A DNA stretch of 64,000 nucleotides, taken from NCBI GenBank assembly GCA_016182605.1, contig JACPGE010000119.1:1-64000 (forward strand), in the 5' to 3' direction. Made by a program: the position numbers and the translations under genes. Source of the DNA: Candidatus Hydrogenedentota bacterium (GTDB lineage: Bacteria; Hydrogenedentota; Hydrogenedentia; Hydrogenedentales; JAEUWI01). Every line of letters begins with the position of its first letter. Within the stretch, counting starts at the first letter, position 1. Shown here piece by piece: positions 1-64,000 of this stretch. The notes under the pieces were generated by a model. It was not told the DNA's origin. It did no database searches and was given only the letters and a program-made list of their open reading frames with translations.

Positions 1-222
1 CACAATCCTACAGATCCTGAGCATCGGCCTATTCGAGAAAACGCCCATTTTACAGGCCTTTTCGAAGCATGACTCCACCAACAATACAGATGAATGTTGT
101 AACCAATTGGAATTATTCAACTTCTAACCGGACACGAGTGGTTGCATTTATGAATGGACACCGGAAATCCGAGCCGGAAAGATCGTGTGGTAAACGAGCT
201 GGCTCACCCAAGACCTCTCCGA
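1..222. other. Left edge, no gene recognised
   Basis: This stretch lies downstream of the DNA methyltransferase. It is more AT-rich than the rest of the window. I see no open frame with a ribosome binding site and no recognisable protein. If a cognate restriction gene exists it must lie beyond the left edge. Confidence 0.5.
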
Positions 223-1383
223 TTACACTGCAAGGGTTAATTTGGAGCATTTACTCTCCGATCTTTCCAGTGACAGCAAATGCTTTCTGAGTGCGCCCGC
301 AATGGCTTCAGCAAGCAATGGGGGTACGGCATTGCCAACCTGTTTGAACTGCTCAATACGAGATCCAAGGATCCGTATGTTGTCCGGAAACGACTGAAAC
401 CGGGCCGCCTCCCTAACGGTGAGAGTTCGTTGTTGCGTTGGGTGAATAAAAGCGCCCCAATGCAGATCGCACTTGGTAAGTATGGTGCACGCCAGACCAT
501 TCGGATGCAGACGACCGTAACGCTTGGTGTGATCACAACGTCTTGCCTTCTTCATGCCCGCGGGAAGCAGCTCGATGGGTATATCTCGCCAACTTCCGCC
601 TTGAGGGATGTGCTGCAGGCGCTCGATGTTTATTGGCGCCAGCCCGGGGGCAACATGATTAAAGAGTGTCTTGCTCTTCTTGCGCAACAACTGTTGATAA
701 GGGGAAAACGGGGCACAGCCGTAATCCGCAATCTCGTCGCCTTCGAGAATCTCCAGATGGGGAAGATCGAGAATCGCATCACTCACAGTTACGAATGGCA
801 GTCTTCCGGGACCATGGGTTGGATATGGAAATTCGAAAGGCGCGCTGTCGGAACGAGTCCCCACGAAGAAAACCCGGCGGCGTTCTTGAGGGACACCAAA
901 CTCCTCCGCCTTCAGTGTGTCCTGATTCACCTGATAGCCGAGTTTGGACAGACGTTTATGAATCTCTTCCACTGCCCGGCCCTCACCCGCGGACAGAATG
1001 CCCGTAACATTCTCAATCACCACGGATTTTGGCTGAAGTCCTTCAACCAAGCGCAGATATTCCCGGAACAGTCCGCTTCTTTCATCATGGAAGCCCCGTT
1101 GATGGTTATAAACGCTGTAGGCTTGGCAGGGGGGGCCACCAATAAGGCAATCCAAATCACCGGGCGCGAAGTTCAGCGCTTCCATAAGCAGCTTTGGTTT
1201 CACAGTCTCGATTGGACCCTGAATAAAGAGCGTTTCTGGATGAGACAATCGATAGGTTTGGGCGGCGCAAGGGTCGATATCGTTAGCTGCCAATACGCTA
1301 AACCCTTGCTGGCGAAAGCCTTGGGAAAATCCCCCGGCTCCGCAGAAAAGGTCTATGCACGTGAGTTTTTTGCCGTTTGCCAT
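223..1383 (-). CDS. C5-cytosine DNA methyltransferase (Dcm family)
   Basis: A 386-residue protein that should transfer a methyl group from S-adenosylmethionine to C5 of cytosine in a specific DNA sequence. All the hallmark motifs are in order. Motif I is near residue 10 (IDLFCGAGGFSQGF, SAM binding). Motif IV follows near residue 82 (GGPPCQAYS, with the catalytic Cys). Then come motif VI (ENV, about residue 123), motif VIII (QERRRVFFVG, about residue 165) and motif X near the C-terminus (QVGNAVPP). The length is typical. The ATG is preceded by AAGGTGA at 7 bases, and a consensus promoter lies about 90 bases upstream. No endonuclease is encoded inside the window, so it is either a solitary methyltransferase or the right-hand half of a restriction-modification locus cut by the window edge. 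The target sequence cannot be read from the protein. Confidence 0.95.
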   Translation of the reverse strand: MANGKKLTCIDLFCGAGGFSQGFRQQGFSVLAANDIDPCAAQTYRLSHPETLFIQGPIETVKPKLLMEALNFAPGDLDCLIGGPPCQAYSVYNHQRGFHDERSGLFREYLRLVEGLQPKSVVIENVTGILSAGEGRAVEEIHKRLSKLGYQVNQDTLKAEEFGVPQERRRVFFVGTRSDSAPFEFPYPTHGPGRLPFVTVSDAILDLPHLEILEGDEIADYGCAPFSPYQQLLRKKSKTLFNHVAPGLAPINIERLQHIPQGGSWRDIPIELLPAGMKKARRCDHTKRYGRLHPNGLACTILTKCDLHWGAFIHPTQQRTLTVREAARFQSFPDNIRILGSRIEQFKQVGNAVPPLLAEAIAGALRKHLLSLERSESKCSKLTLAV

Positions 1384-1469
1384 CGTTGCTTCACCTTTCC
1401 GTTCGGAACGTTAGCAGTCAACCGTAGCATTGTCAAACCGTCCAGTTCCCCGAATGGTTAATAACTGAA

Positions 1470-1498
1470 ATTATATACAGCAATTTTCTCTGTGTCAA
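1470..1498 (-). promoter_or_regulatory. Perfect consensus sigma70-type promoter for the methyltransferase
   Basis: On the minus strand there is TTGACA (plus-strand 1493-1498), a 17-base spacer, and TATAAT (plus-strand 1470-1475). Both hexamers match the consensus exactly. Transcription would start near 1463, giving a leader of about 80 bases before the ATG at 1383. The position and orientation fit the methyltransferase gene. Confidence 0.75.
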
Positions 1499-1631
1499 CG
1501 GACTCGCTTTCTAAAATCCTCATTTTCTGTGAATCGAACTGAGGAGGATGGATCGCCGTCTCAAAAAGGCGAGGGAGGGACAATTGAACTGACCCGATCG
1601 GTCTGATGTGGACCCCGTGTGCGACTGTGAA

Positions 1632-2690
1632 TCAGGGCTGCTTGGCGAGTTTGCCCAATTCGGTATGTTCCAGCAGCGCCTTGGTAAACCGGGTCGCGTC
1701 TTCCTGGGTGAGGTGGGACCACTCGGGGCAGGAGAAGCCCTGGAGCGCGGGGTGGTCCTCGAAGTGAATGCCGGTGACGTCCAATTCCTTCACGAGGGCG
1801 TCGAACCATTGTGCCCGGGGCCAAAGGCGCTCCTCGTATTCGCGGTAGGTCGCGGTGGAGGGCAGACAGAGGAAAATAATCTTGCCGCCGCGGGACTGCA
1901 GGGTGCTCACCGCGCACTGGATGCGTTCGAAGAGTTGCGCCTTCTCATGGTCGTTCACGACCGTGGCGTGATCCAGCGCGGCGAGCCACACGTCCTGCAC
2001 GCGTTTCTGATAGGCCGGATCGCTGGCCAGTTTGGGCAGCATGCGTTCGCGCGCATCGGGATCGATGAGGGCGAGCATGGGGGGGAAGGGTGCGCGTCCC
2101 ACAGCGCCTTCGCGATCGGGGGGCGGCTCCAGACGCGAGGCCAGGGCGTGAAAAGAGAGGTCGTCTTGCTGGAGAAATGCGAGACGCCCTTCGAGGAAGA
2201 GGGCGATCTGGTGGCTTGCGCGCTGTGCAAGCGACCAGCCTTCGGCGTAGCCTACCCAGGCCGCACCTTTCGCAGCATTGGCGCCGTTGAGATCCCAGAA
2301 GAAGCTGGAGGCGATATTGCAGACGACCGTGCCGTTGAATGCCGTATCCTCGGCGAGGCCTTCGAGGATGGGCCAGGCCGCCGCGCCGTTCACCCCGAGC
2401 AGCACGGGCCGGCGGCCCGTCGTGGCCTGCCAGGCGTCCAGATCGATGTCGAAACGGATGCGCGACGCCCCTGCAAGCACCACGTCTTCCTTGCCGAGTT
2501 GGTCAAGCAGATCCCACTGTTTCGCGAAGAGGTTCTTGCTGTCGTTTAGCGTGGGCACGTAGCCTTGGCCGCGCCAGTAGATTTCCCAGGTCACGAAGAA
2601 GGCAAGCACCGCGACGGCCGCCAGGACCGCACTGCGGTGGAGGGTGGCGCGGCGGGGCGCGGGTTCAGAATTGGAAGTAGATGAAGGCAC
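1632..2690 (-). CDS. Exported SGNH/AlgX-like protein paired with an MBOAT acyltransferase
   Basis: A 352-residue protein with one N-terminal hydrophobic segment (residues about 20-38, VLAAVAVLAFFVTWEIYW). The rest is predicted periplasmic. A block near residue 70 (VVLAGASRIRFDID) resembles the first SGNH-hydrolase block, and a C-terminal WSHLTQED stretch sits where this fold carries its catalytic His. In known systems such membrane-anchored SGNH partners take acetyl groups from an MBOAT protein and place them on extracellular polysaccharide. It starts with GTG, preceded by AAGGGG, and overlaps the 3' end of the MBOAT gene by 26 bases, so the two are almost certainly co-translated. The function is inferred from fold hints plus context. 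The usual catalytic Asp before the His is not obvious here. Confidence 0.7.
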   Translation of the reverse strand: MPSSTSNSEPAPRRATLHRSAVLAAVAVLAFFVTWEIYWRGQGYVPTLNDSKNLFAKQWDLLDQLGKEDVVLAGASRIRFDIDLDAWQATTGRRPVLLGVNGAAAWPILEGLAEDTAFNGTVVCNIASSFFWDLNGANAAKGAAWVGYAEGWSLAQRASHQIALFLEGRLAFLQQDDLSFHALASRLEPPPDREGAVGRAPFPPMLALIDPDARERMLPKLASDPAYQKRVQDVWLAALDHATVVNDHEKAQLFERIQCAVSTLQSRGGKIIFLCLPSTATYREYEERLWPRAQWFDALVKELDVTGIHFEDHPALQGFSCPEWSHLTQEDATRFTKALLEHTELGKLAKQP

Positions 2691-4086
2691 CGCTAACCCC
2701 TTGCATGAGTATCAGGACAATGGCCATGAGGGCCCACAATGAGCCGGTGAGCCACCAGGGCCAGCCCGACACAACGCTTCGAAAGTCTTTGTTGCGCAGC
2801 CAGCATTGCAGCGCGACGAGCACAGCCAGGGGCATGAAGACATTCTGAATATCGATGGTGGCGAGGAGTTTCACGCCGCCGGGCTGCATGCCGAGCATGG
2901 AAGTGACGAGCCGCATCGCCGTGGGCAGATCCTGCGCCCGGAAGAAGACCCAGGCGATCGTGACGAGGGCCAGCGTGAGCGCGCCGAGGGCAATGCGCAC
3001 GATGCGATGGCCGGTCCACGCCTGATTTGCGAAACCCGCGCGGAGCAAGCGCTCCACAATAAGGTAGGCGCCGTGCAGCGTGCCCCAGATGACGAAGTTC
3101 CACGAGGCGCCGTGCCAGAGGCCGCCGAGCATCATGGTGATCATGAGGTTCACCTGGGTGCGCGTGGCGCTGATACGGTTGCCGCCGAGGGTGATGTAGA
3201 GGTAGTCGCGCAGCCAGGTGGAGAGGGAGATGTGCCAGCGGCGCCAGAAGTCGCTGAAGCCTACGGCGGCATAGGGCGCGTTGAAGTTCGGGCACAGGTG
3301 GAATCCCATGCACCGGGAGATGCCGATGGCGCAGGTGGAGTAGCCGGCGAAATCGCAGAAGATTTGCCCCGCAAAGGCCAGCGCGCCGGCCCAGGCATCG
3401 AGCATGTTGAGGGGATCCTGCGCGCGGAAGACCATGTCCGCCGTGAAGGCGAAGGGGCCATCCGCGAGCACCACCTTTTGAAACAGGCCCAGGGTGATGA
3501 GGAAGAGTCCCCAGCAATAATCCTGCAAGGTCACCCGGGGCGGCTGCTGGAACTGCGGCACCAATTCGCTGGGCCGCACAATGGGCCCCGCGACGAGCTG
3601 GGGGAAGTAGGTGACGAAGAGGGCATAGTCCAGGAAACTGCCGATGGGCTTCATGGTGCGGCGGTAGACGTCGAGGGTGTAGGAGAGCGTCTGAAATGTG
3701 TAGAACGAGATGCCCACCGGCAGGAGGATGCCGGGCGCGGCCGGGTGAAAGGGAATGCCCAGGAGATCGGTGAGCGCCGTGAAGTTTTCGAGGGCGAAGG
3801 TGGCGTACTTGAAGAAACCGAGGAGGCCCAGATTGGCGGCAAGGCTGATGCCAAGCAATACGCGCCGCATCCCCGGCGCGTCGGTGCGGTCGAGACGCCT
3901 GGCAACCTCCCAATCGACCATGGTAGAGAACCAGAGTAGGAGGATGAAGGGTGGATTCCACGCGGCGTAGAAGATGTAACTGGCCACGAGGAGCATTTGC
4001 TTTTTCATGCGCCAAGAGATAGGCGCCCGGTAGAGCCCCATGACGATGATAAAGAAGACAATAAAGGTGAGCGAATTAAAAAGCAT
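2665..4086 (-). CDS. MBOAT-family membrane O-acyltransferase (AlgI/DltB-like)
   Basis: A 473-residue polytopic membrane protein that should transfer an acyl group, usually acetyl, across the inner membrane to a polysaccharide. Family signatures are clear. LPVGISFYTFQTLSY is near residue 123, FGGGN-equivalent residues and FWRRWHISLSTWLRDY lie near 280, and LGGLWHGASWNFVIWG near 320 carries the conserved catalytic His. About ten hydrophobic segments are visible. The length is normal for AlgI-like proteins. The start is ATG with AAGG seven bases upstream. The overlapping downstream gene encodes a probable periplasmic partner. No polysaccharide polymerase is adjacent, so the acceptor is unknown. 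Confidence 0.92.
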   Translation of the reverse strand: MLFNSLTFIVFFIIVMGLYRAPISWRMKKQMLLVASYIFYAAWNPPFILLLWFSTMVDWEVARRLDRTDAPGMRRVLLGISLAANLGLLGFFKYATFALENFTALTDLLGIPFHPAAPGILLPVGISFYTFQTLSYTLDVYRRTMKPIGSFLDYALFVTYFPQLVAGPIVRPSELVPQFQQPPRVTLQDYCWGLFLITLGLFQKVVLADGPFAFTADMVFRAQDPLNMLDAWAGALAFAGQIFCDFAGYSTCAIGISRCMGFHLCPNFNAPYAAVGFSDFWRRWHISLSTWLRDYLYITLGGNRISATRTQVNLMITMMLGGLWHGASWNFVIWGTLHGAYLIVERLLRAGFANQAWTGHRIVRIALGALTLALVTIAWVFFRAQDLPTAMRLVTSMLGMQPGGVKLLATIDIQNVFMPLAVLVALQCWLRNKDFRSVVSGWPWWLTGSLWALMAIVLILMQGVSGAFIYFQF

Positions 4087-4188
4087 GGACGCCTTCGCGA
4101 TGCAATGTTTGATAGGGTGCCTTGAGCGCCCAGATTGTACGGAAATGGGCCGGTGGAAACAAGCACTGTTCCGCGCACCAACGGGAAA

Positions 4189-4213
4189 GGGGCGCCGGTG
4201 CTTCCGGCGCCCC
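4189..4213 (-). terminator. Strong GC hairpin after the redoxin/oxygenase-like gene
   Basis: A perfect 10-base-pair stem (GGGGCGCCGG with CCGGCGCCCC, five-base loop) lies about 33 bases beyond the stop codon at 4246 on the minus strand. Only three T residues follow, so it is a weak intrinsic terminator or an mRNA-stabilising 3' hairpin. Confidence 0.5.
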
Positions 4214-4245
4214 TCTTGGCGATGGCGTTGGCCGAATCTGCGCGC

Positions 4246-5973
4246 CTACTTGGAGGGCTGGGTCACCACCTGGCCGTTGGCCGGGTTGATCTTGAGCGCG
4301 AGATTCTCATGCTGATCGATGTAGAAGACATAGGCGTCGTTCATCTCGTGGATGGTCTGATCGCCGTAGGGCACATCCTGCGTGGGATCGGGATTGTAGG
4401 GGTTAAAGGTCGAGTTGTCGTAGTGGGAGACCGTGCGAACCTTCGTGCCTTTCGGAAACATCTTCGACCCGGGCTGGTACTGGTAGGCCAACTGCCAGTC
4501 GAAGCTGTAGTTCGGCACGATGAGCAGCTTCTCCGACTTGCCATCGGGGTAGTCCGCCCAGAAGGACATGTCGCGGCCGCGCACGTGCATGTGCGTGAAG
4601 AGCGCCACGACCATCGCGTCGGTGTCGATGGTTTCCTGGGCGCTCATCTCGTGGAACGGGTCATACGCGGGAATGGCAATATTCTCCGGACGGATGCGGC
4701 GGAAGTGAACCTGCTTGATCACGTCCGACTTCGCGAAACGCACGCCGATGCGCATGCGGTCGGTTTCCACCTGGCCCGTGGTGACATAGTGAATCTGAAT
4801 CAACAGGATCGAGTCTTTGGGGATCAGCATGGCCACCGGGCCCATCAAATCGACCGGGCTGCCGCCGGGCACACGCCCCGTGAGGAAATTGAACTTCTCT
4901 TCATAGCCTTCGCCAACTTGCGAGTACGCGAGGTTGGCGTGGTGCACCACTTCCGGATTGCTCGGCAGAATTTCGAGGCCCTGCACCCACGTGTCTTCCT
5001 CGAACTTGTAGGGAAATTTCACGTAGCGGTAGGGAATGAAGCCGTCCGCGGGAAGCTCTTCGGTCTGCTCGGCTTCTATGATCAGATCGGGCTCGCCAAT
5101 CTTCCAATCGGAATCGGGATAGACCGGCGCTTCGGGCAGGTCCGCGGCCTCCCCTTCGGGCTTGCCGGCCAGGATCCATTGCGCGATCTTGTCTTTTTCA
5201 TCCTGCATGAGCACGCGTTCGTTGATGAAGGGTCCAAAGTGGCGGCTGCCATACCACGGAGGCATGCGCTCTTCGAGAACCACTTCACCAATCATGTCCG
5301 CCCGCGAGGAAACCTGACCATAGGTCTTCAAGGAGAAAGGCGCCGATTCTCCCGGACGGTGGCATTCCAGGCAATTCTTGTACATGATGGGCGCGATGTC
5401 TTTGGTGAAGGTCACGGGTGCGGCAGCAGCGGGCACTTCGCGCATGGCAAACACGGCGCCTTCAACTGCGCCTTCTTTTTGTGCGGGCGCTTCGCCGGCA
5501 AGCACCGCCTTAATCGCATCCGCCACGCCATCGAGACTGCCCCGGTAACGCAGCGTGCGATCACCGCCGAGCACCACGGCGGTTCCGTTCTTCTCCACGC
5601 CCAGCGCCTTGGCGCAGTGGCCATGAAAGTCCTTGAGCACGGTGAAGGTGTAGCCGTTCTCTATCGCTTGTTGCGCCGTTTCCATGACGGTGTCTTCGAC
5701 GCCGACATTCAGAGACGCCACTTCGACGCCCGTGCCCGCGAATTCCGCGTGCAGCGCCTTGAGCCGTTCGAGCGCGGCCGCGTTGCCGGGATCGGCCATC
5801 TGGGTGAAGAGGAACGCAAAGGCCTTGCGTTCGCCAAAGTCGTTCAGGGTGCGGGGCAGATAGCGGATGTCTTTGAAGGTGATGTCTTCCACCTTGTCCC
5901 CAATGGCGGTTGCGCCCGCGCCCATGGCCACAAGGCAGAGCCCGGCGCACAGAGAAGAAATAATCCATCGCAT
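4246..5973 (-). CDS. Exported redoxin-like / monohaem cytochrome / copper type II monooxygenase-like fusion
   Basis: A 575-residue exported protein. It begins with a signal peptide (MRWIISSLCAGLCLVAMGAG). Residues about 22-150 look like a thioredoxin-fold redoxin but lack the usual active-site Cys, reading FLFTQMADPGN where these proteins normally carry it. A cytochrome-like segment follows with one haem motif (CLECHRPGES, about residue 205) and a Met-rich loop (ERMPPWYG). The C-terminal 300 residues carry His-rich motifs (EVVHHANLAY, LIQIHYVTTG, FTHMHVRGRDM) resembling the paired copper sites of ascorbate-dependent peptidyl-glycine-type monooxygenases. The start at 5973 is chosen because GGAGG lies 8 bases upstream and the signal peptide begins there; a longer frame to 6066 has no such support. 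The substrate is unknown. Similar fusions are common in planctomycete-like genomes, which is general knowledge and was not checked here. Confidence 0.75.
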   Translation of the reverse strand: MRWIISSLCAGLCLVAMGAGATAIGDKVEDITFKDIRYLPRTLNDFGERKAFAFLFTQMADPGNAAALERLKALHAEFAGTGVEVASLNVGVEDTVMETAQQAIENGYTFTVLKDFHGHCAKALGVEKNGTAVVLGGDRTLRYRGSLDGVADAIKAVLAGEAPAQKEGAVEGAVFAMREVPAAAAPVTFTKDIAPIMYKNCLECHRPGESAPFSLKTYGQVSSRADMIGEVVLEERMPPWYGSRHFGPFINERVLMQDEKDKIAQWILAGKPEGEAADLPEAPVYPDSDWKIGEPDLIIEAEQTEELPADGFIPYRYVKFPYKFEEDTWVQGLEILPSNPEVVHHANLAYSQVGEGYEEKFNFLTGRVPGGSPVDLMGPVAMLIPKDSILLIQIHYVTTGQVETDRMRIGVRFAKSDVIKQVHFRRIRPENIAIPAYDPFHEMSAQETIDTDAMVVALFTHMHVRGRDMSFWADYPDGKSEKLLIVPNYSFDWQLAYQYQPGSKMFPKGTKVRTVSHYDNSTFNPYNPDPTQDVPYGDQTIHEMNDAYVFYIDQHENLALKINPANGQVVTQPSK

Positions 5974-6236
5974 GAAGAGAGCCTCCAGCGGCCGCGGGTG
6001 TAGCTGCACAAAGAGGGCGAAGGCTTGGGCGGAGAAGATCGCGGCGCGCACAGTTAGCCTAAGCAAATTAGCCCAAGTCCGCTTCTAGTATGCACAAACC
6101 GGGGGCATTTGCCAAGAGGAAAGCGCGCGGACGCGCGGAACTGGGGTTGACAGGATGGAAGGACGAATCGGGACGCGGGTTGACTTCCCGGGGGGACCGG
6201 GCGAGAATGGGCGTTTCCGGGAAAGGGAGTAGTGCC

Positions 6237-6635
6237 ATGAAGCTGGACCAGAGCAAGTTGGACGGGGCGGGGAAGCCGAAGAACGGCCATTTCGAGGAAC
6301 ATTTCAAGGATGGCACGGTGGCGTGTGCGGGCCACTATGCCGGGGGAGAGAAGAGCGGGGAGTGGAAGTATTATCTCAAAAACGGCCGGGTGAAGGCGGT
6401 GGGCTCCTACAAAAACGGCAAGATGAAGGGCCCGTGGACCTGGTACCGGGAGAACGGGCAACTCATGCAGACGGGCGCCTTCGACGAGAACGAACAGAAG
6501 ACGGGCATTTGGAAACGTTACCATCCCAACGGTGCATTGCTGGACGAGGGGGCCTTTACGGCCAACAAGAAGACAGGGGAGTGGAAGAGCTATGACGCGG
6601 CGGGAAAGCTCAAAAAGACGCAGCGCCATAAGTGA
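6237..6635 (+). CDS. MORN_2-repeat protein (YwqK-like)
   Basis: A 132-residue soluble protein built of four or five short repeats of the MORN_2 type. Examples are GEWKYYLKNG, GPWTWYRENGQL, GIWKRYHPNGAL and GEWKSYDAAGKL, spaced about 23 residues apart. Such repeats form extended beta hairpins. Some family members are annotated as antitoxins of unproven systems, but no toxin is next to this one. The start at 6237 has AAAGGGAG about 9 bases upstream. The gene is alone on the plus strand between two minus-strand genes. No signal peptide is visible. Confidence 0.8.
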   Translation: MKLDQSKLDGAGKPKNGHFEEHFKDGTVACAGHYAGGEKSGEWKYYLKNGRVKAVGSYKNGKMKGPWTWYRENGQLMQTGAFDENEQKTGIWKRYHPNGALLDEGAFTANKKTGEWKSYDAAGKLKKTQRHK

Positions 6636-6654
6636 AGTGCGGGAGAAATTCTAA

Positions 6655-9420
6655 TTACTGTGCCCCCCAGTGCCGGTTGATGGCGTTGCAGAGCGTTTCA
6701 AAGCGGATGGGTTTCTGGAGGATCTCGGAGACGATGTCTTCCACGCCGGGGGCGAGGGCGCCGATGTCGGTGAAGCCGGAGCAAATGAGGATGGGGATGG
6801 TGGGATGGATCGCGCGGATCTCTTTCGCGAGGGCGTCTCCGGTGAGGTGGGGCATGGTGAGGTCGGAAATGACGATGTCGAAGCGATCGGGATCGAGGCG
6901 GAAGGCATCCAGGGCGGCCTGACTGTCGGAATAGGCCTCAACAAGGTAGCCCAGGTTTTCGAGGACGAGGCTCGATAGCTGGACGATCTGTTTTTCGTCG
7001 TCGACGAACATCACGCGTCCCGGACGATTGGAGATGAGGGCATCCTTCTGGGGCTCTGGCTCCTCGGCTTCGTTTTCGCACCGGGGGAAGTAGATGTATA
7101 TGGCCGTGCCCTCGCCCGGGGCGCTTTCGACATGAATGGCGCCGCCATGACTCTTGACGATGCCGTGAACCGTGGCGAGACCAAGGCCGGTGCCTTTTCC
7201 GGGTTCCTTGGTGGTGAAGTACGGATCGAACATGCGTTCGCGCACCTCGGGGGTGATGCCCTCGCCATTGTCCTGCACGCAGAGGCAGACGTAGGCCTGC
7301 CGGCCGAGGCCGGGCACGGCGCTGCGCAGCGTGGCGTCGGGCGTAAGTTCCGCGAGTATCACGCGAATGATCCCCGTGCCGTTGCGGATGGCCTGCGCGG
7401 CATTGGAGCAGAGGTTCATGATGGTCTGGTGCATCTGGGTGGCGTCCGTGCGGATCATGCCGCAGTTCTCGTCTATCTGTGCCTCAATGGCAATGCTGCT
7501 GGGCACGGCGCCGCGGATGAGCTTGAGGGCTTCGCGCACCAGGGGCTGGGCGCGCAGGGGCTTTTGCTCGATCTCGGACTTGCGGCTGAAGGTGAGAATC
7601 TGGCGCACCAGTTCCGCGGCGCGGTTGCCGCCCTTCTGAATTTCCTCCAGGGCGTGGGCGAGTTCCGTCTGTTCCGGGAGGGCGAGTTGGCCGGCCAGGT
7701 TGGCATAGCCGATAAGGGCGTGTAGAATGTTGTTGAAATCGTGCGCGATGCCGCCCGCGAGGGTGCCCATGGCTTCCATCTTCTGGGCTTGCCGCAGTTG
7801 GTTTTCGAGTTCAATCTGGTGCGAGATGTCGCGCTGGACAATGGCAAAGTTCGTCAGCTTGCGTTCTTGATTGTAGACCGGCGTTACTGTGACATGGGAC
7901 ACATAGGCGCTGCCATCCTTTGCGGTGCCATGGTATTCGCTTTCCCAGTTGCCGCCGTCGCGCAGGGTCTGAAAGAGGGAGTTCACCGCCTCTTCCGGGA
8001 GGGCATCGGTGCGCACGTGCCGTCCTATCAGGGATTCGCCGGCGTGCCCGGTCAAAACCTCGAAGCGCGGGTTGCAGTATTGGATGACGCCATTGATGTC
8101 GGTGATGACGATGGCGTCCGCCGCTTGCTCGACCGCGGTGGCGAGCCGTGTGCGCTCTTCTTCGGCGGCGCGGGAATCGGTAATGTCGAAGAGGACGGAG
8201 CGGGCCTCGCTGAACTGGCCCTGCGCGTCGAGCACCGGCTGGGTGGTGAGGCGCACCAGCCGCAGGCTGCGGCGCTTCGTCAGCAGTTCCAGTTCCTCGC
8301 CGTCGATGCGATCGGTGCGGCCGGACTTGAGCCGGTCGAAGATCTGTTCTGCTTTGCCGCGGCCGGTGGGCGCGTCCACATACAGGTCGATCATGGGCGT
8401 GCCGAGCAGTTCTCCGGCGGCGTACCCCGTGAGCAGCGCCGCGGCCGCATTGGCCTCGCGGATGATGCCGCTCCGGTCGGTGGCGAACTGGGCGACGGGG
8501 GCCTGCTCGAAGAGCGCGCGATAACGGCGGCGTCCCTGGCGCTCCTGGGCTTCGTGGCGGGAGATGCGGAATTGCGCCGTGCCCAGCATGAATGCGAGCA
8601 CGGCGCCGGCCGCGAGGATCCACTCGCGCCGCGCGCCGAAACCGCGATCGAAGTACAGTTGCGTGGGGGTGACATGCAGCATCCAGGGGACATCCACCAC
8701 CGTCATGGAGAGTTCCAGATCAAAGCCATTGACGAGGAGGGGCGGCGCGAGATCATTGTTGAAGACGAGTTCCCCGTTGGACTCTTCGATGCAGTAATGG
8801 AAATTGGCGCGCATGGCGGGGCTTTGCAGGCACTGCCGCGCCATGGTCTCAATGCGGAAGACGCCGTTCACGAATCCGGTGAGCACGCCCTGCGCGTTGA
8901 AAGCGGGCCAGTAGGAGGCGAAGCCCTGGCCGCCCTGCAGGAGTTCGATGGTGCCCAGGGTGCGCGCGGGCTTTCCCGTGCTTCGTGCACGGGATAACGC
9001 GTCGCGGACATTGGTCGAGGGGTGATTCAAGAGGTTGGCGCCCAAGGCGCGCTCATTGCCGGCCAGCGGGGTGACGGCGCGGATAATGCCTTCGGTGTCG
9101 ACCCAGTTGATGGCCTGGAAGCCGGCAATGCGCTTTGCCATGCCTTCGGCGGTGCTTTGAAAGAGGGCGGGGTCCGCGGCGTAGGTGGCGGCGCCTTCGC
9201 TGGCGAGGTGGGCCAGAATGCCGGTGCGGTCGTCGAGCCACAACTGAATACGGGCGGCGGTTTCTTCGGTGGTGATGCGGGTGGACTGGCGCACGCGATC
9301 CCGCACCCCCAATTCGGTAATCCACCAGAACAATACCGAGAGCAGAGCCACGGTGAAGAAGATGCTGAACGGCCGGGAAAAGAGGCCGTTCCACAGGGCG
9401 ATTAGTTTCCGCTTCTTCAT
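6655..9420 (-). CDS. CHASE-PAS-PAS hybrid sensor histidine kinase with C-terminal receiver
   Basis: A 921-residue membrane sensor. The first transmembrane helix is at residues about 18-36 ([18 protein letters not shown]). A periplasmic CHASE-like domain spans about 70-260 and a second membrane helix about 285-305. Two PAS domains follow ([37 protein letters not shown]). The phosphoacceptor helix reads [15 protein letters not shown]. The ATPase domain has an N box ([10 protein letters not shown]), a G1 box (DNGEGI), an F box (FDPYFTTK) and a G2 box (GTGLGL). The terminal receiver keeps FVDDE and the phosphoacceptor Asp in [13 protein letters not shown]. The start at 9420 gives a short basic N-terminus (MKKRK); upstream codons in the same frame overlap the stop region of the preceding gene. 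The partner response regulator is not adjacent. The ligand is unknown. Confidence 0.93.
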
Positions 9421-9529
9421 GATGGGCACGTTACCAGTAGATATCTCTCCGCAACCCGGCGAGCGTCGGCGCCTTTCTAGTGTAGCACGGGTGCGTGTAT
9501 GGGTCCATGGAGGCTCGAACGGGACCGCA

Positions 9530-11605
9530 TCAGGGAAGCGGTGGGGAAGGGACCGCCATCCGCTGGGTGTACGCATTCTGGTGGGCCACTTTGGCCGCGG
9601 CGCTCAGTTCCGGATAGGGCGTGTCGGTCACGTCGACGAAGCCAATGTTGTAGTTCTCGCCGTCGTAGTGGCGGCCCGTGATGGGTTCGTCCACATACTG
9701 GAACCAATGGCAGCCAACGATGTTGGGGTGGGCAAGGGCGCTTGCGATGTACGCGGAATACGCATCGCCGCGCGCGGATTGATCGTCCACGGGAACGAGG
9801 CCCGTGTGAAACATGCCGCGGTCCCGCGCGCCGAAATGAAACTCGCCGATGAGGATGGGCTTGTCGATGCCATCCTCCCCGAGCCAGAATTCCGCGGGCA
9901 CCTTGCGGCGGTAGACGTTGAAACTGACCACATCCGCAATCGCCGCGCACGCGCGCACCGCCGCGCCGGGCATGGTGCTGAAACGGCAGCCGAGATAGAG
10001 TTGATTCGGGGTGTGGCGGCGGAAGGCTTCGCGGTAAACGCTGAAGTAGCGTTCGGCGAAAACCTTCAGGAAGGCGTCGAGATCGGCCTCGATAGTTTCC
10101 GTGTAGGCGGGCGGTTCACCGGGCGTGTTCCAAGTATTGACCTCAATGCCCCAGGCGGCGTTGAAGGCCGCAATATCGTCGCGGTAACGCTGGCGGAGAA
10201 ATTCCGCGAGCGCGGCGCGCGCGGGCTGCGAGACCGGGCTGCGCAAGACACCCTTCTTCACGCCCTCCCACGCGAGTTCATTGTCGATGAAATAGCCGAT
10301 ACACTTGGGATTCGCGCCATACTCCGCGGCGAGGCTGCCTGCCGCGCGATCGGCCGCCGCTTCAAAGGCGGGATCGTAGACATCAACCATCTTCGCCCAA
10401 TAACCGGTCGCGCCCTCAATCGCGGGCACGCCATGGGTGCCGCCGGAAGCCACGAAAGGCAGCGGACTCGCCTGAAGCACGGCGCCATCGCTCCAGTTGG
10501 CGATGGTGTTGAAGCCCCACTGTTGCAGGCGCGCATAGGCCGTGCCGCGCCATCGCGGCCACCAGTCCCCGCCATACTTGCGCAAGAGGTTGGCCTGATA
10601 AAAGCTGAAGGTGCGGCCCGCGCCCCCGATCGGATCGGCCATGCTGTGCGCCCCGCTGACGTGGGCATAGAGCGCGGCGAAAGGCGCCTCGTCCTCCGAG
10701 GGCAGCCACTCGAACCACGGCGCGCGCCGCTCCACGAAGGTCCGATCCCCCGTGTTGACGCAGTCGACGCCGAAGGAGAAGAAGAGACGGCCTTCGGGAG
10801 TGACGAGCCACCACTTGCCGCCGTGTTTTTCCGTGCGGAACCAGCCCGTGGCCTCCAGTTTCGGGCCCGCCGTCCAGCCGCCAAAAGCGTCGCGGTCCGG
10901 GAGGGGGCCCGTGAAGGCCGCCTCTTCCGCCGTGCGCCGCTCCTGGAGTTCCGAAAGCCCATGCAATTTGCCGGGCCACTCCGCGTGCATGTATTGGCCG
11001 AAGCGATCGACGAAGGGCAACGGCACCAGCGTTTCCAGGGGCGCGCCCTCGCCGAAGAGTTCCACCCGCTCAATGAGAAAGCGCTGCTCCTCATAGGGTC
11101 CGTTGAGGAAGAACTGGAACGCGGTGATCTTCGACGGATCCACTATCGCGCCACTGGCCACCGGACCGCGCACCGGCACACCGCGCATGCCCCAAAGAAA
11201 ATCGCTGTCGCCCCGGCTGAAGTACGCGCTGACGGTTCCAGACTTGCCGGGCTCGATGGACTGCTGCACCGTGATGCAGTGATCCAGGCCGTCGGCGCCC
11301 GCATTGTCCACACGCAGATAGATCATCAGCGGCGCCCCCCCCGGATTGTGGAGCACAGCCCGGACGCCCGCATGGCTGCTCCAATCCCACGGCGTGTCCC
11401 CCGCGGAGAAGAGCACATGGGGCCAGGGCACCGTGGGCGTGCACCGCGCCTCCAGCGCGGGCGCGCCATTGAAATCGACGGTTTGCACCGTGGCGGCATC
11501 GAGTTGGGGCGCCGGCAGGGCAAGCGGAGTGACGCGCTCCTGAGCCGCGGCCATCAGGGGAAACAGCAAGGCAAGACTGGTGGTGAGGACATCCTGCATG
11601 TTCAT
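9530..11605 (-). CDS. Exported clan GH-A glycoside hydrolase, beta-agarase (GH50)-like
   Basis: A 691-residue exported enzyme predicted to hydrolyse a beta-linked polysaccharide. The signal peptide is at residues 1-22. Residues about 30-190 form a beta-sandwich, carbohydrate-binding-like region. The barrel begins with GGKWWLVTPEGRLFFSFG, a signature shared with GH50 and related agarase-like enzymes. Clan GH-A catalytic residues are visible: the acid/base Glu after Asn in YFIDNELAWE, and the nucleophile Glu in LIGEFHFGARD near the C-terminus. The substrate may be agarose-like or another marine or plant glycan; the sequence alone does not decide. It is encoded 109 bases upstream of the CHASE kinase on the same strand, without clear coupling. 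Confidence 0.82.
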   Translation of the reverse strand: MNMQDVLTTSLALLFPLMAAAQERVTPLALPAPQLDAATVQTVDFNGAPALEARCTPTVPWPHVLFSAGDTPWDWSSHAGVRAVLHNPGGAPLMIYLRVDNAGADGLDHCITVQQSIEPGKSGTVSAYFSRGDSDFLWGMRGVPVRGPVASGAIVDPSKITAFQFFLNGPYEEQRFLIERVELFGEGAPLETLVPLPFVDRFGQYMHAEWPGKLHGLSELQERRTAEEAAFTGPLPDRDAFGGWTAGPKLEATGWFRTEKHGGKWWLVTPEGRLFFSFGVDCVNTGDRTFVERRAPWFEWLPSEDEAPFAALYAHVSGAHSMADPIGGAGRTFSFYQANLLRKYGGDWWPRWRGTAYARLQQWGFNTIANWSDGAVLQASPLPFVASGGTHGVPAIEGATGYWAKMVDVYDPAFEAAADRAAGSLAAEYGANPKCIGYFIDNELAWEGVKKGVLRSPVSQPARAALAEFLRQRYRDDIAAFNAAWGIEVNTWNTPGEPPAYTETIEADLDAFLKVFAERYFSVYREAFRRHTPNQLYLGCRFSTMPGAAVRACAAIADVVSFNVYRRKVPAEFWLGEDGIDKPILIGEFHFGARDRGMFHTGLVPVDDQSARGDAYSAYIASALAHPNIVGCHWFQYVDEPITGRHYDGENYNIGFVDVTDTPYPELSAAAKVAHQNAYTQRMAVPSPPLP

Positions 11606-11802
11606 GCACGTAGCCTAGCGCGAAGGGCGGACGCTATTCCAATGAGCAAGGGGGGGAAGCCAGGCAATGCAAAAGGATGAAGAGGGCTCCAAGAAGCCGG
11701 CAAATTTTCCCATGCGATCAACCTCCCCTTCAGAATGCCCACGGCTGTCTGCGCGTGATCGCGCATGTGTGCCAGGTAGACCCGGTCGTCATGCCGCGAC
11801 AT
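11602..11802 (-). pseudogene. Truncated HepT-like (HEPN, DUF86) toxin remnant
   Basis: The frame starts MSRHDDRVYLAHMRDHAQTA, which matches the conserved start of HEPN/HepT ribonucleases, and it overlaps the end of the nucleotidyltransferase gene by 14 bases as in intact modules. Similarity is lost after about 27 residues (around 11722), and the frame stops at 66 residues, whereas HepT proteins are about 110-150. The C-terminal Rx4-6H catalytic motif is absent. It is most likely a decayed toxin gene. Confidence 0.65.
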
Positions 11803-12094
11803 TGAGTGTCTCCGCTTCCCGAAGCACCTCATCGCGAAAATACCGGCTCAAGGAGCTTGGTGTGCTCAAATCCACTTTGCGCCCCAGCAAGTCCGAGAGC
11901 TCGATTTCAATTTCCGCAAAGCCGGACAAACCGATGCGCTTTCCCGGGGCAAACTCCACCAACACGTCCACATCGCTCAGCGGGGTGAAGTCATCCCGCA
12001 AGACCGAGCCGAACAGGGACAATTTGGCAATGCGATGCTTCGCACAGAATGCCCGAATGGCATCGTCCGGTATCGTTATGTTGCCGGTTTTCAT
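11789..12094 (-). CDS. MNT-type nucleotidyltransferase antitoxin (MntA-like)
   Basis: A 101-residue minimal nucleotidyltransferase. The active-site signature GSVLRDDFTPLSDVDVLVEF (about residues 30-49) gives the GSxxR and SDxDxxV pattern that binds metal and nucleotide. A third acidic position lies in the KVDLST stretch. In characterised MntA/HepT pairs this protein AMPylates and silences the HEPN toxin. Here the toxin frame that overlaps its end is truncated, so the antitoxin may be orphaned. The start at 12094 has AGGAG 8-9 bases upstream; an in-frame upstream extension looks non-coding. Confidence 0.88.
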   Translation of the reverse strand: MKTGNITIPDDAIRAFCAKHRIAKLSLFGSVLRDDFTPLSDVDVLVEFAPGKRIGLSGFAEIEIELSDLLGRKVDLSTPSSLSRYFRDEVLREAETLNVAA

Positions 12095-12536
12095 GGCGGC
12101 TACTCCTGGTTCATATTGTATCCGGTTGCGCCCACAGGGACCATAGTGCTCAATTCCGGTTTTTTTGTGCTTCCCGGCGCTCTCTGCGTTTCTTGTGGCC
12201 AAGAGAATGTCAACCACAGAGATCGCAAAGATCGCAGAGAAAGATTCTGTCAATTTCCCCTTTTTGCTCACGGCGTTCGTTGAACTTCAAAATACAAAAA
12301 ACAGAAGGAGCGCGATGGTTCCGCCTCTCGTCGAGCGAAAAGCCAAGCGGGATGCCAAGGTCAATCGCGGGCATCTGTTGCCATGGCGCAAGAAATTAAC
12401 GTTAAGCCGGAACTATTGTATCGAGTCGAAACGCTTTTGTGGCCGCTTCGGCTATAGGTTCTACAAACCATACTCTGGTGCTACAATGAATTGCAACGTC
12501 GTTGAGGCAACATCGACTAAAAAGGCACAGGACAGC
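12095..12536. other. Intergenic region between divergent MNT and primase-helicase genes
   Basis: About 440 bases with no convincing gene. It holds an imperfect inverted repeat (12180-12240, listed separately). The helicase frame is open upstream through this stretch, but its translation has no domain character and it crosses the repeat, so I treat it as leader DNA. An alternative ATG at 12486 lacks a ribosome binding site. Confidence 0.5.
12180..12240. repeat. Imperfect inverted repeat with AC-CACAGAG-type arms
   Basis: The left arm CTCTCTGCGTTTCTTGTGG (12180-12198) is largely the reverse complement of the right arm, which begins ACCACAGAGATCGCAAAG at 12212 and ends CGCAGAGA at 12240. This kind of CACAGAG/CTCTGTG palindrome recurs as an intergenic repeat in many environmental bacterial genomes. 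Only one copy is visible in this window. Confidence 0.5.
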
Positions 12537-14990
12537 ATGTTGAATGATGACGAGAGACAAGGCCAAGCATTGGCCGAGGCGAGAGACGAGATCCGTCGTC
12601 TCCAAGAGGAAAACAGACGGCTAAAGGCAATTCTTGGCGCATTCTCCGTGAAGACCGGTGGCGCCATCCTGGCATCGCTTTCCGAGGCACAGCCCGCGCC
12701 AAAACGGCCGCCAGTACCGCCGCTCCCGCCATCGCGCGATATGGAGGCCATCGCTTCCGGACGCATTCGACTCTTTCGCTCGCTGTTTCGCGGCAGGGAG
12801 GAGATTTACGCCGTACGATGGGAGAGCAAGAAAGGCAAGTCTGGCTATTCGCCCGCCTGCGCACACGAGTGGGACCCGGTACTATGCAAGAAACCTGGTG
12901 GTAAATGCACGAACTGCAGTTACTTTCCGCTTACGGACGATGCCGTCCGCGCCCATCTGCTTGGGCAGAAAACCATCGGCATCTACCCTCTATTGAAAGA
13001 TGAAACTTGCTGGTTTCTGGCCGCCGACTTTGACAAGGATGGCTGGCGCGAGGACGCTCTGGCGTTCCTTGAAACAAGCCGGGCAATGAATGTGCCCGCG
13101 TACCTGGAACGTTCGCGCTCAGGTAAGGGAGCTCACGTATGGATTTTCTTCGAACAAGCCGAGCCAGCGTCGTTGGCCAGGAAACTGGGCAGCGCAATTC
13201 TGACTGTCACGATGGAGAAACGCCATCAAGTTGGACTGAGTTCCTATGATCGCTTGTTCCCGAACCAGGATACGATGCCAAAAGGCGGATTCGGAAATCT
13301 TATAGCAGCTCCTTTGCAGCGTGGACCGCGAGAAGCGGGCAACAGTGTTTTCGTAAGTGACGATATTGAGCCATACCCCAATCAATGGGACCACCTCGCG
13401 TCGGTTAAACGACTCTCCAGCGGCATGCTTGATTCAATCGTACGCGATGCCGAACGGCGGGACTTGGTCATGGGCGTCCGCTTGCCTATAATGGATGAAT
13501 CGTCCAACAAGGAGCCTTGGGCGCTACCCCCGTCACGAAGATATGCTGAACTTCCGATTACGGGCCCATTGCCGAGGCGCTTGACTGTGATCAGGGGCAA
13601 TCTGTTGTACCTGGAGAAGAGTTTACTGACTTCTGCACTGACCGACCGCATTATACGCTTGGCAGCGTTTCAGAATCCGGAATTCTATGCAGCACAGGCA
13701 ATGCGTCTATCCACATTCGGAAAACCACGTGTTATCGGTTGTGCGGAAGAGTTTCCAGATCACATAGGGCTTCCCCGCGGATGCTTTGCCGATCTAAGAG
13801 CGCTTCTCGATGCGCACAGGATCGAGCTCGAGGTCAGAGATGAGCGGTTTAGAGGATCAGATGCAGAGTTCACTTTCAAAGGGGAGCTTCGCAGTGAGCA
13901 GCACGTGGCTGCCGGGAATCTTCTTAAGCAGGACGATGGTGTACTCGTTGCGCCGCCTGGCTTCGGTAAGACTGTTCTGGCTGCATGGGTCATTGCCCAA
14001 CGCAATGTGAATACGCTCGTCCTCGTTCATCGCACAGCGCTCTTGGAACAATGGCATGAACAACTCGCCCTCTTCTTGGATGTTAAGAAGGAATCGATCG
14101 GGGCCTTGGGTAGTGGACGGCGAAAAGCGACCGGTATACTGGACGTCGGAATGCTGCAGAGTCTTCAACGGAAAGGACAAGTAGCCGGCCTCGTCGCGGA
14201 TTACGGCTTCATAATCGTAGACGAGTGTCATCATCTTTCGGCTTTCACATTCGAGCGTATTATGAAAGCGGCAAGAGCCAGGTACGTCCTTGGGCTGACG
14301 GCCACCCCCATTCGCAAGGACGGTCACCACCCCATCATATTCATGCAATGTGGACCGATTCGGCATCGGGTCAGCGCCAGGCAGTCCTTGGCGAATCGCC
14401 CGTTCCAGCATATAATGATTCCGCGTGAAACGAGCATGGTTGTGGATGCGCCAGAGCCTTCGATCCATGATATCTACCAGGCCCTCATACAGGACGTGGT
14501 GCGGAATCGTCAAATCGTGGACGACATCGAGTCAGCTCTGAACTTCGGGCGGTCGCCTATCGTGCTTACCGAGCGCGTCGCCCATCTTAGAATTTTGGAA
14601 TCGATGTTGGGCGCGCGAATAGACAAGATCCTTGTCTTGAAAGGCGGTATGGCGTCCGCCGGGCGAGCGTCCACACAACACGCGCTCTCAACAGGTGGCG
14701 AGGAAAAGCCATCTGTCATTCTTGCCACAGGCAGATTCATTGGCGAAGGGTTCGATTGTTCCCGGCTCGACACACTGTTTCTGGCCATGCCCATTTCCTG
14801 GCGCGGCACATTGGAACAATACGTCGGACGCCTGCATCGATTGCACGAAGGCAAGCGCGAAGTGCGTGTTTATGACTACTTGGACAGAAATGTGCCGATG
14901 CTTTCCCGCATGTACACAAAGCGGCTTCGTGGTTACCGGGCAATGGGGTACTCGATTGTGGATCAGGAAAGGCAGTTGACGATTCCGTGA
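12537..14990 (+). CDS. TOTE-type archaeo-eukaryotic primase fused to SF2 helicase
   Basis: An 817-residue protein. A short coiled coil (residues about 5-35, EIRRLQEENRRLK) precedes a Cys cluster (CKKPGGKCTNC, about residue 120). An archaeo-eukaryotic primase domain follows. Its metal-binding DxD lies in FLAADFDKDGW, its SxH-like motif in SGKGAHVWIFF, and it has the hallmark QDTMPKGGFGNLIAAPLQ. The C-terminal half is a superfamily 2 helicase of the XPB-like COG1061 type: Walker A PPGFGKT, Walker B DECHH, TATP, GEGFDCSRLD and the arginine-finger motif QYVGRLHR. Such fusions are described as cores of the TOTE conflict systems, presumed anti-invader elements. All catalytic motifs look intact. The start at 12537 begins the coiled coil and has only a weak AGG upstream; 12486 is an alternative. 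Confidence 0.87.
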   Translation: MLNDDERQGQALAEARDEIRRLQEENRRLKAILGAFSVKTGGAILASLSEAQPAPKRPPVPPLPPSRDMEAIASGRIRLFRSLFRGREEIYAVRWESKKGKSGYSPACAHEWDPVLCKKPGGKCTNCSYFPLTDDAVRAHLLGQKTIGIYPLLKDETCWFLAADFDKDGWREDALAFLETSRAMNVPAYLERSRSGKGAHVWIFFEQAEPASLARKLGSAILTVTMEKRHQVGLSSYDRLFPNQDTMPKGGFGNLIAAPLQRGPREAGNSVFVSDDIEPYPNQWDHLASVKRLSSGMLDSIVRDAERRDLVMGVRLPIMDESSNKEPWALPPSRRYAELPITGPLPRRLTVIRGNLLYLEKSLLTSALTDRIIRLAAFQNPEFYAAQAMRLSTFGKPRVIGCAEEFPDHIGLPRGCFADLRALLDAHRIELEVRDERFRGSDAEFTFKGELRSEQHVAAGNLLKQDDGVLVAPPGFGKTVLAAWVIAQRNVNTLVLVHRTALLEQWHEQLALFLDVKKESIGALGSGRRKATGILDVGMLQSLQRKGQVAGLVADYGFIIVDECHHLSAFTFERIMKAARARYVLGLTATPIRKDGHHPIIFMQCGPIRHRVSARQSLANRPFQHIMIPRETSMVVDAPEPSIHDIYQALIQDVVRNRQIVDDIESALNFGRSPIVLTERVAHLRILESMLGARIDKILVLKGGMASAGRASTQHALSTGGEEKPSVILATGRFIGEGFDCSRLDTLFLAMPISWRGTLEQYVGRLHRLHEGKREVRVYDYLDRNVPMLSRMYTKRLRGYRAMGYSIVDQERQLTIP

Positions 14991-15132
14991 CCCGGCAGTC
15001 TCGGTTCAGTGCGCTTCATGAGGCTCATCGCATGCTTATTCCGGCGATTCCGGCCGGTTCATCCGAAGGAAGGCGCCCCGCGCGAACGCAGGCTTGTTAG
15101 ACGCAATAAGGAAACCACCAGCCGCTTGCCGG

Positions 15133-15158
15133 CTTCACCCTTGAACTTCACCCTTGAA
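15133..15158. repeat. Two tandem copies of a 13-base repeat
   Basis: CTTCACCCTTGAA occurs twice head to tail in the 284-base gap between the primase-helicase and DUF6398 genes. With only two copies and no spacers it is a simple slippage duplication, not an array. Confidence 0.7.
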
Positions 15159-15274
15159 CTGGCCGCAAGAATGCTGTTGAATGGACACGCCGCCGCCTAT
15201 CGAACGGCCGTCCATTTGGGATGACGGCGCCGCAGCCATGGCGCAATTTTGCAGTACGCAAATAAGGAAACAGA

Positions 15275-15847
15275 ATGATGACAGGAAACGACAGGGCCCC
15301 CAAGGCCAATCGAGCCGGCCGTTTGAACGCAGGCGCTCCAATGGCCCGTGCCGGCTGGTTTGACGAAGTCGCCGGATTAATGGACACTTTTTGTGATGCC
15401 CGCCTCAACGCCGAGTACAAGTTGCATTGCCGTGAAATGGCCCGCGCCCTGTGCCGTAAACGCTCCCTTGTCCTCAGTGGAAAGTCCGAGAGTTGGGCCG
15501 CTGGAATAGTCTATGCCTTGGGGCAAGTGAATTTCCTCATGGACCCAAGTCAGAACCCGCACGCGACCTCCGCTGAGATTGCCAAGAGCCTTGGCGTCTC
15601 CATTTCCACGATGCAGGCTAAAGCAACCACCATCCGCAAGGCACTGAAGCTGTTCCAATTCCATCCGAATTGGACGTTGCCCAGCAAGGTGGACGACAAT
15701 CCGGTAATCTGGCTGCTGGAGGTAAACGGCATCCTCATGGACATCCGCCGGGCTCCACGCGACGTGCAAGTCCTCGCCTGCGAGAAGGGGCTCATACCCT
15801 ACGTTCCGGGGGACCGGGATGGGTCAACCGGAGTGAAGATTGAGTAG
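15275..15847 (+). CDS. DUF6398 domain protein
   Basis: A 190-residue soluble protein matching the DUF6398 family over residues about 35-180. Its conserved stretches are LVLSGKSESWAAGIVYALGQ and VNFLMD, a helix-turn-helix-like segment (SAEIAKSLGVSISTMQAKA, about residues 108-126), and LDDNP-like VDDNPVIWLLEVNG followed by EKGLIPYVPGD. The segment resembling a DNA-binding helix-turn-helix suggests a nucleic-acid role, but no function is established. AAGGA lies 7-8 bases before the ATG. It sits between the primase-helicase and a SEC-C protein, all on the same strand but separated by 200-300 bases, so co-transcription is possible but not shown. Confidence 0.82.
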   Translation: MMTGNDRAPKANRAGRLNAGAPMARAGWFDEVAGLMDTFCDARLNAEYKLHCREMARALCRKRSLVLSGKSESWAAGIVYALGQVNFLMDPSQNPHATSAEIAKSLGVSISTMQAKATTIRKALKLFQFHPNWTLPSKVDDNPVIWLLEVNGILMDIRRAPRDVQVLACEKGLIPYVPGDRDGSTGVKIE

Positions 15848-16080
15848 GCCTTTCGTCTGAAATCGTTGTCGCGGCGGCTTTGTTGACGTTTGGCGTAACG
15901 GGCCGGGGCTGCACCTTGCCGAGGCGCGCGATTCCAAGGCGGAGCGCATGCTTGAGCGCGCCAGGAGAGCAAGGTGTACTCATGGGTATCCTGCGAAGCA
16001 GGTCGAGCGGAAGAACCTGTCCGTCGCTTGCTGAGCGGAAGTGTGTGCATCAATTGCACACCTGTATGAAAGGCATTTTG

Positions 16081-16983
16081 ATGATGAACCTGTCGCCTCT
16101 CGTATATGACAGTAACGGTGAACTCCGTGCGATATGCTTGCGGCGCGGGCCCTATGTGGAAAAGACATTTACGGTGGAACTCATCGCATGCGGGAACCCA
16201 TTGTGCGTCTGCCAGGAAATCACCCTGCGCTGCTTCCAGGCGCTTCGGGAACCGGCCGCGCGTCCCATTTGCGTCGACATAGGGCTGGACCTGCGGCAAC
16301 GAAGCGTCTCACCTTCAGCGAGGGGCAAACTATTGACGGCGGGGGGCACGAGCTTGGCCGAGAAACTGGTAATGGAGTTGGGCGACGAGGATTGGCGGGA
16401 TCTGTACGAGCGGTTTTACAAGTTGAAACAAGCCCAAACCGAGAACGTGAGTTGCGGGAGTCTAATCGCGGCCTTCCCTTCAGAGAACATGAGCGATCCC
16501 AGCTTGATGGTCGCCTACAAGGAGATCTTCCCTTGGGGTAACGCGTTCGATTTCAAGCGAGAGCAAGAACTTTGGCTCATCGACGATCAACACTGCGTAA
16601 ATCCCGCGTGCGACTGTCAAAACGCCGTGGTCACGTTCCTGCGTACCGCAGTCTCCTCCCATGGCCGCGCTAAAGTCGCCCAAGAAATGTCTCCCGCGCG
16701 ATATGACGTTGAGCGTGACGTGTTTGAAGCGTTGCAACCTCCTTGGACGGACACTCCGCGATTGGAAGTCCTTGTTAACGCCCTTCGCGATGCTCACCCC
16801 ACTGTGGCCCGGGACATGCGAAATCGCCGTCTACAACTTCGAACCTTGTATCAAGTTGCCGTCAATCGCGAACGCCCGAAAATGCCGCCTCGTCCCGTTC
16901 AACGCCGGGACATCCGCCCCAACGACCACTGTCCCTGCGGCAGTGGACTGAAGTTCAAAAAATGCTGCGGAAAGTTCGCGTGA
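16081..16983 (+). CDS. SEC-C zinc-binding protein with two CxNPxCxCQ modules
   Basis: A 300-residue soluble protein ending in a SEC-C zinc motif (RPNDHCPCGSGLKFKKCCGK), the same short module found at the end of SecA. Upstream, two related Cys clusters, CGNPLCVCQE near residue 38 and CVNPACDCQN near residue 173, suggest an internal duplication with further metal sites. The middle and the stretch before the tail are helical with no recognised enzyme motif. The start at 16081 is preferred because AAGG lies 7 bases upstream; ATG at 16066 is an alternative. The function is unknown, perhaps zinc-dependent binding of protein or nucleic acid. Confidence 0.75.
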   Translation: MMNLSPLVYDSNGELRAICLRRGPYVEKTFTVELIACGNPLCVCQEITLRCFQALREPAARPICVDIGLDLRQRSVSPSARGKLLTAGGTSLAEKLVMELGDEDWRDLYERFYKLKQAQTENVSCGSLIAAFPSENMSDPSLMVAYKEIFPWGNAFDFKREQELWLIDDQHCVNPACDCQNAVVTFLRTAVSSHGRAKVAQEMSPARYDVERDVFEALQPPWTDTPRLEVLVNALRDAHPTVARDMRNRRLQLRTLYQVAVNRERPKMPPRPVQRRDIRPNDHCPCGSGLKFKKCCGKFA

Positions 16984-17158
16984 GTACGTGGGGAAACGTA
17001 TTCCGCGCTTGCGGTGCAGTACGCGCGCGCACGGCCTGCACACGTGAATCTTGCGTCCCCGTGCATATCCCAAAGTCCCGATCCACCCTTATCCCACGAC
17101 CCGGCGGCCGCCAGGCCAATGGTATTTGCAACATAAAAGCTGCGCGGGAAACGAAGAA

Positions 17159-17185
17159 AGGGACTTGCGCTATGCGCAAGTCCCT
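17159..17185 (-). terminator. Intrinsic terminator of the initiator tRNA unit
   Basis: A perfect 12-base-pair hairpin (AGGGACTTGCGC with GCGCAAGTCCCT, three-base loop) begins 8 bases past the tRNA on the minus strand and is followed there by TTTCTTCGTTT. Confidence 0.85.
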
Positions 17186-17193
17186 CATACTAT

Positions 17194-17270
<77 letters not shown>

Positions 17271-17289
17271 TCAATGACGATCTAGATAA

Positions 17290-17319
17290 ATGATAGCAAA
17301 GAAAGGGAGTGTAATTCAA
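17290..17319 (-). promoter_or_regulatory. Promoter of the initiator tRNA
   Basis: On the minus strand there is TTGAAT (17314-17319), an 18-base spacer, and TATCAT (17290-17295). Together with the hairpin at 17159-17185 it makes a self-contained tRNA transcription unit. Confidence 0.6.
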
Positions 17320-17349
17320 GCCGTGGCGGGCCTTAATTGACGGGTGGGG

Positions 17350-17393
17350 GAAAAAAACTTCGCCGTCCCGATTCGCATCGGTACGGCGAAGTT
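17350..17393 (-). terminator. Intrinsic terminator of the zinc-ribbon gene
   Basis: An 11-base-pair outer stem (AACTTCGCCGT with ACGGCGAAGTT) encloses an inner CCGAT/ATCGG stem. On the minus strand it is followed by a run of seven T. It lies 17 bases beyond the stop codon at 17410. Confidence 0.88.
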
Positions 17394-17409
17394 CCAACAA
17401 CGGAAACGA

Positions 17410-17871
17410 TTATTCAAAAACCGCCTTAAAGTACTCTTTGTTGTCCAAAAGGCGGAGATCGACATTCTTGAAGCTTTCGATCTCTTCCACGGTGATGTTG
17501 CTGGAAGGATTGTTCCCATAGGGATCGATTCTGCCGGTAGCCGTATGGTTGTCGTCGTCCAGATCATGGCTTTCGGAGAAATCGCCGCTCATGAATTCCG
17601 GACCTTCGGTCTCTTCGGGCTGGTTGTCGAAGAGGCGGTCTACGCGGTCGCGGATGAAGCCACCGAGCACTTCGAGCAGGTGAGCGCGCTTGTCCGAAGT
17701 GGATCCCTGATTCATGAGTTCGGTGTCCAGCGCGAGCACGCGACCACTGAAGATGGCGACCATGCCTTGGCATTCAGGGCACGGTCCCACGATGATGGCA
17801 CCGAGGGGCGGCAGCATGATCTGCCCCTGGGCAGCGCAGTGGGGACACTTAACTTCAATCAGAGAGAGCAT
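17410..17871 (-). CDS. Zinc-ribbon hypothetical protein
   Basis: A 153-residue soluble protein. The N-terminus carries two Cys pairs (CPHC near residue 9, CPEC near residue 31) forming a zinc ribbon. The middle is acidic and probably disordered (DLDDDNH region). A conserved-looking C-terminal segment (ITVEEIESFKNVDLRLLDN) follows. The start at 17871 is chosen because AGGAG lies 8 bases upstream; the ATG at 17877 would leave only two bases between AGGAG and the start. I do not recognise the family. It may bind nucleic acid or protein through the zinc ribbon. Confidence 0.75.
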   Translation of the reverse strand: MLSLIEVKCPHCAAQGQIMLPPLGAIIVGPCPECQGMVAIFSGRVLALDTELMNQGSTSDKRAHLLEVLGGFIRDRVDRLFDNQPEETEGPEFMSGDFSESHDLDDDNHTATGRIDPYGNNPSSNITVEEIESFKNVDLRLLDNKEYFKAVFE

Positions 17872-18065
17872 CGGCATAACTCCTTTACAGTTACCCCAGT
17901 TAGATGGGAACCGCCCCCGATTCCTGCAATTAAGGTACTGCTAACTCAAAGGGATTGTAGCATCAGCGTGGTTTTTTTTGCAAATCCCGCCGGATATGCG
18001 GGATATTTTGAGGTGGTTAAATGAAAAAACTGGAAATTTACCGCAATTGACAAGTACAAAGCGTT

Positions 18066-18584
18066 TTACTGGACTGCGGCGTCAGGGGCTGGAGGCGTTT
18101 CGACGGCGGTGGCTTCTTCGGTGGTGGTGGATCCGTCTGATGTGGGGGCGCTCAGTTTGGTTTGGAGAGCGGTGAGGAGGGTTTCCGCAGCGACGGCATC
18201 TTTTATGGGGCGGTCGTACCAGCCGGGATAGGTGAAGGTGGTGACGCCGTAGAGCTGTTTGACGGCCTCGACATAAACCTTGGTTTCATAACGGTTTACT
18301 GGGGTGAGTTCGATCGTGTATTGAATGCGCTGGGGCTGGAAGAGGCGCCGTTTCATGGGGGTATAGGCGACAAAGGTGCCGCGCTTGTCGCGGGTGTAGA
18401 TTTCGAGTTCCTGTTCGCGCAGGACGGATTTGGTGGCCTGCCAGACTTCGTCCATGGGGGCGTCGACGGAGGCGGTGCTTTCGACGGCGAATCCGGTGGT
18501 GTCTTTTGCGGCGCGCACGCAGCCGCCCAGGGCGGGGAGCAGCAATGCTAAACAGATGAACGGCAATAGGTTGCGCGGGGTCAT
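18066..18584 (-). CDS. Lipoprotein with a SRPBCC/DUF3568-like domain
   Basis: A 172-residue predicted lipoprotein. The signal peptide ends in a lipobox LGGC (Cys about residue 22). The mature part (TASVDAPMDEVWQATKSVLR, then alternating strands RIQYTIELTP and TKVYVEAVKQLYG) resembles small lipid-binding-like domains such as DUF3568. The C-terminal 35 residues are low-complexity Thr/Ala/Pro. AGAGGA precedes the ATG. It is divergent from the regulator at 18700, with about 115 bases between them. The role is unknown. Confidence 0.7.
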   Translation of the reverse strand: MTPRNLLPFICLALLLPALGGCVRAAKDTTGFAVESTASVDAPMDEVWQATKSVLREQELEIYTRDKRGTFVAYTPMKRRLFQPQRIQYTIELTPVNRYETKVYVEAVKQLYGVTTFTYPGWYDRPIKDAVAAETLLTALQTKLSAPTSDGSTTTEEATAVETPPAPDAAVQ

Positions 18585-18699
18585 AAGAGTTCCTCTGGCG
18601 TAATGATAACACAGGCGATCCCCGGGTTCAAGGAGATTGCGGCGGGGGGTGGGCTCTGGTAGACTGGGTTTGCAAAGACCAGAAAAAGACGGAGGAGTA

Positions 18700-20034
18700 A
18701 TGGCGCTATCCGCGGATGGGCGGGTGTTGATGGTATGTCCCGAGGCGGCGCTGGCCGATCGGCTTTATGCCGGGCTTTCGGAGCGGGGATACCCGGTGGA
18801 CCTCGTGGATGAGGGGGAGAAGGCCTATAACCAGTTGGCGCGCCGGGAGTATCCGGTGCTCATCACGGTGCTGGAGCATCCGCGGGTGGATGGATTCCGG
18901 ATTTGGCGGCGCGCCCGCGAGCGGAACCCGGAGGTGTGTACGGTCTTTATCGTGTCTCGAAGCGAGATCGAGCGGGCCACGGAGGCGATGAGCGAGGGGG
19001 TGTACGATTTTCAGTTGCGTCCGGTCAATGTGCAGCGGCTGATCGCGGTGATAGAACGGGGGCTGGCACACCAGCAGTTGGTGCTCCGGCAAATGGCGCT
19101 GCAACAGCGCGTGGATTCCGATTTTGGCCTGGGGCGGCTCCTGGGCAAGAGCCGGCAGATGCTGCATGTGTACAACGCGGTGCGTCAGACGGGCCCCCTC
19201 GAATCCCCAGTGATGCTGCTGGGCGAGGCGGGCACGGGCAAATCGCTGCTGGCGCAGGCGCTTCACAACAACAGTCCCCGCCGGGATGCGCCCTTTGTCG
19301 GGGTGGATGCGACGATGCTTGCGCCGGGGAGTGCGGCGGATTTTTTCTTTGGGCGTCAGGGCCGTTTCGAGGCGGCGGATGGGGGCACGCTCTATCTGGA
19401 GGGGCTCTCGGAGTTGCCGCCGCCGTTGCAGGAGCGCATCTGGGAGGTGATTGGTTCGGGGCAGTTTGAGCGGAGTCCGGATGGCGCGCATGTGCCGGTG
19501 GACGTGCGCCTCATTGCGGGGGATGTGCCGCGGATCCGGCGCCGGGTGGAAGTGGGGGATGTGCATCGGGGCCTGTATGAGGTGTTGTCCGGGGCGCTCA
19601 TTGAGATCCCGCCGCTGCGGCACCGGCAGGAGGATATTCCCCTGTTGGTGCAGGAGTTTTTGAGTGCGAGCACCCCATCGGGCGGCGCGGTGCCTTCGTG
19701 TCCGCCGGAGGTGATGGATGCGCTGGTGCGCTATCCGTGGCCGGAGAATGTAAGCGAGTTGCGGCAGGTGGTGGAGGGGATGATCCGGCTGCACCGGGGC
19801 GCCGGCCCGATCGGCATGCAGTGTCTGCCGCTGCCGTTGCGGCAGGAGCCAGAGGCGGCCGCGCTCAGCATTGCCGTGGGCACGCCGTTGGAGGAGGTGG
19901 AGCGCCGTTGCATACTGGCGGCGCTTGCGGCATGCGGAGACGACAAAAAACAGTGTGCGAAGCAATTGGGGATAGGGCTTCGCACACTGTATCGAAAACT
20001 GGAAGCATACGGCGGACAAGCGGCCCCGGAATAG
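18700..20034 (+). CDS. Degenerate NtrC-family regulator lacking GAFTGA and the receiver Asp
   Basis: A 444-residue protein with receiver, AAA+ and Fis-type helix-turn-helix domains in NtrC order. The receiver (residues 1-120) reads ITVLEHPRVDGF where the phosphoacceptor Asp of the usual DLxMPxxDG should be, so that residue is Val. The AAA+ domain keeps a Walker A (LLGEAGTGKS). The sigma54-contacting GAFTGA loop is missing: FFFGRQGRFEAADGGTL joins the stretches on either side directly. Walker B reads LYLEGL instead of the usual FLDEI. The C-terminal HTH (KKQCAKQLGIGLRTLYRKL) is intact. It therefore probably binds DNA but is unlikely to activate sigma54 or respond to phosphorylation in the normal way. 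GGAGGAG lies 3 bases before the ATG. Confidence 0.85.
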   Translation: MALSADGRVLMVCPEAALADRLYAGLSERGYPVDLVDEGEKAYNQLARREYPVLITVLEHPRVDGFRIWRRARERNPEVCTVFIVSRSEIERATEAMSEGVYDFQLRPVNVQRLIAVIERGLAHQQLVLRQMALQQRVDSDFGLGRLLGKSRQMLHVYNAVRQTGPLESPVMLLGEAGTGKSLLAQALHNNSPRRDAPFVGVDATMLAPGSAADFFFGRQGRFEAADGGTLYLEGLSELPPPLQERIWEVIGSGQFERSPDGAHVPVDVRLIAGDVPRIRRRVEVGDVHRGLYEVLSGALIEIPPLRHRQEDIPLLVQEFLSASTPSGGAVPSCPPEVMDALVRYPWPENVSELRQVVEGMIRLHRGAGPIGMQCLPLPLRQEPEAAALSIAVGTPLEEVERRCILAALAACGDDKKQCAKQLGIGLRTLYRKLEAYGGQAAPE

Positions 20035-20055
20035 GGGCGGATAGTCCGCCGGACC

Positions 20056-20241
20056 TTATTCCGGCTTTTCCGAGGGGTTGCCGGCGGGCTTGGTTTCTTC
20101 TTCGCCGCTCACAGAAGTCTTGAACTCCCGGATGGCCTGTCCCAGTGATTTGCCGACGCCGGCGAGTTTGCTGCCGCCGAAGAGGATAATCACGATGAAC
20201 AGGATGATGATGAGTTCTGTTGGTCCGGGTGTCGAAATCAT
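20056..20241 (-). CDS. tatA: Twin-arginine translocase subunit TatA/TatE
   Basis: A 61-residue membrane protein with the TatA plan: a short periplasmic N-terminus, one hydrophobic helix (ELIIILFIVIILFGGSKL), the conserved FGG hinge, an amphipathic helix (GVGKSLGQAIREFK) and a charged tail. It would form the export pore for folded proteins with twin-arginine signals. The start at 20241 has AAGGAG about 9 bases upstream. TatC is not in the window. It is convergent with the NtrC-like gene, 21 bases apart. Confidence 0.93.
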   Translation of the reverse strand: MISTPGPTELIIILFIVIILFGGSKLAGVGKSLGQAIREFKTSVSGEEETKPAGNPSEKPE

Positions 20242-20462
20242 GGCGTATTGCTCCTTATACACAAGTCCACGCGGGACTGGTACTGCGCCCAAATACGGGA
20301 AACTGCCTGAACAGTCCCTCAAACCATTATAGAAGCTGAACAGCGGGATTTACAAGGGAAGCATCTCCCGGGAATGCGGGACCAGCTTGCAGGTAGGACC
20401 GGGGCGATCCCCCCGTGGTTTCCTTCCTGGGGGCCGCGATGGGGCGTTGGCGCGCCAGCGGC

Positions 20463-20492
20463 TTGCGTTTCCTTTTCGGGAGAGGCTAGGAT
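20463..20492 (+). promoter_or_regulatory. Possible promoter for scpA-yraN
   Basis: TTGCGT (20463-20468), an 18-base spacer and TAGGAT (20487-20492) lie about 75 bases before the scpA start. The match is moderate. Confidence 0.35.
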
Positions 20493-20567
20493 CAGGCCAT
20501 TCCACCGCCGTGTGCGGCGCACCGTCCCCCAATCATCCGCAGTCAACCCGCCCAGAGGCCTTTTGTA

Positions 20568-21992
20568 TTGAGCAAGCAAGCCACGGATAGCCCCCCGGTA
20601 GAAGAATTGGCCGAGACCGCCGGCGCCGCCGTGCTGGAAGCGGGGAGCGCCGTGGCCGAGCTGGAGCTGCCGGACGAGATCCTCCGCATCGAGCTGGACG
20701 CGTTTGAGGGGCCCTTCGAGGTGCTGCTGTACCTCATCAAGTCGCAGGAAATCGACATTTTCGACATACCGATTTTGAAGGTTACCGAGCAGTATTTGCA
20801 CTTTTTGGAGCTGCTGCACGCGGAGAACCTCGAGATTGCCGGTGATTTCCTGGTGATGGCGGCGACGCTCATTCAGATCAAGTCGAAGATGCTGCTACCG
20901 GTGGAACTGGATCAGGAAGAGGAAGAGGAACTCGAAGAAGAGGATCCGCGCCTTGAACTGGTCGAGAAGCTGCTGGAGTACCGCAAGTTCCGCGATCTGT
21001 CCAAGGGTCTGGACCATCGCCAGGAACTGGCGGACAACCTCTACGCGCGCAGCGTGAAACCCAAGTATGAAGAGGTCGAGGATGACGAGGACGGCGAGTA
21101 TCTGGAGGTCAGCCTCTACGATCTGATCAAGGCCATCCGCGGGGTGCTGCGTTTCTTGCGGGAGAAGGTATTTCATGAGATCGAAGGGGAGGGGTCTTCG
21201 GTCGAGGTGAAGATCGAGCGCATCGAGGAACTTCTCGTCGAAAAGCAGAGCATCACCTGGGAAGATCTGTACGACGACTGCAAGTCCCGTGTCGAGGTCA
21301 TCTGCTGCTTGCTCGCGATTCTTGAGTTGTGCCGCATGCGCCGCATCCGCGTGCACCAGCACCGCACCTTTGGCGACATGCGCCTGGTGGCGCGCGATCC
21401 CCAGGACGACGGCGGGCTGCCCGTGTTGCCCGACACCTGGGAAGAGGAACAGCGGACGGTTCCGGTGAAGTCGCGTGGGAAATCGAAGGTGGGCGAGGCG
21501 CTGGCGTCTGGAGCGGCGCTTGCGGGCCCGGCCCTCCAAGAGGACGAGGAGGCGGCGGAAGCGCAGGAGGCGAAGCCGGATCTCGAGGGGGACGAACAGG
21601 AAGTCGACGTGCCGGACGAAGACGCCGAGGACGCGGATGAAGATGGTGAAGACGAGTACGACGATGATGACGACGACGATGGTGACGATGATGATGACGA
21701 GGATGATGATGATGACGAGGAGGAGGAGGAGGAGCGAACGGATCAGGCGGGCGGTGCCTCACGCGCCGTGCATCGTGTGAGCGCTCCGGCGTCCCGCCCG
21801 GCGGAACTGCGGTATACGGTTCCAGGCGCGTCTTTCGCCGCCGGCGCCTCCACGGCGCCACCCACCGCGCAGCCCCCCATAAAGCGGACTGCCTTCGGTC
21901 AATTCAGCCACCGGGCCATGGCGGGCCTCAAACGCTTCGGCATTGGCTTGTTGCAGCGCTTCCACGGCCTCTTCGGGCGCGCCCCGCAGTGA
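20568..21992 (+). CDS. scpA: ScpA, kleisin of the SMC condensin, with a long acidic tail
   Basis: A 474-residue protein whose residues about 38-285 match ScpA, the kleisin that bridges SMC heads in chromosome segregation. Visible family motifs are FEGPFEVLLYLIKSQEIDIFDIPI and then QYLHFLELL, followed by AGDFLVMAATLIQIKSKMLLP, and a C-terminal winged helix (LLAILELCRMRRIRV). ScpA is usually about 250 residues. This one adds roughly 190, including a run of Asp/Glu around residues 345-390 and a Pro/Ala-rich end. The start is TTG at 20568, with AGAGG about 10 bases upstream. ScpB is not adjacent. The stop overlaps the start of yraN by 4 bases. Confidence 0.92.
   Translation: MSKQATDSPPVEELAETAGAAVLEAGSAVAELELPDEILRIELDAFEGPFEVLLYLIKSQEIDIFDIPILKVTEQYLHFLELLHAENLEIAGDFLVMAATLIQIKSKMLLPVELDQEEEEELEEEDPRLELVEKLLEYRKFRDLSKGLDHRQELADNLYARSVKPKYEEVEDDEDGEYLEVSLYDLIKAIRGVLRFLREKVFHEIEGEGSSVEVKIERIEELLVEKQSITWEDLYDDCKSRVEVICCLLAILELCRMRRIRVHQHRTFGDMRLVARDPQDDGGLPVLPDTWEEEQRTVPVKSRGKSKVGEALASGAALAGPALQEDEEAAEAQEAKPDLEGDEQEVDVPDEDAEDADEDGEDEYDDDDDDDGDDDDDEDDDDDEEEEEERTDQAGGASRAVHRVSAPASRPAELRYTVPGASFAAGASTAPPTAQPPIKRTAFGQFSHRAMAGLKRFGIGLLQRFHGLFGRAPQ
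21606..21735 (+). repeat. Asp/Glu codon low-complexity run inside scpA
   Basis: A stretch of GAT, GAC and GAG codons encodes an almost purely acidic segment. The repeats are imperfect, so the length is likely to vary by slippage. Confidence 0.8.
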
Positions 21993-22402
21993 TTTCCCGG
22001 GCCCGAGGCCTGTTGAACTCCCTTCGCGCCCTGATCCGGCGCCCCGCCCCGCCCCTCCGCCCCGGTCTGCGTGGCGAAGACTACGCCGCCGCCTACCTCA
22101 CTCAGCAGGGCTGCCGCATCCTTGAGCGCAACGTGCGCCTGGGCAGGTATGAGCTTGATATCATCGCGCAGGAGGGCGACACCATTGTCTTTGTGGAGGT
22201 GCGCTCGCGCAGTGTCCGGGACGGCTTTCTGCCCGAAGACAGTGTGGGCCCCCGCAAGCAACTCCATCTTCGCCGTGCCGCGCAGCACTATCTTTCGCGG
22301 CACCAGGACCGCCATACCTATTACCGGTTCGACGTGGTGGCGGTGATCCTTGGCGAAAACGATGCCCCCGAGATCACGCTGTACCGGGATGCGTTCCGGT
22401 GA
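21989..22402 (+). CDS. yraN: YraN/UPF0102 family nuclease-fold protein
   Basis: A 137-residue protein with the UPF0102 signature of the restriction-endonuclease-like fold: GEDYAAAYLTQQGCRILERN, then YELDIIAQEGDTIVFVEVR with the Asp and the Glu-x-Arg of the PD-(D/E)xK site. The first 25 residues are an Arg-rich extension. It starts with GTG, sharing GTGA with the scpA stop, so it is translationally coupled. The family is linked to DNA processing, but its substrate is not established. Confidence 0.9.
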   Translation: MISRARGLLNSLRALIRRPAPPLRPGLRGEDYAAAYLTQQGCRILERNVRLGRYELDIIAQEGDTIVFVEVRSRSVRDGFLPEDSVGPRKQLHLRRAAQHYLSRHQDRHTYYRFDVVAVILGENDAPEITLYRDAFR

Positions 22403-22892
22403 AGGGCCGTGCTCAATCTGAACTAAACCCGGCGCACGATGGCGGAGTCCAATGGGTTAGCCCGCATATTTCACCACTTTGCGACCTCCGGATCGCATTC
22501 GGATTGGCAACGTGGTGAAATATGCTCAGCGTGACGATGGTGCTGGCGTTCACCGGGCAGGATAAATCACGGGCTGTCTGGCGATACCGCCGAGCATATT
22601 GCGGCAATTGCGGGTCCAAGAAGGAGTTACGGAACGAACGCGTGGAGCCCGTGATTTATCCGGGTTAGAGGCGGCGCGTGAGGCCGTGCTTACGCGTTAT
22701 TTTCCGTTTCCACTTTCAGAATTAGTCTGTTGCGTGTAGAATTAGGGTGCGTTCATGGTTCGCTGCTTGGGTTGCGGGAACTTTTCGGGGCGCGCGCGTG
22801 ATGGTACCCTTGGGCCAGGGTATGTCGGGCACCGTTTAAGGCGTGAGGGCCGGCCGTCTTGGGGAAGGCGGCTTACGAGAGAGGCAGGCGTT
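22403..22892. other. Intergenic region holding a composite palindromic element
   Basis: About 490 bases between yraN and a small hypothetical gene. The left 260 bases form the palindromic element listed separately. The rest contains AT-rich patches near 22700-22750 (GCGTGTAGAATTAGG) that could include a promoter. No protein-coding frame here looks real. Confidence 0.5.
22454..22661. repeat. Composite palindromic intergenic element, copy 1
   Basis: It contains TAGCCCGCATATTTCACCAC (from 22457) facing GTGGTGAAATATGCTCAGCG (from 22512), then a second inverted pair, GGATAAATCACGGGCT (22560-22575) and its perfect complement AGCCCGTGATTTATCC (22646-22661). A related element with the same left arm and right arm occurs at 27747. 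Confidence 0.75.
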
Positions 22893-23129
22893 ATGGGCCG
22901 CATTTTGATCGACCAGTCGCAGTTCATGCGGGTTCACCACCACGAACCGGACCAGATCAATCCCGCGCTGTGGACGTTCCACATCCAGACGCAGGACATC
23001 TGTTTCTGGGGGCGCTATCCAGAGGCTGCGGGCACAGCCAAGGTTTATGCCGCTTCCCACGGTCTGGACGAGGGCACGATCCAGTTGGTGGAGTGGTCTG
23101 GCGTTCACCGGGCGTGCAATCATCACTGA
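22893..23129 (+). CDS. Small hypothetical protein
   Basis: A 78-residue soluble protein (MGRILIDQSQFMRVHHHEPD at the start) with a His cluster and several aromatic residues (ALWTFHIQ, CFWGRYP). I do not recognise a family. The start at 22893 has GAGAGG about 9 bases upstream; a longer frame from 22755 has an Arg/Gly-rich, non-protein-like beginning. It lies 98 bases before the CHAD gene on the same strand. Confidence 0.45.
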   Translation: MGRILIDQSQFMRVHHHEPDQINPALWTFHIQTQDICFWGRYPEAAGTAKVYAASHGLDEGTIQLVEWSGVHRACNHH

Positions 23130-23227
23130 AGGGTGTGGCAAGCGGCGCGAGCCTGGAACGCCCTTTCTTGACGTTGGTGTGCGGCGTTGCGTCCGGCGTA
23201 GAATGACCTCCATTGAGGGGAGTCTCT

Positions 23228-24754
23228 ATGTCCGCTTCGGCAATGTCCCCAGAATCCGGCAATCCCGCACTCAGTCATGCCATTGGCCGGGCAGGCTGGT
23301 TTCCTTTCCACGGCACGTGGGAGGATGCGCTGTTTCGGATTGAACGCGATTGGGAGGCTGCCGGGCTGAGCTGTGCCTTGCGCGTGGTGCACGCGGGACC
23401 GCTTGCCCTGTTGGACACGCCCTCTTGGGACTGGTACCGTGCCGGCGTGTTTTTCGTGCGGACGGACCTGCGCGACGCGCCGTTCGTGGTGATGATGCCC
23501 TCGCATGGGCCGGCGGGTTTCTTCGATGCTGTTGCAGTGGGCCCGGAATGCGGCGGGGGCTGTCCGTGGCATCCCTCGGCCTTCGAAAGTCTGCGCGCCC
23601 GGGAGGCCGCGTGGCCTGCGCACGATGCGCTGGAAGCCCAGTACGCGTCGGCCCTGCGGCTGGTGCAGTATCAATTGCGGCATGCGGAAGGCATGACGTC
23701 CGTGCAGGTGTTGTGCATGACCGGAGCGCCACCGCAGAGAGACCTGCAATGGGCGTGTGTGATTTTGCCCGAGGCCATGCCGGGATCGACGCCTTCCTCC
23801 TGGAATACGTTGTGTGAGGTTCGCCAGACGTGGGACGGGGAACGCGTTCTTCGCGATGTACTGTGCGATGCCCTGGAGGGCTTCTTGCCCTTGCCCGATG
23901 CGGACCTGCCTTACGACGCGGATCCTGGCGCGCTGCCAGAGCGGCATTTTGCCCGCATGCAATTCTACCTGCCCGGCACGCGGTTGGGCGTGGACCCGGA
24001 GTGCCTGCATCAGATGCGCGTCGCCGCGCGGCGGCTCGGTGCGGCGATACGGCTGCTGCACGGCGGCGGCACAGGCGCGGCGTTGTGTGGCAAGACGAAG
24101 TCTCTTGAACGGGCACTGGGGGCGGTGCGCGATCTGGATGTCATCGTGGAGCGTCTCAAGCAGCATGCCGATGAGAGCGGACTGACGCATCTCGAAGCCA
24201 TGTTCGCAATCCTGGAGCAGCGGCAACGGCGCGCACATGAGGAACTGCTGGCTTTCCTGGGTGGTGACGAATTCGCTGACACCTGTGCGCAGTTTGCGGC
24301 GCAGGTGAGCGCGTGGTCGATTGCGGGTCTGCCCGAGGGGGCGGGGGAAAAGGTCCTGGAGGAGGTCGAGCGCTTACGTCTCCGCGTGCGGCGCGAGGCA
24401 CGACGCATTGCGCCGGATACGGATCCGGAGCGGTTGCATCAATTGCGCAGGGCCTTCAAACGATTGCGGTACCACGCGGAGATTGCGGCCGCTTGGAAGG
24501 CGCGGCGGGGAACCCAGCTTGCAGAGGCCTGCGCACGGTGGCAGGATTTGCTGGGCGAGCATCAGGATGCGGTGGTTGCGAGCGAATTGATCCGGGACCT
24601 CGCCGAAAACACGGAGGCCGCAGGGACAGGCGGGCGCGAGCTTTATCTGGCGCTTGGCGAGGCGATAGCGGTGGAGAAGACGCGCGCAGCCGCGGTATTG
24701 CAGCGGTTTCTTCGCGCACGCGACGCCGGCCTCGGCCTGAAACGCTGCCGATAG
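23228..24754 (+). CDS. CHAD domain protein with an unrecognised N-terminal half
   Basis: A 508-residue soluble protein. Residues about 240-505 form a CHAD domain, the helical His-rich module thought to bind polyphosphate. Its conserved basic helices are CLHQMRVAARRLGAAIRLL, LERALGAVRDLDVIVERL, and a second-half equivalent, LHQLRRAFKRLRYHAEIA. Most CHAD proteins carry an N-terminal CYTH triphosphatase domain. The first 230 residues here have no ExExK motif and I cannot place them. GAGGGGAG precedes the ATG. No polyphosphate kinase is nearby. Confidence 0.85.
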   Translation: MSASAMSPESGNPALSHAIGRAGWFPFHGTWEDALFRIERDWEAAGLSCALRVVHAGPLALLDTPSWDWYRAGVFFVRTDLRDAPFVVMMPSHGPAGFFDAVAVGPECGGGCPWHPSAFESLRAREAAWPAHDALEAQYASALRLVQYQLRHAEGMTSVQVLCMTGAPPQRDLQWACVILPEAMPGSTPSSWNTLCEVRQTWDGERVLRDVLCDALEGFLPLPDADLPYDADPGALPERHFARMQFYLPGTRLGVDPECLHQMRVAARRLGAAIRLLHGGGTGAALCGKTKSLERALGAVRDLDVIVERLKQHADESGLTHLEAMFAILEQRQRRAHEELLAFLGGDEFADTCAQFAAQVSAWSIAGLPEGAGEKVLEEVERLRLRVRREARRIAPDTDPERLHQLRRAFKRLRYHAEIAAAWKARRGTQLAEACARWQDLLGEHQDAVVASELIRDLAENTEAAGTGGRELYLALGEAIAVEKTRAAAVLQRFLRARDAGLGLKRCR

Positions 24755-24809
24755 CCCGCACCCCTCTCGCACGAGAAGGGCGCACGCCGGCGGGGACAGT
24801 GCGGGACGG

Positions 24810-27566
24810 TTACTGCACGGTGGTCACGGGTGCGATGGCTTCGAGCGGCGCCTTGACCTTTGCTGCGTCGCCGACGACCACGATCACGAGGTGATCGAGG
24901 TCCGTCAATTTCGTTGCGATGCGCACGACATCTTCGGCGGTAGTTGCCTTGACGCCGTCGAGCACGCGTTGCAGGTGATCCGGGGGCAGTTCGTTGGATT
25001 CGATATTCCAGAGCTGATTCACCACATTCTGGGGCGTTTCGAAGTCGAAGGGCATGCTGCCCACGAGGTATTGTTTCGCACTGTTCAGTTCTTCTTCTGT
25101 GGGGGGCACGTCCCTCATGCTCTTGAGGACGTCCAGCACGGCCTGTACGGTTTCCGCGGTGGTCTCGGTCTTGGTGAAGGTGCTGTTGCTTAGGGAGCCC
25201 GTGAAGCGCGCGGGCTGGAAGCCGCCCCGTGCGCCATAGGTGAGCCCGCGCTCGATGCGGATCACCTTGTTCATGCGGCTCGTGAAGGCCCCGCCGAGAA
25301 TCTGATTGAAGACCATGGATTTGTAGTACTCGGGATGTTTCCGGTCGAAGGCTTCCTGGCCCACGCGAATTTCGCTCTGCACTGCGCCGGGGGAATCGAC
25401 GAGATAGATCTGGGTGCGCTGGGCCTTTGAAACGGGTGGCACCGAGGGCTTGGCTGCACGGCCTTCCGTCGTCCAGGTGGCCAGCGTGGCGCCGGTCAGC
25501 GCCTTTGCCGTTTCCGTGTTGATATCCCCGGCGAGGTAGAGCACGGCCATGTCGGGCCGTCCAAACTTTTTCCACCAGGCCGTGAGGTGATCGCGGTTCA
25601 ATGCATCCACGTCCTTGACTTCCCCGGTTGCCGAACGGGCATAGGGGTGCTTTCCGAAGACCTGTTCGCGCAGGGTGCGGCCGGCCTGATATTTCGGATC
25701 CTTGTCCTGTTGTGCGAGGGCGGTTTTCAATTGCTTCTTTGCGATGTCCAGTTCGTCCTGGGGAAATGCGGGGTGCACCAGCACGCCGGTCATCAGTTCG
25801 AGAGCGCGGCCCGTCTTGTCTGAGAGCGAGGTCGCTACGAGCGTCGCCGTATCCATGGTGGCTGTGCCGTCCAGCGTGATGGCATTGAAATCGAGTTCTT
25901 CCGCCAGGGTTTTCGCATCCATGGTCTCCGTCCCGCGCTTCAGCATCGACACCGTGAGCGCGGCCGTTCCCGGCGTCTTGCTGTCCTCCGCCCACGCGCC
26001 GTATTTCAGGCCCAGCATGGCGGTCACAAAGGGGACTTCGTTGTTGGGCACGACGACGACCTTGAGGCCGTTCTCCAGGGTGAAGGATTCGGTCGCGGGC
26101 GTGGGAATGTTTTCCAGCAGCGGCTGAATCGGCGGGGCTGTTGAAAAGTCCGCGGGGCGCGCCACACCTTCCTTGCCGAAGGTGCGAGCTTCGGGGGTGT
26201 AATCCGTCGGCGGCCAGCCGGCATCGGGGTCATACTCGTAGTTCTTGTCCGGTTCCACGCGCAGTTCGATGCGCCGTTCGGGCGCGAAGTATTTTGCCGT
26301 GACGCGCTTGATGTCTTCCGCGGTAATGGCGTCGATCTTGCCCAGGGCCTGATTGATCCATTCGGGGCTTCCATGGGTGATGACGAACTCGCCCAGCATG
26401 TAGGCCTTGTCTTCAATGGTGAGGCCGCGGGTAACCGCCGCGCGCCGGTGCTGGTTTTTTGCCTTTTCGAGTTCGCGATCGGCCGGGCCCTCCGCGCCGA
26501 GCCGCTGAAGGTGTTCGTCCATCGCGGCGAAGAGTTTATCCGGCGCCACGCCGCCAAAGGGCGCGGAGACGCACATGATCGCCATGGCGCCATCCTGTTC
26601 GAGCGCGAGCCAGATATTCTCGACGGTGGCGCAGATCTTTTTTTCTTTCACGAGGTCGGCATAGATGCGGCTGCTCTCGCCGACGCAGAGGAGATCGAAG
26701 GCCATTTGCAGGGCGAGCGCGTCGGGGTGGCTCTGTGGCAGCCCGCGATAGACAAAGGCGGACATGGGGATGGGCCCCAGGCGTTCTTTCAGGGCCAGTT
26801 CAATCTTCTTGGTGGTTTCCGGCTCCACGATGCTTACCGGCGCGGGGGCGGGGAGTTTTGGGATCCAGCCGAAGAACTGTTTCGCCTTGGCCAGCGCTTC
26901 GTCGTGCGTGATTGCGCCCACGATGACCAGGCTTGCGTTCGCGGGGACATAGTGCTTGTCCCAGAAATGCTTGAGTTCGTCGATTTTAGCGGCGCGCAGG
27001 TGGGCGATTTTGCCGATGGGCGTCCACTTGTACGGGTGTTCGGTGAAGAGGTGCGGGAGGACCTGTTCGAAGAGGGTGCCATAGGGCGAGTTGAGGCCGA
27101 TGCGGCGCTCTTCCTCCACCACGGCCCGTTCGGTGTCGAAGCCTGCTTGATCTACTTTGAGATACATCATGCGTTCGGCTTCGAGCCAGAGAGCGAGATC
27201 GATCTGGTTTGCAGGCACGGCGTTGCGGTAGTAGGTGAAGTCGAAACTGGTGGAGGCGTTGGTGTTGCTTCCGCCGACCCCCCGGAGCAAGCCAAAGTGA
27301 TCCTCCGGGCCGAGCGTGTCGGTTCCCCGGAACATCATGTGCTCGAACATGTGGGCGAAGCCCTGGCGGCTTGGATTCTCGTCTTTCGAGCCCACGTGGT
27401 ACCAGACCTGCGTGGTTACGAGCGGCGCGGAGAAGTCTTCCATGGTGAAGACGCGGAGGCCGTTGTCCAGCGTGCCCTCGTGGTAGTCGTAGAGGCGATC
27501 ATTGGCTTGGGCATTTTCCAGGGCCAGGGCCAGGAGGGTCAGGAAAAGGACGGCCTTCAATCGCAT
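24810..27566 (-). CDS. Exported M16-family zinc metallopeptidase with two tandem domains
   Basis: A 918-residue exported protein, signal peptide MRLKAVLFLTLLALALENAQ. It has two M16 (pitrilysin-like) units. The first has the inverted zinc motif HMFEH (in GFAHMFEHMMFRGT, about residue 70), with a downstream Glu-rich helix (ERAVVEEERR) for the third ligand. The second half (from about residue 490, TLENGLKVVVVPNNEVPFV) lacks a zinc motif, as expected of the non-catalytic partner lobe, and contains RGLTYGARGGF near the end, the conserved R/Y pair that helps bind substrate. It probably degrades peptides in the periplasm. AAGGAG lies 7 bases before the ATG. Confidence 0.93.
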   Translation of the reverse strand: MRLKAVLFLTLLALALENAQANDRLYDYHEGTLDNGLRVFTMEDFSAPLVTTQVWYHVGSKDENPSRQGFAHMFEHMMFRGTDTLGPEDHFGLLRGVGGSNTNASTSFDFTYYRNAVPANQIDLALWLEAERMMYLKVDQAGFDTERAVVEEERRIGLNSPYGTLFEQVLPHLFTEHPYKWTPIGKIAHLRAAKIDELKHFWDKHYVPANASLVIVGAITHDEALAKAKQFFGWIPKLPAPAPVSIVEPETTKKIELALKERLGPIPMSAFVYRGLPQSHPDALALQMAFDLLCVGESSRIYADLVKEKKICATVENIWLALEQDGAMAIMCVSAPFGGVAPDKLFAAMDEHLQRLGAEGPADRELEKAKNQHRRAAVTRGLTIEDKAYMLGEFVITHGSPEWINQALGKIDAITAEDIKRVTAKYFAPERRIELRVEPDKNYEYDPDAGWPPTDYTPEARTFGKEGVARPADFSTAPPIQPLLENIPTPATESFTLENGLKVVVVPNNEVPFVTAMLGLKYGAWAEDSKTPGTAALTVSMLKRGTETMDAKTLAEELDFNAITLDGTATMDTATLVATSLSDKTGRALELMTGVLVHPAFPQDELDIAKKQLKTALAQQDKDPKYQAGRTLREQVFGKHPYARSATGEVKDVDALNRDHLTAWWKKFGRPDMAVLYLAGDINTETAKALTGATLATWTTEGRAAKPSVPPVSKAQRTQIYLVDSPGAVQSEIRVGQEAFDRKHPEYYKSMVFNQILGGAFTSRMNKVIRIERGLTYGARGGFQPARFTGSLSNSTFTKTETTAETVQAVLDVLKSMRDVPPTEEELNSAKQYLVGSMPFDFETPQNVVNQLWNIESNELPPDHLQRVLDGVKATTAEDVVRIATKLTDLDHLVIVVVGDAAKVKAPLEAIAPVTTVQ

Positions 27567-27946
27567 GGGAAGCTCCTTTTGCGCGCGCGGCGCTGCATAA
27601 CGTGCCTACGTTTATAACAGGAAAGGCGCCTTACTGCAAGATGCGCGTTGCGGAGGAAAGGCGCCAGGCGCCGGGGGTATTTCAGCGCGGGTCACGTCAG
27701 ACCGCATTGAGACGCAGGGTGCGTTTCGGTCATACTGACCCATGGTAGTAGCCCGCACATTTCACCGTTTGCGGGGTCGATGAGCGCGTGGATATTTGGA
27801 GCGCAGTGAAATGTGCTCGGCGCGAGGCCGGGGCTGGCGCGGGATTCTGCGCGAACTGCGTGCCGCGCAATCGCCACGGCAGGGCCGGATTGTCTTGACG
27901 AAGCGAGGACGCGTTCCGGGCGTGATTCGAAAAGAGGGAGTAGAGC
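27567..27946. other. Divergent intergenic region with second palindromic element
   Basis: About 380 bases between the divergent peptidase and GHMP kinase-like genes. It holds the repeat at 27747-27835. I see no convincing additional gene. A TTGACG at 27894 could be a -35 box for the kinase-like gene, but no good -10 follows. Confidence 0.5.
27747..27835. repeat. Palindromic intergenic element, copy 2
   Basis: The left arm TAGCCCGCACATTTCACCG and the right arm CAGTGAAATGTGCTCGGCGC are inverted relative to each other. Both match the copy at 22454 in order and orientation, including the downstream GGCTGGCG segment. The middle sequences differ, as expected for a hairpin conserved in its arms. 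Confidence 0.7.
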
Positions 27947-29416
27947 TTGAAGGAATCGATTGCAGCAAACACGGGTGTTCCCCTGGAACTGCTGGAGTTT
28001 GTGGAGCGGTTGCGGAAGATGGAGGAGCTTCCAGGCGGCGGCATTCCCCAGTGTTTCGACACGGCAATGCCCATAGTCGTTGCGCGTGCTCCGGGCCGGC
28101 TGGATGTATTGGGGGGGGTGGCCGAATATTCCGGGGCGACGCTGCTTTCGATTCCCACGCGGGAGGCCGTGCTTGTGGCCGTGCAAGCCTTGCAGGGGGG
28201 CAACGCACTGCGTCTGGTGTGGCTAAAGCAGAGTGGGGTGAGCCGGGCTTTTGAAGCACCGCTGGCCCAGATGCAGCCCGGCGGACGGCTGATAGCGTTT
28301 GACGAGGCTCGGGCCTGGCTCAATGCGCGCCCGGGATCGGGCTGGATTGCGCCGGTGCTGGGCCCCATGCTTGCAATGCTTCATCAGAAGGAACTTCCGT
28401 TTCCAGGCGGGGTGACGATATTTATCCAGTCCACGTTGCCCGAAGGTTCCGGTGCTGGAGAAGCGCCGGCGTTGGGCGTTGCGGTGCTTCAGGCGCTGTC
28501 CGTGTTGTTGGAGATTCCGCTGAAGGGCCTGGATATGGCGCGGCTGGTGCAATCGGGCACGCAACAACTCACGGGAGCGGCACAGGGCCTTGTGGAGCCG
28601 CTGACGGCGTCGACGGGGAACGAAGATGAATTGCTTGCGGTAAAATGTCAGCCCGGCAAGGTGGAAAGCGCGTTCAGAATTCCGGAGTCGCTGGCACTGT
28701 GGGGCATTACCACGGGCGAGACCACGGAAGCGCATGAAGCCCAGAAGTTGAAGGTGCGAATCGCGGCTTTTATGGGCTACCGCATTATGGCGGAGCTGTC
28801 GGAGTTGCCGTGGAAGTACTCTTTCGATTCGAGCCATGCGATCGTGGATGACGTGCGCTGGCATGGTTACCTCGCCAATGTGTCTCCACTCGCCTACGAG
28901 GCGGAGTTCCGGAAGTCGCTTGCGGAATCGATGGGCGGCCGCGCCTTTCTCGATCGGTACCGCGCGAACTGCGACCCCTGTACGAAGGTAGACCCGGAAG
29001 GCAATTACCCAGTGCGTCCGGCGACGGAACTTCCCATTTATGAGAACGCGCGGGTCAAGCGGTTCCGGTCACTGATTGGCCTGGAGCCGAATGAAGACAA
29101 TCTGAGCCGGATGGGAGAATTGATGCATGCGAGCCACGAGCATTACCGCCGTTGTGGCCTGGTATCACCGGGAGCGGACACGCTCGTAGCGTTGAGCCGC
29201 GCGGCCGGGCCTGCCCGCCATCTTTTCGGTGCGCGGCTGATGGGATGGGGGGGAGGTGGCACGGTGCTGGTGCTTGGCCGCAAGACGGCGCGCGCGGAGG
29301 AGGCCGTGGCCGCGATAGTCCGCGAATTTGCCACGGCGGCCGGCCACACGCCGCATGTATTTCAGGGATCTTCCCCGGGCGCCGAAGCGGTGGGATTCTT
29401 GCGATTCCGCCTTTGA
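27947..29416 (+). CDS. GHMP-fold protein resembling L-arabinokinase, catalytic residues altered
   Basis: A 489-residue soluble protein of the GHMP kinase superfamily. Residues about 45-65 (VARAPGRLDVLGGVAEYSG) closely resemble the first sugar-kinase motif of plant L-arabinokinase rather than galactokinase. Further arabinokinase-like blocks are VRIAAFMGYRIM, YLANVSPLAYE, YPVRPATELPIYENARVKRF and GELMHASHEHYRRCGL. Motif 3 is intact (GWGGGGTV). Motif 2, normally PxxxGxSSSA with phosphate-binding Ser, reads LPEGSGAGEAPALG, and the position of the catalytic Asp (normally MDQ) reads VEP. It may be an inactive or mechanistically divergent kinase. The start is TTG with GAGGGAG 6 bases upstream. Confidence 0.82.
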   Translation: MKESIAANTGVPLELLEFVERLRKMEELPGGGIPQCFDTAMPIVVARAPGRLDVLGGVAEYSGATLLSIPTREAVLVAVQALQGGNALRLVWLKQSGVSRAFEAPLAQMQPGGRLIAFDEARAWLNARPGSGWIAPVLGPMLAMLHQKELPFPGGVTIFIQSTLPEGSGAGEAPALGVAVLQALSVLLEIPLKGLDMARLVQSGTQQLTGAAQGLVEPLTASTGNEDELLAVKCQPGKVESAFRIPESLALWGITTGETTEAHEAQKLKVRIAAFMGYRIMAELSELPWKYSFDSSHAIVDDVRWHGYLANVSPLAYEAEFRKSLAESMGGRAFLDRYRANCDPCTKVDPEGNYPVRPATELPIYENARVKRFRSLIGLEPNEDNLSRMGELMHASHEHYRRCGLVSPGADTLVALSRAAGPARHLFGARLMGWGGGGTVLVLGRKTARAEEAVAAIVREFATAAGHTPHVFQGSSPGAEAVGFLRFRL

Positions 29417-29428
29417 ATCGGGCGCCAT

Positions 29429-29450
29429 AAAAAAGGCCGCCGAAGCGGCC
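29429..29450 (-). terminator. Intrinsic terminator with UUCG tetraloop
   Basis: On the minus strand GGCCGC-TTCG-GCGGCC is followed by six T. It ends the DUF1080 gene (stop at 29473). It also lies just past the convergent kinase-like gene (stop at 29416), for which it lacks a T run. Confidence 0.88.
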
Positions 29451-29472
29451 TGAATGCGCAAGGCCGTGCGGG

Positions 29473-30141
29473 TCAATCCAGCTTTTTGAGGCGGATATTC
29501 CGCCACTTCACGGAGAGGGGCTCTTTGCGATCGCCCACGCCGTGCACCTGGAGCGCGATGAAGCCGCTGGGCGTCATGGCATCTTTCAAGTCCGCCCGGG
29601 GCGTGCCATTGATGATGGTCTTGAGACTGTCGCCTTTTGCCTCGATGCGGATGGTGTTCCATTCGCCATTTTTCCAGATGGTCTTGCCCTCTTCGCCGAA
29701 TTTCTTTCCCCAGGCCTCGTCTTCCTTGGTGGGGAAGAGCCAGCCGCGCCGGCCTTCGTCGTAGATGCCGCCAAACCATTCCCGGCCCTGATTTTCATCT
29801 TCCACCTCGCACTGATAGCCGTGCACCCGGCCGTTTTTGAAATCGGGCAGGCTGTTGGTGCGGAACTGGACTCCGGAATTCATTTCGGGATTCGCAAAGA
29901 CTTCCAGTTCAAGAATGAAATCGCCGTAAAGCTCCTTGGTGCAGAGAAAGGAGTTTTCTGTGTTCGGTACCGAAGTGCCGGCGACGGCGCCGTCCTCCAC
30001 TTTGTAGGTTGCCTTGCCGCCCTTCTGCTCCCATCCCGAGAGGTCCTTGCCGTTGAAGAGGTCGATCCAGCCTTCTTCGGCCACGGTGACCGCGCAGAGC
30101 AGCAGGGGAGCGAACACGAGAGTACACATGCGCCATTTCAT
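29473..30141 (-). CDS. Exported DUF1080 (3-keto-disaccharide hydrolase-type) protein
   Basis: A 222-residue exported protein. The signal peptide (residues 1-20) is followed by a concanavalin-like sandwich of the DUF1080 family. Typical signatures are WIDLFNGKDLSGW, GDFILELEVF, NSGVQFRT, VHGYQCEVED, GGIYDEGRRGWL and the final LSVKWRNIRLKKL. Members are linked to glycan binding or to hydrolysis of 3-keto sugars; activity here is not established. The start at 30141 has AAGGA about 9 bases upstream. A T-run terminator follows. Confidence 0.9.
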   Translation of the reverse strand: MKWRMCTLVFAPLLLCAVTVAEEGWIDLFNGKDLSGWEQKGGKATYKVEDGAVAGTSVPNTENSFLCTKELYGDFILELEVFANPEMNSGVQFRTNSLPDFKNGRVHGYQCEVEDENQGREWFGGIYDEGRRGWLFPTKEDEAWGKKFGEEGKTIWKNGEWNTIRIEAKGDSLKTIINGTPRADLKDAMTPSGFIALQVHGVGDRKEPLSVKWRNIRLKKLD

Positions 30142-30264
30142 GGGAATATCCTTCGTTCCGCGCGCGGATGGCGCGGCGGGGCTGCGGCCGGTTTTGGGAC
30201 AGGCGCTCATTATCGGCCCTGAGGCCGCGTGCTTGTCAAATTGCGCTGGGGCCGCTGCCAGCGC

Positions 30265-31206
30265 TCAGGAGGCGCTTGCCGTGGCCTGAGCCGCCCGTGT
30301 GTTTACATAGTTGCGGCGGGTGGTGTGGATGGCGTCCACGGTGTAGATGGCCAGCGCGGCCCAGACGAAGGCAAAGGTGACGAGCCGCGCGAGGTCGAGC
30401 GGTTCCTGATAGAAGAGCACGGCCACGAGAAAGGAGAGGCTGGGCGCGATGTATTGGAGGATGCCGATGGTGGAAAGGTTGACCCGGCGCGCTCCGATGG
30501 CAAAGAGCATGAGGGGGATGGCCGTCACCACGCCGGTGCTGGCGAGGAGGACCTGGGAGCGTGGCGAGCCGCCGAAGAAATGATCCGCGCCGTTGTAGTT
30601 GAGGTAGCCGAGATAGACGAGGGTCAGCGGCAGCAGGATCAGGGTTTCGGTGAAGAGCCCCGTGACGGCGTCGACACGGATGTTTTTTCGCAGGAGGCCG
30701 TAGAGCCCGAAGCTGCCGGCGAGGGTAAGGGAGATCCAGGGCAGTTTGCCGTAGACGGTCAACGACAGAAGCACGCCCGTGCCCGCGATGGTGACGGCGA
30801 GGTATTGGGCGGGCCGCAGGCGTTCGCCCAGCAGCGCCATGCCGAGAAAGATGCTCAGCAGCGGGTTGATGAAATAGCCCAGGCTTGTTTCGAGGACGCG
30901 TCCGGTATTGACGGCCCAGACGAAGAGGAGCCAGTTCGCCGCGATACAGAGGCCGCTGGCAACGAGACCCAGCGCCCGGCGCCGGTTCTGGAGCAATTGA
31001 AGGAAGCCGTTGCCGCGTCCCGTTACGAGCATGACGATGCCTGTGAAGAGGAGGGTCCAGACGACGCGGTGGGCGATGACTTCGAAGGGCGGCACATCTT
31101 TAAGCTGTTTGAAATAGATGGGCACGATACCCCAAACGACGAAGGCACTGGCGGCGAGGAGGGCACCAGTGCGCGCGCGGGCCGTGTGTTGTGCCGTCTC
31201 GTCCAT
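30265..31206 (-). CDS. rarD: RarD-type EamA/DMT membrane transporter
   Basis: A 313-residue inner-membrane protein with about ten hydrophobic helices and two EamA halves. The N-terminal block (FVVWGIVPIYFKQLKDVPPFEVIAHRVVW) is diagnostic of the RarD subgroup of drug/metabolite transporters. Other family blocks are NWLLFVWAVNTGRVLETSLGYF, then INPLLSIFLGM, and the C-terminal LQYIAPSLSFL. The substrate is unknown. It starts at 31206 and is divergent from the PQQ dehydrogenase. Confidence 0.93.
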   Translation of the reverse strand: MDETAQHTARARTGALLAASAFVVWGIVPIYFKQLKDVPPFEVIAHRVVWTLLFTGIVMLVTGRGNGFLQLLQNRRRALGLVASGLCIAANWLLFVWAVNTGRVLETSLGYFINPLLSIFLGMALLGERLRPAQYLAVTIAGTGVLLSLTVYGKLPWISLTLAGSFGLYGLLRKNIRVDAVTGLFTETLILLPLTLVYLGYLNYNGADHFFGGSPRSQVLLASTGVVTAIPLMLFAIGARRVNLSTIGILQYIAPSLSFLVAVLFYQEPLDLARLVTFAFVWAALAIYTVDAIHTTRRNYVNTRAAQATASAS

Positions 31207-31411
31207 CGGTAGGATATCTCACTGGGTTGGGGAATGGGTCCTGCCGGACCGCATGATTGTACCTGATTTCGGGGTGCTTTGTGTCTAATCCCGATGGCAT
31301 GCATACCCGGGTTCGTAGAACACGGTGCGGCGGTGCGGTATAGTGTGGGTCGCTGCGGCGCGAATCACGGGCCTCCAGGCATGGACTGCGCCGCAAAAAG
31401 GGATAAAAAGC

Positions 31412-33484
31412 ATGTCGAACGAGAACTCGACGCCTGAGACGGGGCATCAGGCCCTGGGGAAGCGCCGCTATGTGTGGGTCGTTATGGCGCTGCTCCTGCT
31501 TACGGCGGTGGCCTGGAATACCGTGCCCCGCTGGAAACCGCCCCTCGTCATTCCGGAAGACGGGGGCGTGGCGGGCTGGCCCGCATACGGCGGGGACGCA
31601 GGCGGCAGCCGCTACTCGCCGCTCAAGCAGATCACCCCGGAGAACGTGATGCATCTTGAGGTGGCGTGGACCCACCGCACGGGCGAGGACTACACGGGCA
31701 CGGATTCGGCGTGGCAGGCGGCCTACGAGAGCACGCCGATCCTTATTGGGACCACGCTTTATCTGACCACGCCCAGCAGCCGCGTGATTGCCCTGGATGC
31801 GGAGAGCGGCGCGGAAAAGTGGGTCTTCGATCCGAAGGTGACGCCGGGCAAGACCTCGGAGTTGACCAATCGGGGCTGTTCCTCGTGGCAGGCGCCCGAC
31901 GGCGCGCACCGCATCTTTGTTGCGGCGCTGGATGCGCGGCTCATCGCGCTGGATGCGGCAACGGGCCAGAAGATTGCCGGCTTCGGGACGGACGGCGAGA
32001 TCAATTTGCGCGAAGGGGTAGCGCCCCTCGACGGCCGGGACTATGTAATGACGTCGCCCCCCGCGATCATCCACGACACGGTTGTGGTGGGCAGTGCCAT
32101 CGGTGACAACCGCAAGACCGACAGCGAGCGGGGGGTGGTGCGCGCTTACGATGCGTTGACGGGCGCCCTGAAGTGGAGCTTCGACCCGATTCCGGTTTCC
32201 CCGGCGGATCCGGCCTTCGCCGATTGGGAGCCGGGCCAGGCACAGAAGACGGGCGCGGCCAATGTGTGGTCGATCATGTCGGTGGATGCGGAACGGGATC
32301 TGTTGTTTGTGCCGACGGGGAGCGCCAGTCCGGACTATTACGGAGGCGAGCGCAAGGGCGACAACCGCTATGCAAATTGTGTGGTGGCGTTGCGCGGCAC
32401 GACGGGCGAGGTGGTCTGGCACTTCCAGGTGGTTCACCACGATCTCTGGGACTATGATGTGCCCGCGCAGCCTGTGCTGGCGACGGTAGCGAAAGCCGGC
32501 CAGGCTATACCCGTGCGCATCTCGACGCCAGACCACTGCTTGCCCGCGATGGTGGCGACAGACGGCCAGGCGATACCCGCGGTAGTGCAGGCCACGAAGA
32601 TGGGGCACGTGTTTTTTCTGCACCGTGAAACCGGCGTGCCCATTTTCCCGGTGGAAGAACGGCCTGTGCCGCAGTCGGATGTGCCTGGAGAGGCGAGTTC
32701 GCCTACGCAGCCCTTTCCCGTGGTGACGCCGCCACTGGTGCCGCAGACGCTCGGACCGGAAGAGGCCTGGGGCCTTACGTATATCGACAAGAAGTGGAAC
32801 AGCGAGAAGATCGCAACTTTGCGATCGGAGGGGATCTTCACGCCCCCGAGCCTCCAGGGTTCGGTGCATTTTCCCGGTGTGGCCGGCGGCACAAACTGGG
32901 GCAGTGTCGCGATAGACCCGGAGAACCACCTGGCAATCATGAACACGACGCGCGCCGCGTTCCAGATTGCGCTGGCGCCGCGAAGCGATTTCGAGCAGGA
33001 AGGAGCTTTGGACGGGGTGGAGCGCGGCAAGCAACTTGGCACGCCCTATGGCATGCACAGGCAGCCGTTACTTTCCGCGCTGGGTTTGCCTGTGAGCCGA
33101 CCGCCCTGGGGCACGCTTGCGGCGGTGAGCACGGAGACGGGCGAGTTGGTGTGGGAATCGGTGCTGGGAACGATACGCGATTTGGCGCCAATACCCCTGC
33201 CGATACGATGGGGCACCCCCAACATGGGCGGACCGATAGTGACGGCGGGCGGACTAATCTTTATCGCGGCCACGATGGACGATTACCTGCGCGCGTTCGA
33301 CGCAAAGAGCGGGAAAGAACTCTGGAAAGGGCGGCTGCCCGCGGGCGGTCAGGCCACCCCGATGACGTACCGCCTGAGCGAATCGGGCAAGCAGTATGTG
33401 GTGATTGTGGCCGGGGGGCACGGGCGCATGGGCACCCGGCTGGGCGATTATGTGGTGGCCTTCGCGTTGCCCGGCACCGTATGA
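31412..33484 (+). CDS. Membrane-anchored PQQ-dependent quinoprotein dehydrogenase
   Basis: A 690-residue protein. After a charged N-terminus, one membrane helix (residues about 20-38, VWVVMALLLLTAVAWNTV) anchors an eight-bladed propeller in the periplasm. Family signatures include GWPAYGGDAGGSRYSPLKQI, ALDAESGAEKWVFD, VVGSAIGD, VHHDLWDYDVPAQPVLA and MGGPIVTAGGLIFIAAT. It resembles the glucose-dehydrogenase branch and should oxidise a sugar or alcohol and pass electrons to quinone or cytochrome c. It carries no haem motif of its own. The stop overlaps the next start as ATGA, so the two are translationally coupled. No PQQ biosynthesis genes are seen here. Confidence 0.9.
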   Translation: MSNENSTPETGHQALGKRRYVWVVMALLLLTAVAWNTVPRWKPPLVIPEDGGVAGWPAYGGDAGGSRYSPLKQITPENVMHLEVAWTHRTGEDYTGTDSAWQAAYESTPILIGTTLYLTTPSSRVIALDAESGAEKWVFDPKVTPGKTSELTNRGCSSWQAPDGAHRIFVAALDARLIALDAATGQKIAGFGTDGEINLREGVAPLDGRDYVMTSPPAIIHDTVVVGSAIGDNRKTDSERGVVRAYDALTGALKWSFDPIPVSPADPAFADWEPGQAQKTGAANVWSIMSVDAERDLLFVPTGSASPDYYGGERKGDNRYANCVVALRGTTGEVVWHFQVVHHDLWDYDVPAQPVLATVAKAGQAIPVRISTPDHCLPAMVATDGQAIPAVVQATKMGHVFFLHRETGVPIFPVEERPVPQSDVPGEASSPTQPFPVVTPPLVPQTLGPEEAWGLTYIDKKWNSEKIATLRSEGIFTPPSLQGSVHFPGVAGGTNWGSVAIDPENHLAIMNTTRAAFQIALAPRSDFEQEGALDGVERGKQLGTPYGMHRQPLLSALGLPVSRPPWGTLAAVSTETGELVWESVLGTIRDLAPIPLPIRWGTPNMGGPIVTAGGLIFIAATMDDYLRAFDAKSGKELWKGRLPAGGQATPMTYRLSESGKQYVVIVAGGHGRMGTRLGDYVVAFALPGTV

Positions 33485-34554
33485 GGAAGGCAAGAACCTT
33501 GAAGACTTCGCACCTGATTTTAGTTTGCGCGGGCGCAACGCTGATTTGGGGTTCCGTGGCGGGGGTCTGCGCCGCCGAAACAGCCGAAGCCCCACCGGGC
33601 ATGGTGTGGATCGCGGGCGGCACCTTCGTGATGGGGAGCGATGCGGAAGACGCCTGGCCCGCGGAGCATCCCGCGCATCCGGTGGAGGTGGATGGATTCT
33701 GGATTGATGCGACGGAGGTGACGAACGCGGAGTTCGAGGCCTTTGTGACGGCGACGGGATACGTGAGTACCGCCGAGAAGGCGCCAGACGTGACGGAAAT
33801 CATGGAGCAATTGCCCCCAGGCACGCCACCCCCGCCCGCGGAATCGCTCGTGCCGGGGTCGCTGGTGTTCACGGGAGCGCCGGGCCCGGTGGACCTGCGG
33901 AACTTTGCACAATGGTGGACGTGGACGCCCGGTGCGGATTGGCGGCGCCCGACGGGTCCGGGCAGCTCGCTGGAAGGGCTGATGGATCATCCCGTGGTGC
34001 ATGTTTCGTGGTTTGATGCGGTGGCCTATGCCACGTGGGCGGGCAAGCGGCTGCCGACCGAGGCAGAATGGGAGTGTGCTGCGCGGGGCGGGCTGGTGCA
34101 GAAGCCCTTTGTGTGGGGGGACGATCCGCCGAGCGACGACCAGATTTATGCGAATTTGTGGCAGGGCGTTTTCCCCCATGAAAATACGGAGCGGGACGGA
34201 TACCGCTTCACCGCGCCCGTGAAGACCTATCTTGCCAATGGCTTTGGACTGTACGGGATGGCCGGGAACGTTTGGGAGTGGTGCGGAGACTGGTTTCGTC
34301 CGGACACGCACCAGAGCGCAGCGACGGCGGGGACGGTGAAGAACCCCCAGGGGCCGGCGAGGGGGTTTAATCCGCAGAACCCCTATCAGCAGGAGCGCGT
34401 GATCAAAGGGGGATCGTTTCTGTGCCACGTGGCCTACTGCGCGTCTTACCGGCCCAGCGCGCGGCAGGGGAACACCCCCGATTCCAGCACCTCCCACATG
34501 GGCTTTCGCTGTGTGATGACAGCGGCCATGCGGGAGGCGAAAACCAAACCGTGA
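33481..34554 (+). CDS. Exported formylglycine-generating enzyme (FGE, SUMF1 family) with intact active site
   Basis: A 357-residue protein with a signal peptide (residues about 8-31) and an FGE-sulfatase domain. Motifs are GMVWIAGGTFVMGSD, FWIDATEVTNAEF, HVSWFDAVAYATWAGKRLPT with EAEWECAARGG, and GMAGNVWEWCGDWF. Near the end, CHVAYCASYRPSARQGNTPD contains both active-site Cys at the spacing of human FGE, followed by MGFRC. Known FGEs use these Cys to bind copper and oxidise a sulfatase Cys to formylglycine. No Cys-type sulfatase is in the window. The start shares ATGA with the PQQ dehydrogenase stop. Export of a bacterial FGE is notable; most prokaryotic ones act in the cytoplasm. Confidence 0.9.
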   Translation: MRKARTLKTSHLILVCAGATLIWGSVAGVCAAETAEAPPGMVWIAGGTFVMGSDAEDAWPAEHPAHPVEVDGFWIDATEVTNAEFEAFVTATGYVSTAEKAPDVTEIMEQLPPGTPPPPAESLVPGSLVFTGAPGPVDLRNFAQWWTWTPGADWRRPTGPGSSLEGLMDHPVVHVSWFDAVAYATWAGKRLPTEAEWECAARGGLVQKPFVWGDDPPSDDQIYANLWQGVFPHENTERDGYRFTAPVKTYLANGFGLYGMAGNVWEWCGDWFRPDTHQSAATAGTVKNPQGPARGFNPQNPYQQERVIKGGSFLCHVAYCASYRPSARQGNTPDSSTSHMGFRCVMTAAMREAKTKP

Positions 34555-34574
34555 ATGGAGAAGGGCCGCCCGGC

Positions 34575-36017
34575 TTATTGGGGCACTTCAAGCTGGTTGA
34601 GAATTTCCGGCGCTTCTTCTTCCCAGGCCAGCACGGTGTGACACACGTTGCAGTCCTGGCTGATGACCTTGCCGTCGGATGAGGCGTGCGAGTCGTCGTG
34701 GCAGCGGAAACATCCGATGGAGTTGGTGTGGCCGATGTTGTCGGGATAGGTGTCCCACTTGACCTTCATTTCGGGGAAGACGGACTGGCGGTAGAGTCTT
34801 TCGAGGGTAACGAGAGACGCATCCAGCTTGTCTTTCATCGTTTCGAGGACTTCCGGATTGTTCTCTGCGTAGTAGGCCCGAATCTTCTCATCGACCTGGG
34901 TCCACGGGGCGAATTCGTTTCCAGCGGCGGTGAACTCTTCCACGGCCTTCATGCGGATGAAGGGGATCTCCTTGCTGATGCTGCCGTCCGTGATGGCGTA
35001 ATCAATGAGGGTCGCGGGTGGCTTGTAGATGTGGGTGGGGCGGTTGTGGCAGTCGATGCAGTCCATCCGGCGGAACTCACCGGCGGCGATGTCTGCGCCG
35101 GTCAGGGTGGTGTCGGACATGCGGTACTCGGTGAGTGCGCCGCCCTTTTCCTGCACGCGCACCACGTCGATTTTCTGGCGTTTCTCGTCGGAGGCGAGAT
35201 AGTAGGTGTCTTTTTCTTCACTGATGTGCCAACTGTGAATGCCCTTGCTGGCGCTGCGTCCGCCGCCCAGGTGCATAAGCAGCACGGTGTAGCTGGGCGT
35301 GTTCGATTCGTCGTCGAGGTAATGCTTGTGTACGCGGAGGGAATCGCCGCTGAATTTTTTGGGCCAGTGGCATTCTTCGCAGGTTTCTTCCGAGGGGCGC
35401 AGGTTGTGCACGGGCGTTTCGATGGGGGTTGAATAGCTTTTCCGTGCGACGGCGATGACCTGGCGCAGTCCGGAGAGTTTGGCCTTTACGAACCACGACG
35501 CGCCCGGGCCAATGTGGCAATCCACGCAGGCCACGTGGGAGTGCGGGGAGTTGAGATAGGCCGTGTATTCCGGTTCCATGACGGTATGGCAGACCTGGCC
35601 GCAGAAGGTGGGGGATTCGGAATAGACCACGCCCTGGTAACTGATGAGAGAGACGGTGAAGAGATTGACCAGGGTCAGGATGCCGACCACGGTGAACATC
35701 TGGCGGGTCTTTGCGCGGTTGAAATCGAGCACGGGATAGAAGCCGGCGGCCAGCTCGGGATCGGTGTCGCCGTGGATGCGTCGCTGACGGCGGCGCCACA
35801 GGGCGCCGGCGGGCACGAGCACCAGACCGATGACAAAGAAGGTGGGCAGAATCAGAAATACCAGGATGCCCAGGTACGGCGAATTAACATGGCCCAAGTA
35901 GCTGAGCAGCATGAAGAAGACGATGAAGAGGGCGGCGATTGTAACCAGAGTCGCGCCGAACAAGGAAATGGCGTTGCTGGTAAGCACCCCGAAGAATAGT
36001 TGAACCCCTTTGCGCAT
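34575..36017 (-). CDS. NapC/NirT-like membrane multihaem cytochrome c, probable quinol oxidase of the conduit
   Basis: A 480-residue inner-membrane protein. It has three hydrophobic segments (about residues 18-40, 48-72, 108-128), then a periplasmic cytochrome part. Five CXXCH motifs (CVDCH, CEECH, CIDCH, CFRCH, CNVCH) and one CXXXCH (FCGQVCHTVMEPEY) bind up to six haems. The block from that first motif through SPHSHVACVDCHIGPGASWF is the NapC/NirT signature. Such proteins take electrons from quinol. AAGGAG precedes the ATG. It is the last gene of the minus-strand cytochrome run, after an intercistronic hairpin, and converges on the FGE gene with 20 bases between stops. Confidence 0.9.
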   Translation of the reverse strand: MRKGVQLFFGVLTSNAISLFGATLVTIAALFIVFFMLLSYLGHVNSPYLGILVFLILPTFFVIGLVLVPAGALWRRRQRRIHGDTDPELAAGFYPVLDFNRAKTRQMFTVVGILTLVNLFTVSLISYQGVVYSESPTFCGQVCHTVMEPEYTAYLNSPHSHVACVDCHIGPGASWFVKAKLSGLRQVIAVARKSYSTPIETPVHNLRPSEETCEECHWPKKFSGDSLRVHKHYLDDESNTPSYTVLLMHLGGGRSASKGIHSWHISEEKDTYYLASDEKRQKIDVVRVQEKGGALTEYRMSDTTLTGADIAAGEFRRMDCIDCHNRPTHIYKPPATLIDYAITDGSISKEIPFIRMKAVEEFTAAGNEFAPWTQVDEKIRAYYAENNPEVLETMKDKLDASLVTLERLYRQSVFPEMKVKWDTYPDNIGHTNSIGCFRCHDDSHASSDGKVISQDCNVCHTVLAWEEEAPEILNQLEVPQ

Positions 36018-36043
36018 GACCGCGGACTCCTTGGATAGTCAAT

Positions 36044-36079
36044 CGGCGAATCCGGCGCCTTGGGGGGCCGGATTCGCCG
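36044..36079. other. Perfect 13-base-pair intercistronic hairpin
   Basis: CGGCGAATCCGGC (36044-36056) and its exact complement GCCGGATTCGCCG (36067-36079) lie between the tetrahaem and NapC-like genes. No T run follows on either strand, so it is more likely an mRNA processing or stability element, or partial attenuator, than a full terminator. Confidence 0.7.
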
Positions 36080-36097
36080 GCAAGGTATGTTGGCAGA

Positions 36098-36715
36098 TTA
36101 CTTGGCGGCCCCGTCTTTCTTTTTCAGGGGATTCGGGTGCGCGATCTTTTCCGCGGCCTGTTTGAAGTTGAAGCCGGACTTGGCGCCGTCATCGGCGGTG
36201 TAGCGTTCAGGATTCCAGGTGGGGCTCTCTTCGTTGTGGCAGGTGAGGCAGACCTTTTCTTCCGGCAATTCGCGGCTGGCCTGGAGCTGTTCCAGGGTGA
36301 TCTTCTTCATCTTGTATTCTTTGGCGGAGGCGACGTGGGCGTTGCTGGCGCCGTGGCAGCTTTCGCACTGAACACCCAACGTGGCGGTGATCTTCGCCGG
36401 GGCGGCTTTGGCCGCGGCGTCATACCCGGTGACGTGGCACTTGAGGCATTCGGGAGCTTCGGAGGGCGGCCCCGCGAGGCCCTTTTCCTTCGCCAGAGCG
36501 ATTGATGCGTCGGACTTCAGGGTTTCGAGGGCTTTGGAGTGTTTGTCCGCATTCCACTTGTTCCACTGTTCGCCTTCGGTGGACTTGTTGTGACATACCT
36601 TACACGTTTTTTCCCCCTCGTACGTTGCGTCCTGCGCCACGGCGGCCGACGCGGTCAGCACCGAGAGCAGGAATGCCAGGCACAACGTGGGGGCGGCTTT
36701 CCTGAAAATGTTCAT
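36098..36715 (-). CDS. Periplasmic tetrahaem cytochrome c (c554-like)
   Basis: A 205-residue exported protein with a signal peptide ending in ASAAVAQ (about residue 28). It has four CXXCH motifs (CKVCH, CLKCH, CESCH, CLTCH). The order and the segment GVQCESCHGASNAH resemble the cytochrome c554 domain family. In context it is the likely soluble shuttle between the inner-membrane cytochrome and the outer-membrane complex. AAGGAG lies 6 bases before the ATG. It is 37 bases downstream of the 14-haem gene. Confidence 0.9.
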   Translation of the reverse strand: MNIFRKAAPTLCLAFLLSVLTASAAVAQDATYEGEKTCKVCHNKSTEGEQWNKWNADKHSKALETLKSDASIALAKEKGLAGPPSEAPECLKCHVTGYDAAAKAAPAKITATLGVQCESCHGASNAHVASAKEYKMKKITLEQLQASRELPEEKVCLTCHNEESPTWNPERYTADDGAKSGFNFKQAAEKIAHPNPLKKKDGAAK

Positions 36716-36752
36716 GTTTCATCTCCTTTTCTTTGGACGTCTGACGGAATAC

Positions 36753-37802
36753 CTACTGATGACAGACGACACATTGCGTAGTACTGTTCATAAGGTGGGG
36801 CGCCTGATTCGGCAACCCGCCCGGGTGACAACGGGAACAATCCGGGGGATAGATCCCCAGGGTGTGGGGGGAGGAGAGGGCGAAACGGTGGTCGATGTTT
36901 TCGTGGCAGACCGTGCAGCCCGCATCCTCTGCCGGATAGTGGCATTCCACGCAGTGGGCGTTGCGCGAGCCGCTCCAGCCGGCGCGGTGGTGTGAGCGGG
37001 GCTCCGTATTCTGGTGGCATTGCAGGCACGCGTCTTCCTCGTGGCACACGCTGCAATTGCTGCGGTTCCAGGACGCTTCGAGGCCGTGTGTGGCGCGGCG
37101 CCAGTTGATGGTGTGATTCCGCGGCGGCGTGACCTCGTGGCACTCGGAGCAGAAGTTTTCATTTTCGTGGCAGATCGCGCAGTATTTTTGATCGACGAGG
37201 GCTTCCCGGCCGTGGATCTTTTCCCAGACCTCGGGGGCGTCGTGGGCGATGCGGCGTGTGCCGTTGAATTTGGGCCGGGTCTCGCGGGACATTTCCTTGT
37301 GGCACACGTTGCAGGCGTTCAGTTCGGGGCGGGTCTGGCCGTGGCAGTCCATGCACCAGGGCTTCATGGCCGTATAGGGAACGGGCTTGGAAGCGTTATC
37401 TCCGTGGCAGGCGGTGCATTCCAGGCCTTTGCTCGTGTGGGCGTCGTGGGTGAATTTCAGTTCTTCCACAATCCTGGTCTGCCATGCGTCGATGCCGAGG
37501 TCCTCCCGGGTGTGGCAGAAGCCGCAGGCCTGGGGATCGGGATTGTCCATGTCGATGTCATGGCAGGTGCTGCACATGTCGTGGGTGGGAAAGAGGGCGG
37601 CGGGGTCGGCGGTGTTGTGGCAGTCGGCGCAGGCGATGCCTTCGGCGACGTGCAATTCATGGTTCACCCGCACGCCACGGTCCTGCTTCTTCGCGGCGGC
37701 CGCGGCGCCTGGCGTCATGCCTGCGCAGGCGCTCAGAAAGAGGCTCAACGCGGCTGCGCCGGCCGCATACATCACTTGTCGTTGTGTGGCGTGGTATGTC
37801 AT
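36753..37802 (-). CDS. 14-haem cytochrome c lipoprotein
   Basis: A 349-residue lipoprotein (lipobox LSAC, Cys about residue 26). It has fourteen CXXCH motifs spread evenly from residue about 58 to the last residues (CADCH, CSTCH, CGFCH, CTACH, CMDCH, CNVCH, CAICH, CSECH, CSVCH, CLQCH, CVECH, CTVCH, CSRCH, CVVCH). That is one haem per 24 residues, dense enough for a continuous wire. It starts 8 bases after the porin stop. By analogy with Geobacter porin-cytochrome complexes it would plug one face of the barrel. No active-site-type distinction can be read from the sequence. Confidence 0.93.
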   Translation of the reverse strand: MTYHATQRQVMYAAGAAALSLFLSACAGMTPGAAAAAKKQDRGVRVNHELHVAEGIACADCHNTADPAALFPTHDMCSTCHDIDMDNPDPQACGFCHTREDLGIDAWQTRIVEELKFTHDAHTSKGLECTACHGDNASKPVPYTAMKPWCMDCHGQTRPELNACNVCHKEMSRETRPKFNGTRRIAHDAPEVWEKIHGREALVDQKYCAICHENENFCSECHEVTPPRNHTINWRRATHGLEASWNRSNCSVCHEEDACLQCHQNTEPRSHHRAGWSGSRNAHCVECHYPAEDAGCTVCHENIDHRFALSSPHTLGIYPPDCSRCHPGGLPNQAPHLMNSTTQCVVCHQ

Positions 37803-37810
37803 GGGTACTT

Positions 37811-39439
37811 TCAGAACCGGATGTTGTAGGAGGCTTCGAGCCGCCAGTACGGGGAATCCGGCCCATCATCCTCTTCCACGGTTGCTTTCAGGGCCACGTC
37901 TTGGGCGCCGGTCACGGCGAACTGATACTTGGCGAAGAACACATACACGTTTTCGCGGGTGGTGACCTCTCGCACGTCGAAAAGCCGCACCAGCGGCTCA
38001 TAGGTTACGAAGAAGGCGGGCGTCAGTGCGGTGAGGAGCTGGTTCGCCAGCAGCAATTCGGGCTGGTAGATCTCGATGCGGTCTTTGTAGCGCTCGAAAT
38101 CCACACCGACAGTCAGTTTCGATTTTTCCCAGCGCCGGGCGATCTCCCCGTTGAATGCGAGGCTGCTTTCGCCGTCTGAAACATCCCAGTATTCGACGCC
38201 GATGGAGCCGTCCAGGTTCTTGGCCAATTCGGTGGCATGAAGGTAGGCGCCGAGGCGTTCGAAGTCGCGGTTGGCGGTCTGATTGGCGCCTTTTTCCGCG
38301 TCGTGAATCTGGCCTTCCAGACTGAGGCCGAAGCGATTGGAGAGCGGAAAATCCACCACGGCGCGCAAATCGTTGTAGGCCTCTTCGGGGCCGAGAATGC
38401 GGAAGAATCCGGTTACGTCGTTGGCGCGATCTTCGAGGAGGTAGAGGCGGCTGCGGTAGGTGAGGTCGTAGGAAATTTCCTTCTTGCGGAAGACCCCGCT
38501 CAAGGAGAAGAGCATTTCGTCGCTGCGGCCGTCGTACCAGGTGTAGCGGCCGAAGAAGCGGTGATCGTCGCCCAGGTACTGATAGAGGGAGAAATCCAGG
38601 CGGCGGCTGTCGATTTCTTCGCGCACGGTCCGCGGGGAGTCGAGCCGGAGGAAGCGCGCGTAGAAGGACGGCTCGACAGATTCGCTGCTGCGCCGATCGT
38701 CCTCGCCGTAGTAATAATCCAGGGCCACCTTGGTTTTCGGGAAGAGCCAGACGGACGCGCCAGCGCCCGCGGCAAGGTCCTCGTGGGAGTCGTCATAGAT
38801 GGAGGCGCGGGCTCCCGCGAAGGCGTACCATTCCCACGCGTTGAAATGTTGTTTGAAATACAGGCCGTCAATGCGGCCATAGGCGGGGCTGTCCACAATG
38901 CGCTGACGTCCCACCCGCAGCACGCCCTCGCCGGCGAGGTCATCCCATTCGGCGTAGAGCTGAAGCAGGCGTGCCTGTACGGCCGCGCCATAGCTGTTTG
39001 CCAATCCGCCGAGATCGCTGTCGCCCGGCTCGTGGCCGTCCACATCTTCCGTCAGCCACAGCGAAGTCCGGATCCGGAAGTTCAGGTGCTGGGGCGGCTG
39101 GATGTCGAGGCGGAGAATTTGATCGAGCACCGTGTCGGTTTCGCCGTTTTCCGCGGCAAAGTCCAGGCCGAGCCGCAAGGAGCCTGATAGCCATGGGGCG
39201 GCGGGTGCGTCTTGCGCGGGTGTTTCGGCCGGGTTCTCCGTGGCGGGATCGGCAGCGGTGTCCGCGGGCGCCTCGGGGACGGGCGGTGCATCCGCGGCAG
39301 GCGCCGCCTCTTGCGCCACGGTTTCTTCCTGGGCGTGCACCGGCTGGGGCGCAACAAACATGGAGAGCGCCCCGAGGGCAAGCAGCAGGCTTCCCTGCCA
39401 GAGAATCCGCCTAATTGACGATTTGTCCGATTGACTCAT
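37811..39439 (-). CDS. Outer-membrane beta-barrel of the porin-cytochrome conduit
   Basis: A 542-residue protein. The signal peptide ends at QPVHAQ (about residue 37). A 45-residue Ala/Pro/Glu linker follows, then about 440 residues of alternating amphipathic strands (for example LRLGLDFAAE, LNFRIRTSLWLTED, LYAEWDDL, ISYDLTYRSRLYLLED). The last residues (ASYNIRF) end in Phe, the barrel-assembly signal. There are no haem motifs. It lies between an 8-9-haem and a 14-haem lipoprotein gene and overlaps the upstream gene by 29 bases. It probably plays the role of MtrB or Geobacter OmbB, a sheath for cytochromes across the outer membrane. Sequence identity to those was not testable here. Confidence 0.85.
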   Translation of the reverse strand: MSQSDKSSIRRILWQGSLLLALGALSMFVAPQPVHAQEETVAQEAAPAADAPPVPEAPADTAADPATENPAETPAQDAPAAPWLSGSLRLGLDFAAENGETDTVLDQILRLDIQPPQHLNFRIRTSLWLTEDVDGHEPGDSDLGGLANSYGAAVQARLLQLYAEWDDLAGEGVLRVGRQRIVDSPAYGRIDGLYFKQHFNAWEWYAFAGARASIYDDSHEDLAAGAGASVWLFPKTKVALDYYYGEDDRRSSESVEPSFYARFLRLDSPRTVREEIDSRRLDFSLYQYLGDDHRFFGRYTWYDGRSDEMLFSLSGVFRKKEISYDLTYRSRLYLLEDRANDVTGFFRILGPEEAYNDLRAVVDFPLSNRFGLSLEGQIHDAEKGANQTANRDFERLGAYLHATELAKNLDGSIGVEYWDVSDGESSLAFNGEIARRWEKSKLTVGVDFERYKDRIEIYQPELLLANQLLTALTPAFFVTYEPLVRLFDVREVTTRENVYVFFAKYQFAVTGAQDVALKATVEEDDGPDSPYWRLEASYNIRF

Positions 39440-40376
39440 AGAGCACCTGAAGCTGTTCATTGGTTGCCATGTCGGCGGGATCGTGGAAGCCACCGGCGGG
39501 ATTGATGCCATCGTGACATCCCGTCGTACCGGAGCAAGAGTTGGCCGGTGGCAGCAGGGCGCCAGCAGCGATAGCGTCGTTGGTTGCGGCAGGGGCAATG
39601 GTGGCCAGGCTGTGATCGAAGCCAGCGCCGAAGTTGCCGTTGCGATCCACCGCCGGCATGTGGCAGCCCGTGCAGCGGCTCGCGCCGGTGCCTGCGGGAT
39701 CCACCGGGTGGAAGGCGCCGGTGTGGAAATCGATGGCCGCTTCGGTGTCGAAGCCCAGCACGGCGCCGCCATGGCACTGCTGACAGACGGCGTTGGTCTC
39801 CACGGGGGCGCGCAGGGCGCCCGCCGCGTGAAGGTTGTGGCAGGAGCCGCAATTGGCGGCATCCGAGGCGACGTGCCCGCTCAACTGAAATTCGGCTTCG
39901 GCTTCGGTGTGGCATTCGCTGCACAAGGCGGTGAAGGTGGCGGTGGTGGCGAATCCGTTTTCATCGCGATCGGCATTGAGTCCGCCGGGGGTGTGCACAT
40001 CGTGGCAGACATGACAGGCCGCCGCTTTTTCGAAGGCGTGCGCGGTATTCGCGAAGCCTTCGGCCTGCGATTCGTGGCACTCCGCGCAAAGGCTTACGGC
40101 GTCATCGAAAGTTTGGAGGGCGGGGTTGGCGATCAGGAGGCCGCCGCGGCCGCCATTGCGCACGTGGAGCGCTCCCGGACCGTGACAGGTTTCACACGAG
40201 ATGCCGGCGTGTTTTCCTTCGAGGTGCAGGCGCACATCGGTCGCACTGCGCCCGTCGTGACAAGCCAGGCAGGTATTGGTCCCCACATAACCCGTTTTTG
40301 TGCATCCACTAAGCAGGAGCGCGATGCACACTCCGTAACGGAAACCCCATCCGCTATACAGGCGATTCCACCACAT
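39411..40376 (-). CDS. 8-9-haem cytochrome c lipoprotein
   Basis: A 321-residue lipoprotein (lipobox LLSGC, Cys about residue 24). It has eight canonical CXXCH motifs (CLACH, CETCH, CAECH, CHVCH, CSECH, CGSCH, CQQCH, CTGCH) and one possible ninth with wider spacing (CSGTTGCH) near the end. HxxH-like His residues (for example HLEGKHAG) may give the second axial ligands. The start at 40376 gives a short basic lead to the hydrophobic core; ATG at 40451 has AAGG upstream but would make an unusually long n-region. It is the first gene of the minus-strand conduit operon, overlapping the porin start by 29 bases. Confidence 0.88.
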   Translation of the reverse strand: MWWNRLYSGWGFRYGVCIALLLSGCTKTGYVGTNTCLACHDGRSATDVRLHLEGKHAGISCETCHGPGALHVRNGGRGGLLIANPALQTFDDAVSLCAECHESQAEGFANTAHAFEKAAACHVCHDVHTPGGLNADRDENGFATTATFTALCSECHTEAEAEFQLSGHVASDAANCGSCHNLHAAGALRAPVETNAVCQQCHGGAVLGFDTEAAIDFHTGAFHPVDPAGTGASRCTGCHMPAVDRNGNFGAGFDHSLATIAPAATNDAIAAGALLPPANSCSGTTGCHDGINPAGGFHDPADMATNEQLQVLYESIGQIVN

Positions 40377-40613
40377 ACGTTTCTCTATCGCCGTTGAACG
40401 CGCGCGTACCACCATGAAATGCGCGCACTCAGTCCGGTATTGAATCCGCATCTTCGTGCCTTGTGAGAGGGCATTGGCGACGCGGATTTTGCTGTTCCCG
40501 AATGGGACTATACGCCCGTTTTTGGGGGAAGTCAACTTTGGGCTTGTATAGCCGAATGAACGCATGCTTAGCCGTTTAATCAAATAGACCCCGAATCTAA
40601 ATCTAGAAAAAGC

Positions 40614-40642
40614 TTGTCTTTAGTCGTAAGCTCGGGTAATAT
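40614..40642 (+). promoter_or_regulatory. Promoter for the decahaem cytochrome gene
   Basis: TTGTCT (40614-40619), a 17-base spacer and TAATAT (40637-40642). It predicts a leader of about 270 bases before the ATG at 40921, long enough for post-transcriptional control. Confidence 0.6.
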
Positions 40643-40801
40643 GGGTTGTGGTAGTAACGATCTCTACATCGTCAAAAAAATGATCGTGTGGTTGGGAACA
40701 GGGAGTGCCGGGGGGCGACCGGCGCTTCGAAGCAGTTGAACTCGGAAGGGAGGATATCCGTGGCATTTATCCGTCCATCGTGTGCAGTTTTCACGCCGGT
40801 T

Positions 40802-40818
40802 CACTGAACAGTTCAGTG
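40802..40818. promoter_or_regulatory. Operator-like palindrome
   Basis: CACTGAAC-A-GTTCAGTG is a perfect inverted repeat with 8-base arms and a one-base centre. It lies in the decahaem leader, about 100 bases before the start codon. It could bind a dimeric regulator or fold in RNA. Confidence 0.45.
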
Positions 40819-40920
40819 CCGAGCCCCACCGTGAAGGGCACAGCAGCCTTCGTTACTAGAACCAGTTCACAACTTCAAAGCATCCAGGGGGGCTAGAACG
40901 CGGATGAAAGGGAATCAGCC

Positions 40921-42996
40921 ATGAATACACACAGATTCAGTTGCCGCAATAGCTTTACAGTATTGATTGCGGTAGCTGTCATGGGACTCCTGTTTTCAGG
41001 GTGCCCATCGATCATCAACAACATACTGCAAGGGGGACCGGCATCACTGGCCAACGGCTTGGTCATCGAGGTGATCTCGGTCAGCATCCCGGAAGATCTC
41101 CGGCCTGTAGTCATTTTTACGATCAAAGACAGCAAGAACAAGGACGTGGCGCTGAGTGAACTCACGGACGCGCGGTTTATCCTGGGATATCTGGACGAGC
41201 CCGAGACCGGGAGCACGGCGCGTTACATCAGCTACATCACGCGGATAGAGAATCCGGATGGCCAGCCAAACACCGGTGACGAAGCGGTGCAGTCGAATTA
41301 CGACAGCGCTCGGCTGGGCGGTGTGACTGACAACGGCGACGGCACCTATACCTACAAGTTTGCGGCCGCCGTGCCGGCAAATTATGACGCCGGTGCGACG
41401 CACCAGATAGCCGGTCAGTTTACGCGGCTTTACCCAGTGGACGGCCAAGTGTATCCCTATAACATGGCCGAGACTTTCCTGCCGGACGGCGGAGATGTCA
41501 CGGCGACGCGGGAAATCGTGTCCACGGAAACCTGCAATACGTGCCATACGCGTCTGGAATTCCATGGCGGAAACCGCCGCGAAGTCCAGTTGTGCATCAT
41601 GTGCCATTCGACCCAGTCGTCAGACGGGCAGTCGGGGAATTCAGTCGACTTTGCCGAGATGATCCACAAGATCCATATGGGCGAAGAACTGCCGAGTGTT
41701 CAGGACGGCACACCGTATCAGATCATTGGATTTGGGAATTCGGTGAACGATTATTCGACGGTTGTGTTCTCGCAAGACATCCGGAACTGCGAAGTCTGCC
41801 ATACGAACGCGCCGCAGGCGGACGTGTTCCTGACGAATCCCACGAAGGCCGGCTGCGCCTCGTGCCACGACCGCACCTGGTTCGGGAATCCAGACCTGGC
41901 GCCGGAAGGCTGGGAAGTCCACGTGGCGGGTGAACAGGTAAATGACAGCCTGTGCTCGCAGTGCCACAAGCCGACCGGCCCGGCGCCCTCGCCGATCCTG
42001 GAAGCGCACCGTCTGGTCTCCGAATTGCCGGAGAATCCGGGGCTCGCATTGAACGTGCTCGAAGTCGTAACGACGCCCCCGACGCCTGAAAAGCAGGCCG
42101 AAGGCACGCAAATCACGATTACGTTCGCGGCCCTGTACGGGGACGGTTCCCCGGTGCTGGCGCTGAATGCATTGAACAGCATAACGGCGCGCATAGGTTA
42201 CCCGGCCGCCGAATATGAAACCACGTTTGGTGAAAGCCTGCTGACGCCGGCGGGCACCTTGGTGAACAACAACGACGGCACCTATGTGTACACCTTTGCG
42301 GGTACCGTGCCTTCCGATTCGACCGACACGTTTGCGGTGGGGATGGAAGGGCGTATTGCGTTCACGCACGATGAAACGACGTTCCGCCAGGGCACCTCGA
42401 CCAACGGGTTGATGTATTTCACGCTCAACGAAGAGGAGCCGGAGCCGCGCCGGGAAGTGGTGAGCGATGCCAAGTGCAACGTCTGCCACAACGACCTGCA
42501 TCTGCATGGTGCAAACCGCGTGGGCGTGCAATACTGCGTGGTCTGCCACAACCCAAGCATGACGGATGTATCCCGCCGGCCTGGGGATCAGTTGCCGCCC
42601 GAAACGGTCAATTTCAAGGACATGATTCACCGGATACACTCCGGCGCCGAACTTGAAAATGGCTATCTGGTTTACGGCTTTGGCAATACGCTGCACGATT
42701 ACAGCAACGTCGGCTTCCCGGGCAAGCGGGAAAGCTGCGCAGTCTGCCACGAAGAGGGTACCTATGAACTTCCGGTGACGGAAGACGCTCTGTCCACCTT
42801 CGTCGTGAACGGAGAAGAAGTTGTGCGCGATGTGCTGCCCGAACGCGCCGCGTGCACCACCTGCCACGACAGCCTGCTGGCCAATGTTCATGCGATTGTC
42901 ATGAGCGATATCGGCGGCGGTGTGGAAACGTGCGCTGTCTGCCACGGCCCGGGCAAGGACTTCGATGTGGAGAAGGTCCACGCGCTCGCTCCGTGA
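40921..42996 (+). CDS. OmcA/MtrC-family decahaem outer-surface cytochrome c lipoprotein
   Basis: A 691-residue lipoprotein (lipobox LFSGC, Cys about residue 28). Ten CXXCH motifs fall in two groups of five: CNTCH, CIMCH, CEVCH, CASCH, CSQCH at residues about 200-350, and CNVCH, CVVCH, CAVCH, CTTCH, CAVCH at about 520-680. Each pentahaem group is preceded by a beta-rich domain ending in a similar phrase (NDGTYTYKFAAAVPA; NDGTYVYTFAGTVPS), the four-domain plan of MtrC and OmcA. Those proteins pass electrons to minerals or electrodes at the cell surface. AAAGGGA precedes the ATG. A strong terminator follows. It is divergent from the conduit operon and very probably its terminal partner. Confidence 0.95.
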   Translation: MNTHRFSCRNSFTVLIAVAVMGLLFSGCPSIINNILQGGPASLANGLVIEVISVSIPEDLRPVVIFTIKDSKNKDVALSELTDARFILGYLDEPETGSTARYISYITRIENPDGQPNTGDEAVQSNYDSARLGGVTDNGDGTYTYKFAAAVPANYDAGATHQIAGQFTRLYPVDGQVYPYNMAETFLPDGGDVTATREIVSTETCNTCHTRLEFHGGNRREVQLCIMCHSTQSSDGQSGNSVDFAEMIHKIHMGEELPSVQDGTPYQIIGFGNSVNDYSTVVFSQDIRNCEVCHTNAPQADVFLTNPTKAGCASCHDRTWFGNPDLAPEGWEVHVAGEQVNDSLCSQCHKPTGPAPSPILEAHRLVSELPENPGLALNVLEVVTTPPTPEKQAEGTQITITFAALYGDGSPVLALNALNSITARIGYPAAEYETTFGESLLTPAGTLVNNNDGTYVYTFAGTVPSDSTDTFAVGMEGRIAFTHDETTFRQGTSTNGLMYFTLNEEEPEPRREVVSDAKCNVCHNDLHLHGANRVGVQYCVVCHNPSMTDVSRRPGDQLPPETVNFKDMIHRIHSGAELENGYLVYGFGNTLHDYSNVGFPGKRESCAVCHEEGTYELPVTEDALSTFVVNGEEVVRDVLPERAACTTCHDSLLANVHAIVMSDIGGGVETCAVCHGPGKDFDVEKVHALAP

Positions 42997-43025
42997 GCGG
43001 TTCCATAGTCTAGTTTGATTGCGTT

Positions 43026-43063
43026 TGCCCCGAAGGGAACTCCCTTCGGGGCAGACCTTTTTC
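43026..43063 (+). terminator. Intrinsic terminator of the decahaem gene
   Basis: TGCCCCGAAGGGA and TCCCTTCGGGGCA pair perfectly around a two-base centre (four-base loop in practice), followed by GACC and five T. It lies 30 bases past the decahaem stop and just before the convergent VOC gene. Confidence 0.9.
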
Positions 43064-43065
43064 AA

Positions 43066-43512
43066 TCAGGAAAGGGCCTGCCATTCCGGCCAGGAGAGGA
43101 TGCCGGCCTCGGGGCGGGGGGGACCGGGCAGGGGGGCGATGTATTCGAGGAGGTGGCCATCGGGATCGGCAAAGTAGATGGCGGCCGCGGGCATCCAACC
43201 GAACACAAATGGGGCGCCGGTCTCTTCGCCGGCGAAGTTCTTCGTGGGAATGCCCTTCGTGTGAAGATCGGCGATGGCGGCATCGAGACCGGGCCGGTCC
43301 AGTTCGATGGCGAAGTGCTGTGGGCGCACCTGGTCCGCGGGCTTTTCCCAGAGGCCGAGCATGGAGGCGTTCCAGCCGCCGATGAAGTAGAAGGCGATGC
43401 GGCGGCCTTCTTCCTTCATGCCGAGTTCGAGGCCGGGGAGTTGCCCGTAGAAATGCATGCTCTCTTCCAGGTTTGAAACGTCGATGTGGGCTTCGAAAAG
43501 CCGTGGTGTCAT
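43066..43512 (-). CDS. VOC-superfamily (glyoxalase/dioxygenase-like) protein
   Basis: A 148-residue soluble protein with the paired beta-alpha-beta-beta-beta modules of the vicinal-oxygen-chelate fold. The first strand carries FEAHIDVSNLEESMHFYGQ with a metal-ligand-type His. The middle has QHFAIEL, and the C-terminal half has YFADPDGHLLEYIAP, the usual third-ligand Glu segment. It may be a lyase, dioxygenase or resistance protein; the substrate is unknown. AAGGA lies about 9 bases before the ATG. Confidence 0.88.
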   Translation of the reverse strand: MTPRLFEAHIDVSNLEESMHFYGQLPGLELGMKEEGRRIAFYFIGGWNASMLGLWEKPADQVRPQHFAIELDRPGLDAAIADLHTKGIPTKNFAGEETGAPFVFGWMPAAAIYFADPDGHLLEYIAPLPGPPRPEAGILSWPEWQALS

Positions 43513-43657
43513 GGCGATGTTCCTTGAGGGGCTTTTCCACTCAAACAGCCCCGCCAGCCCGTTTGTTCCCGGAGCAAGGGGGGCGCGAAACGCGGCGAAG
43601 CGTGCTATGCTGTTTCTCCCGAGTGTGCGCAACGGCCGAACCGTGGAGGAACAGGGC

Positions 43658-43798
43658 ATGGACCCGAAACTTGTGAACCGCAGATCGAGGATGAAGGCGT
43701 CCGCGCTGGGCGCCGCTGCCGCCGCGGAACGCGCGTGCCCGCAGGGCATTCGCATCCGGGAGTGGCTGTGCCGGGCGCAATCGTTGTTCGAAGCGTAG
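43658..43798 (+). CDS. Possible small basic protein
   Basis: A 46-residue frame (MDPKLVNRRSRMKASALGAA at the start) with GGAGGA 8 bases before the ATG and a TATGCT -10-like box near 43604. It is basic and Ala-rich. It lies in the 369-base gap between the VOC and alkylsulfatase-like genes. No family is recognised. The rest of this gap shows nothing else. Confidence 0.3.
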   Translation: MDPKLVNRRSRMKASALGAAAAAERACPQGIRIREWLCRAQSLFEA

Positions 43799-43881
43799 CG
43801 TCCGGGACAATTTCGGGGAGTCATGCGGCGGTGTGCCGGCGCGATAGGGCGGCTTGGCAGGCAAATCATCCAGGAGGAAGC

Positions 43882-45198
43882 ATGAAGATTCAGATTGCGG
43901 GTTTGATCATGATTCTTGCGGCAGCGGCAGCGGCGCAAACACCGGCGGAAAAGCTGGCGGCGCATGCGGCGGGATTCAAACAGGAAGTGGTGGAGGTGGC
44001 CGAGGGCGTTCACGTGGCGCTTGGCTACGGCCTGGCGAACGCGATTCTCGTGGAGGGCGCAGACGGCGTGCTCATCGTCGATACGATGGAGAGTCCGGTC
44101 ACCGCGGGGGAAGTGAAGAAGGCTTTTGACGCGATTACGGTGAAACCGGTGAAGGGCATTGTGTATACGCATTTTCACGCCGATCACATCGGGGGCGCGG
44201 GGGTCTTTGCAGGCGAGGGCGCGCCCGCGGTGTATGCGCATGAAGATACCGATCATCTGGTCGAGGAGGCCAAGGGCCCCATCGCACAGATCATCCGCAC
44301 GCGCAGTATCCGTCAATTTGGCCTGGGATTGCCGGAGGAGTTGCAGATCAGCGGGGGTATCGGACTAAAGCTTTCGCCGAGCGTGGGCATGCAGCCGAAG
44401 TACCTTGCGCCGGCGGTCACGCTCGATGCGGAACGCGCGTCGTATGAAGTGGCGGGGATCAAGTTCGATCTGGTGAAAGCGCCCGGAGAAACCGACGATC
44501 AGATCTACGTCTGGCTCCCGGAGAAAAAGGTGCTGCTCTGCGGGGACAATTACTACAACGCCTTTCCCAATCTCTATGCGATTCGGGGCACGTCATATCG
44601 CGACGTGCGCGGGTGGGCGGAGAGTCTGGAGAAAATGCTGGCGGAGGGCGCGGAAGCGCTTGTGCCGAGCCACACCGGGCCAATCATAGGCGCGGAAGCG
44701 GTGCGCGAAACCCTCACCAATTACCGGGATGCGATCCGGCACGTGCACGACGAGACGGTGAAGGGGATGAACGCGGGCAAGACCCCGGACGAACTTGCGG
44801 CGAGTATCGCCTTGCCCGAGCACCTGGGCGGCCTGCCCTACTTGCAGGAATACTACGGGACGGTGGCCTGGTCGGTGCGCAGCATCTACAATGGGTATCT
44901 GGGGTGGTTCGATGGCAACGCCACGAACCTGTATCCGCTGGGGGTGCGGCAGCGCGCGGAACGCACGGCGAAGCTTGCGGGCGGCAAGGACAAGCTGCTC
45001 GCGGCGGCACAGCAGGCCCTGGCGGAGGGCGATGCGCAGTGGGCGGCGGAACTGACGGATCTGCTGCTTGCGCTGGAGCACGAGGTTCCCGTGGTGAAGG
45101 CGCTTAAGGCAGAGGCGCTGACTGTGCTGGGAAAAGAACAGATCAGCGCCAACGGACGCAACTACTATCTGGTGAGCGCGGAGCAGTTGAAGCGGTAG
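43882..45198 (+). CDS. Exported alkylsulfatase-like metallo-beta-lactamase-fold hydrolase
   Basis: A 438-residue exported protein (signal peptide residues 1-18). The MBL domain carries the zinc motif THFHADHIGG (about residue 97) plus later ligands (CGDNYYNAFPN; SHTGPI). The C-terminal helical domain has SIYNGYLGWFDGNATNLYPL, the dimerisation signature of type III alkylsulfatases such as SdsA1. Those enzymes are about 650 residues and end in a sterol-carrier-like domain, which is absent here. It probably hydrolyses a sulfate or related ester. It is zinc-dependent and does not need formylglycine, so the FGE upstream is not its activator. CAGGAGGA precedes the ATG. Confidence 0.87.
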   Translation: MKIQIAGLIMILAAAAAAQTPAEKLAAHAAGFKQEVVEVAEGVHVALGYGLANAILVEGADGVLIVDTMESPVTAGEVKKAFDAITVKPVKGIVYTHFHADHIGGAGVFAGEGAPAVYAHEDTDHLVEEAKGPIAQIIRTRSIRQFGLGLPEELQISGGIGLKLSPSVGMQPKYLAPAVTLDAERASYEVAGIKFDLVKAPGETDDQIYVWLPEKKVLLCGDNYYNAFPNLYAIRGTSYRDVRGWAESLEKMLAEGAEALVPSHTGPIIGAEAVRETLTNYRDAIRHVHDETVKGMNAGKTPDELAASIALPEHLGGLPYLQEYYGTVAWSVRSIYNGYLGWFDGNATNLYPLGVRQRAERTAKLAGGKDKLLAAAQQALAEGDAQWAAELTDLLLALEHEVPVVKALKAEALTVLGKEQISANGRNYYLVSAEQLKR

Positions 45199-45212
45199 GG
45201 TGGGCACGCTGA

Positions 45213-46892
45213 TCAGGGCGGGGTTGCTCCGAGGATACCGTAAAGATCCGGCCTGCGGTCCTGGAGGTGGTTGTCATCGCGGGCCTCGCTGAGATCGACC
45301 GTGGTGAGGAGCACGCCGGGTTCTTCGTCACGCTTCCCGGTGATGTCGCCCTTGGGGTTGGCCACGAATCCGACGTTGGGGTGGCAGAACGCGATGAAGG
45401 CCTGGTTTTCCCAACTGCGGGTGCGCATCCACATTTCGTTTTTTTCGTGGTGCATGCCGTAGGAGGGATTGAGGATCAGTTTTGCGCCTTTGAGCCTGAG
45501 CGTGCGCGCGGTTTCCGGCCAGCGGCGGTCCGCGCAGATCATGATGCCCAGGGGGCCCCAGGGGGTGGGGAATACCGGCAGCGATTCACCCGCAGCGTAT
45601 TGCAGGTCGTGGGTCTGCAAGTGCGTCTTGTGATAGAGGCCGATACGATTGCCCCGATCATCCCAGAGCCCCATGCTGTTGTAGATCTTGCCGTCCACCA
45701 GAGACGTGAAGCCGAAGCAGATGTAGAGGCCGCGCGCCTTTACCTCTTCGGCGACGCGCTGGAGATAGGGGCTTGTGTCCGGGTCCTGGGCAATTTCGCG
45801 CAGGCGTTCGGGCGTGGAGTTCTTGTCGGGCGCCGCGTACCCGTCGAGCCAGCATTCGGGGGTGAGATAGAGGTCTGCGGCGACGGCATCCGTGAGTCCA
45901 TCGAGAAACGTCTTGAAGTTCGCTTCCAGATCCCACTTTACGGGCACGCCTTGCAGCAGGGCGAGCGTCGCTTTGTTCTTGGGCGGCGCTACGGCCTGAA
46001 TGGAAGCACCGTGCGCGGACGATTCCAGGATGCCCAGACCTTCCTTCCACCACGCGGCGAGGGGTCCAATCTGAAGGCTGCGCAGTGCATTGCCGCGGCT
46101 CGCCTCGTTGGGATCAAGGGTGCGCACGAGCAACGCGGGTTGCAGTTCTGGCGCTTCCTCCAGCACGTTGCCGCTTGGCGCCACGATACGGCTGTAGCCC
46201 AGGCTCGCGCTGCCGTTGCGCTCCGCTTCGGGGGTGATGCCGTTCGATTGCACCACCCAGATCTGGTTTTCCGCGGCGCGCCCGATAAGCTGACCGCGGT
46301 AGTTCTCAATCTTGCGGTGTGCGGCGTCGAGGTTGTTGATCTCGTAGCTGATGTAGAAGAGGATGCGCGCGCCGCCGAGGACGGGGATGCGGGTGAGTTC
46401 GGGGTAGCGCTCGTCGTGACAGATGACGAGGGTTGCGGGCACGCCGTCGATCTGGAAAAGCGCGAGGCGATCGCCGGGGGTGAACCAGCCCTCGGGCACC
46501 ATCTTGTGGTACTGAAAGATTTCGGCGCCATCCGGATTCAAGATGATGGCCGAGTTGAAGGGCTTGTCCTGGCCGGAGGGCGTGGCACAGCCATAGATGA
46601 CGTAGAGGTCATGGACATCGGCCCACGCAGCCACCTGTTTGCGCGCCGCGTCCACCCTGGCCCAGTCCAGCGCGGCCACGGTCTCCTTGTCGAAGCCGGA
46701 GAGCGCGCACTCGGGGAACACGGCGACGCGGGCGCCCCGGTGGGCGGCTTCTTCGATCCCCGTGCCGATGCGGGCGAGGTTGGCCTCCATATCGCGGGAA
46801 ACCTCCATTTGGATAGAGGCCACGCTAAGGGTGGGCAAGGGGGCTTCGGTGGCCGCGCCCAGCGTGAAGAGAATGGTGAGCAGCGAAAGCAT
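45213..46892 (-). CDS. Tandem carbon-nitrogen hydrolase with two complete nitrilase domains
   Basis: A 559-residue protein with two nitrilase-fold domains in one chain. Domain 1 (residues about 22-260) has Glu in FPECAL, Lys in YHKMVPEG and Cys in VICHDERYPE. Domain 2 (about 300-550) has Glu in TPECWLDG, Lys in YHKTHLQ and Cys in MICADRRWPE. Both Glu-Lys-Cys triads appear complete. A hydrophobic N-terminus (MLSLLTILFTLGAATEA) may be a signal peptide. Most family members are single-domain and dimerise, so this could be a built-in dimer. The substrate is unknown, probably an amide or nitrile. GGGAGA precedes the ATG. It overlaps the upstream TetR frame by 68 bases. Confidence 0.87.
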   Translation of the reverse strand: MLSLLTILFTLGAATEAPLPTLSVASIQMEVSRDMEANLARIGTGIEEAAHRGARVAVFPECALSGFDKETVAALDWARVDAARKQVAAWADVHDLYVIYGCATPSGQDKPFNSAIILNPDGAEIFQYHKMVPEGWFTPGDRLALFQIDGVPATLVICHDERYPELTRIPVLGGARILFYISYEINNLDAAHRKIENYRGQLIGRAAENQIWVVQSNGITPEAERNGSASLGYSRIVAPSGNVLEEAPELQPALLVRTLDPNEASRGNALRSLQIGPLAAWWKEGLGILESSAHGASIQAVAPPKNKATLALLQGVPVKWDLEANFKTFLDGLTDAVAADLYLTPECWLDGYAAPDKNSTPERLREIAQDPDTSPYLQRVAEEVKARGLYICFGFTSLVDGKIYNSMGLWDDRGNRIGLYHKTHLQTHDLQYAAGESLPVFPTPWGPLGIMICADRRWPETARTLRLKGAKLILNPSYGMHHEKNEMWMRTRSWENQAFIAFCHPNVGFVANPKGDITGKRDEEPGVLLTTVDLSEARDDNHLQDRRPDLYGILGATPP

Positions 46893-47550
46893 GTGGGTCT
46901 CCCAATCGCCCGGAGGCGTGGGGATTGTTATAGGCCCGCGGCGTTCGGAGAGTCAATGGTTTGGGAATGGCAATGCCGGCATGATGCCAAGAAAGTTTCC
47001 GGAAGGCGGCGAGGATCTCGTTGGACGTGGTTTCGCTTTCCACACTGCGGGAGAGGAGCAGGCCTCCGACGAGCAGAGCGAGCAGGCGCCAGCTTCGTTC
47101 GCGCGCCTCCGGGGATGCCGTATTCATGCGCTGCTGCAGCCGGTCGATCAGGCCGGTGAGTTGTTCCTCGAAAATGCGGCGGGTCGATGCGTCCTCGCGG
47201 GAGAGATCGCCGCAGAGTGCGGGCAAGGGGCAGCCCCGGCCGCGGTTGTCGCGGTGTTCGGGGGAGAGGTAGAGCAATGCGAGGGCCTCGATCCAGGCGT
47301 CTTCGGCAACGGCCGCTTCGGGGTGATCCAGAAGCGTGAAGGTGCGCTCCAGAGACTGGGCGAGGGCCTCCTGAAAGAGCGCTTCCTTCGATGGGAAGTG
47401 GCGGTAGAAACCACCGACGGTCATGCCGGCAGCCTCCATGATGGCGGGGACACTCGCCTCTTTCACACCGCGCTCGCGAAAGATGCGCGAGGCGGCCCGG
47501 ATGATTTTTTTGCGCGATGCTTCGGCGTGTCCCGTGGCGTATCGTGTCAT
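46825..47550 (-). CDS. TetR-family repressor with an extended C-terminus
   Basis: A 241-residue regulator. The N-terminal helix-turn-helix is typical (AASRIFRERGVKEASVPAIM, then AGMTVGGFYRHFPSKEALF). The C-terminal ligand domain contains GCPLPALCGDLSRED, as in the YxaF/LmrA subgroup. Family members usually end near residue 190. Here the frame continues about 50 residues into the nitrilase gene with low-complexity His/Ala sequence, suggesting loss of the original stop codon. It sits 17 bases after the molybdoenzyme gene and may control this three-gene unit. Confidence 0.85.
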   Translation of the reverse strand: MTRYATGHAEASRKKIIRAASRIFRERGVKEASVPAIMEAAGMTVGGFYRHFPSKEALFQEALAQSLERTFTLLDHPEAAVAEDAWIEALALLYLSPEHRDNRGRGCPLPALCGDLSREDASTRRIFEEQLTGLIDRLQQRMNTASPEARERSWRLLALLVGGLLLSRSVESETTSNEILAAFRKLSWHHAGIAIPKPLTLRTPRAYNNPHASGRLGDPHAFAAHHSLHAGRGHRSPLAHP

Positions 47551-47567
47551 GTACTGCGCAGTCTTCT

Positions 47568-49898
47568 CTACACGGCCGAATGTTCGGCCTGTGCTGCATG
47601 TTCGGCAACAGGTACGGGCACCAGGCGCACGGGGACATATTTGTGAAAGGGCGTCTTGGCAATGGCATCGCAATGATCGGAGGCGGTGAGATCGTTGATG
47701 CGCGGTCCGGCCAGATAGAGCGCATCCGGTTCGTCTTCACGCTGTTCAAACATACCGTAGCCGTGGGGCAGCGAGACCATCCCCTGGCGCACTTCTCCGG
47801 TGATCTCCACGCAGGCCTTCAGGGTGCCGCGCCGGGATTCAACGGAGACCCACGCGCCGTTTTCCAGGCCGAGCGATACCGCGTCGTTCGGATGCAGTTT
47901 CAGTGCGCCGTGGGGGTCTTTCTTGCGCCAGGCGGTGCTGCGGAAGATCTGATTCGCGTTGTAGGAGCGGCGTTCGCCGGCCTGCAGGATGAAGGGGTAT
48001 TCGGTGTCCTGTTCTTCGTGGGCGAGCGCGTCGATCTCGGCCAGCATCTCCGGAATCGCCAGGTGTATCTTCCCGTCTCTGTGCTGGATGAAGTTCCAGG
48101 TGTCCTCGTAGCGGTGCCGGCTGATGATGGTCTTGCCGGGGCTGTGCAAGACCTTTTGAAAGAGCGCTTCGGCGAGTCCTGCGCCTTCGCCGCGGATGCC
48201 GGCATTCCGGACGGCCTCCGCGAAACGGCCCACAAACCATTGGCACGAGCCCCAGAGAATGGCCGCAGTTGCCATGCCCTTGGGAAGGGTTTTGCCGATG
48301 GTTGCGTACAGCACGATCGGGAGGTATTTGACCTTCGCCGGGTGGAGCCGTGCCCACGCCGTGAGCGCGAGGGGAAAGAGTTTCAGGCGCGGATGCTTCC
48401 GGTCGATACGGGCGATACGTTCCAGGAGCGGGAAGCGATCCGGCACTTCGCCCAGGGCCACCACGAGGCGCCGGTAGATCTCCGGTTCGGGCAGGGTGCC
48501 TTCCAGGGCTTTCATGACGGGCCGCCGCAGGTGGAAGAAATTCTCCGGGAACTCGAAGTTGAAGAAGGTGGCTTCACACTTTTCGAATTGGGAACTCGCG
48601 GGCAAGACATAGTGTGCCAGGCGCGCGGTCTCTGTCATGGCGACGTCGATCACCACGAGCAACTCGAGCTTTTCAAGGGCATTGCGGTAGGCTTGGGAAT
48701 CTGCGCCCGTCAACGCGGGATTGCCGCTGTCCACCATCAGACCGCGAATCCGATCGGGGTGGTCGGTGTCTATTTCGAGCGGCAGCACATTGGGCGGATA
48801 GAGCTTGGCGATCTCGCGGGTCTTGCTCACCTTGGTCGTATTGCCGCCACGTTCGGGGTCTTCGGAATGGCCGATGAGCGGCACGAAGGCGGTGTGAAAT
48901 GTGACCGTGCCCTTGCGGCCAAACTGCCCCGTGATTAGGTAGAGCAGCCGCGCGAGGTAGTTGTTCAAGGTGCTGTGCAGCGTGTGTTCCAGTCCCAGGT
49001 CGGTGCGGATACAACCCGCCTTTGCGCTTGCAAAATCCCGCGCCACTTGCCGGACGCTTTCCGGGTCCAGGCCCGCCTTCCGCGCGTAGTCGTCCACGGG
49101 AATTGGGCGCAGCATGTCGCGGATCGCCTCGAAGTCCACCGTGCGTGCCGCGAGAAAATCCCGGTTCTCGCGTCCCTCCTGCACGATGCAGCCCAGCATG
49201 GCCAACAGCATATGGGCATCCCCGCCGGGGCGGACTTGGAGGAAGAGGTCTGCTTTTTCCGCAGTCTCCGTGCGCCGTGGGTCCACGACCACCAGCGTGC
49301 GGTTGGGGTCTTTCGCAATCTGTTGCAGCAGCGTGCGCGCCTGGGGAATGCCGTGGGACTGCCACGGGTTCGCGCCGATGACCAGCACATAGTCCGCATG
49401 GTGCACGTCTTCCGTGGGATGGCAGTTTTGCTTGCCGAAGAGCCGGCCATCGACCCAGAAGCCCCCGGTCTTTTCCTGGGCGAGGGACGTGTAGATATAA
49501 CGCGTGCCCAGAGCGGCCCGGAATGCCCCGCTGTAGGCGCCGCCCAGATGGTTTCCCTGGCCGCCACCGCCGAAGTAGGCCAGCGCATCGCCCCCATGGG
49601 TGTCGCGCAGCGCCTTGAAGCGCGCCGCGATCTCCCTTATGGCGGTGTCCCACGAGACGGCTTCAAAACTGCCGTCGGGCCTGCGCCGCAACGGAGTACG
49701 GAGCCGGTGGGCGTCGTTCTGGTAGTAATTCAGCCGGTGGGCCTTCTGGCAGGCATAGCCCTCCGAGACGGGATCGCTTTGGTCGCCGCGGATCTTGGCG
49801 AGTGCGCCGCTTTCCACCTGCACTTCCAGCCCACAATTGAGGGAGCAGAGAATGCAGGCGGTTTTTTGCCAGGTTTCCGAGGGGGTGGTGTCACGCAT
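47568..49898 (-). CDS. Molybdopterin oxidoreductase (FdhA/NapA-like), cytoplasmic type
   Basis: A 776-residue enzyme of the bis-MGD family. The N-terminal 4Fe-4S site reads CILCSLNCGLEV with a fourth Cys in EGYACQKA. Then come GDALAYFGGGGQGNH, the molybdopterin segments VLVIGANPWQSHG and VVVDPRRTETAEKAD, and the C-terminal dinucleotide-binding domain (HPNDAVSLGLENGAWVSVES). No twin-arginine signal is present, so it acts in the cytoplasm unless a partner exports it. No electron-transfer subunit is adjacent. Formate, nitrate or another substrate cannot be decided. GGAGG precedes the ATG at 49898. Confidence 0.92.
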   Translation of the reverse strand: MRDTTPSETWQKTACILCSLNCGLEVQVESGALAKIRGDQSDPVSEGYACQKAHRLNYYQNDAHRLRTPLRRRPDGSFEAVSWDTAIREIAARFKALRDTHGGDALAYFGGGGQGNHLGGAYSGAFRAALGTRYIYTSLAQEKTGGFWVDGRLFGKQNCHPTEDVHHADYVLVIGANPWQSHGIPQARTLLQQIAKDPNRTLVVVDPRRTETAEKADLFLQVRPGGDAHMLLAMLGCIVQEGRENRDFLAARTVDFEAIRDMLRPIPVDDYARKAGLDPESVRQVARDFASAKAGCIRTDLGLEHTLHSTLNNYLARLLYLITGQFGRKGTVTFHTAFVPLIGHSEDPERGGNTTKVSKTREIAKLYPPNVLPLEIDTDHPDRIRGLMVDSGNPALTGADSQAYRNALEKLELLVVIDVAMTETARLAHYVLPASSQFEKCEATFFNFEFPENFFHLRRPVMKALEGTLPEPEIYRRLVVALGEVPDRFPLLERIARIDRKHPRLKLFPLALTAWARLHPAKVKYLPIVLYATIGKTLPKGMATAAILWGSCQWFVGRFAEAVRNAGIRGEGAGLAEALFQKVLHSPGKTIISRHRYEDTWNFIQHRDGKIHLAIPEMLAEIDALAHEEQDTEYPFILQAGERRSYNANQIFRSTAWRKKDPHGALKLHPNDAVSLGLENGAWVSVESRRGTLKACVEITGEVRQGMVSLPHGYGMFEQREDEPDALYLAGPRINDLTASDHCDAIAKTPFHKYVPVRLVPVPVAEHAAQAEHSAV

Positions 49899-50118
49899 GG
49901 CGGGGTCCTCCGTTGGGGTGCACGATGGGATCGTGGACATAATCCCAAAAGATGTCAAGGGGTTTTGATGGAGCGGCTTGGGGGATTGAGCGGCGGGTGC
50001 GCGGGGCGCAAAACTGGGTACGCTTATTGCTTCTCTTAGCGTGATGACACGGCATTTCATACCAAAAGCGCAATTTCCCGGCTAAAACGGTGGGATTCGC
50101 GCTACCAAGAGGTGGGAG

Positions 50119-51552
50119 ATGGAACTGGCAACCTACGAAACAGAAGGTTTTTTCGACGAACTCTTCACGGCTTCGGGCCAGCCGCGCAGTATCGCGCAGC
50201 CGCTGATTGAACGCATCAACCAGATGCCTCCGGGGGAGATGCGGCGCCGGCAAACGGCGGCGGACCGCGTTCTCTATCAAATGGGCATCACGTTCACGGT
50301 GTACAACGAAGAGCGTACGACGGAGCGGGTGCTGCCCTTCGATATCATCCCCCGGATGATCGAAGCCCGGGACTGGGTGCGGATTGAGTCAGGGCTGCGT
50401 CAGCGCATCGAGGCGCTGAACCTGTTTATCCAGGACGTGTACAACGATCAAAAGATCCTGAAGGACGGCGTGATTCCCACGGAGTTGGTGCTGTCTTCGG
50501 CGGCATACCGGCCGCAGTGCGTGGGCTTCACGCCCCCGAAGGGCATCTGGTGCCACATCACCGGCACGGATTTGGTGCGCGACGGCGACGGGGTGCTCTA
50601 TGTCTTGGAGGACAACATGCGGTGCCCGTCGGGGGTCTCCTATGTTCTGGAGAACCGGCAGATCCTGAAGCGCACCTTTCCCGGCGCGTTCAGCACGATG
50701 AAGATCCAACCGGTGGACGATTATCCCGATCGGCTTTTCGAAACGCTGGTTTCGCTGGCGCCGACGCATGTGGACGCACCCAGCGTGGCGGTGCTTACGC
50801 CGGGGATCTTCAACTCGGCGTATTTCGAACACTCGTATCTGGCCAAACAGATGGGGGTGGAACTGGTGGAGGGGCACGACCTGATCGTGAAAGACGACTG
50901 GGTTTTCATGCGTACCACACGCGGGCTGGAGCGGGTAGACGTGATCTACCGGCGCATCGACGATGACTTCCTGGATCCGAAATCGTTCCGGCCGGATTCG
51001 CTGCTGGGGGTGCCGGGAATCATGGACGCCTACAAGAAAGGCAGGGTGGCGCTGGCGAACGCACCGGGCACGGGGATCGCAGACGACAAGGCGATCTACG
51101 CGTATGTGCACAAGATCATCAAGTACTATCTGGATCAAGACGCGATCCTGCCCAACGTGCCGACCTACCTGTGCTCGGATCCGAAAGATCGCGAGTACGT
51201 GCTTGCAAACCTGGACAAGCTCGTGGTGAAGGCGGTGAACGAATCCGGCGGCTATGGGATGCTGGTGGGCCCGCACGCGACGCAGGAGGAACGGGCCGTT
51301 TTCGCGGAGAAGATCAAGGGAGCGCCGCGCAATTTCATCGCGCAGCCCACGCTGTCGCTCTCGCGGGCGCCGACCCTGGTGAACGGTCATATTGAAGGGC
51401 GGCATGTCGATCTGCGTCCGTACATACTCTACTCCAACCCCATTTACGTCATGCCGGGCGGGCTGACGCGCGTGGCCCTGCGCAAGGGCAGTCTCGTGGT
51501 GAACTCCTCTCAAGGGGGCGGCAGCAAGGACACGTGGGTCCTACAGGATTAA
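50119..51552 (+). CDS. Circularly permuted ATP-grasp type 2 protein (COG2308)
   Basis: A 477-residue soluble protein of the CPATPG/DUF404-DUF407 family. Conserved stretches are [20 protein letters not shown] and [40 protein letters not shown]-like [18 protein letters not shown], and the nucleotide-binding Lys in [14 protein letters not shown]. These proteins probably ligate an amine to a carboxylate using ATP, in a gene neighbourhood thought to make a peptide tag or modification. AGAGGTGGGAG precedes the ATG. The next gene encodes the usual alpha-E partner, 5 bases after the stop. Confidence 0.93.
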
Positions 51553-51557
51553 GCAGT

Positions 51558-52550
51558 ATGTTAAGCCGGGTAGCATTTACAACATATTGGATGAGCCGCT
51601 TCATGGAGCGGGCAGAGAACGTGGCGCGTTTCATCAATGTGAACCACCATCTCGCCCTGGACCTGCCGCTGGACGAGGAGACCCAGTGGGGGCCCCTGGT
51701 GACGGTGACGGGAGACTGGGAGGAATTCCGCAGGCGCTACGGGTATGCGTCGCAGGAGAATGTGATCCAGTTTCTCACTTTCGATCCCGATTACCCGAAC
51801 TCGATTTACTCCTGTATCCGCCAGGCGCGGGAAAACGCGCGCACCGTGCGCGAGGCCATTTCTTCGGAGCTTTGGGAGGTGCTCAACCAGCTCTACCTCG
51901 ATCTACAGGAGACGGCCGCCCAGGAGCGCGCCATTGCTTCGCCCCACGATTTCTTTGAAGAGGTGCGGCGAGAATGCAGCCTTTTCACCGGGCTCGCCGT
52001 GAATACCATGACCCGCAACGAGGCGTGGCACTTTATCCGCCTGGGCCAGCTTCTGGAACGGGCCGACAAGACCTCGCGGATGCTGGATGTGAAGTACTTC
52101 CTGCTGCTTCCCGAGCCGAATTACGTCGGCACCCCCTACGACAGCATCCAGTGGTCCGCCGTGTTGAAATCCACGAGCGCCCTGGAGATGTACCGGCTCT
52201 CGTATCAACGCATCTCGCCAACCGATGTGGTGCAATTTCTGGTGCTCAATCCGGAGTTTCCGCGCGCCATCCGCTACTGCGTGGCCCACGCGGAGACCTG
52301 CCTGCACAAGATTTCGGGGTCGCAACCCGGCAGTTACTGCAACCCTGCGGAGCAGGCCCTGGGACGGCTGCGCGCCCAGCTCGACTTTGCCGATACCCGG
52401 GAGATGTTTGAGCACGGGCTGCACGAGTATCTGGACGATCTTCAGCTCAAACTTAACCGGGCCGGCGACTCGGTGTACGACACGTTCTTCGCGCTGCCCG
52501 CGGTGGAGCCTCTAGTGCCCAGCCACTCGTCCCAATTCCAATATCAATAG
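51558..52550 (+). CDS. Alpha-E domain protein (DUF403, COG2307)
   Basis: A 330-residue all-helical protein starting MLSRVAFTTYWMSRFMERAE, the diagnostic N-terminus of the alpha-E family. It also shows VREAISSELWEVLNQLY, HFIRLGQLLERADKTSRMLD and the C-terminal LHEYLDDLQLKL. It is the constant partner of CPATPG proteins. In other bacteria the pair is followed by a transglutaminase and sometimes a proteasome-like peptidase; neither follows here. AGGA lies about 9 bases before the ATG. Confidence 0.92.
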   Translation: MLSRVAFTTYWMSRFMERAENVARFINVNHHLALDLPLDEETQWGPLVTVTGDWEEFRRRYGYASQENVIQFLTFDPDYPNSIYSCIRQARENARTVREAISSELWEVLNQLYLDLQETAAQERAIASPHDFFEEVRRECSLFTGLAVNTMTRNEAWHFIRLGQLLERADKTSRMLDVKYFLLLPEPNYVGTPYDSIQWSAVLKSTSALEMYRLSYQRISPTDVVQFLVLNPEFPRAIRYCVAHAETCLHKISGSQPGSYCNPAEQALGRLRAQLDFADTREMFEHGLHEYLDDLQLKLNRAGDSVYDTFFALPAVEPLVPSHSSQFQYQ

Positions 52551-52607
52551 GCCGTGATTGCCCCTGGATCGCAACGCGTTGATCCAGGGCGCAAGTTCGC
52601 GTTCGGC

Positions 52608-53303
52608 TCAGGCTGGGGTCTCAGAGGGATTGATCTCCGCGGCCTGTGTCTGCGCGGTTCGCTTTCGCAGCATCGCATACACGCTCCAGCCGAAGACCAC
52701 CTGACCGCCATAATAGAGCGGCAGTCCGATCAGGCCGTTCCACCAGGCGGGCGATACGAAGCGCGACTTCGCGACCATGATGTCGCTCACCCAGAAGAGC
52801 ACGGCAGCGGCCAGCATGAGCCAGGTGCCATTCTTGCCCCACGCCCCCGCGGAGAGGATCACCATGGCCGTGATGACGGTCATGTAGGCGTAAACCGGGA
52901 TGCGCATGTCTCCCAGGTGCGGGTTGAGCCATTGGAAGACCACATAGACCACCGGGAGGAGGGCCACAGCCGCCGCGAGGCTGTAGGCGGGCCGGATGCC
53001 GTGGACCGAGAAGGCGATGGCGTAGCAGACATGGCCGAGCAGGAACGAAACGAGGCCCATGAGGAAGATGGACTGGGCGGAGTAGATCAGAAAGAGGTCG
53101 CCCCACCAGGAGAAGAAGAGCCCCGCCAGGACCCACTTGCCGTAGGGGGACTGCTTTGCGCCCGCCCGGATGGCAAGGGCGATAAAGCCGAACGATGCCA
53201 CCATCTTGAAGATGCCGCTCAGATGGGGAATCCCCAGTTCCAATCGTCCGCCAAAGAGGCAAACGGCCAATGCGCAGGTGGTGAAAATCGTCCAGAACTT
53301 CAT
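52608..53303 (-). CDS. YhhN/TMEM86 family membrane protein (lysoplasmalogenase-like)
   Basis: A 231-residue inner-membrane protein with about eight helices. The two acidic family motifs are present: FFSWWGDLFLI near residue 65 and LFWVSDIMVAKSRF near residue 175. Animal TMEM86 members hydrolyse the vinyl-ether bond of lysoplasmalogens; bacterial substrates are less certain. The start at 53303 has GGAGA about 9 bases upstream. It is convergent with the alpha-E gene. Confidence 0.88.
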   Translation of the reverse strand: MKFWTIFTTCALAVCLFGGRLELGIPHLSGIFKMVASFGFIALAIRAGAKQSPYGKWVLAGLFFSWWGDLFLIYSAQSIFLMGLVSFLLGHVCYAIAFSVHGIRPAYSLAAAVALLPVVYVVFQWLNPHLGDMRIPVYAYMTVITAMVILSAGAWGKNGTWLMLAAAVLFWVSDIMVAKSRFVSPAWWNGLIGLPLYYGGQVVFGWSVYAMLRKRTAQTQAAEINPSETPA

Positions 53304-53546
53304 CGTGCGGGTCTCCGTCGGTTGGCACAAGTTTAGGTGTGCGGGGTGGCAGTGTGCTGTAGGGGTGGCGGGCTTGTCAACCGGTGGCCGCCCCGGTATC
53401 ACGGGGCGAACGGCGTGTGGCATGACACAAAAAGGTGGACAAGCGCAGCCAATACCCCTAGAGTGGTGAGGCAGGATTTCATGGTTTAATTGGTGTCGGC
53501 TTGCTACGCCCGGACAAAGGGTTGCAGACATGCGAAGGTTGGGTGC

Positions 53547-56500
53547 ATGAATGGTACGCCTCCAAAGGCCCGGCCGCGTCTTTCTTTTCTGCTGGCATCG
53601 CTCGCAGTGCTAACGTTAATTCTGCTCATGCTCCCCTCATTGCTGTGGATGAAATCCAAGCTGGAGGAACGGCTCCTTCAGGAGAGTGTGCAGGGTCTGG
53701 AGCGCCTGAACCGGGAATGGACCGGGCGGCTCAACGAGAAGTTCGTGGCGGCAAAGTCCAGCATCGTGCGGTTTTCCGGGCTGGTATCCGGTTTGCCGGC
53801 GGAACCAGTAGAGGCGCGTGTGCGGCACTTCGATTCCCTGGTGCTGCCCGGCGCGGACGGCGCGTGGCGTTCGGATCGAGAAAACTTTGACGGGACGGAG
53901 GAGGCGGGGATCTGGTTGCAGCGCGGGCACCCTTTGACAGCGGCGCGGAAGTCGTTCTTGATGGCGGCCAAACCGCTCACAGAGGCCTTTGGAAAGGGCG
54001 CTCTGGGAGCCTTTGCCGACACCTGGATCCTGCCCGCGGAGGGCGGCATCGTGATCTACTGGCCGATAGAACCGGAATGGATCTATGGTGCGACGGCGGA
54101 TTTGGACTACACGGGCCTGGAATGGGTGACACTGACTAAACCGGACAACAATGCGGACGGCGGGGCGCGGTGGACCTCGACGTCGTTTGACCCCGCGCCG
54201 AAGGTGTGGATGATCAGTGTGGTGGCGCCCTTTTACCGGGGTGGAGCGTGGGCGGGGGCAGTCGGCCATGACTTGCCGATAGACACACTGATGGGGAGCG
54301 TAGGAGAGATCGAGATCTATCCCGGCACGCGGTACATGCTGGTGCGTGAGGATGGGGCGATGCTGGTGTCCAACACCTATTACGAAAAAATACTGGAGCG
54401 CGAAGGGGAATTTACCCTGGCGGAAACCGGAGACGCGGAACTGGCTGCCAGCTTTGCGCAGTTTCAGGGCGGTACAGAGCCGGCCCGGAGTTTTGACCAC
54501 CAAGGGGGCGATGCCTTGGTGGTGATGAGCCGGGTGGCCGAACCGGGCTGGTATCTGATCACGGAGACGCCACGAGCCGCCATGCTGGGCGCGCTTCGCG
54601 GTACCTACCGCGCGATGTGGCAATTGCAGGCGCTGATTCTGGTATTTCTGGGGGTCTTGATTCCGGTCCTGGTTTCCCGGATGATTCTGCCGCCGGTGCG
54701 GCGTGTGGTGGCCGACGCGCGTGCGGTGGCCGGAGGGGCGCTCGATCATGCCTTTTCTCCGGAATGGTCCGCGGAGTTTGACAGCATCTCGCGCTCGATC
54801 CAGACGATGGTGTCGAACTTGAAGGCGGCAATCCGGCAGGCGCAGGACGCGGAAACGGCGGCACGGCAGAGTGAGAATCACTACCGTGCGCTCGTGTCCA
54901 ACATTCCCGGGGCGGTATACCGGTGCGCGAACGGCGCTGCGCGGACGATGTATTACCTGAGCGACGAGATAGAGCACCTGACCGGGTATCCCGCCAGTAG
55001 CTTCCTGGGCGGGGAGCCGCTCAGTTATGGCGCGTTGATACATCCGGACGATCGCGCGGACCTTTTGCAGGAAATTGAGCGCAGCACGGCCAGCGGGGAG
55101 CCGTACGCGGCGAAGTACCGGATCCTGCACCGGGATGGCACAACGCGTTGGGTATCCGAGCGGGGGCGTTCAACGCAGGATGGGCAGGGCGCCGTGCGTT
55201 CCCTCGAAGGGGTGATCTTCGATCACACGCAGCAACGGCGCGCGGAAGAGGCGCTTGACGCGGAGCATGCGCGATTTGTAACGATTATGGATGCGTTGGA
55301 CGCGCTGGTTTATGTCGCCGATATGGAAACGCACGAACTGCTCTTTGTGAATGCCTACGGACGATCGGTGTGGGCGGCGGCGGCCGGAGAAAAGTGCTGG
55401 AATGTGCTGCAATCGGAGCAGAACGGCCCCTGCTCGTTTTGCACGAACACGCGCCTGATGGATGCAGAGGGCAACCCGGCGGGCCCGTTGGTGTGGGAGT
55501 TCGAGAACACCTTCAATCACGAATGGTATCAATGCCGGGACGAGGCGATCCGGTGGCCCGATGGCCGTATCGTGCGCCTGGAGATAGCGACGAACATCAC
55601 GGCGCGCAAACAGGCGGAAGAAGAACGCTTGCATCTGGAACGGCAGGTGCAACACGCACAGAAACTGGAGAGCCTGGGGGTTCTTGCGGGCGGCATCGCC
55701 CACGATTTCAACAACATTCTGGTGTCAATCCTGGGCTATGCGGATTTGGCGCTGCAGGATCTGGGGAACGGGGGACCGGCCTGGGAGAAGGTGAAGGAGA
55801 TTGAGAAAGGCGCGCGGCGCGCGGCAGAACTTGCAACACAGATGCTGGCGTATTCCGGCCGCGGCCGCTTTGAGATTGCGGCGATCGACGTGAGCGAATT
55901 TGTGCGCGAGATGGCGAAGCTGCTGGAAGTTTCAATTTCGAAAAAGGCCACACTGAATTACGAACTGGCCCCGGGATTGCCGGCCATTGAGGGAGATGCG
56001 ACGCAGATCCGGCAGGTCATCATGAATCTCATTACGAATGCTTCCGATGCGCTGGGAACGGCGGGCGGCGTCATCACGCTTCGCACGGGAATGCTGCCTG
56101 CCGCCCCGCGGCAGGATGCGGGAACGGAGGCGCGCGGCCAGTGCGTTTATGTGGACGTGGCGGACACGGGATGCGGCATGGACCCGGCAACCTTGGAACG
56201 GATCTTTGAACCGTTTTTCACGACGAAGTTCACGGGCCGCGGATTGGGAATGGCTGCGGTGCAGGGGATCGTGCGGGGGCATCAAGGCTCCATCGAATGC
56301 CAGAGCACGCCGGGGGCGGGGACATGCTTCCGCCTGTGTTTTCCGGCGAGCGGGAAGGCCGGGGTCCGAATCGGGCATTTGCCCATGCCGGAGAACGGCG
56401 CAGAAGGGTGGCGGGGCAGCGGCACGGTGTTGCTGGTGGACGATGAAGCGAGCGTGCGGGAACTTTGCGGGATGATGCTGGGCCGGCTGGGATTCCAGGT

Positions 56501-56783
56501 GATTGCCGCGTCAAATGGTCTGGAGGCGGTGGAAGCGCTTAAAGCGCATAGGGAGGAGATTGTATGTGTGATTCTGGATTTGACGATGCCGCAGATGGAC
56601 GGTGAGGAGTGCTTCCAGGCCCTGCGTCTGCTGAGGGCGGATCTCCCCGTGATCATGTCCAGCGGCTACAGTGAAGACGATGTCACCCAGCGCCTGCTGA
56701 GTCAGGGCGTGACAGGGTTTATTCAGAAGCCCTATCTGTGTGCCGCATTGCGGGACAAAGTGCGCGCAGTGCTGTCTGGCTGA
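53547..56783 (+). CDS. Cache-HAMP-PAS-PAS hybrid histidine kinase with receiver
   Basis: A 1078-residue membrane sensor. The first helix is at residues about 14-34. A large periplasmic Cache-like domain spans about 40-360 (containing WMISVVAPFYRGGAWAGAVG). The second helix (ALILVFLGVLIPVLVSRMIL) leads into HAMP. Two PAS regions follow (NHYRALVSNIPGAVYRC; FVTIMDALDALVYVADMET, the latter with Cys residues CWNV and CSFC). The phosphoacceptor helix reads [15 protein letters not shown]. The ATPase has NLITNASDAL and a DTGCGM G1 box. The terminal receiver keeps VDDE and Asp in VILDLTMPQMDGEE. The start at 53547 has only AAGG upstream. No regulator gene follows directly. The ligand is unknown. Confidence 0.92.
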   Translation: MNGTPPKARPRLSFLLASLAVLTLILLMLPSLLWMKSKLEERLLQESVQGLERLNREWTGRLNEKFVAAKSSIVRFSGLVSGLPAEPVEARVRHFDSLVLPGADGAWRSDRENFDGTEEAGIWLQRGHPLTAARKSFLMAAKPLTEAFGKGALGAFADTWILPAEGGIVIYWPIEPEWIYGATADLDYTGLEWVTLTKPDNNADGGARWTSTSFDPAPKVWMISVVAPFYRGGAWAGAVGHDLPIDTLMGSVGEIEIYPGTRYMLVREDGAMLVSNTYYEKILEREGEFTLAETGDAELAASFAQFQGGTEPARSFDHQGGDALVVMSRVAEPGWYLITETPRAAMLGALRGTYRAMWQLQALILVFLGVLIPVLVSRMILPPVRRVVADARAVAGGALDHAFSPEWSAEFDSISRSIQTMVSNLKAAIRQAQDAETAARQSENHYRALVSNIPGAVYRCANGAARTMYYLSDEIEHLTGYPASSFLGGEPLSYGALIHPDDRADLLQEIERSTASGEPYAAKYRILHRDGTTRWVSERGRSTQDGQGAVRSLEGVIFDHTQQRRAEEALDAEHARFVTIMDALDALVYVADMETHELLFVNAYGRSVWAAAAGEKCWNVLQSEQNGPCSFCTNTRLMDAEGNPAGPLVWEFENTFNHEWYQCRDEAIRWPDGRIVRLEIATNITARKQAEEERLHLERQVQHAQKLESLGVLAGGIAHDFNNILVSILGYADLALQDLGNGGPAWEKVKEIEKGARRAAELATQMLAYSGRGRFEIAAIDVSEFVREMAKLLEVSISKKATLNYELAPGLPAIEGDATQIRQVIMNLITNASDALGTAGGVITLRTGMLPAAPRQDAGTEARGQCVYVDVADTGCGMDPATLERIFEPFFTTKFTGRGLGMAAVQGIVRGHQGSIECQSTPGAGTCFRLCFPASGKAGVRIGHLPMPENGAEGWRGSGTVLLVDDEASVRELCGMMLGRLGFQVIAASNGLEAVEALKAHREEIVCVILDLTMPQMDGEECFQALRLLRADLPVIMSSGYSEDDVTQRLLSQGVTGFIQKPYLCAALRDKVRAVLSG

Positions 56784-57019
56784 TCGCGTTGGCCAGCATG
56801 ATTCGGCGCCGGATGCTCTTCCAATGGCGCAACAATCCCACCTGTGGCGAGTTCTGCGGACGCGGAGCATATTTTCCCCGGCCTTGCACGAAGCGAGTGC
56901 CGGCACGGAGTTGCAGGCGGGGACGGCCCCTCCGAATTGGAGGGCGGGAGGAACGCCCACAGGGACGCGATTCGGAACACCGCCATTTTGCCTGGAACGC
57001 CCCGCCCCTATACCAAGCT

Positions 57020-58438
57020 TCAGGAGGCGCCGCGGCCGCGGACGACGGCACGGAAGGTCTTGAGCAGGATGATGAAGTCGAGGGTCAGGTTCCAGTTGTC
57101 GATGTAGGCGAGGTCCATCTCGACCCACTCTTCGAAACCGACGAGGTTGCGGCCGGAGACCTGCCAGGGCCCGGTCATGCCGGGCTTCACGCTGAGGCGG
57201 CGGCGCTGGTCCCAGGAGTATTGCTCGACTTCGGAGGGGATGGGCGGGCGCGGGCCGACGAGGCTCATCTCGCCCTTCCACACGTTGAACAACTGGGGAA
57301 ACTCGTCGAGACTGTAGCGCCGGATGAAACGGCCAAGCCGGGTGACGCGGGGATCGTTTTTCATTTTGAAGACGGGGCCGTCGGCCTCGTTTTGCGCTTC
57401 GAGTTTCTTGCGCAGTTCCTCGGCGTTCACCACCATGGAGCGGAACTTGAGCATCTTGAAGCGGCGCTGGTTCTGACCGACGCGCTCCTGGCCGAAGAGG
57501 ATGGGGCCGGTGGAATCGAGCTTGACGAGCATGGCGAGGGTGGCCAGCATGGGCGACAGCGCGACGATGAGCGCGGTGGAACCGAAGAAGTCGATGACGC
57601 GTTTCATGACCAGTTTGAAGTAGGCCTCGGGGATGGTGGAGAGCGAAAGCAGGGGGATGTCCTGGATGTGCATGAGGCGGCTGGTGGCGATGCGCAGGGG
57701 GAAGAGATCGGCAAGCAGGTGTACGGGAACGCCGGCGCCTTCGCAGTAGCTGGCGATGTGCTGGATGGACTCGTAGTGGGAGCGCACGGGCAGGGCGACA
57801 TAGACCTCGTCGATGTTCATATTCCGGAGCACGTCGCCGAGCGTGTCGATCGCGCCCAGGTGGGGCAGCCCCAGATCTTTGAGCGACTTCGCGCGCTCGG
57901 GATCGTCTTCGAGGAAGCCCTCGACCTGATAGCCGTAGCGGCCGCGGCTGCCCAGGACCATAAGGAGTTTTGCGGTGCGGTCGTTGGCGCCGATGAGGAT
58001 GGTGCGTTTGATGTCAAAGCCCATGTCGCGGAGCTTCCAGAACACGAGCCGGATCGCGGCACGGACCGACACGAGAATCGCCAGGGTGGCAAGGCAGAAC
58101 GCGGCGAGGAACTCGCGCTCGACGCCTTCGGGGCGGAAAATGATCATGATAAAGACGCAGAAGAGGGCGGCGTTGCCCACGGCCTTCAAGAGCGCGTAAA
58201 GGTAGGCGTTGATACTCTGGTTTCCGCGGATGGACCAGAGGCGCTCATCCAGGGCGGTGCCAAACCAAATCACGACGAATACCGCCAGGTAGGGGCTCGA
58301 GGTGAAGAAGCGCTCTATGCGGGTCTCAGGCACCGGCGCAGAGAGATATATGGCCACGGCGTAGGCAAGGAAGATGCACAGCCCATCTCCCAGCAGAAGG
58401 CCCCATGGCGTAAGTTTCGCTCTTTGACGATGCGTCAT
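57020..58438 (-). CDS. Polyprenyl-phosphate glycosylphosphotransferase (WcaJ/WbaP-like), intact
   Basis: A 472-residue membrane enzyme that starts exopolysaccharide synthesis by placing a sugar-1-phosphate on undecaprenyl phosphate. It has four N-terminal helices, a Rossmann-like CoA-binding region (TILIGANDRTAKLLMVLG, about residue 145), a re-entrant helix near 285, and a complete catalytic domain: VKLDSTGPILFGQERVGQN, KMLKFRSMVVNAE, RRYSLDEFPQLFNVWKGEMS, LVGPRPP, then KPGMTGPWQVSGR. Its catalytic Asp-Glu pair is present in SLDEFPQL. The upstream paralogue on the same strand ends 17 bases before it. No other glycosyltransferase is inside the window. Confidence 0.93.
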   Translation of the reverse strand: MTHRQRAKLTPWGLLLGDGLCIFLAYAVAIYLSAPVPETRIERFFTSSPYLAVFVVIWFGTALDERLWSIRGNQSINAYLYALLKAVGNAALFCVFIMIIFRPEGVEREFLAAFCLATLAILVSVRAAIRLVFWKLRDMGFDIKRTILIGANDRTAKLLMVLGSRGRYGYQVEGFLEDDPERAKSLKDLGLPHLGAIDTLGDVLRNMNIDEVYVALPVRSHYESIQHIASYCEGAGVPVHLLADLFPLRIATSRLMHIQDIPLLSLSTIPEAYFKLVMKRVIDFFGSTALIVALSPMLATLAMLVKLDSTGPILFGQERVGQNQRRFKMLKFRSMVVNAEELRKKLEAQNEADGPVFKMKNDPRVTRLGRFIRRYSLDEFPQLFNVWKGEMSLVGPRPPIPSEVEQYSWDQRRRLSVKPGMTGPWQVSGRNLVGFEEWVEMDLAYIDNWNLTLDFIILLKTFRAVVRGRGAS

Positions 58439-58455
58439 AACGTGTGTTTGCCTGC

Positions 58456-59658
58456 CTAGACGGGACTGTCCATTTTCGCCCGGCCTGCCGAGGGATGAAC
58501 GGGGCCGGCCAGATTCAGGCGGCCGCGCAGCACATCGAGCAGTTCCGGGAGTTCGTCGAGGCCGTAGAGTTCGAGGTATTTTCCGGCGCGGGTGAATTCG
58601 AGATTGGGCGTGGCGGACGGGGTGTCCGCGGCATCCGCGGGACGCCACTTCGTGGTGCGAAAAGCCAGAACGGAGATGGGTTCGCCATGGGGGCCACGCA
58701 TGGGCCGCTGGGTGAAGAGAGGCCCGCGCGACTCCAGCTTGAGCAGGATGCTCAGCACGAGAAAGACTGGGAGCAGCAGGATCAGCAAAACCAGTGAGGT
58801 GAGCACATCTTCCGCCCGGCGCAACGCGAAAACCGTTTGCTCCTCGGGCTCGACGGCCAGGGAGAGCAACGGAATATCGCCCATGCGGGTAAGATAGCTG
58901 GTCGCCATGCGCAGGGGAAAGAGGTCGGCAACGAGGCGTACAGGCACCCCGATGCCTTCACACAGGTGGGCAACGCTTTGAATCTTTTCGTAGTGGGAGC
59001 GCACGGGCAGCGCGATGTAGACCGAGTCCAGCACGCGCTCCAGAAGCAGCCGTTCAAGTTCCTTGATCGGGCCCAAATAGGGCACACCGGTATGCTCGAG
59101 TTGGGCGGCCCGTTCCGGCTCGTCTTCGAGAATGCCCTCGATGTGGTAACCATACTGCTCGTTGGCCTGGAATATCGCAACGAGCCGGGCAGCCCGCTCA
59201 TTCGCGCCTATGATTAGAATGCGGCGCGCATTGAATCCGCGGCGGCGCAGGTTCCACAGTCCCAAGCCCATGGCGAGGCGAATGGTCAGCAAGGAGGAGA
59301 TGGAACAGGCCGACATCCAGAGATAAAACTCACGATTCACGGTTTCCAGGGCGAGGGCCATCACAAAGGCGCTGAACAGCAGCGCCGTGAACGAGGCTTT
59401 GGCCACGGTGAAGAGTATGGCCACCATGGACTCGCTTCGGCGGGAAACATACAGCCGTTGATCCGTCGCAGCGGCAACCCAGACCGCGAGAAAAATGGCC
59501 CCGTAGGCCCAATGGCCGAGGAGGTTTCCGCTCAAGGAGAGATCGCTGGCCCCGCCGAAAATGGCGGCGACCCCATAGGCCGCGCCCAAGGCAACAATAT
59601 CCATAAAAACCCGACCCAAAAGGACCAGATATAGTGAGAACGATCGACGCGCGGGCAC
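58456..59658 (-). CDS. Degenerate paralogue of the glycosylphosphotransferase
   Basis: A 400-residue protein clearly related to its downstream neighbour: four helices, RRILIIGANERAARLVAIFQ, and VYIALPVRSHYEKIQSVAHL in the same places. The catalytic domain is eroded. FRSMVVNAE becomes FRTTKW, the loop before LDEL is shortened, and the chain ends at LAGPVHPSAGRAKMDSPV without the KPGMTGPWQVSGR block. It therefore probably lacks transferase activity but keeps the membrane and nucleotide-sensing parts. It starts at GTG with AGAGGTG upstream. It could be a regulatory subunit of the intact enzyme or a decaying copy. Confidence 0.82.
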   Translation of the reverse strand: MPARRSFSLYLVLLGRVFMDIVALGAAYGVAAIFGGASDLSLSGNLLGHWAYGAIFLAVWVAAATDQRLYVSRRSESMVAILFTVAKASFTALLFSAFVMALALETVNREFYLWMSACSISSLLTIRLAMGLGLWNLRRRGFNARRILIIGANERAARLVAIFQANEQYGYHIEGILEDEPERAAQLEHTGVPYLGPIKELERLLLERVLDSVYIALPVRSHYEKIQSVAHLCEGIGVPVRLVADLFPLRMATSYLTRMGDIPLLSLAVEPEEQTVFALRRAEDVLTSLVLLILLLPVFLVLSILLKLESRGPLFTQRPMRGPHGEPISVLAFRTTKWRPADAADTPSATPNLEFTRAGKYLELYGLDELPELLDVLRGRLNLAGPVHPSAGRAKMDSPV

Positions 59659-59776
59659 TCATTCACCTCTAATAAAGGCCTGTAAATACACAATCCACGT
59701 AATGACAACGGTATACCGCCTCAGCCGATCTGGAGACGCAATACTCGTCCCCCATGCACCGGCGTGCGGCGCAACT

Positions 59777-59806
59777 ACTTTATCTCGAATCCTTTGGGAA
59801 TGTCAA
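59777..59806 (-). promoter_or_regulatory. Promoter for the glycosylphosphotransferase pair
   Basis: On the minus strand there is TTGACA (59801-59806), an 18-base spacer and TAAAGT (59777-59782). The predicted leader is about 110 bases before the GTG at 59658. Confidence 0.5.
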
Positions 59807-60097
59807 CAGATGTCCGCTTCGTACGTCATCTTGAGGCCGCCATGGGGGCCTAGTCCCCCGGGAATTCATCCGTTATTCAACTTGCTGCCGGGGCCTAACA
59901 GAAGGCCACTGCAGCAGGTCTTTGGAGCGGACCCGGATTCCCCGACACTTTTTTACGCTGGAAGCCGATCCGGATTCACATAAAGTGCGAAATGCGTGAT
60001 AACTGCTCCAAGATGGCGCGGAAATGATTTCCGACATTGACAAACTATTGTCTATCGGGCAAACTTAGAAGAGCATAGCTCAAAACAGCAAAAATAA

Positions 60098-60126
60098 TTG
60101 ACATTTGAGTATAGTTTTCGTAGTAT
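60098..60126 (+). promoter_or_regulatory. Promoter for the receiver/NtrC gene pair
   Basis: TTGACA (60098-60103), exactly 17 bases, then TAGTAT (60121-60126), in an AT-rich stretch. The leader would be about 100 bases before the ATG at 60235. Confidence 0.7.
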
Positions 60127-60234
60127 GGCAGATCGGAAGGCTGCGTATGTGGACTTCCTGCCCCGTCGCTTGGGATGATCCCTCGCATCAGGCACGGGCT
60201 CCCTAGCGGACAGGGCGCTCCCACGAAAGAAAGC

Positions 60235-61890
60235 ATGAGCAAGAAACTTCGGGTATTGGTAGTTGAAGACAGCATGAGCTTGCAGCAGATGCTGCAGGAA
60301 ATGCTGCTGCACGGGGGCTTCGAAGTGGCTACGGCCTCGAACTGTCAGGAGGCCCGCGCTGCCATCGGGGGTGCCGGGTTTGCCTGCGCGTTGATTGATT
60401 TGGGGCTTCCAGACGGAAATGGGCTGGATTTGCTGCCGGAGCTTCGGGAGCGCCACCCTTCCACGGTGCCCTTGATTCTTACGGGGGACGGCCGGGCCGA
60501 GACGATTATTGACACGATGCGGCACGGCGCATTCGACTTTCTGACGAAACCCTTCGGGGCCGCGGTCTTGAATGCGGCGATGCGTCGCGCGGTGGATCAC
60601 CACAATGTGCTCCGGGAACGCGACACGCTTATTGCGTTGCTTTCGGAGGAGCAGGAGAAGTTGAAGGCGAAGGTGCAAGAGGCCACGCAGGACTTGCGGG
60701 AGTATGCAAAACATTGTGAAACGGTGAGCGCGCGGTTGCGTTCGTTGCTGCGTCTGACCCAGATTTCCACCGATTTCTATACGGATGACAGTCTCTTCCG
60801 CAGTTTGCTGGAGGAGCTGGAGATGTATGTGCCCGTGCGTTGCGTGGTCTTGTGCGGTGCGCAGCGCCAGGAGTGGCTGGCGGGATTCCGGGGCATGGAA
60901 CGCGCCATCGAGGTGGTGGCGATGACGGAAGCCGCTCCGGGCGGGGAGAATCCGCAGGAGACGGAAGAGAACCTCGAAGAGTGTTTCAAGGACTGGCTCT
61001 CGCAGAATACGCCCTTGGAGCCGGGCCGCCTGAAGAACTACATCTACCCGCAGAGCTTTTGGGGACAGCCTACCTGCACCGTGGCGTTTTTTCTGTCCCT
61101 CGAGTTCGAACCGGACGAGGATTGCGACGATTTTCTCAACATGTGCGCGCACTTTGTCGCTTCGGAGTGGCACGAGGCGCGCTTCGCCCTGCATGCAACG
61201 CAACAGGCGAGTCTGGGCAACATAGCGCTGGAACTGTCCAAGAGTTTTATCCAGGCGCTGACCGCGATTCGCACGGCCAGCGACGTCATCCGGGAGATGG
61301 GGATTCCAAAGCCGTGCCTGGAGGCACTGGACATTGTCGTGGACAATGTGGAGACCTTGCGGCGGCAAATACAGGAGTTCCGGAACCTGTCCGCCTCGCG
61401 AAAGGATTCCGTGGAGACGGTTCAACTGGATTCCTATATCGATCAGGCGCTGGCGATGTTGCGCCCCGCCATTCTGAGCCGCGGGATCAAGATCGATCGC
61501 AAGTATGGCCCCGGCTTTCAGTGCGTGCTGATCAACGGGCCGGCGCTTGCGCGGACCTTTCTGGACTTGCTGACCACGGCGGTGCGCGGCGTAACCCAGG
61601 GAGGCGCCATCACACTGGGCCTGGCGCAGAAGGAACAGAGCCGCCACCTGGAGTTCAGTATTGGGTATCCGGTCGATTTGGATTTGGGGCTGGGCGCGCT
61701 GACCGAGAGTGGCAACGCATACTCGAAGGAACTGGAAAACCACCCCCGTTTCCTGATGGCGCAACGCACGATTCGCAGTTGCGGCGGGCGCTTGTTGTGG
61801 GATTTCGATCGGGCGGGACACCGCACGTACCGGATCGTGCTGCCCCGCAACGCGGTGACGGAGCCCGTGAAACTGGAGGCATTGCACTGA
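60235..61890 (+). CDS. Receiver domain fused to a degenerate histidine-kinase-like module
   Basis: A 551-residue soluble protein. Residues 1-120 are an intact receiver (VVEDS; phosphoacceptor Asp in ALIDLGLPDGNG; Lys in LTKPF). A coiled coil spans about 130-170. A GAF-like region follows at about 175-310. The last 220 residues are laid out like a kinase dimerisation helix plus ATPase, but the phosphoacceptor His is absent (SLGNIALELSKSFIQAL where a His-Asp/Glu pair is expected) and the ATPase N, G1 and G2 boxes are unrecognisable. Only one base separates its stop from the NtrC-type gene, so the pair forms an operon. It may scaffold or sequester its partner, not phosphorylate it. Confidence 0.82.
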   Translation: MSKKLRVLVVEDSMSLQQMLQEMLLHGGFEVATASNCQEARAAIGGAGFACALIDLGLPDGNGLDLLPELRERHPSTVPLILTGDGRAETIIDTMRHGAFDFLTKPFGAAVLNAAMRRAVDHHNVLRERDTLIALLSEEQEKLKAKVQEATQDLREYAKHCETVSARLRSLLRLTQISTDFYTDDSLFRSLLEELEMYVPVRCVVLCGAQRQEWLAGFRGMERAIEVVAMTEAAPGGENPQETEENLEECFKDWLSQNTPLEPGRLKNYIYPQSFWGQPTCTVAFFLSLEFEPDEDCDDFLNMCAHFVASEWHEARFALHATQQASLGNIALELSKSFIQALTAIRTASDVIREMGIPKPCLEALDIVVDNVETLRRQIQEFRNLSASRKDSVETVQLDSYIDQALAMLRPAILSRGIKIDRKYGPGFQCVLINGPALARTFLDLLTTAVRGVTQGGAITLGLAQKEQSRHLEFSIGYPVDLDLGLGALTESGNAYSKELENHPRFLMAQRTIRSCGGRLLWDFDRAGHRTYRIVLPRNAVTEPVKLEALH

Positions 61891-61891
61891 G

Positions 61892-63280
61892 ATGACATTG
61901 GGGTTCCTGGAAATGGGCCGTCCGCCGGCGCCGCCCCAGATCGGAGCGCGGCTGCTGGTCGTGGACACGGATGCCGGGGTGCGCTGGTCGCTGGAGAAGG
62001 GATTGTCGCTTTCCGGGCACACCGTGTTTACGGCGGCTACGGTGGAACAGGCGCTGCAAATTACGCGGGACGAGAACATTCAGGCGGTGTTAATGGAGTT
62101 CATGCCCGAGGCGGGGTTAAACCTGGACGTGCTCTCCGCGCTTTTGCAGATGAAGAACGCCCCGAGTGTCATCTGTGCGTCGATCGATTCGATGCCCCAG
62201 CTCGTGATCGAATGCATGCGCCGGGGCGCGGCGGATTTTCTGATCAAGCCCTTCAGTCTCGCGGAGGTGCGTTCCGCCATCGCGAAGACGCTGAGCCACA
62301 AGCTGCGGCAGCAAAACTATGACGACTACGAGGAGGATCCGGAGCACGCTTCCTCGCTCCTGATTGGCGTGAGCCCGCCGATGCTGGAACTGCGCTCGAT
62401 TGTGAAGCAGGTGGCGCAGACGGATCTGAACTGCCTGATCCGGGGCGAGAGCGGCGCCGGAAAAGATGTCGTGGCGCGGGAGATCCACCGGCTCTCCAAG
62501 CGCTGTGAGAAACCGATCATCAAGGTGAACTGCAGCGCCCTGCCCGAACACCTCCTGGAGAGCGAACTGTTCGGCTATGAGCGCGGCGCCTTCACGGGGG
62601 CCACGTCGAGCAAGCCGGGCCGCTTCAGCCTGGCGGACAAGGGCATCATCTTTCTCGACGAAATTGGCGAGATGCACATCAACCTTCAGGCCAAACTGCT
62701 GCAGGTGATCGAGCACAAGGAATTTACGAAGCTGGGCGGCCGCACCTCGTTGCGGGTCGATGTGCAGATCGTGGCGGCGACGAACGCCGATTTGGAGACG
62801 ATGGTGCAAGAGGGCGCCTTCCGCCAGGACCTGTTCTTCCGGCTGAATGAAGTGTGCATCTGGGTGCCGCCGCTTTCGATCCGCAAAGAAGACATTCCGC
62901 TGCTCGTGCGGCATTTCGTGAAGAAATATGGCAACTTTGTTGCAAGCGGCAGCCCGGCCCCCATCGGTGGAGAAGAACTGGAGCAGTTGTGCCGCATGCC
63001 GTGGCCCGGAAACGTGCGGGAGTTGGAGAGCACCATCAAGCGCTGGATGGTGCTTGGCAGGCAGGGCGGCGGTGGCGCGATGCCGGCGGCGCATCATGTG
63101 AGTCTGCCGCCTGTAATGCCGGCGCCTGCGGTGGAGGAGAAACCCGAGCCCACGCCGGAGGAGATGCGCCAGATCCTGGAGGATCACCATTGGAACCGGC
63201 GCAAAGCGGCGGACGCCATGGGCATCAGTTACCAGGTGCTGCGGCGCCGGATAGAAAAGTTCAAACTGGATCAGCGATAG
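61892..63280 (+). CDS. Sigma54-dependent activator with Glu in place of the receiver phosphoacceptor
   Basis: A 462-residue NtrC-family protein. The receiver (residues 18-135) starts LLVVDTDAGVRWSLEKGL. The usual phosphoacceptor Asp falls at Glu in VLMEFMPEAG, a substitution that can mimic phosphorylation. The AAA+ domain is complete: Walker A GESGAGKD, sigma54-binding loop GAFTGA, Walker B IIFLDEIGE, and the arginine-finger region FRQDLFFRLNEV. A Fis-type HTH ends the protein (NRRKAADAMGISYQVLRRRI). It is coupled to the receiver/pseudokinase gene upstream. It probably activates sigma54 promoters constitutively or under control of that partner. No clear sigma54 promoter was found in the window. 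Confidence 0.9.
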   Translation: MTLGFLEMGRPPAPPQIGARLLVVDTDAGVRWSLEKGLSLSGHTVFTAATVEQALQITRDENIQAVLMEFMPEAGLNLDVLSALLQMKNAPSVICASIDSMPQLVIECMRRGAADFLIKPFSLAEVRSAIAKTLSHKLRQQNYDDYEEDPEHASSLLIGVSPPMLELRSIVKQVAQTDLNCLIRGESGAGKDVVAREIHRLSKRCEKPIIKVNCSALPEHLLESELFGYERGAFTGATSSKPGRFSLADKGIIFLDEIGEMHINLQAKLLQVIEHKEFTKLGGRTSLRVDVQIVAATNADLETMVQEGAFRQDLFFRLNEVCIWVPPLSIRKEDIPLLVRHFVKKYGNFVASGSPAPIGGEELEQLCRMPWPGNVRELESTIKRWMVLGRQGGGGAMPAAHHVSLPPVMPAPAVEEKPEPTPEEMRQILEDHHWNRRKAADAMGISYQVLRRRIEKFKLDQR

Positions 63281-63502
63281 GGGACGCACCGCGTTTCGCG
63301 GCGTGCCGGCAGCAGCCCCGGGCTCCCTGAATCAATGAAGCGTTTCATCCAGGCTCTCCGTGCGCGCCGATCCCCGCGGCGGAGTGGCGCAGGCGCCACT
63401 CTGTGCGGTATCCTGCCAGACTTTCCATGACGAATATTAGCGCCGCATTCCACGGTAAACGTGAGTTGCGGCGGAACAACCGACGCACGTGAGGCGTGCA
63501 GG

Positions 63503-64000
63503 ATGGATATGAAGAAGCAGCAGCGCTTGAGCCTTTGTGTTTTCATCGATGCGTTTGGCTGGGAGCTGGCCCGGAAACACGCGTTCCTGGACGGCATTTT
63601 GGCGCTCAAGGCCCCGCTGCAGACGATCTTTGGCTACAGCTCAACCTGCGACCCCACGATCATCACCGGCCTGTTGCCCAGGGACCACGGTCATTTCGCC
63701 TTCTTCCGCTATGCGCCGTCGCGCTCCCCGTTCCGCTGGTACCGCCCGTTGTCGTATTTGCCGAAAAGCCTGATGAACCGGGGCCGGGTGCGGCACAAGC
63801 TCAGTCAGTGGTTCAAGAAGCTGCACGGCTACACCGGCTACTTCCAGTTGTACAACATGCCTTTCGACCGGCTCCACCTCTTCGATTACAGCGAGAAGCG
63901 GGACCTGTATGAGAAGGACGGGATCAACAGCGGCGCCCCGACCCTGTTTGACGAACTCCGCGCGCGCGGAATCCCCTATTTCATGAGCGATTGGCGCCAG
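63503..64000 (+). CDS. Type I phosphodiesterase/nucleotide pyrophosphatase family protein (partial)
   Basis: The first 166 codons of a gene that runs off the right edge. The start has FIDAFGWELA, the metal-binding Asp segment of the alkaline-phosphatase superfamily, and the nucleophile region is TIFGYSSTCDPTIITGLLP near residue 42, followed by RDHGHF. This pattern is found in nucleotide pyrophosphatase/phosphodiesterase-like hydrolases, often near polysaccharide genes. No signal peptide is visible. ATG at 63503 has GAGG about 8 bases upstream; ATG at 63509 with AGGA is equally possible. It lies 222 bases after the sigma54 activator. Confidence 0.8.
   Translation, partial: MDMKKQQRLSLCVFIDAFGWELARKHAFLDGILALKAPLQTIFGYSSTCDPTIITGLLPRDHGHFAFFRYAPSRSPFRWYRPLSYLPKSLMNRGRVRHKLSQWFKKLHGYTGYFQLYNMPFDRLHLFDYSEKRDLYEKDGINSGAPTLFDELRARGIPYFMSDWRQ

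Follow-up and report, generated by a model that had tools for sequence, protein, structure and literature searches.

The analysis covered a window of 64,000 nucleotides from a Candidatus Hydrogenedentota genome assembly of 6.76 Mb, in which a porin gene lies between two genes for multihaem lipoprotein cytochromes. These three ORFs (hereafter, the trio) are all on the minus strand and read in the order MtrA-like cytochrome (40376-39411), porin (39439-37811) and 14-haem cytochrome (37802-36753). Downstream, the operon continues with genes for a c554-like protein and a NapC/NrfH-type protein, while an OmcA/MtrC-family gene, divergent from the trio, adjoins it upstream. The features of the locus are as follows:

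34575..36017, minus strand: inner-membrane NapC/NrfH-type multihaem quinol dehydrogenase (PF03264 and the NrfH model)
36098..36715, minus strand: periplasmic tetrahaem cytochrome c554-like protein (PF13435, E=4e-18)
36753..37802, minus strand: 14-haem c7-like lipoprotein cytochrome (exactly 14 CXXCH in 349 aa)
37725..37727, minus strand: lipobox Cys codon (aa 26) of the 14-haem protein, not kept in all relatives
37811..39439, minus strand: porin, predicted 22-strand outer-membrane barrel (AlphaFold2 model; no MtrB match)
39411..40376, minus strand: MtrA/DmsE-related lipoprotein cytochrome (8 CXXCH and 1 CX5CH, probably 9 haems)
39513..39536, minus strand: CX5CH motif CSGTTGCH (aa 281), probable unusual covalent haem site, in 24/24 aligned relatives
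40302..40304, minus strand: lipobox Cys codon (aa 25) of the MtrA-like protein, 11 residues ahead of the first haem Cys
40507..40535, minus strand: sigma-70-like promoter candidate TTGACT-17-TATAGT upstream of the operon (weak, about 0.6 expected by chance)
40921..42996, plus strand: OmcA/MtrC-family decahaem lipoprotein (TIGR03507, 470 bits vs. a cut-off of 209)

The gene layout given in the preliminary description was confirmed in the window: the first cytochrome gene and the porin gene overlap by 29 bases (39411-39439), 8 bases (37803-37810) separate the porin gene from the 14-haem gene, and lipoboxes are present in both cytochromes (...LLSGC at aa 25 of the 321-aa MtrA-like protein, and ...FLSAC at aa 26 of the 14-haem protein). 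From this coupling, a three-part outer-membrane complex of fixed stoichiometry had been argued. However, the overlap offers no argument for stoichiometry, since it is not shared by the relatives, whose junctions vary between -4 and +151 bases at the first position and between -17 and +126 bases (mostly about 15-26) at the second, with start codons picked by a simple score and single cases possibly off. The complex itself draws its support from phylum-wide synteny and co-occurrence instead. In particular, the order MtrA-like, porin and 14-haem was kept in the loci read out across the taxonomic order, save at contig ends and in genome G007; the arrangement is therefore not due to chance, and such conserved synteny points to a common function of the trio. 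As for regulatory elements, a riboswitch was looked for in the divergent intergenic stretch, with no Rfam match, and a strong 16-nt inverted repeat at 36044-36079, between the c554-like and NapC-type genes, is a possible processing or attenuation hairpin. Moreover, a PQQ-type dehydrogenase gene and then a sulfatase-modifying-factor-like gene (31325-33484 and 32794-34554) lie beside the electron transfer cluster.

Profile comparison matched the MtrA-like protein to MtrA of the solved complex 6R2Q, as well as to a real MtrA from a Photobacterium mtrCAB cluster (prob 98.7). Its score against TIGR03508, the model of the MtrA/DmsE decahaem family, was 65.7 bits, under the cut-off of 192, and the GSU2203 family cut-off was likewise failed. 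On these sequence grounds, the protein is best described as a shortened MtrA/DmsE relative. A search of plasmids with it returned only a genuine mtrCAB cluster, which was taken as a control, and no porin was found among the plasmid relatives. Within the family, 6 or 8 CXXCH motifs are accompanied by one CX5CH, defining 7- and 9-haem classes, and both the lipid Cys and the motif C[SAG]GxxGCH were invariant in all 24 relatives aligned. In the long class, the 9 motif His (8 CXXCH and 1 CX5CH) are balanced by exactly 9 other invariant His, and the 19 invariant Cys comprise the lipid Cys and 9 pairs; the short class shows the same balance, with exactly 7 other invariant His for its 7 motif His, and with 7 pairs and the lipid Cys making up its 15 invariant Cys. 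Because the CX5CH is invariant and matched by these exact counts, it probably binds haem, and the figure of 8-9 haems previously proposed for the window protein is best taken as 9. The same counts disfavour a chance or structural Cys pair. Furthermore, a CXXCH of the solved cytochrome 6QVM falls at the position of the CX5CH in the profile alignment. At least three changes between the 7- and 9-haem classes were obtained by counting labels on a tree of the porin and 14-haem proteins, and one genome with 99% completeness (G009) harboured two trio copies (L025 and L046), one of each class. In G007, one contig end (L108:1-1016) encodes the N-terminus of an MtrA-like protein together with 13 haems, and another (L061:2-1288) a 21-haem stretch followed by the porin; since the two ends have 119 identical bases in common, they suggest one MtrA-like protein of about 32 haems, although a repeat could mislead.

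Two alignments of the 14-haem family showed no variation in any of the 14 motifs, nor in 14 further His. The N-terminal half of the 14-haem protein has similarity to ActA of Alternative Complex III and to c7 proteins, and its single-chain structure model was of unusably low confidence (pLDDT 52). The lipobox was present in most loci, which is what would be expected if the trio worked as in Geobacter, with the MtrA-like protein filling the barrel and the 14-haem lipoprotein acting as a surface cytochrome like OmcB; likewise, a 12-haem cytochrome lies outside in Pcc systems (PMC4245776). This arrangement is nevertheless considered unlikely, given that the lipobox Cys is missing at its usual place in L021, L022 and L025, where the protein may be soluble, that its N-terminal half resembles ActA, and that the surface role is already open to an OmcA/MtrC protein. 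The preliminary description had asked which lipoprotein points outwards; both are lipoproteins by their lipoboxes, but the two-way choice omits the OmcA/MtrC-family protein encoded at 40921-42996, and the answer may be neither, because the latter is the likeliest outward-facing cytochrome and surface terminus. In E. coli, the Lol rule holds that an Asp at +2 after the lipid Cys governs sorting. The residues after the lipid Cys, whose inspection had been proposed, include no Asp at +2 in either of the two window lipoproteins, and the E. coli rule would accordingly sort the pair to the outer membrane. To our knowledge, no surface-export signal has been defined for Hydrogenedentota.

The porin is 542 aa long, lacks haem motifs, ends in Phe and has a signal-peptide-like start. 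The AlphaFold2 model comprised 22 strands, with pLDDT mostly >90 and no plug domain, preceded by a disordered Pro/Ala-rich N-terminal tail (residues 29-79). No curated family was found over its cut-off for the window porin, including Alginate_exp, which is common in these genomes and yet gave no match. An assignment as MtrB was rejected, as hhalign against a real MtrB gave a prob of 2% and MtrB_PioB (PF11854) was found in 0/68 Hydrogenedentota genomes, while that MtrB, used as a control, reached 511 bits against that Pfam model. Only 2 of 25 porin relatives showed a weak MtrB_PioB similarity (best E 0.0018). By profile, the barrel is thus unrelated to MtrB and unmatched to any known family. 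The ideal backbone diameter of a 22-strand barrel was computed as about 40 Å, while MtrA has dimensions of about 80 x 30 x 35 Å, with a cross-section of about 30 x 35 Å and its N-terminal haem A1 about 20 Å inside the periplasm (PMC7198977); given these dimensions and the periplasmic position of that haem, a shortened MtrA without the periplasmic tail would roughly fit such a modelled barrel. The nearest solved folds among the 50 listed were AlgE and pilus ushers, with TM values ≤0.43 by query length. These folds, and the fact that multihaem motifs by themselves are generic, are compatible with a solute porin beside periplasmic cytochromes of another respiration (e.g. N-oxide or nitrite reduction), without trans-membrane electron transfer. 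Such an explanation is very unlikely, as the porin and the 14-haem protein co-occur without exception, both are associated with OmcA/MtrC, and no recognised terminal reductase gene was found in the operon.

The distribution of the set was examined in 68 Hydrogenedentota genomes, which are MAGs and can be incomplete. The porin was found in 29 of them, the 14-haem gene in all of these and, as a fragment at the end of a contig, in G052, and the MtrA-like protein in 28. A total of 27 genomes had OmcA/MtrC over the cut-off, 24 of which were porin-positive, so that OmcA/MtrC appeared in 24/29 porin-positive vs. 3/39 porin-negative genomes (Fisher p = 1.6e-10, the species not being independent). The exceptions included G009, in which no OmcA/MtrC reached the cut-off despite two porin loci. 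With MtrB_PioB missing from all 68 genomes, the porin of the trio is the available barrel partner. Moreover, the NapC/NrfH-type gene and OmcA adjoin the trio in many loci. In the named records, relatives belonged almost exclusively to Candidatus Hydrogenedentota, as found by one degenerate-pattern scan. A contig labelled Nitrospiraceae (L062, JAACEL010000106.1) also carried the porin and 14-haem genes; it apparently belongs to G054, which is placed in the window's order, and its label is probably wrong. G036 carries two further multihaem genes, with 11 and 19 CXXCH, that immediately precede the trio (L035:5564-10706), and L032 also has an 11-haem gene (7625-9592).

Overall, the trio and its neighbours probably constitute a trans-outer-membrane porin-cytochrome conduit for extracellular electron transfer. 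The NapC/NrfH-type protein, which has five CXXCH and one CX3CH (CGQVCH, its first haem motif), is the likely electron entry. Electrons would pass from menaquinol to this cytochrome in the inner membrane, then to the c554-like tetrahaem protein, and from there to the 14-haem lipoprotein, a putative relay held at the periplasmic face. From the relay, the electrons would enter the MtrA-like protein, which would lie with its 9 haems in the lumen of the 22-strand barrel and be anchored close to haem 1 by the lipid on its N-terminus. This protein would pass them on to the OmcA/MtrC-family decahaem lipoprotein on the surface and hence to an outside acceptor. The genes of the operon (MtrA-like, porin, 14-haem, c554 and NapC-type) follow each other as their products would along this path, starting from the outside. 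Both a NapC/NrfH-type gene and OmcA/MtrC are characteristic of electron export and speak against an inward flow, a quite improbable case in which external donors, for example Fe(II), would supply the set with electrons. Inward operation is known from the Mto/Pio-type porin-cytochrome conduits (PMC10654088).

The exact topology of the preferred conduit, with the MtrA-like protein in the barrel, the 14-haem relay at the periplasmic face and OmcA/MtrC on the surface, is put forward tentatively, with somewhat less than an even chance of being correct in full. The MtrA-like protein is favoured as the barrel filler because it is homologous to MtrA. Against this, the 14-haem protein could also be the plug, given that its haem number is invariant and its lipidation dispensable. 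The same conduit might hence be wired differently, so that the 14-haem protein traverses the barrel and a wire of variable length, the MtrA-like lipoprotein, lies on one face of it, either surface or periplasmic, a possibility that we hold to be rather less probable. What favours the 14-haem protein as filler is that it is invariant, with 14 motifs in every complete copy and all ligands conserved, that the loss of its lipobox in three loci would be affordable for a lumen or periplasmic protein, and that the exposed lipoprotein is the replaceable part of Geobacter conduits (PMC6148476). The MtrA-like partner, in turn, keeps its lipid Cys but not its haem number, which is 7 or 9 and, in G007, about 32. 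Furthermore, the porin distances tracked those of the 14-haem protein more closely than those of the MtrA-like protein (partial r 0.63 vs. 0.38, 25 loci), although this result reversed in a 10-locus subset controlled for the NapC-type gene, and the MtrA-like protein remains the homologue of a known barrel-filling cytochrome. A more far-reaching version, which we judge unlikely, would be an independently evolved wire: the 22-strand barrel, forming a family of its own, would enclose the invariant 14-haem protein, which would be coupled to a lipid-anchored MtrA relative of stepwise length (7, 9 and about 32 haems) with covalent haem on the invariant CX5CH.

The trio is in any case real and conserved, and it probably represents a new variant of porin-cytochrome conduit. 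An uncultured phylum thus gains a concrete candidate machine for extracellular respiration, found via gene order rather than MtrB homology, and the set points to MtrA- and OmcA-type cytochromes being able to function alongside a barrel that profile comparison does not relate to MtrB. Moreover, it provides a natural collection for asking which conduit parts are fixed and which can lengthen, and the invariant CX5CH with its matching ligand count is a directly testable candidate for an unusual haem attachment site.

No description of a conduit in Hydrogenedentota was found in the open-access literature, and an MtrCAB survey names other groups only (PMC8805035). Among the known systems compared by description only, Geobacter ExtABCD likewise combines a porin with lipoprotein multihaem cytochromes (5 haems in ExtC and 12 in ExtD; PMC6148476), while its haem counts and order differ. 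The Verrucomicrobia porin-multihaem clusters, in the part of their description consulted, resemble the trio in pairing an 8-haem cytochrome with a barrel predicted to have at least 20 strands and were likewise proposed as a new type, with no 14-haem partner described in that part (PMC5615132). The Geobacter Pcc (OmbB-OmaB-OmcB) and related Pcc clusters, again compared by description only, have small porins of 18-22 predicted strands, periplasmic cytochromes of 5-14 haems and reported atypical haem motifs (PMC4245776), all of which are in line with the trio, in which two multihaem cytochrome genes likewise adjoin a porin gene. Unlike Pcc, the locus encodes an MtrA-like member and an OmcA/MtrC-type protein. 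By this analogy, the trio may be a distant Pcc. With MtrCAB of Shewanella (6R2Q), the locus has in common an MtrA-family cytochrome, a large outer-membrane barrel and an OmcA/MtrC-family surface cytochrome encoded together, the last of them recognised by TIGR03507 well over its cut-off. However, the barrel has 22 strands instead of 26 and is unmatched to MtrB, either by hhalign or by PF11854; the MtrA relative carries a lipid anchor and the CX5CH and is shorter, with 7 or 9 haems in place of 10 and a score under the TIGR03508 cut-off; an extra 14-haem lipoprotein is encoded; and the OmcA/MtrC gene is divergent. The conduit would work like MtrCAB and Pcc, but it is not a member of MtrCAB, because both the MtrB barrel and the decahaem tests fail.
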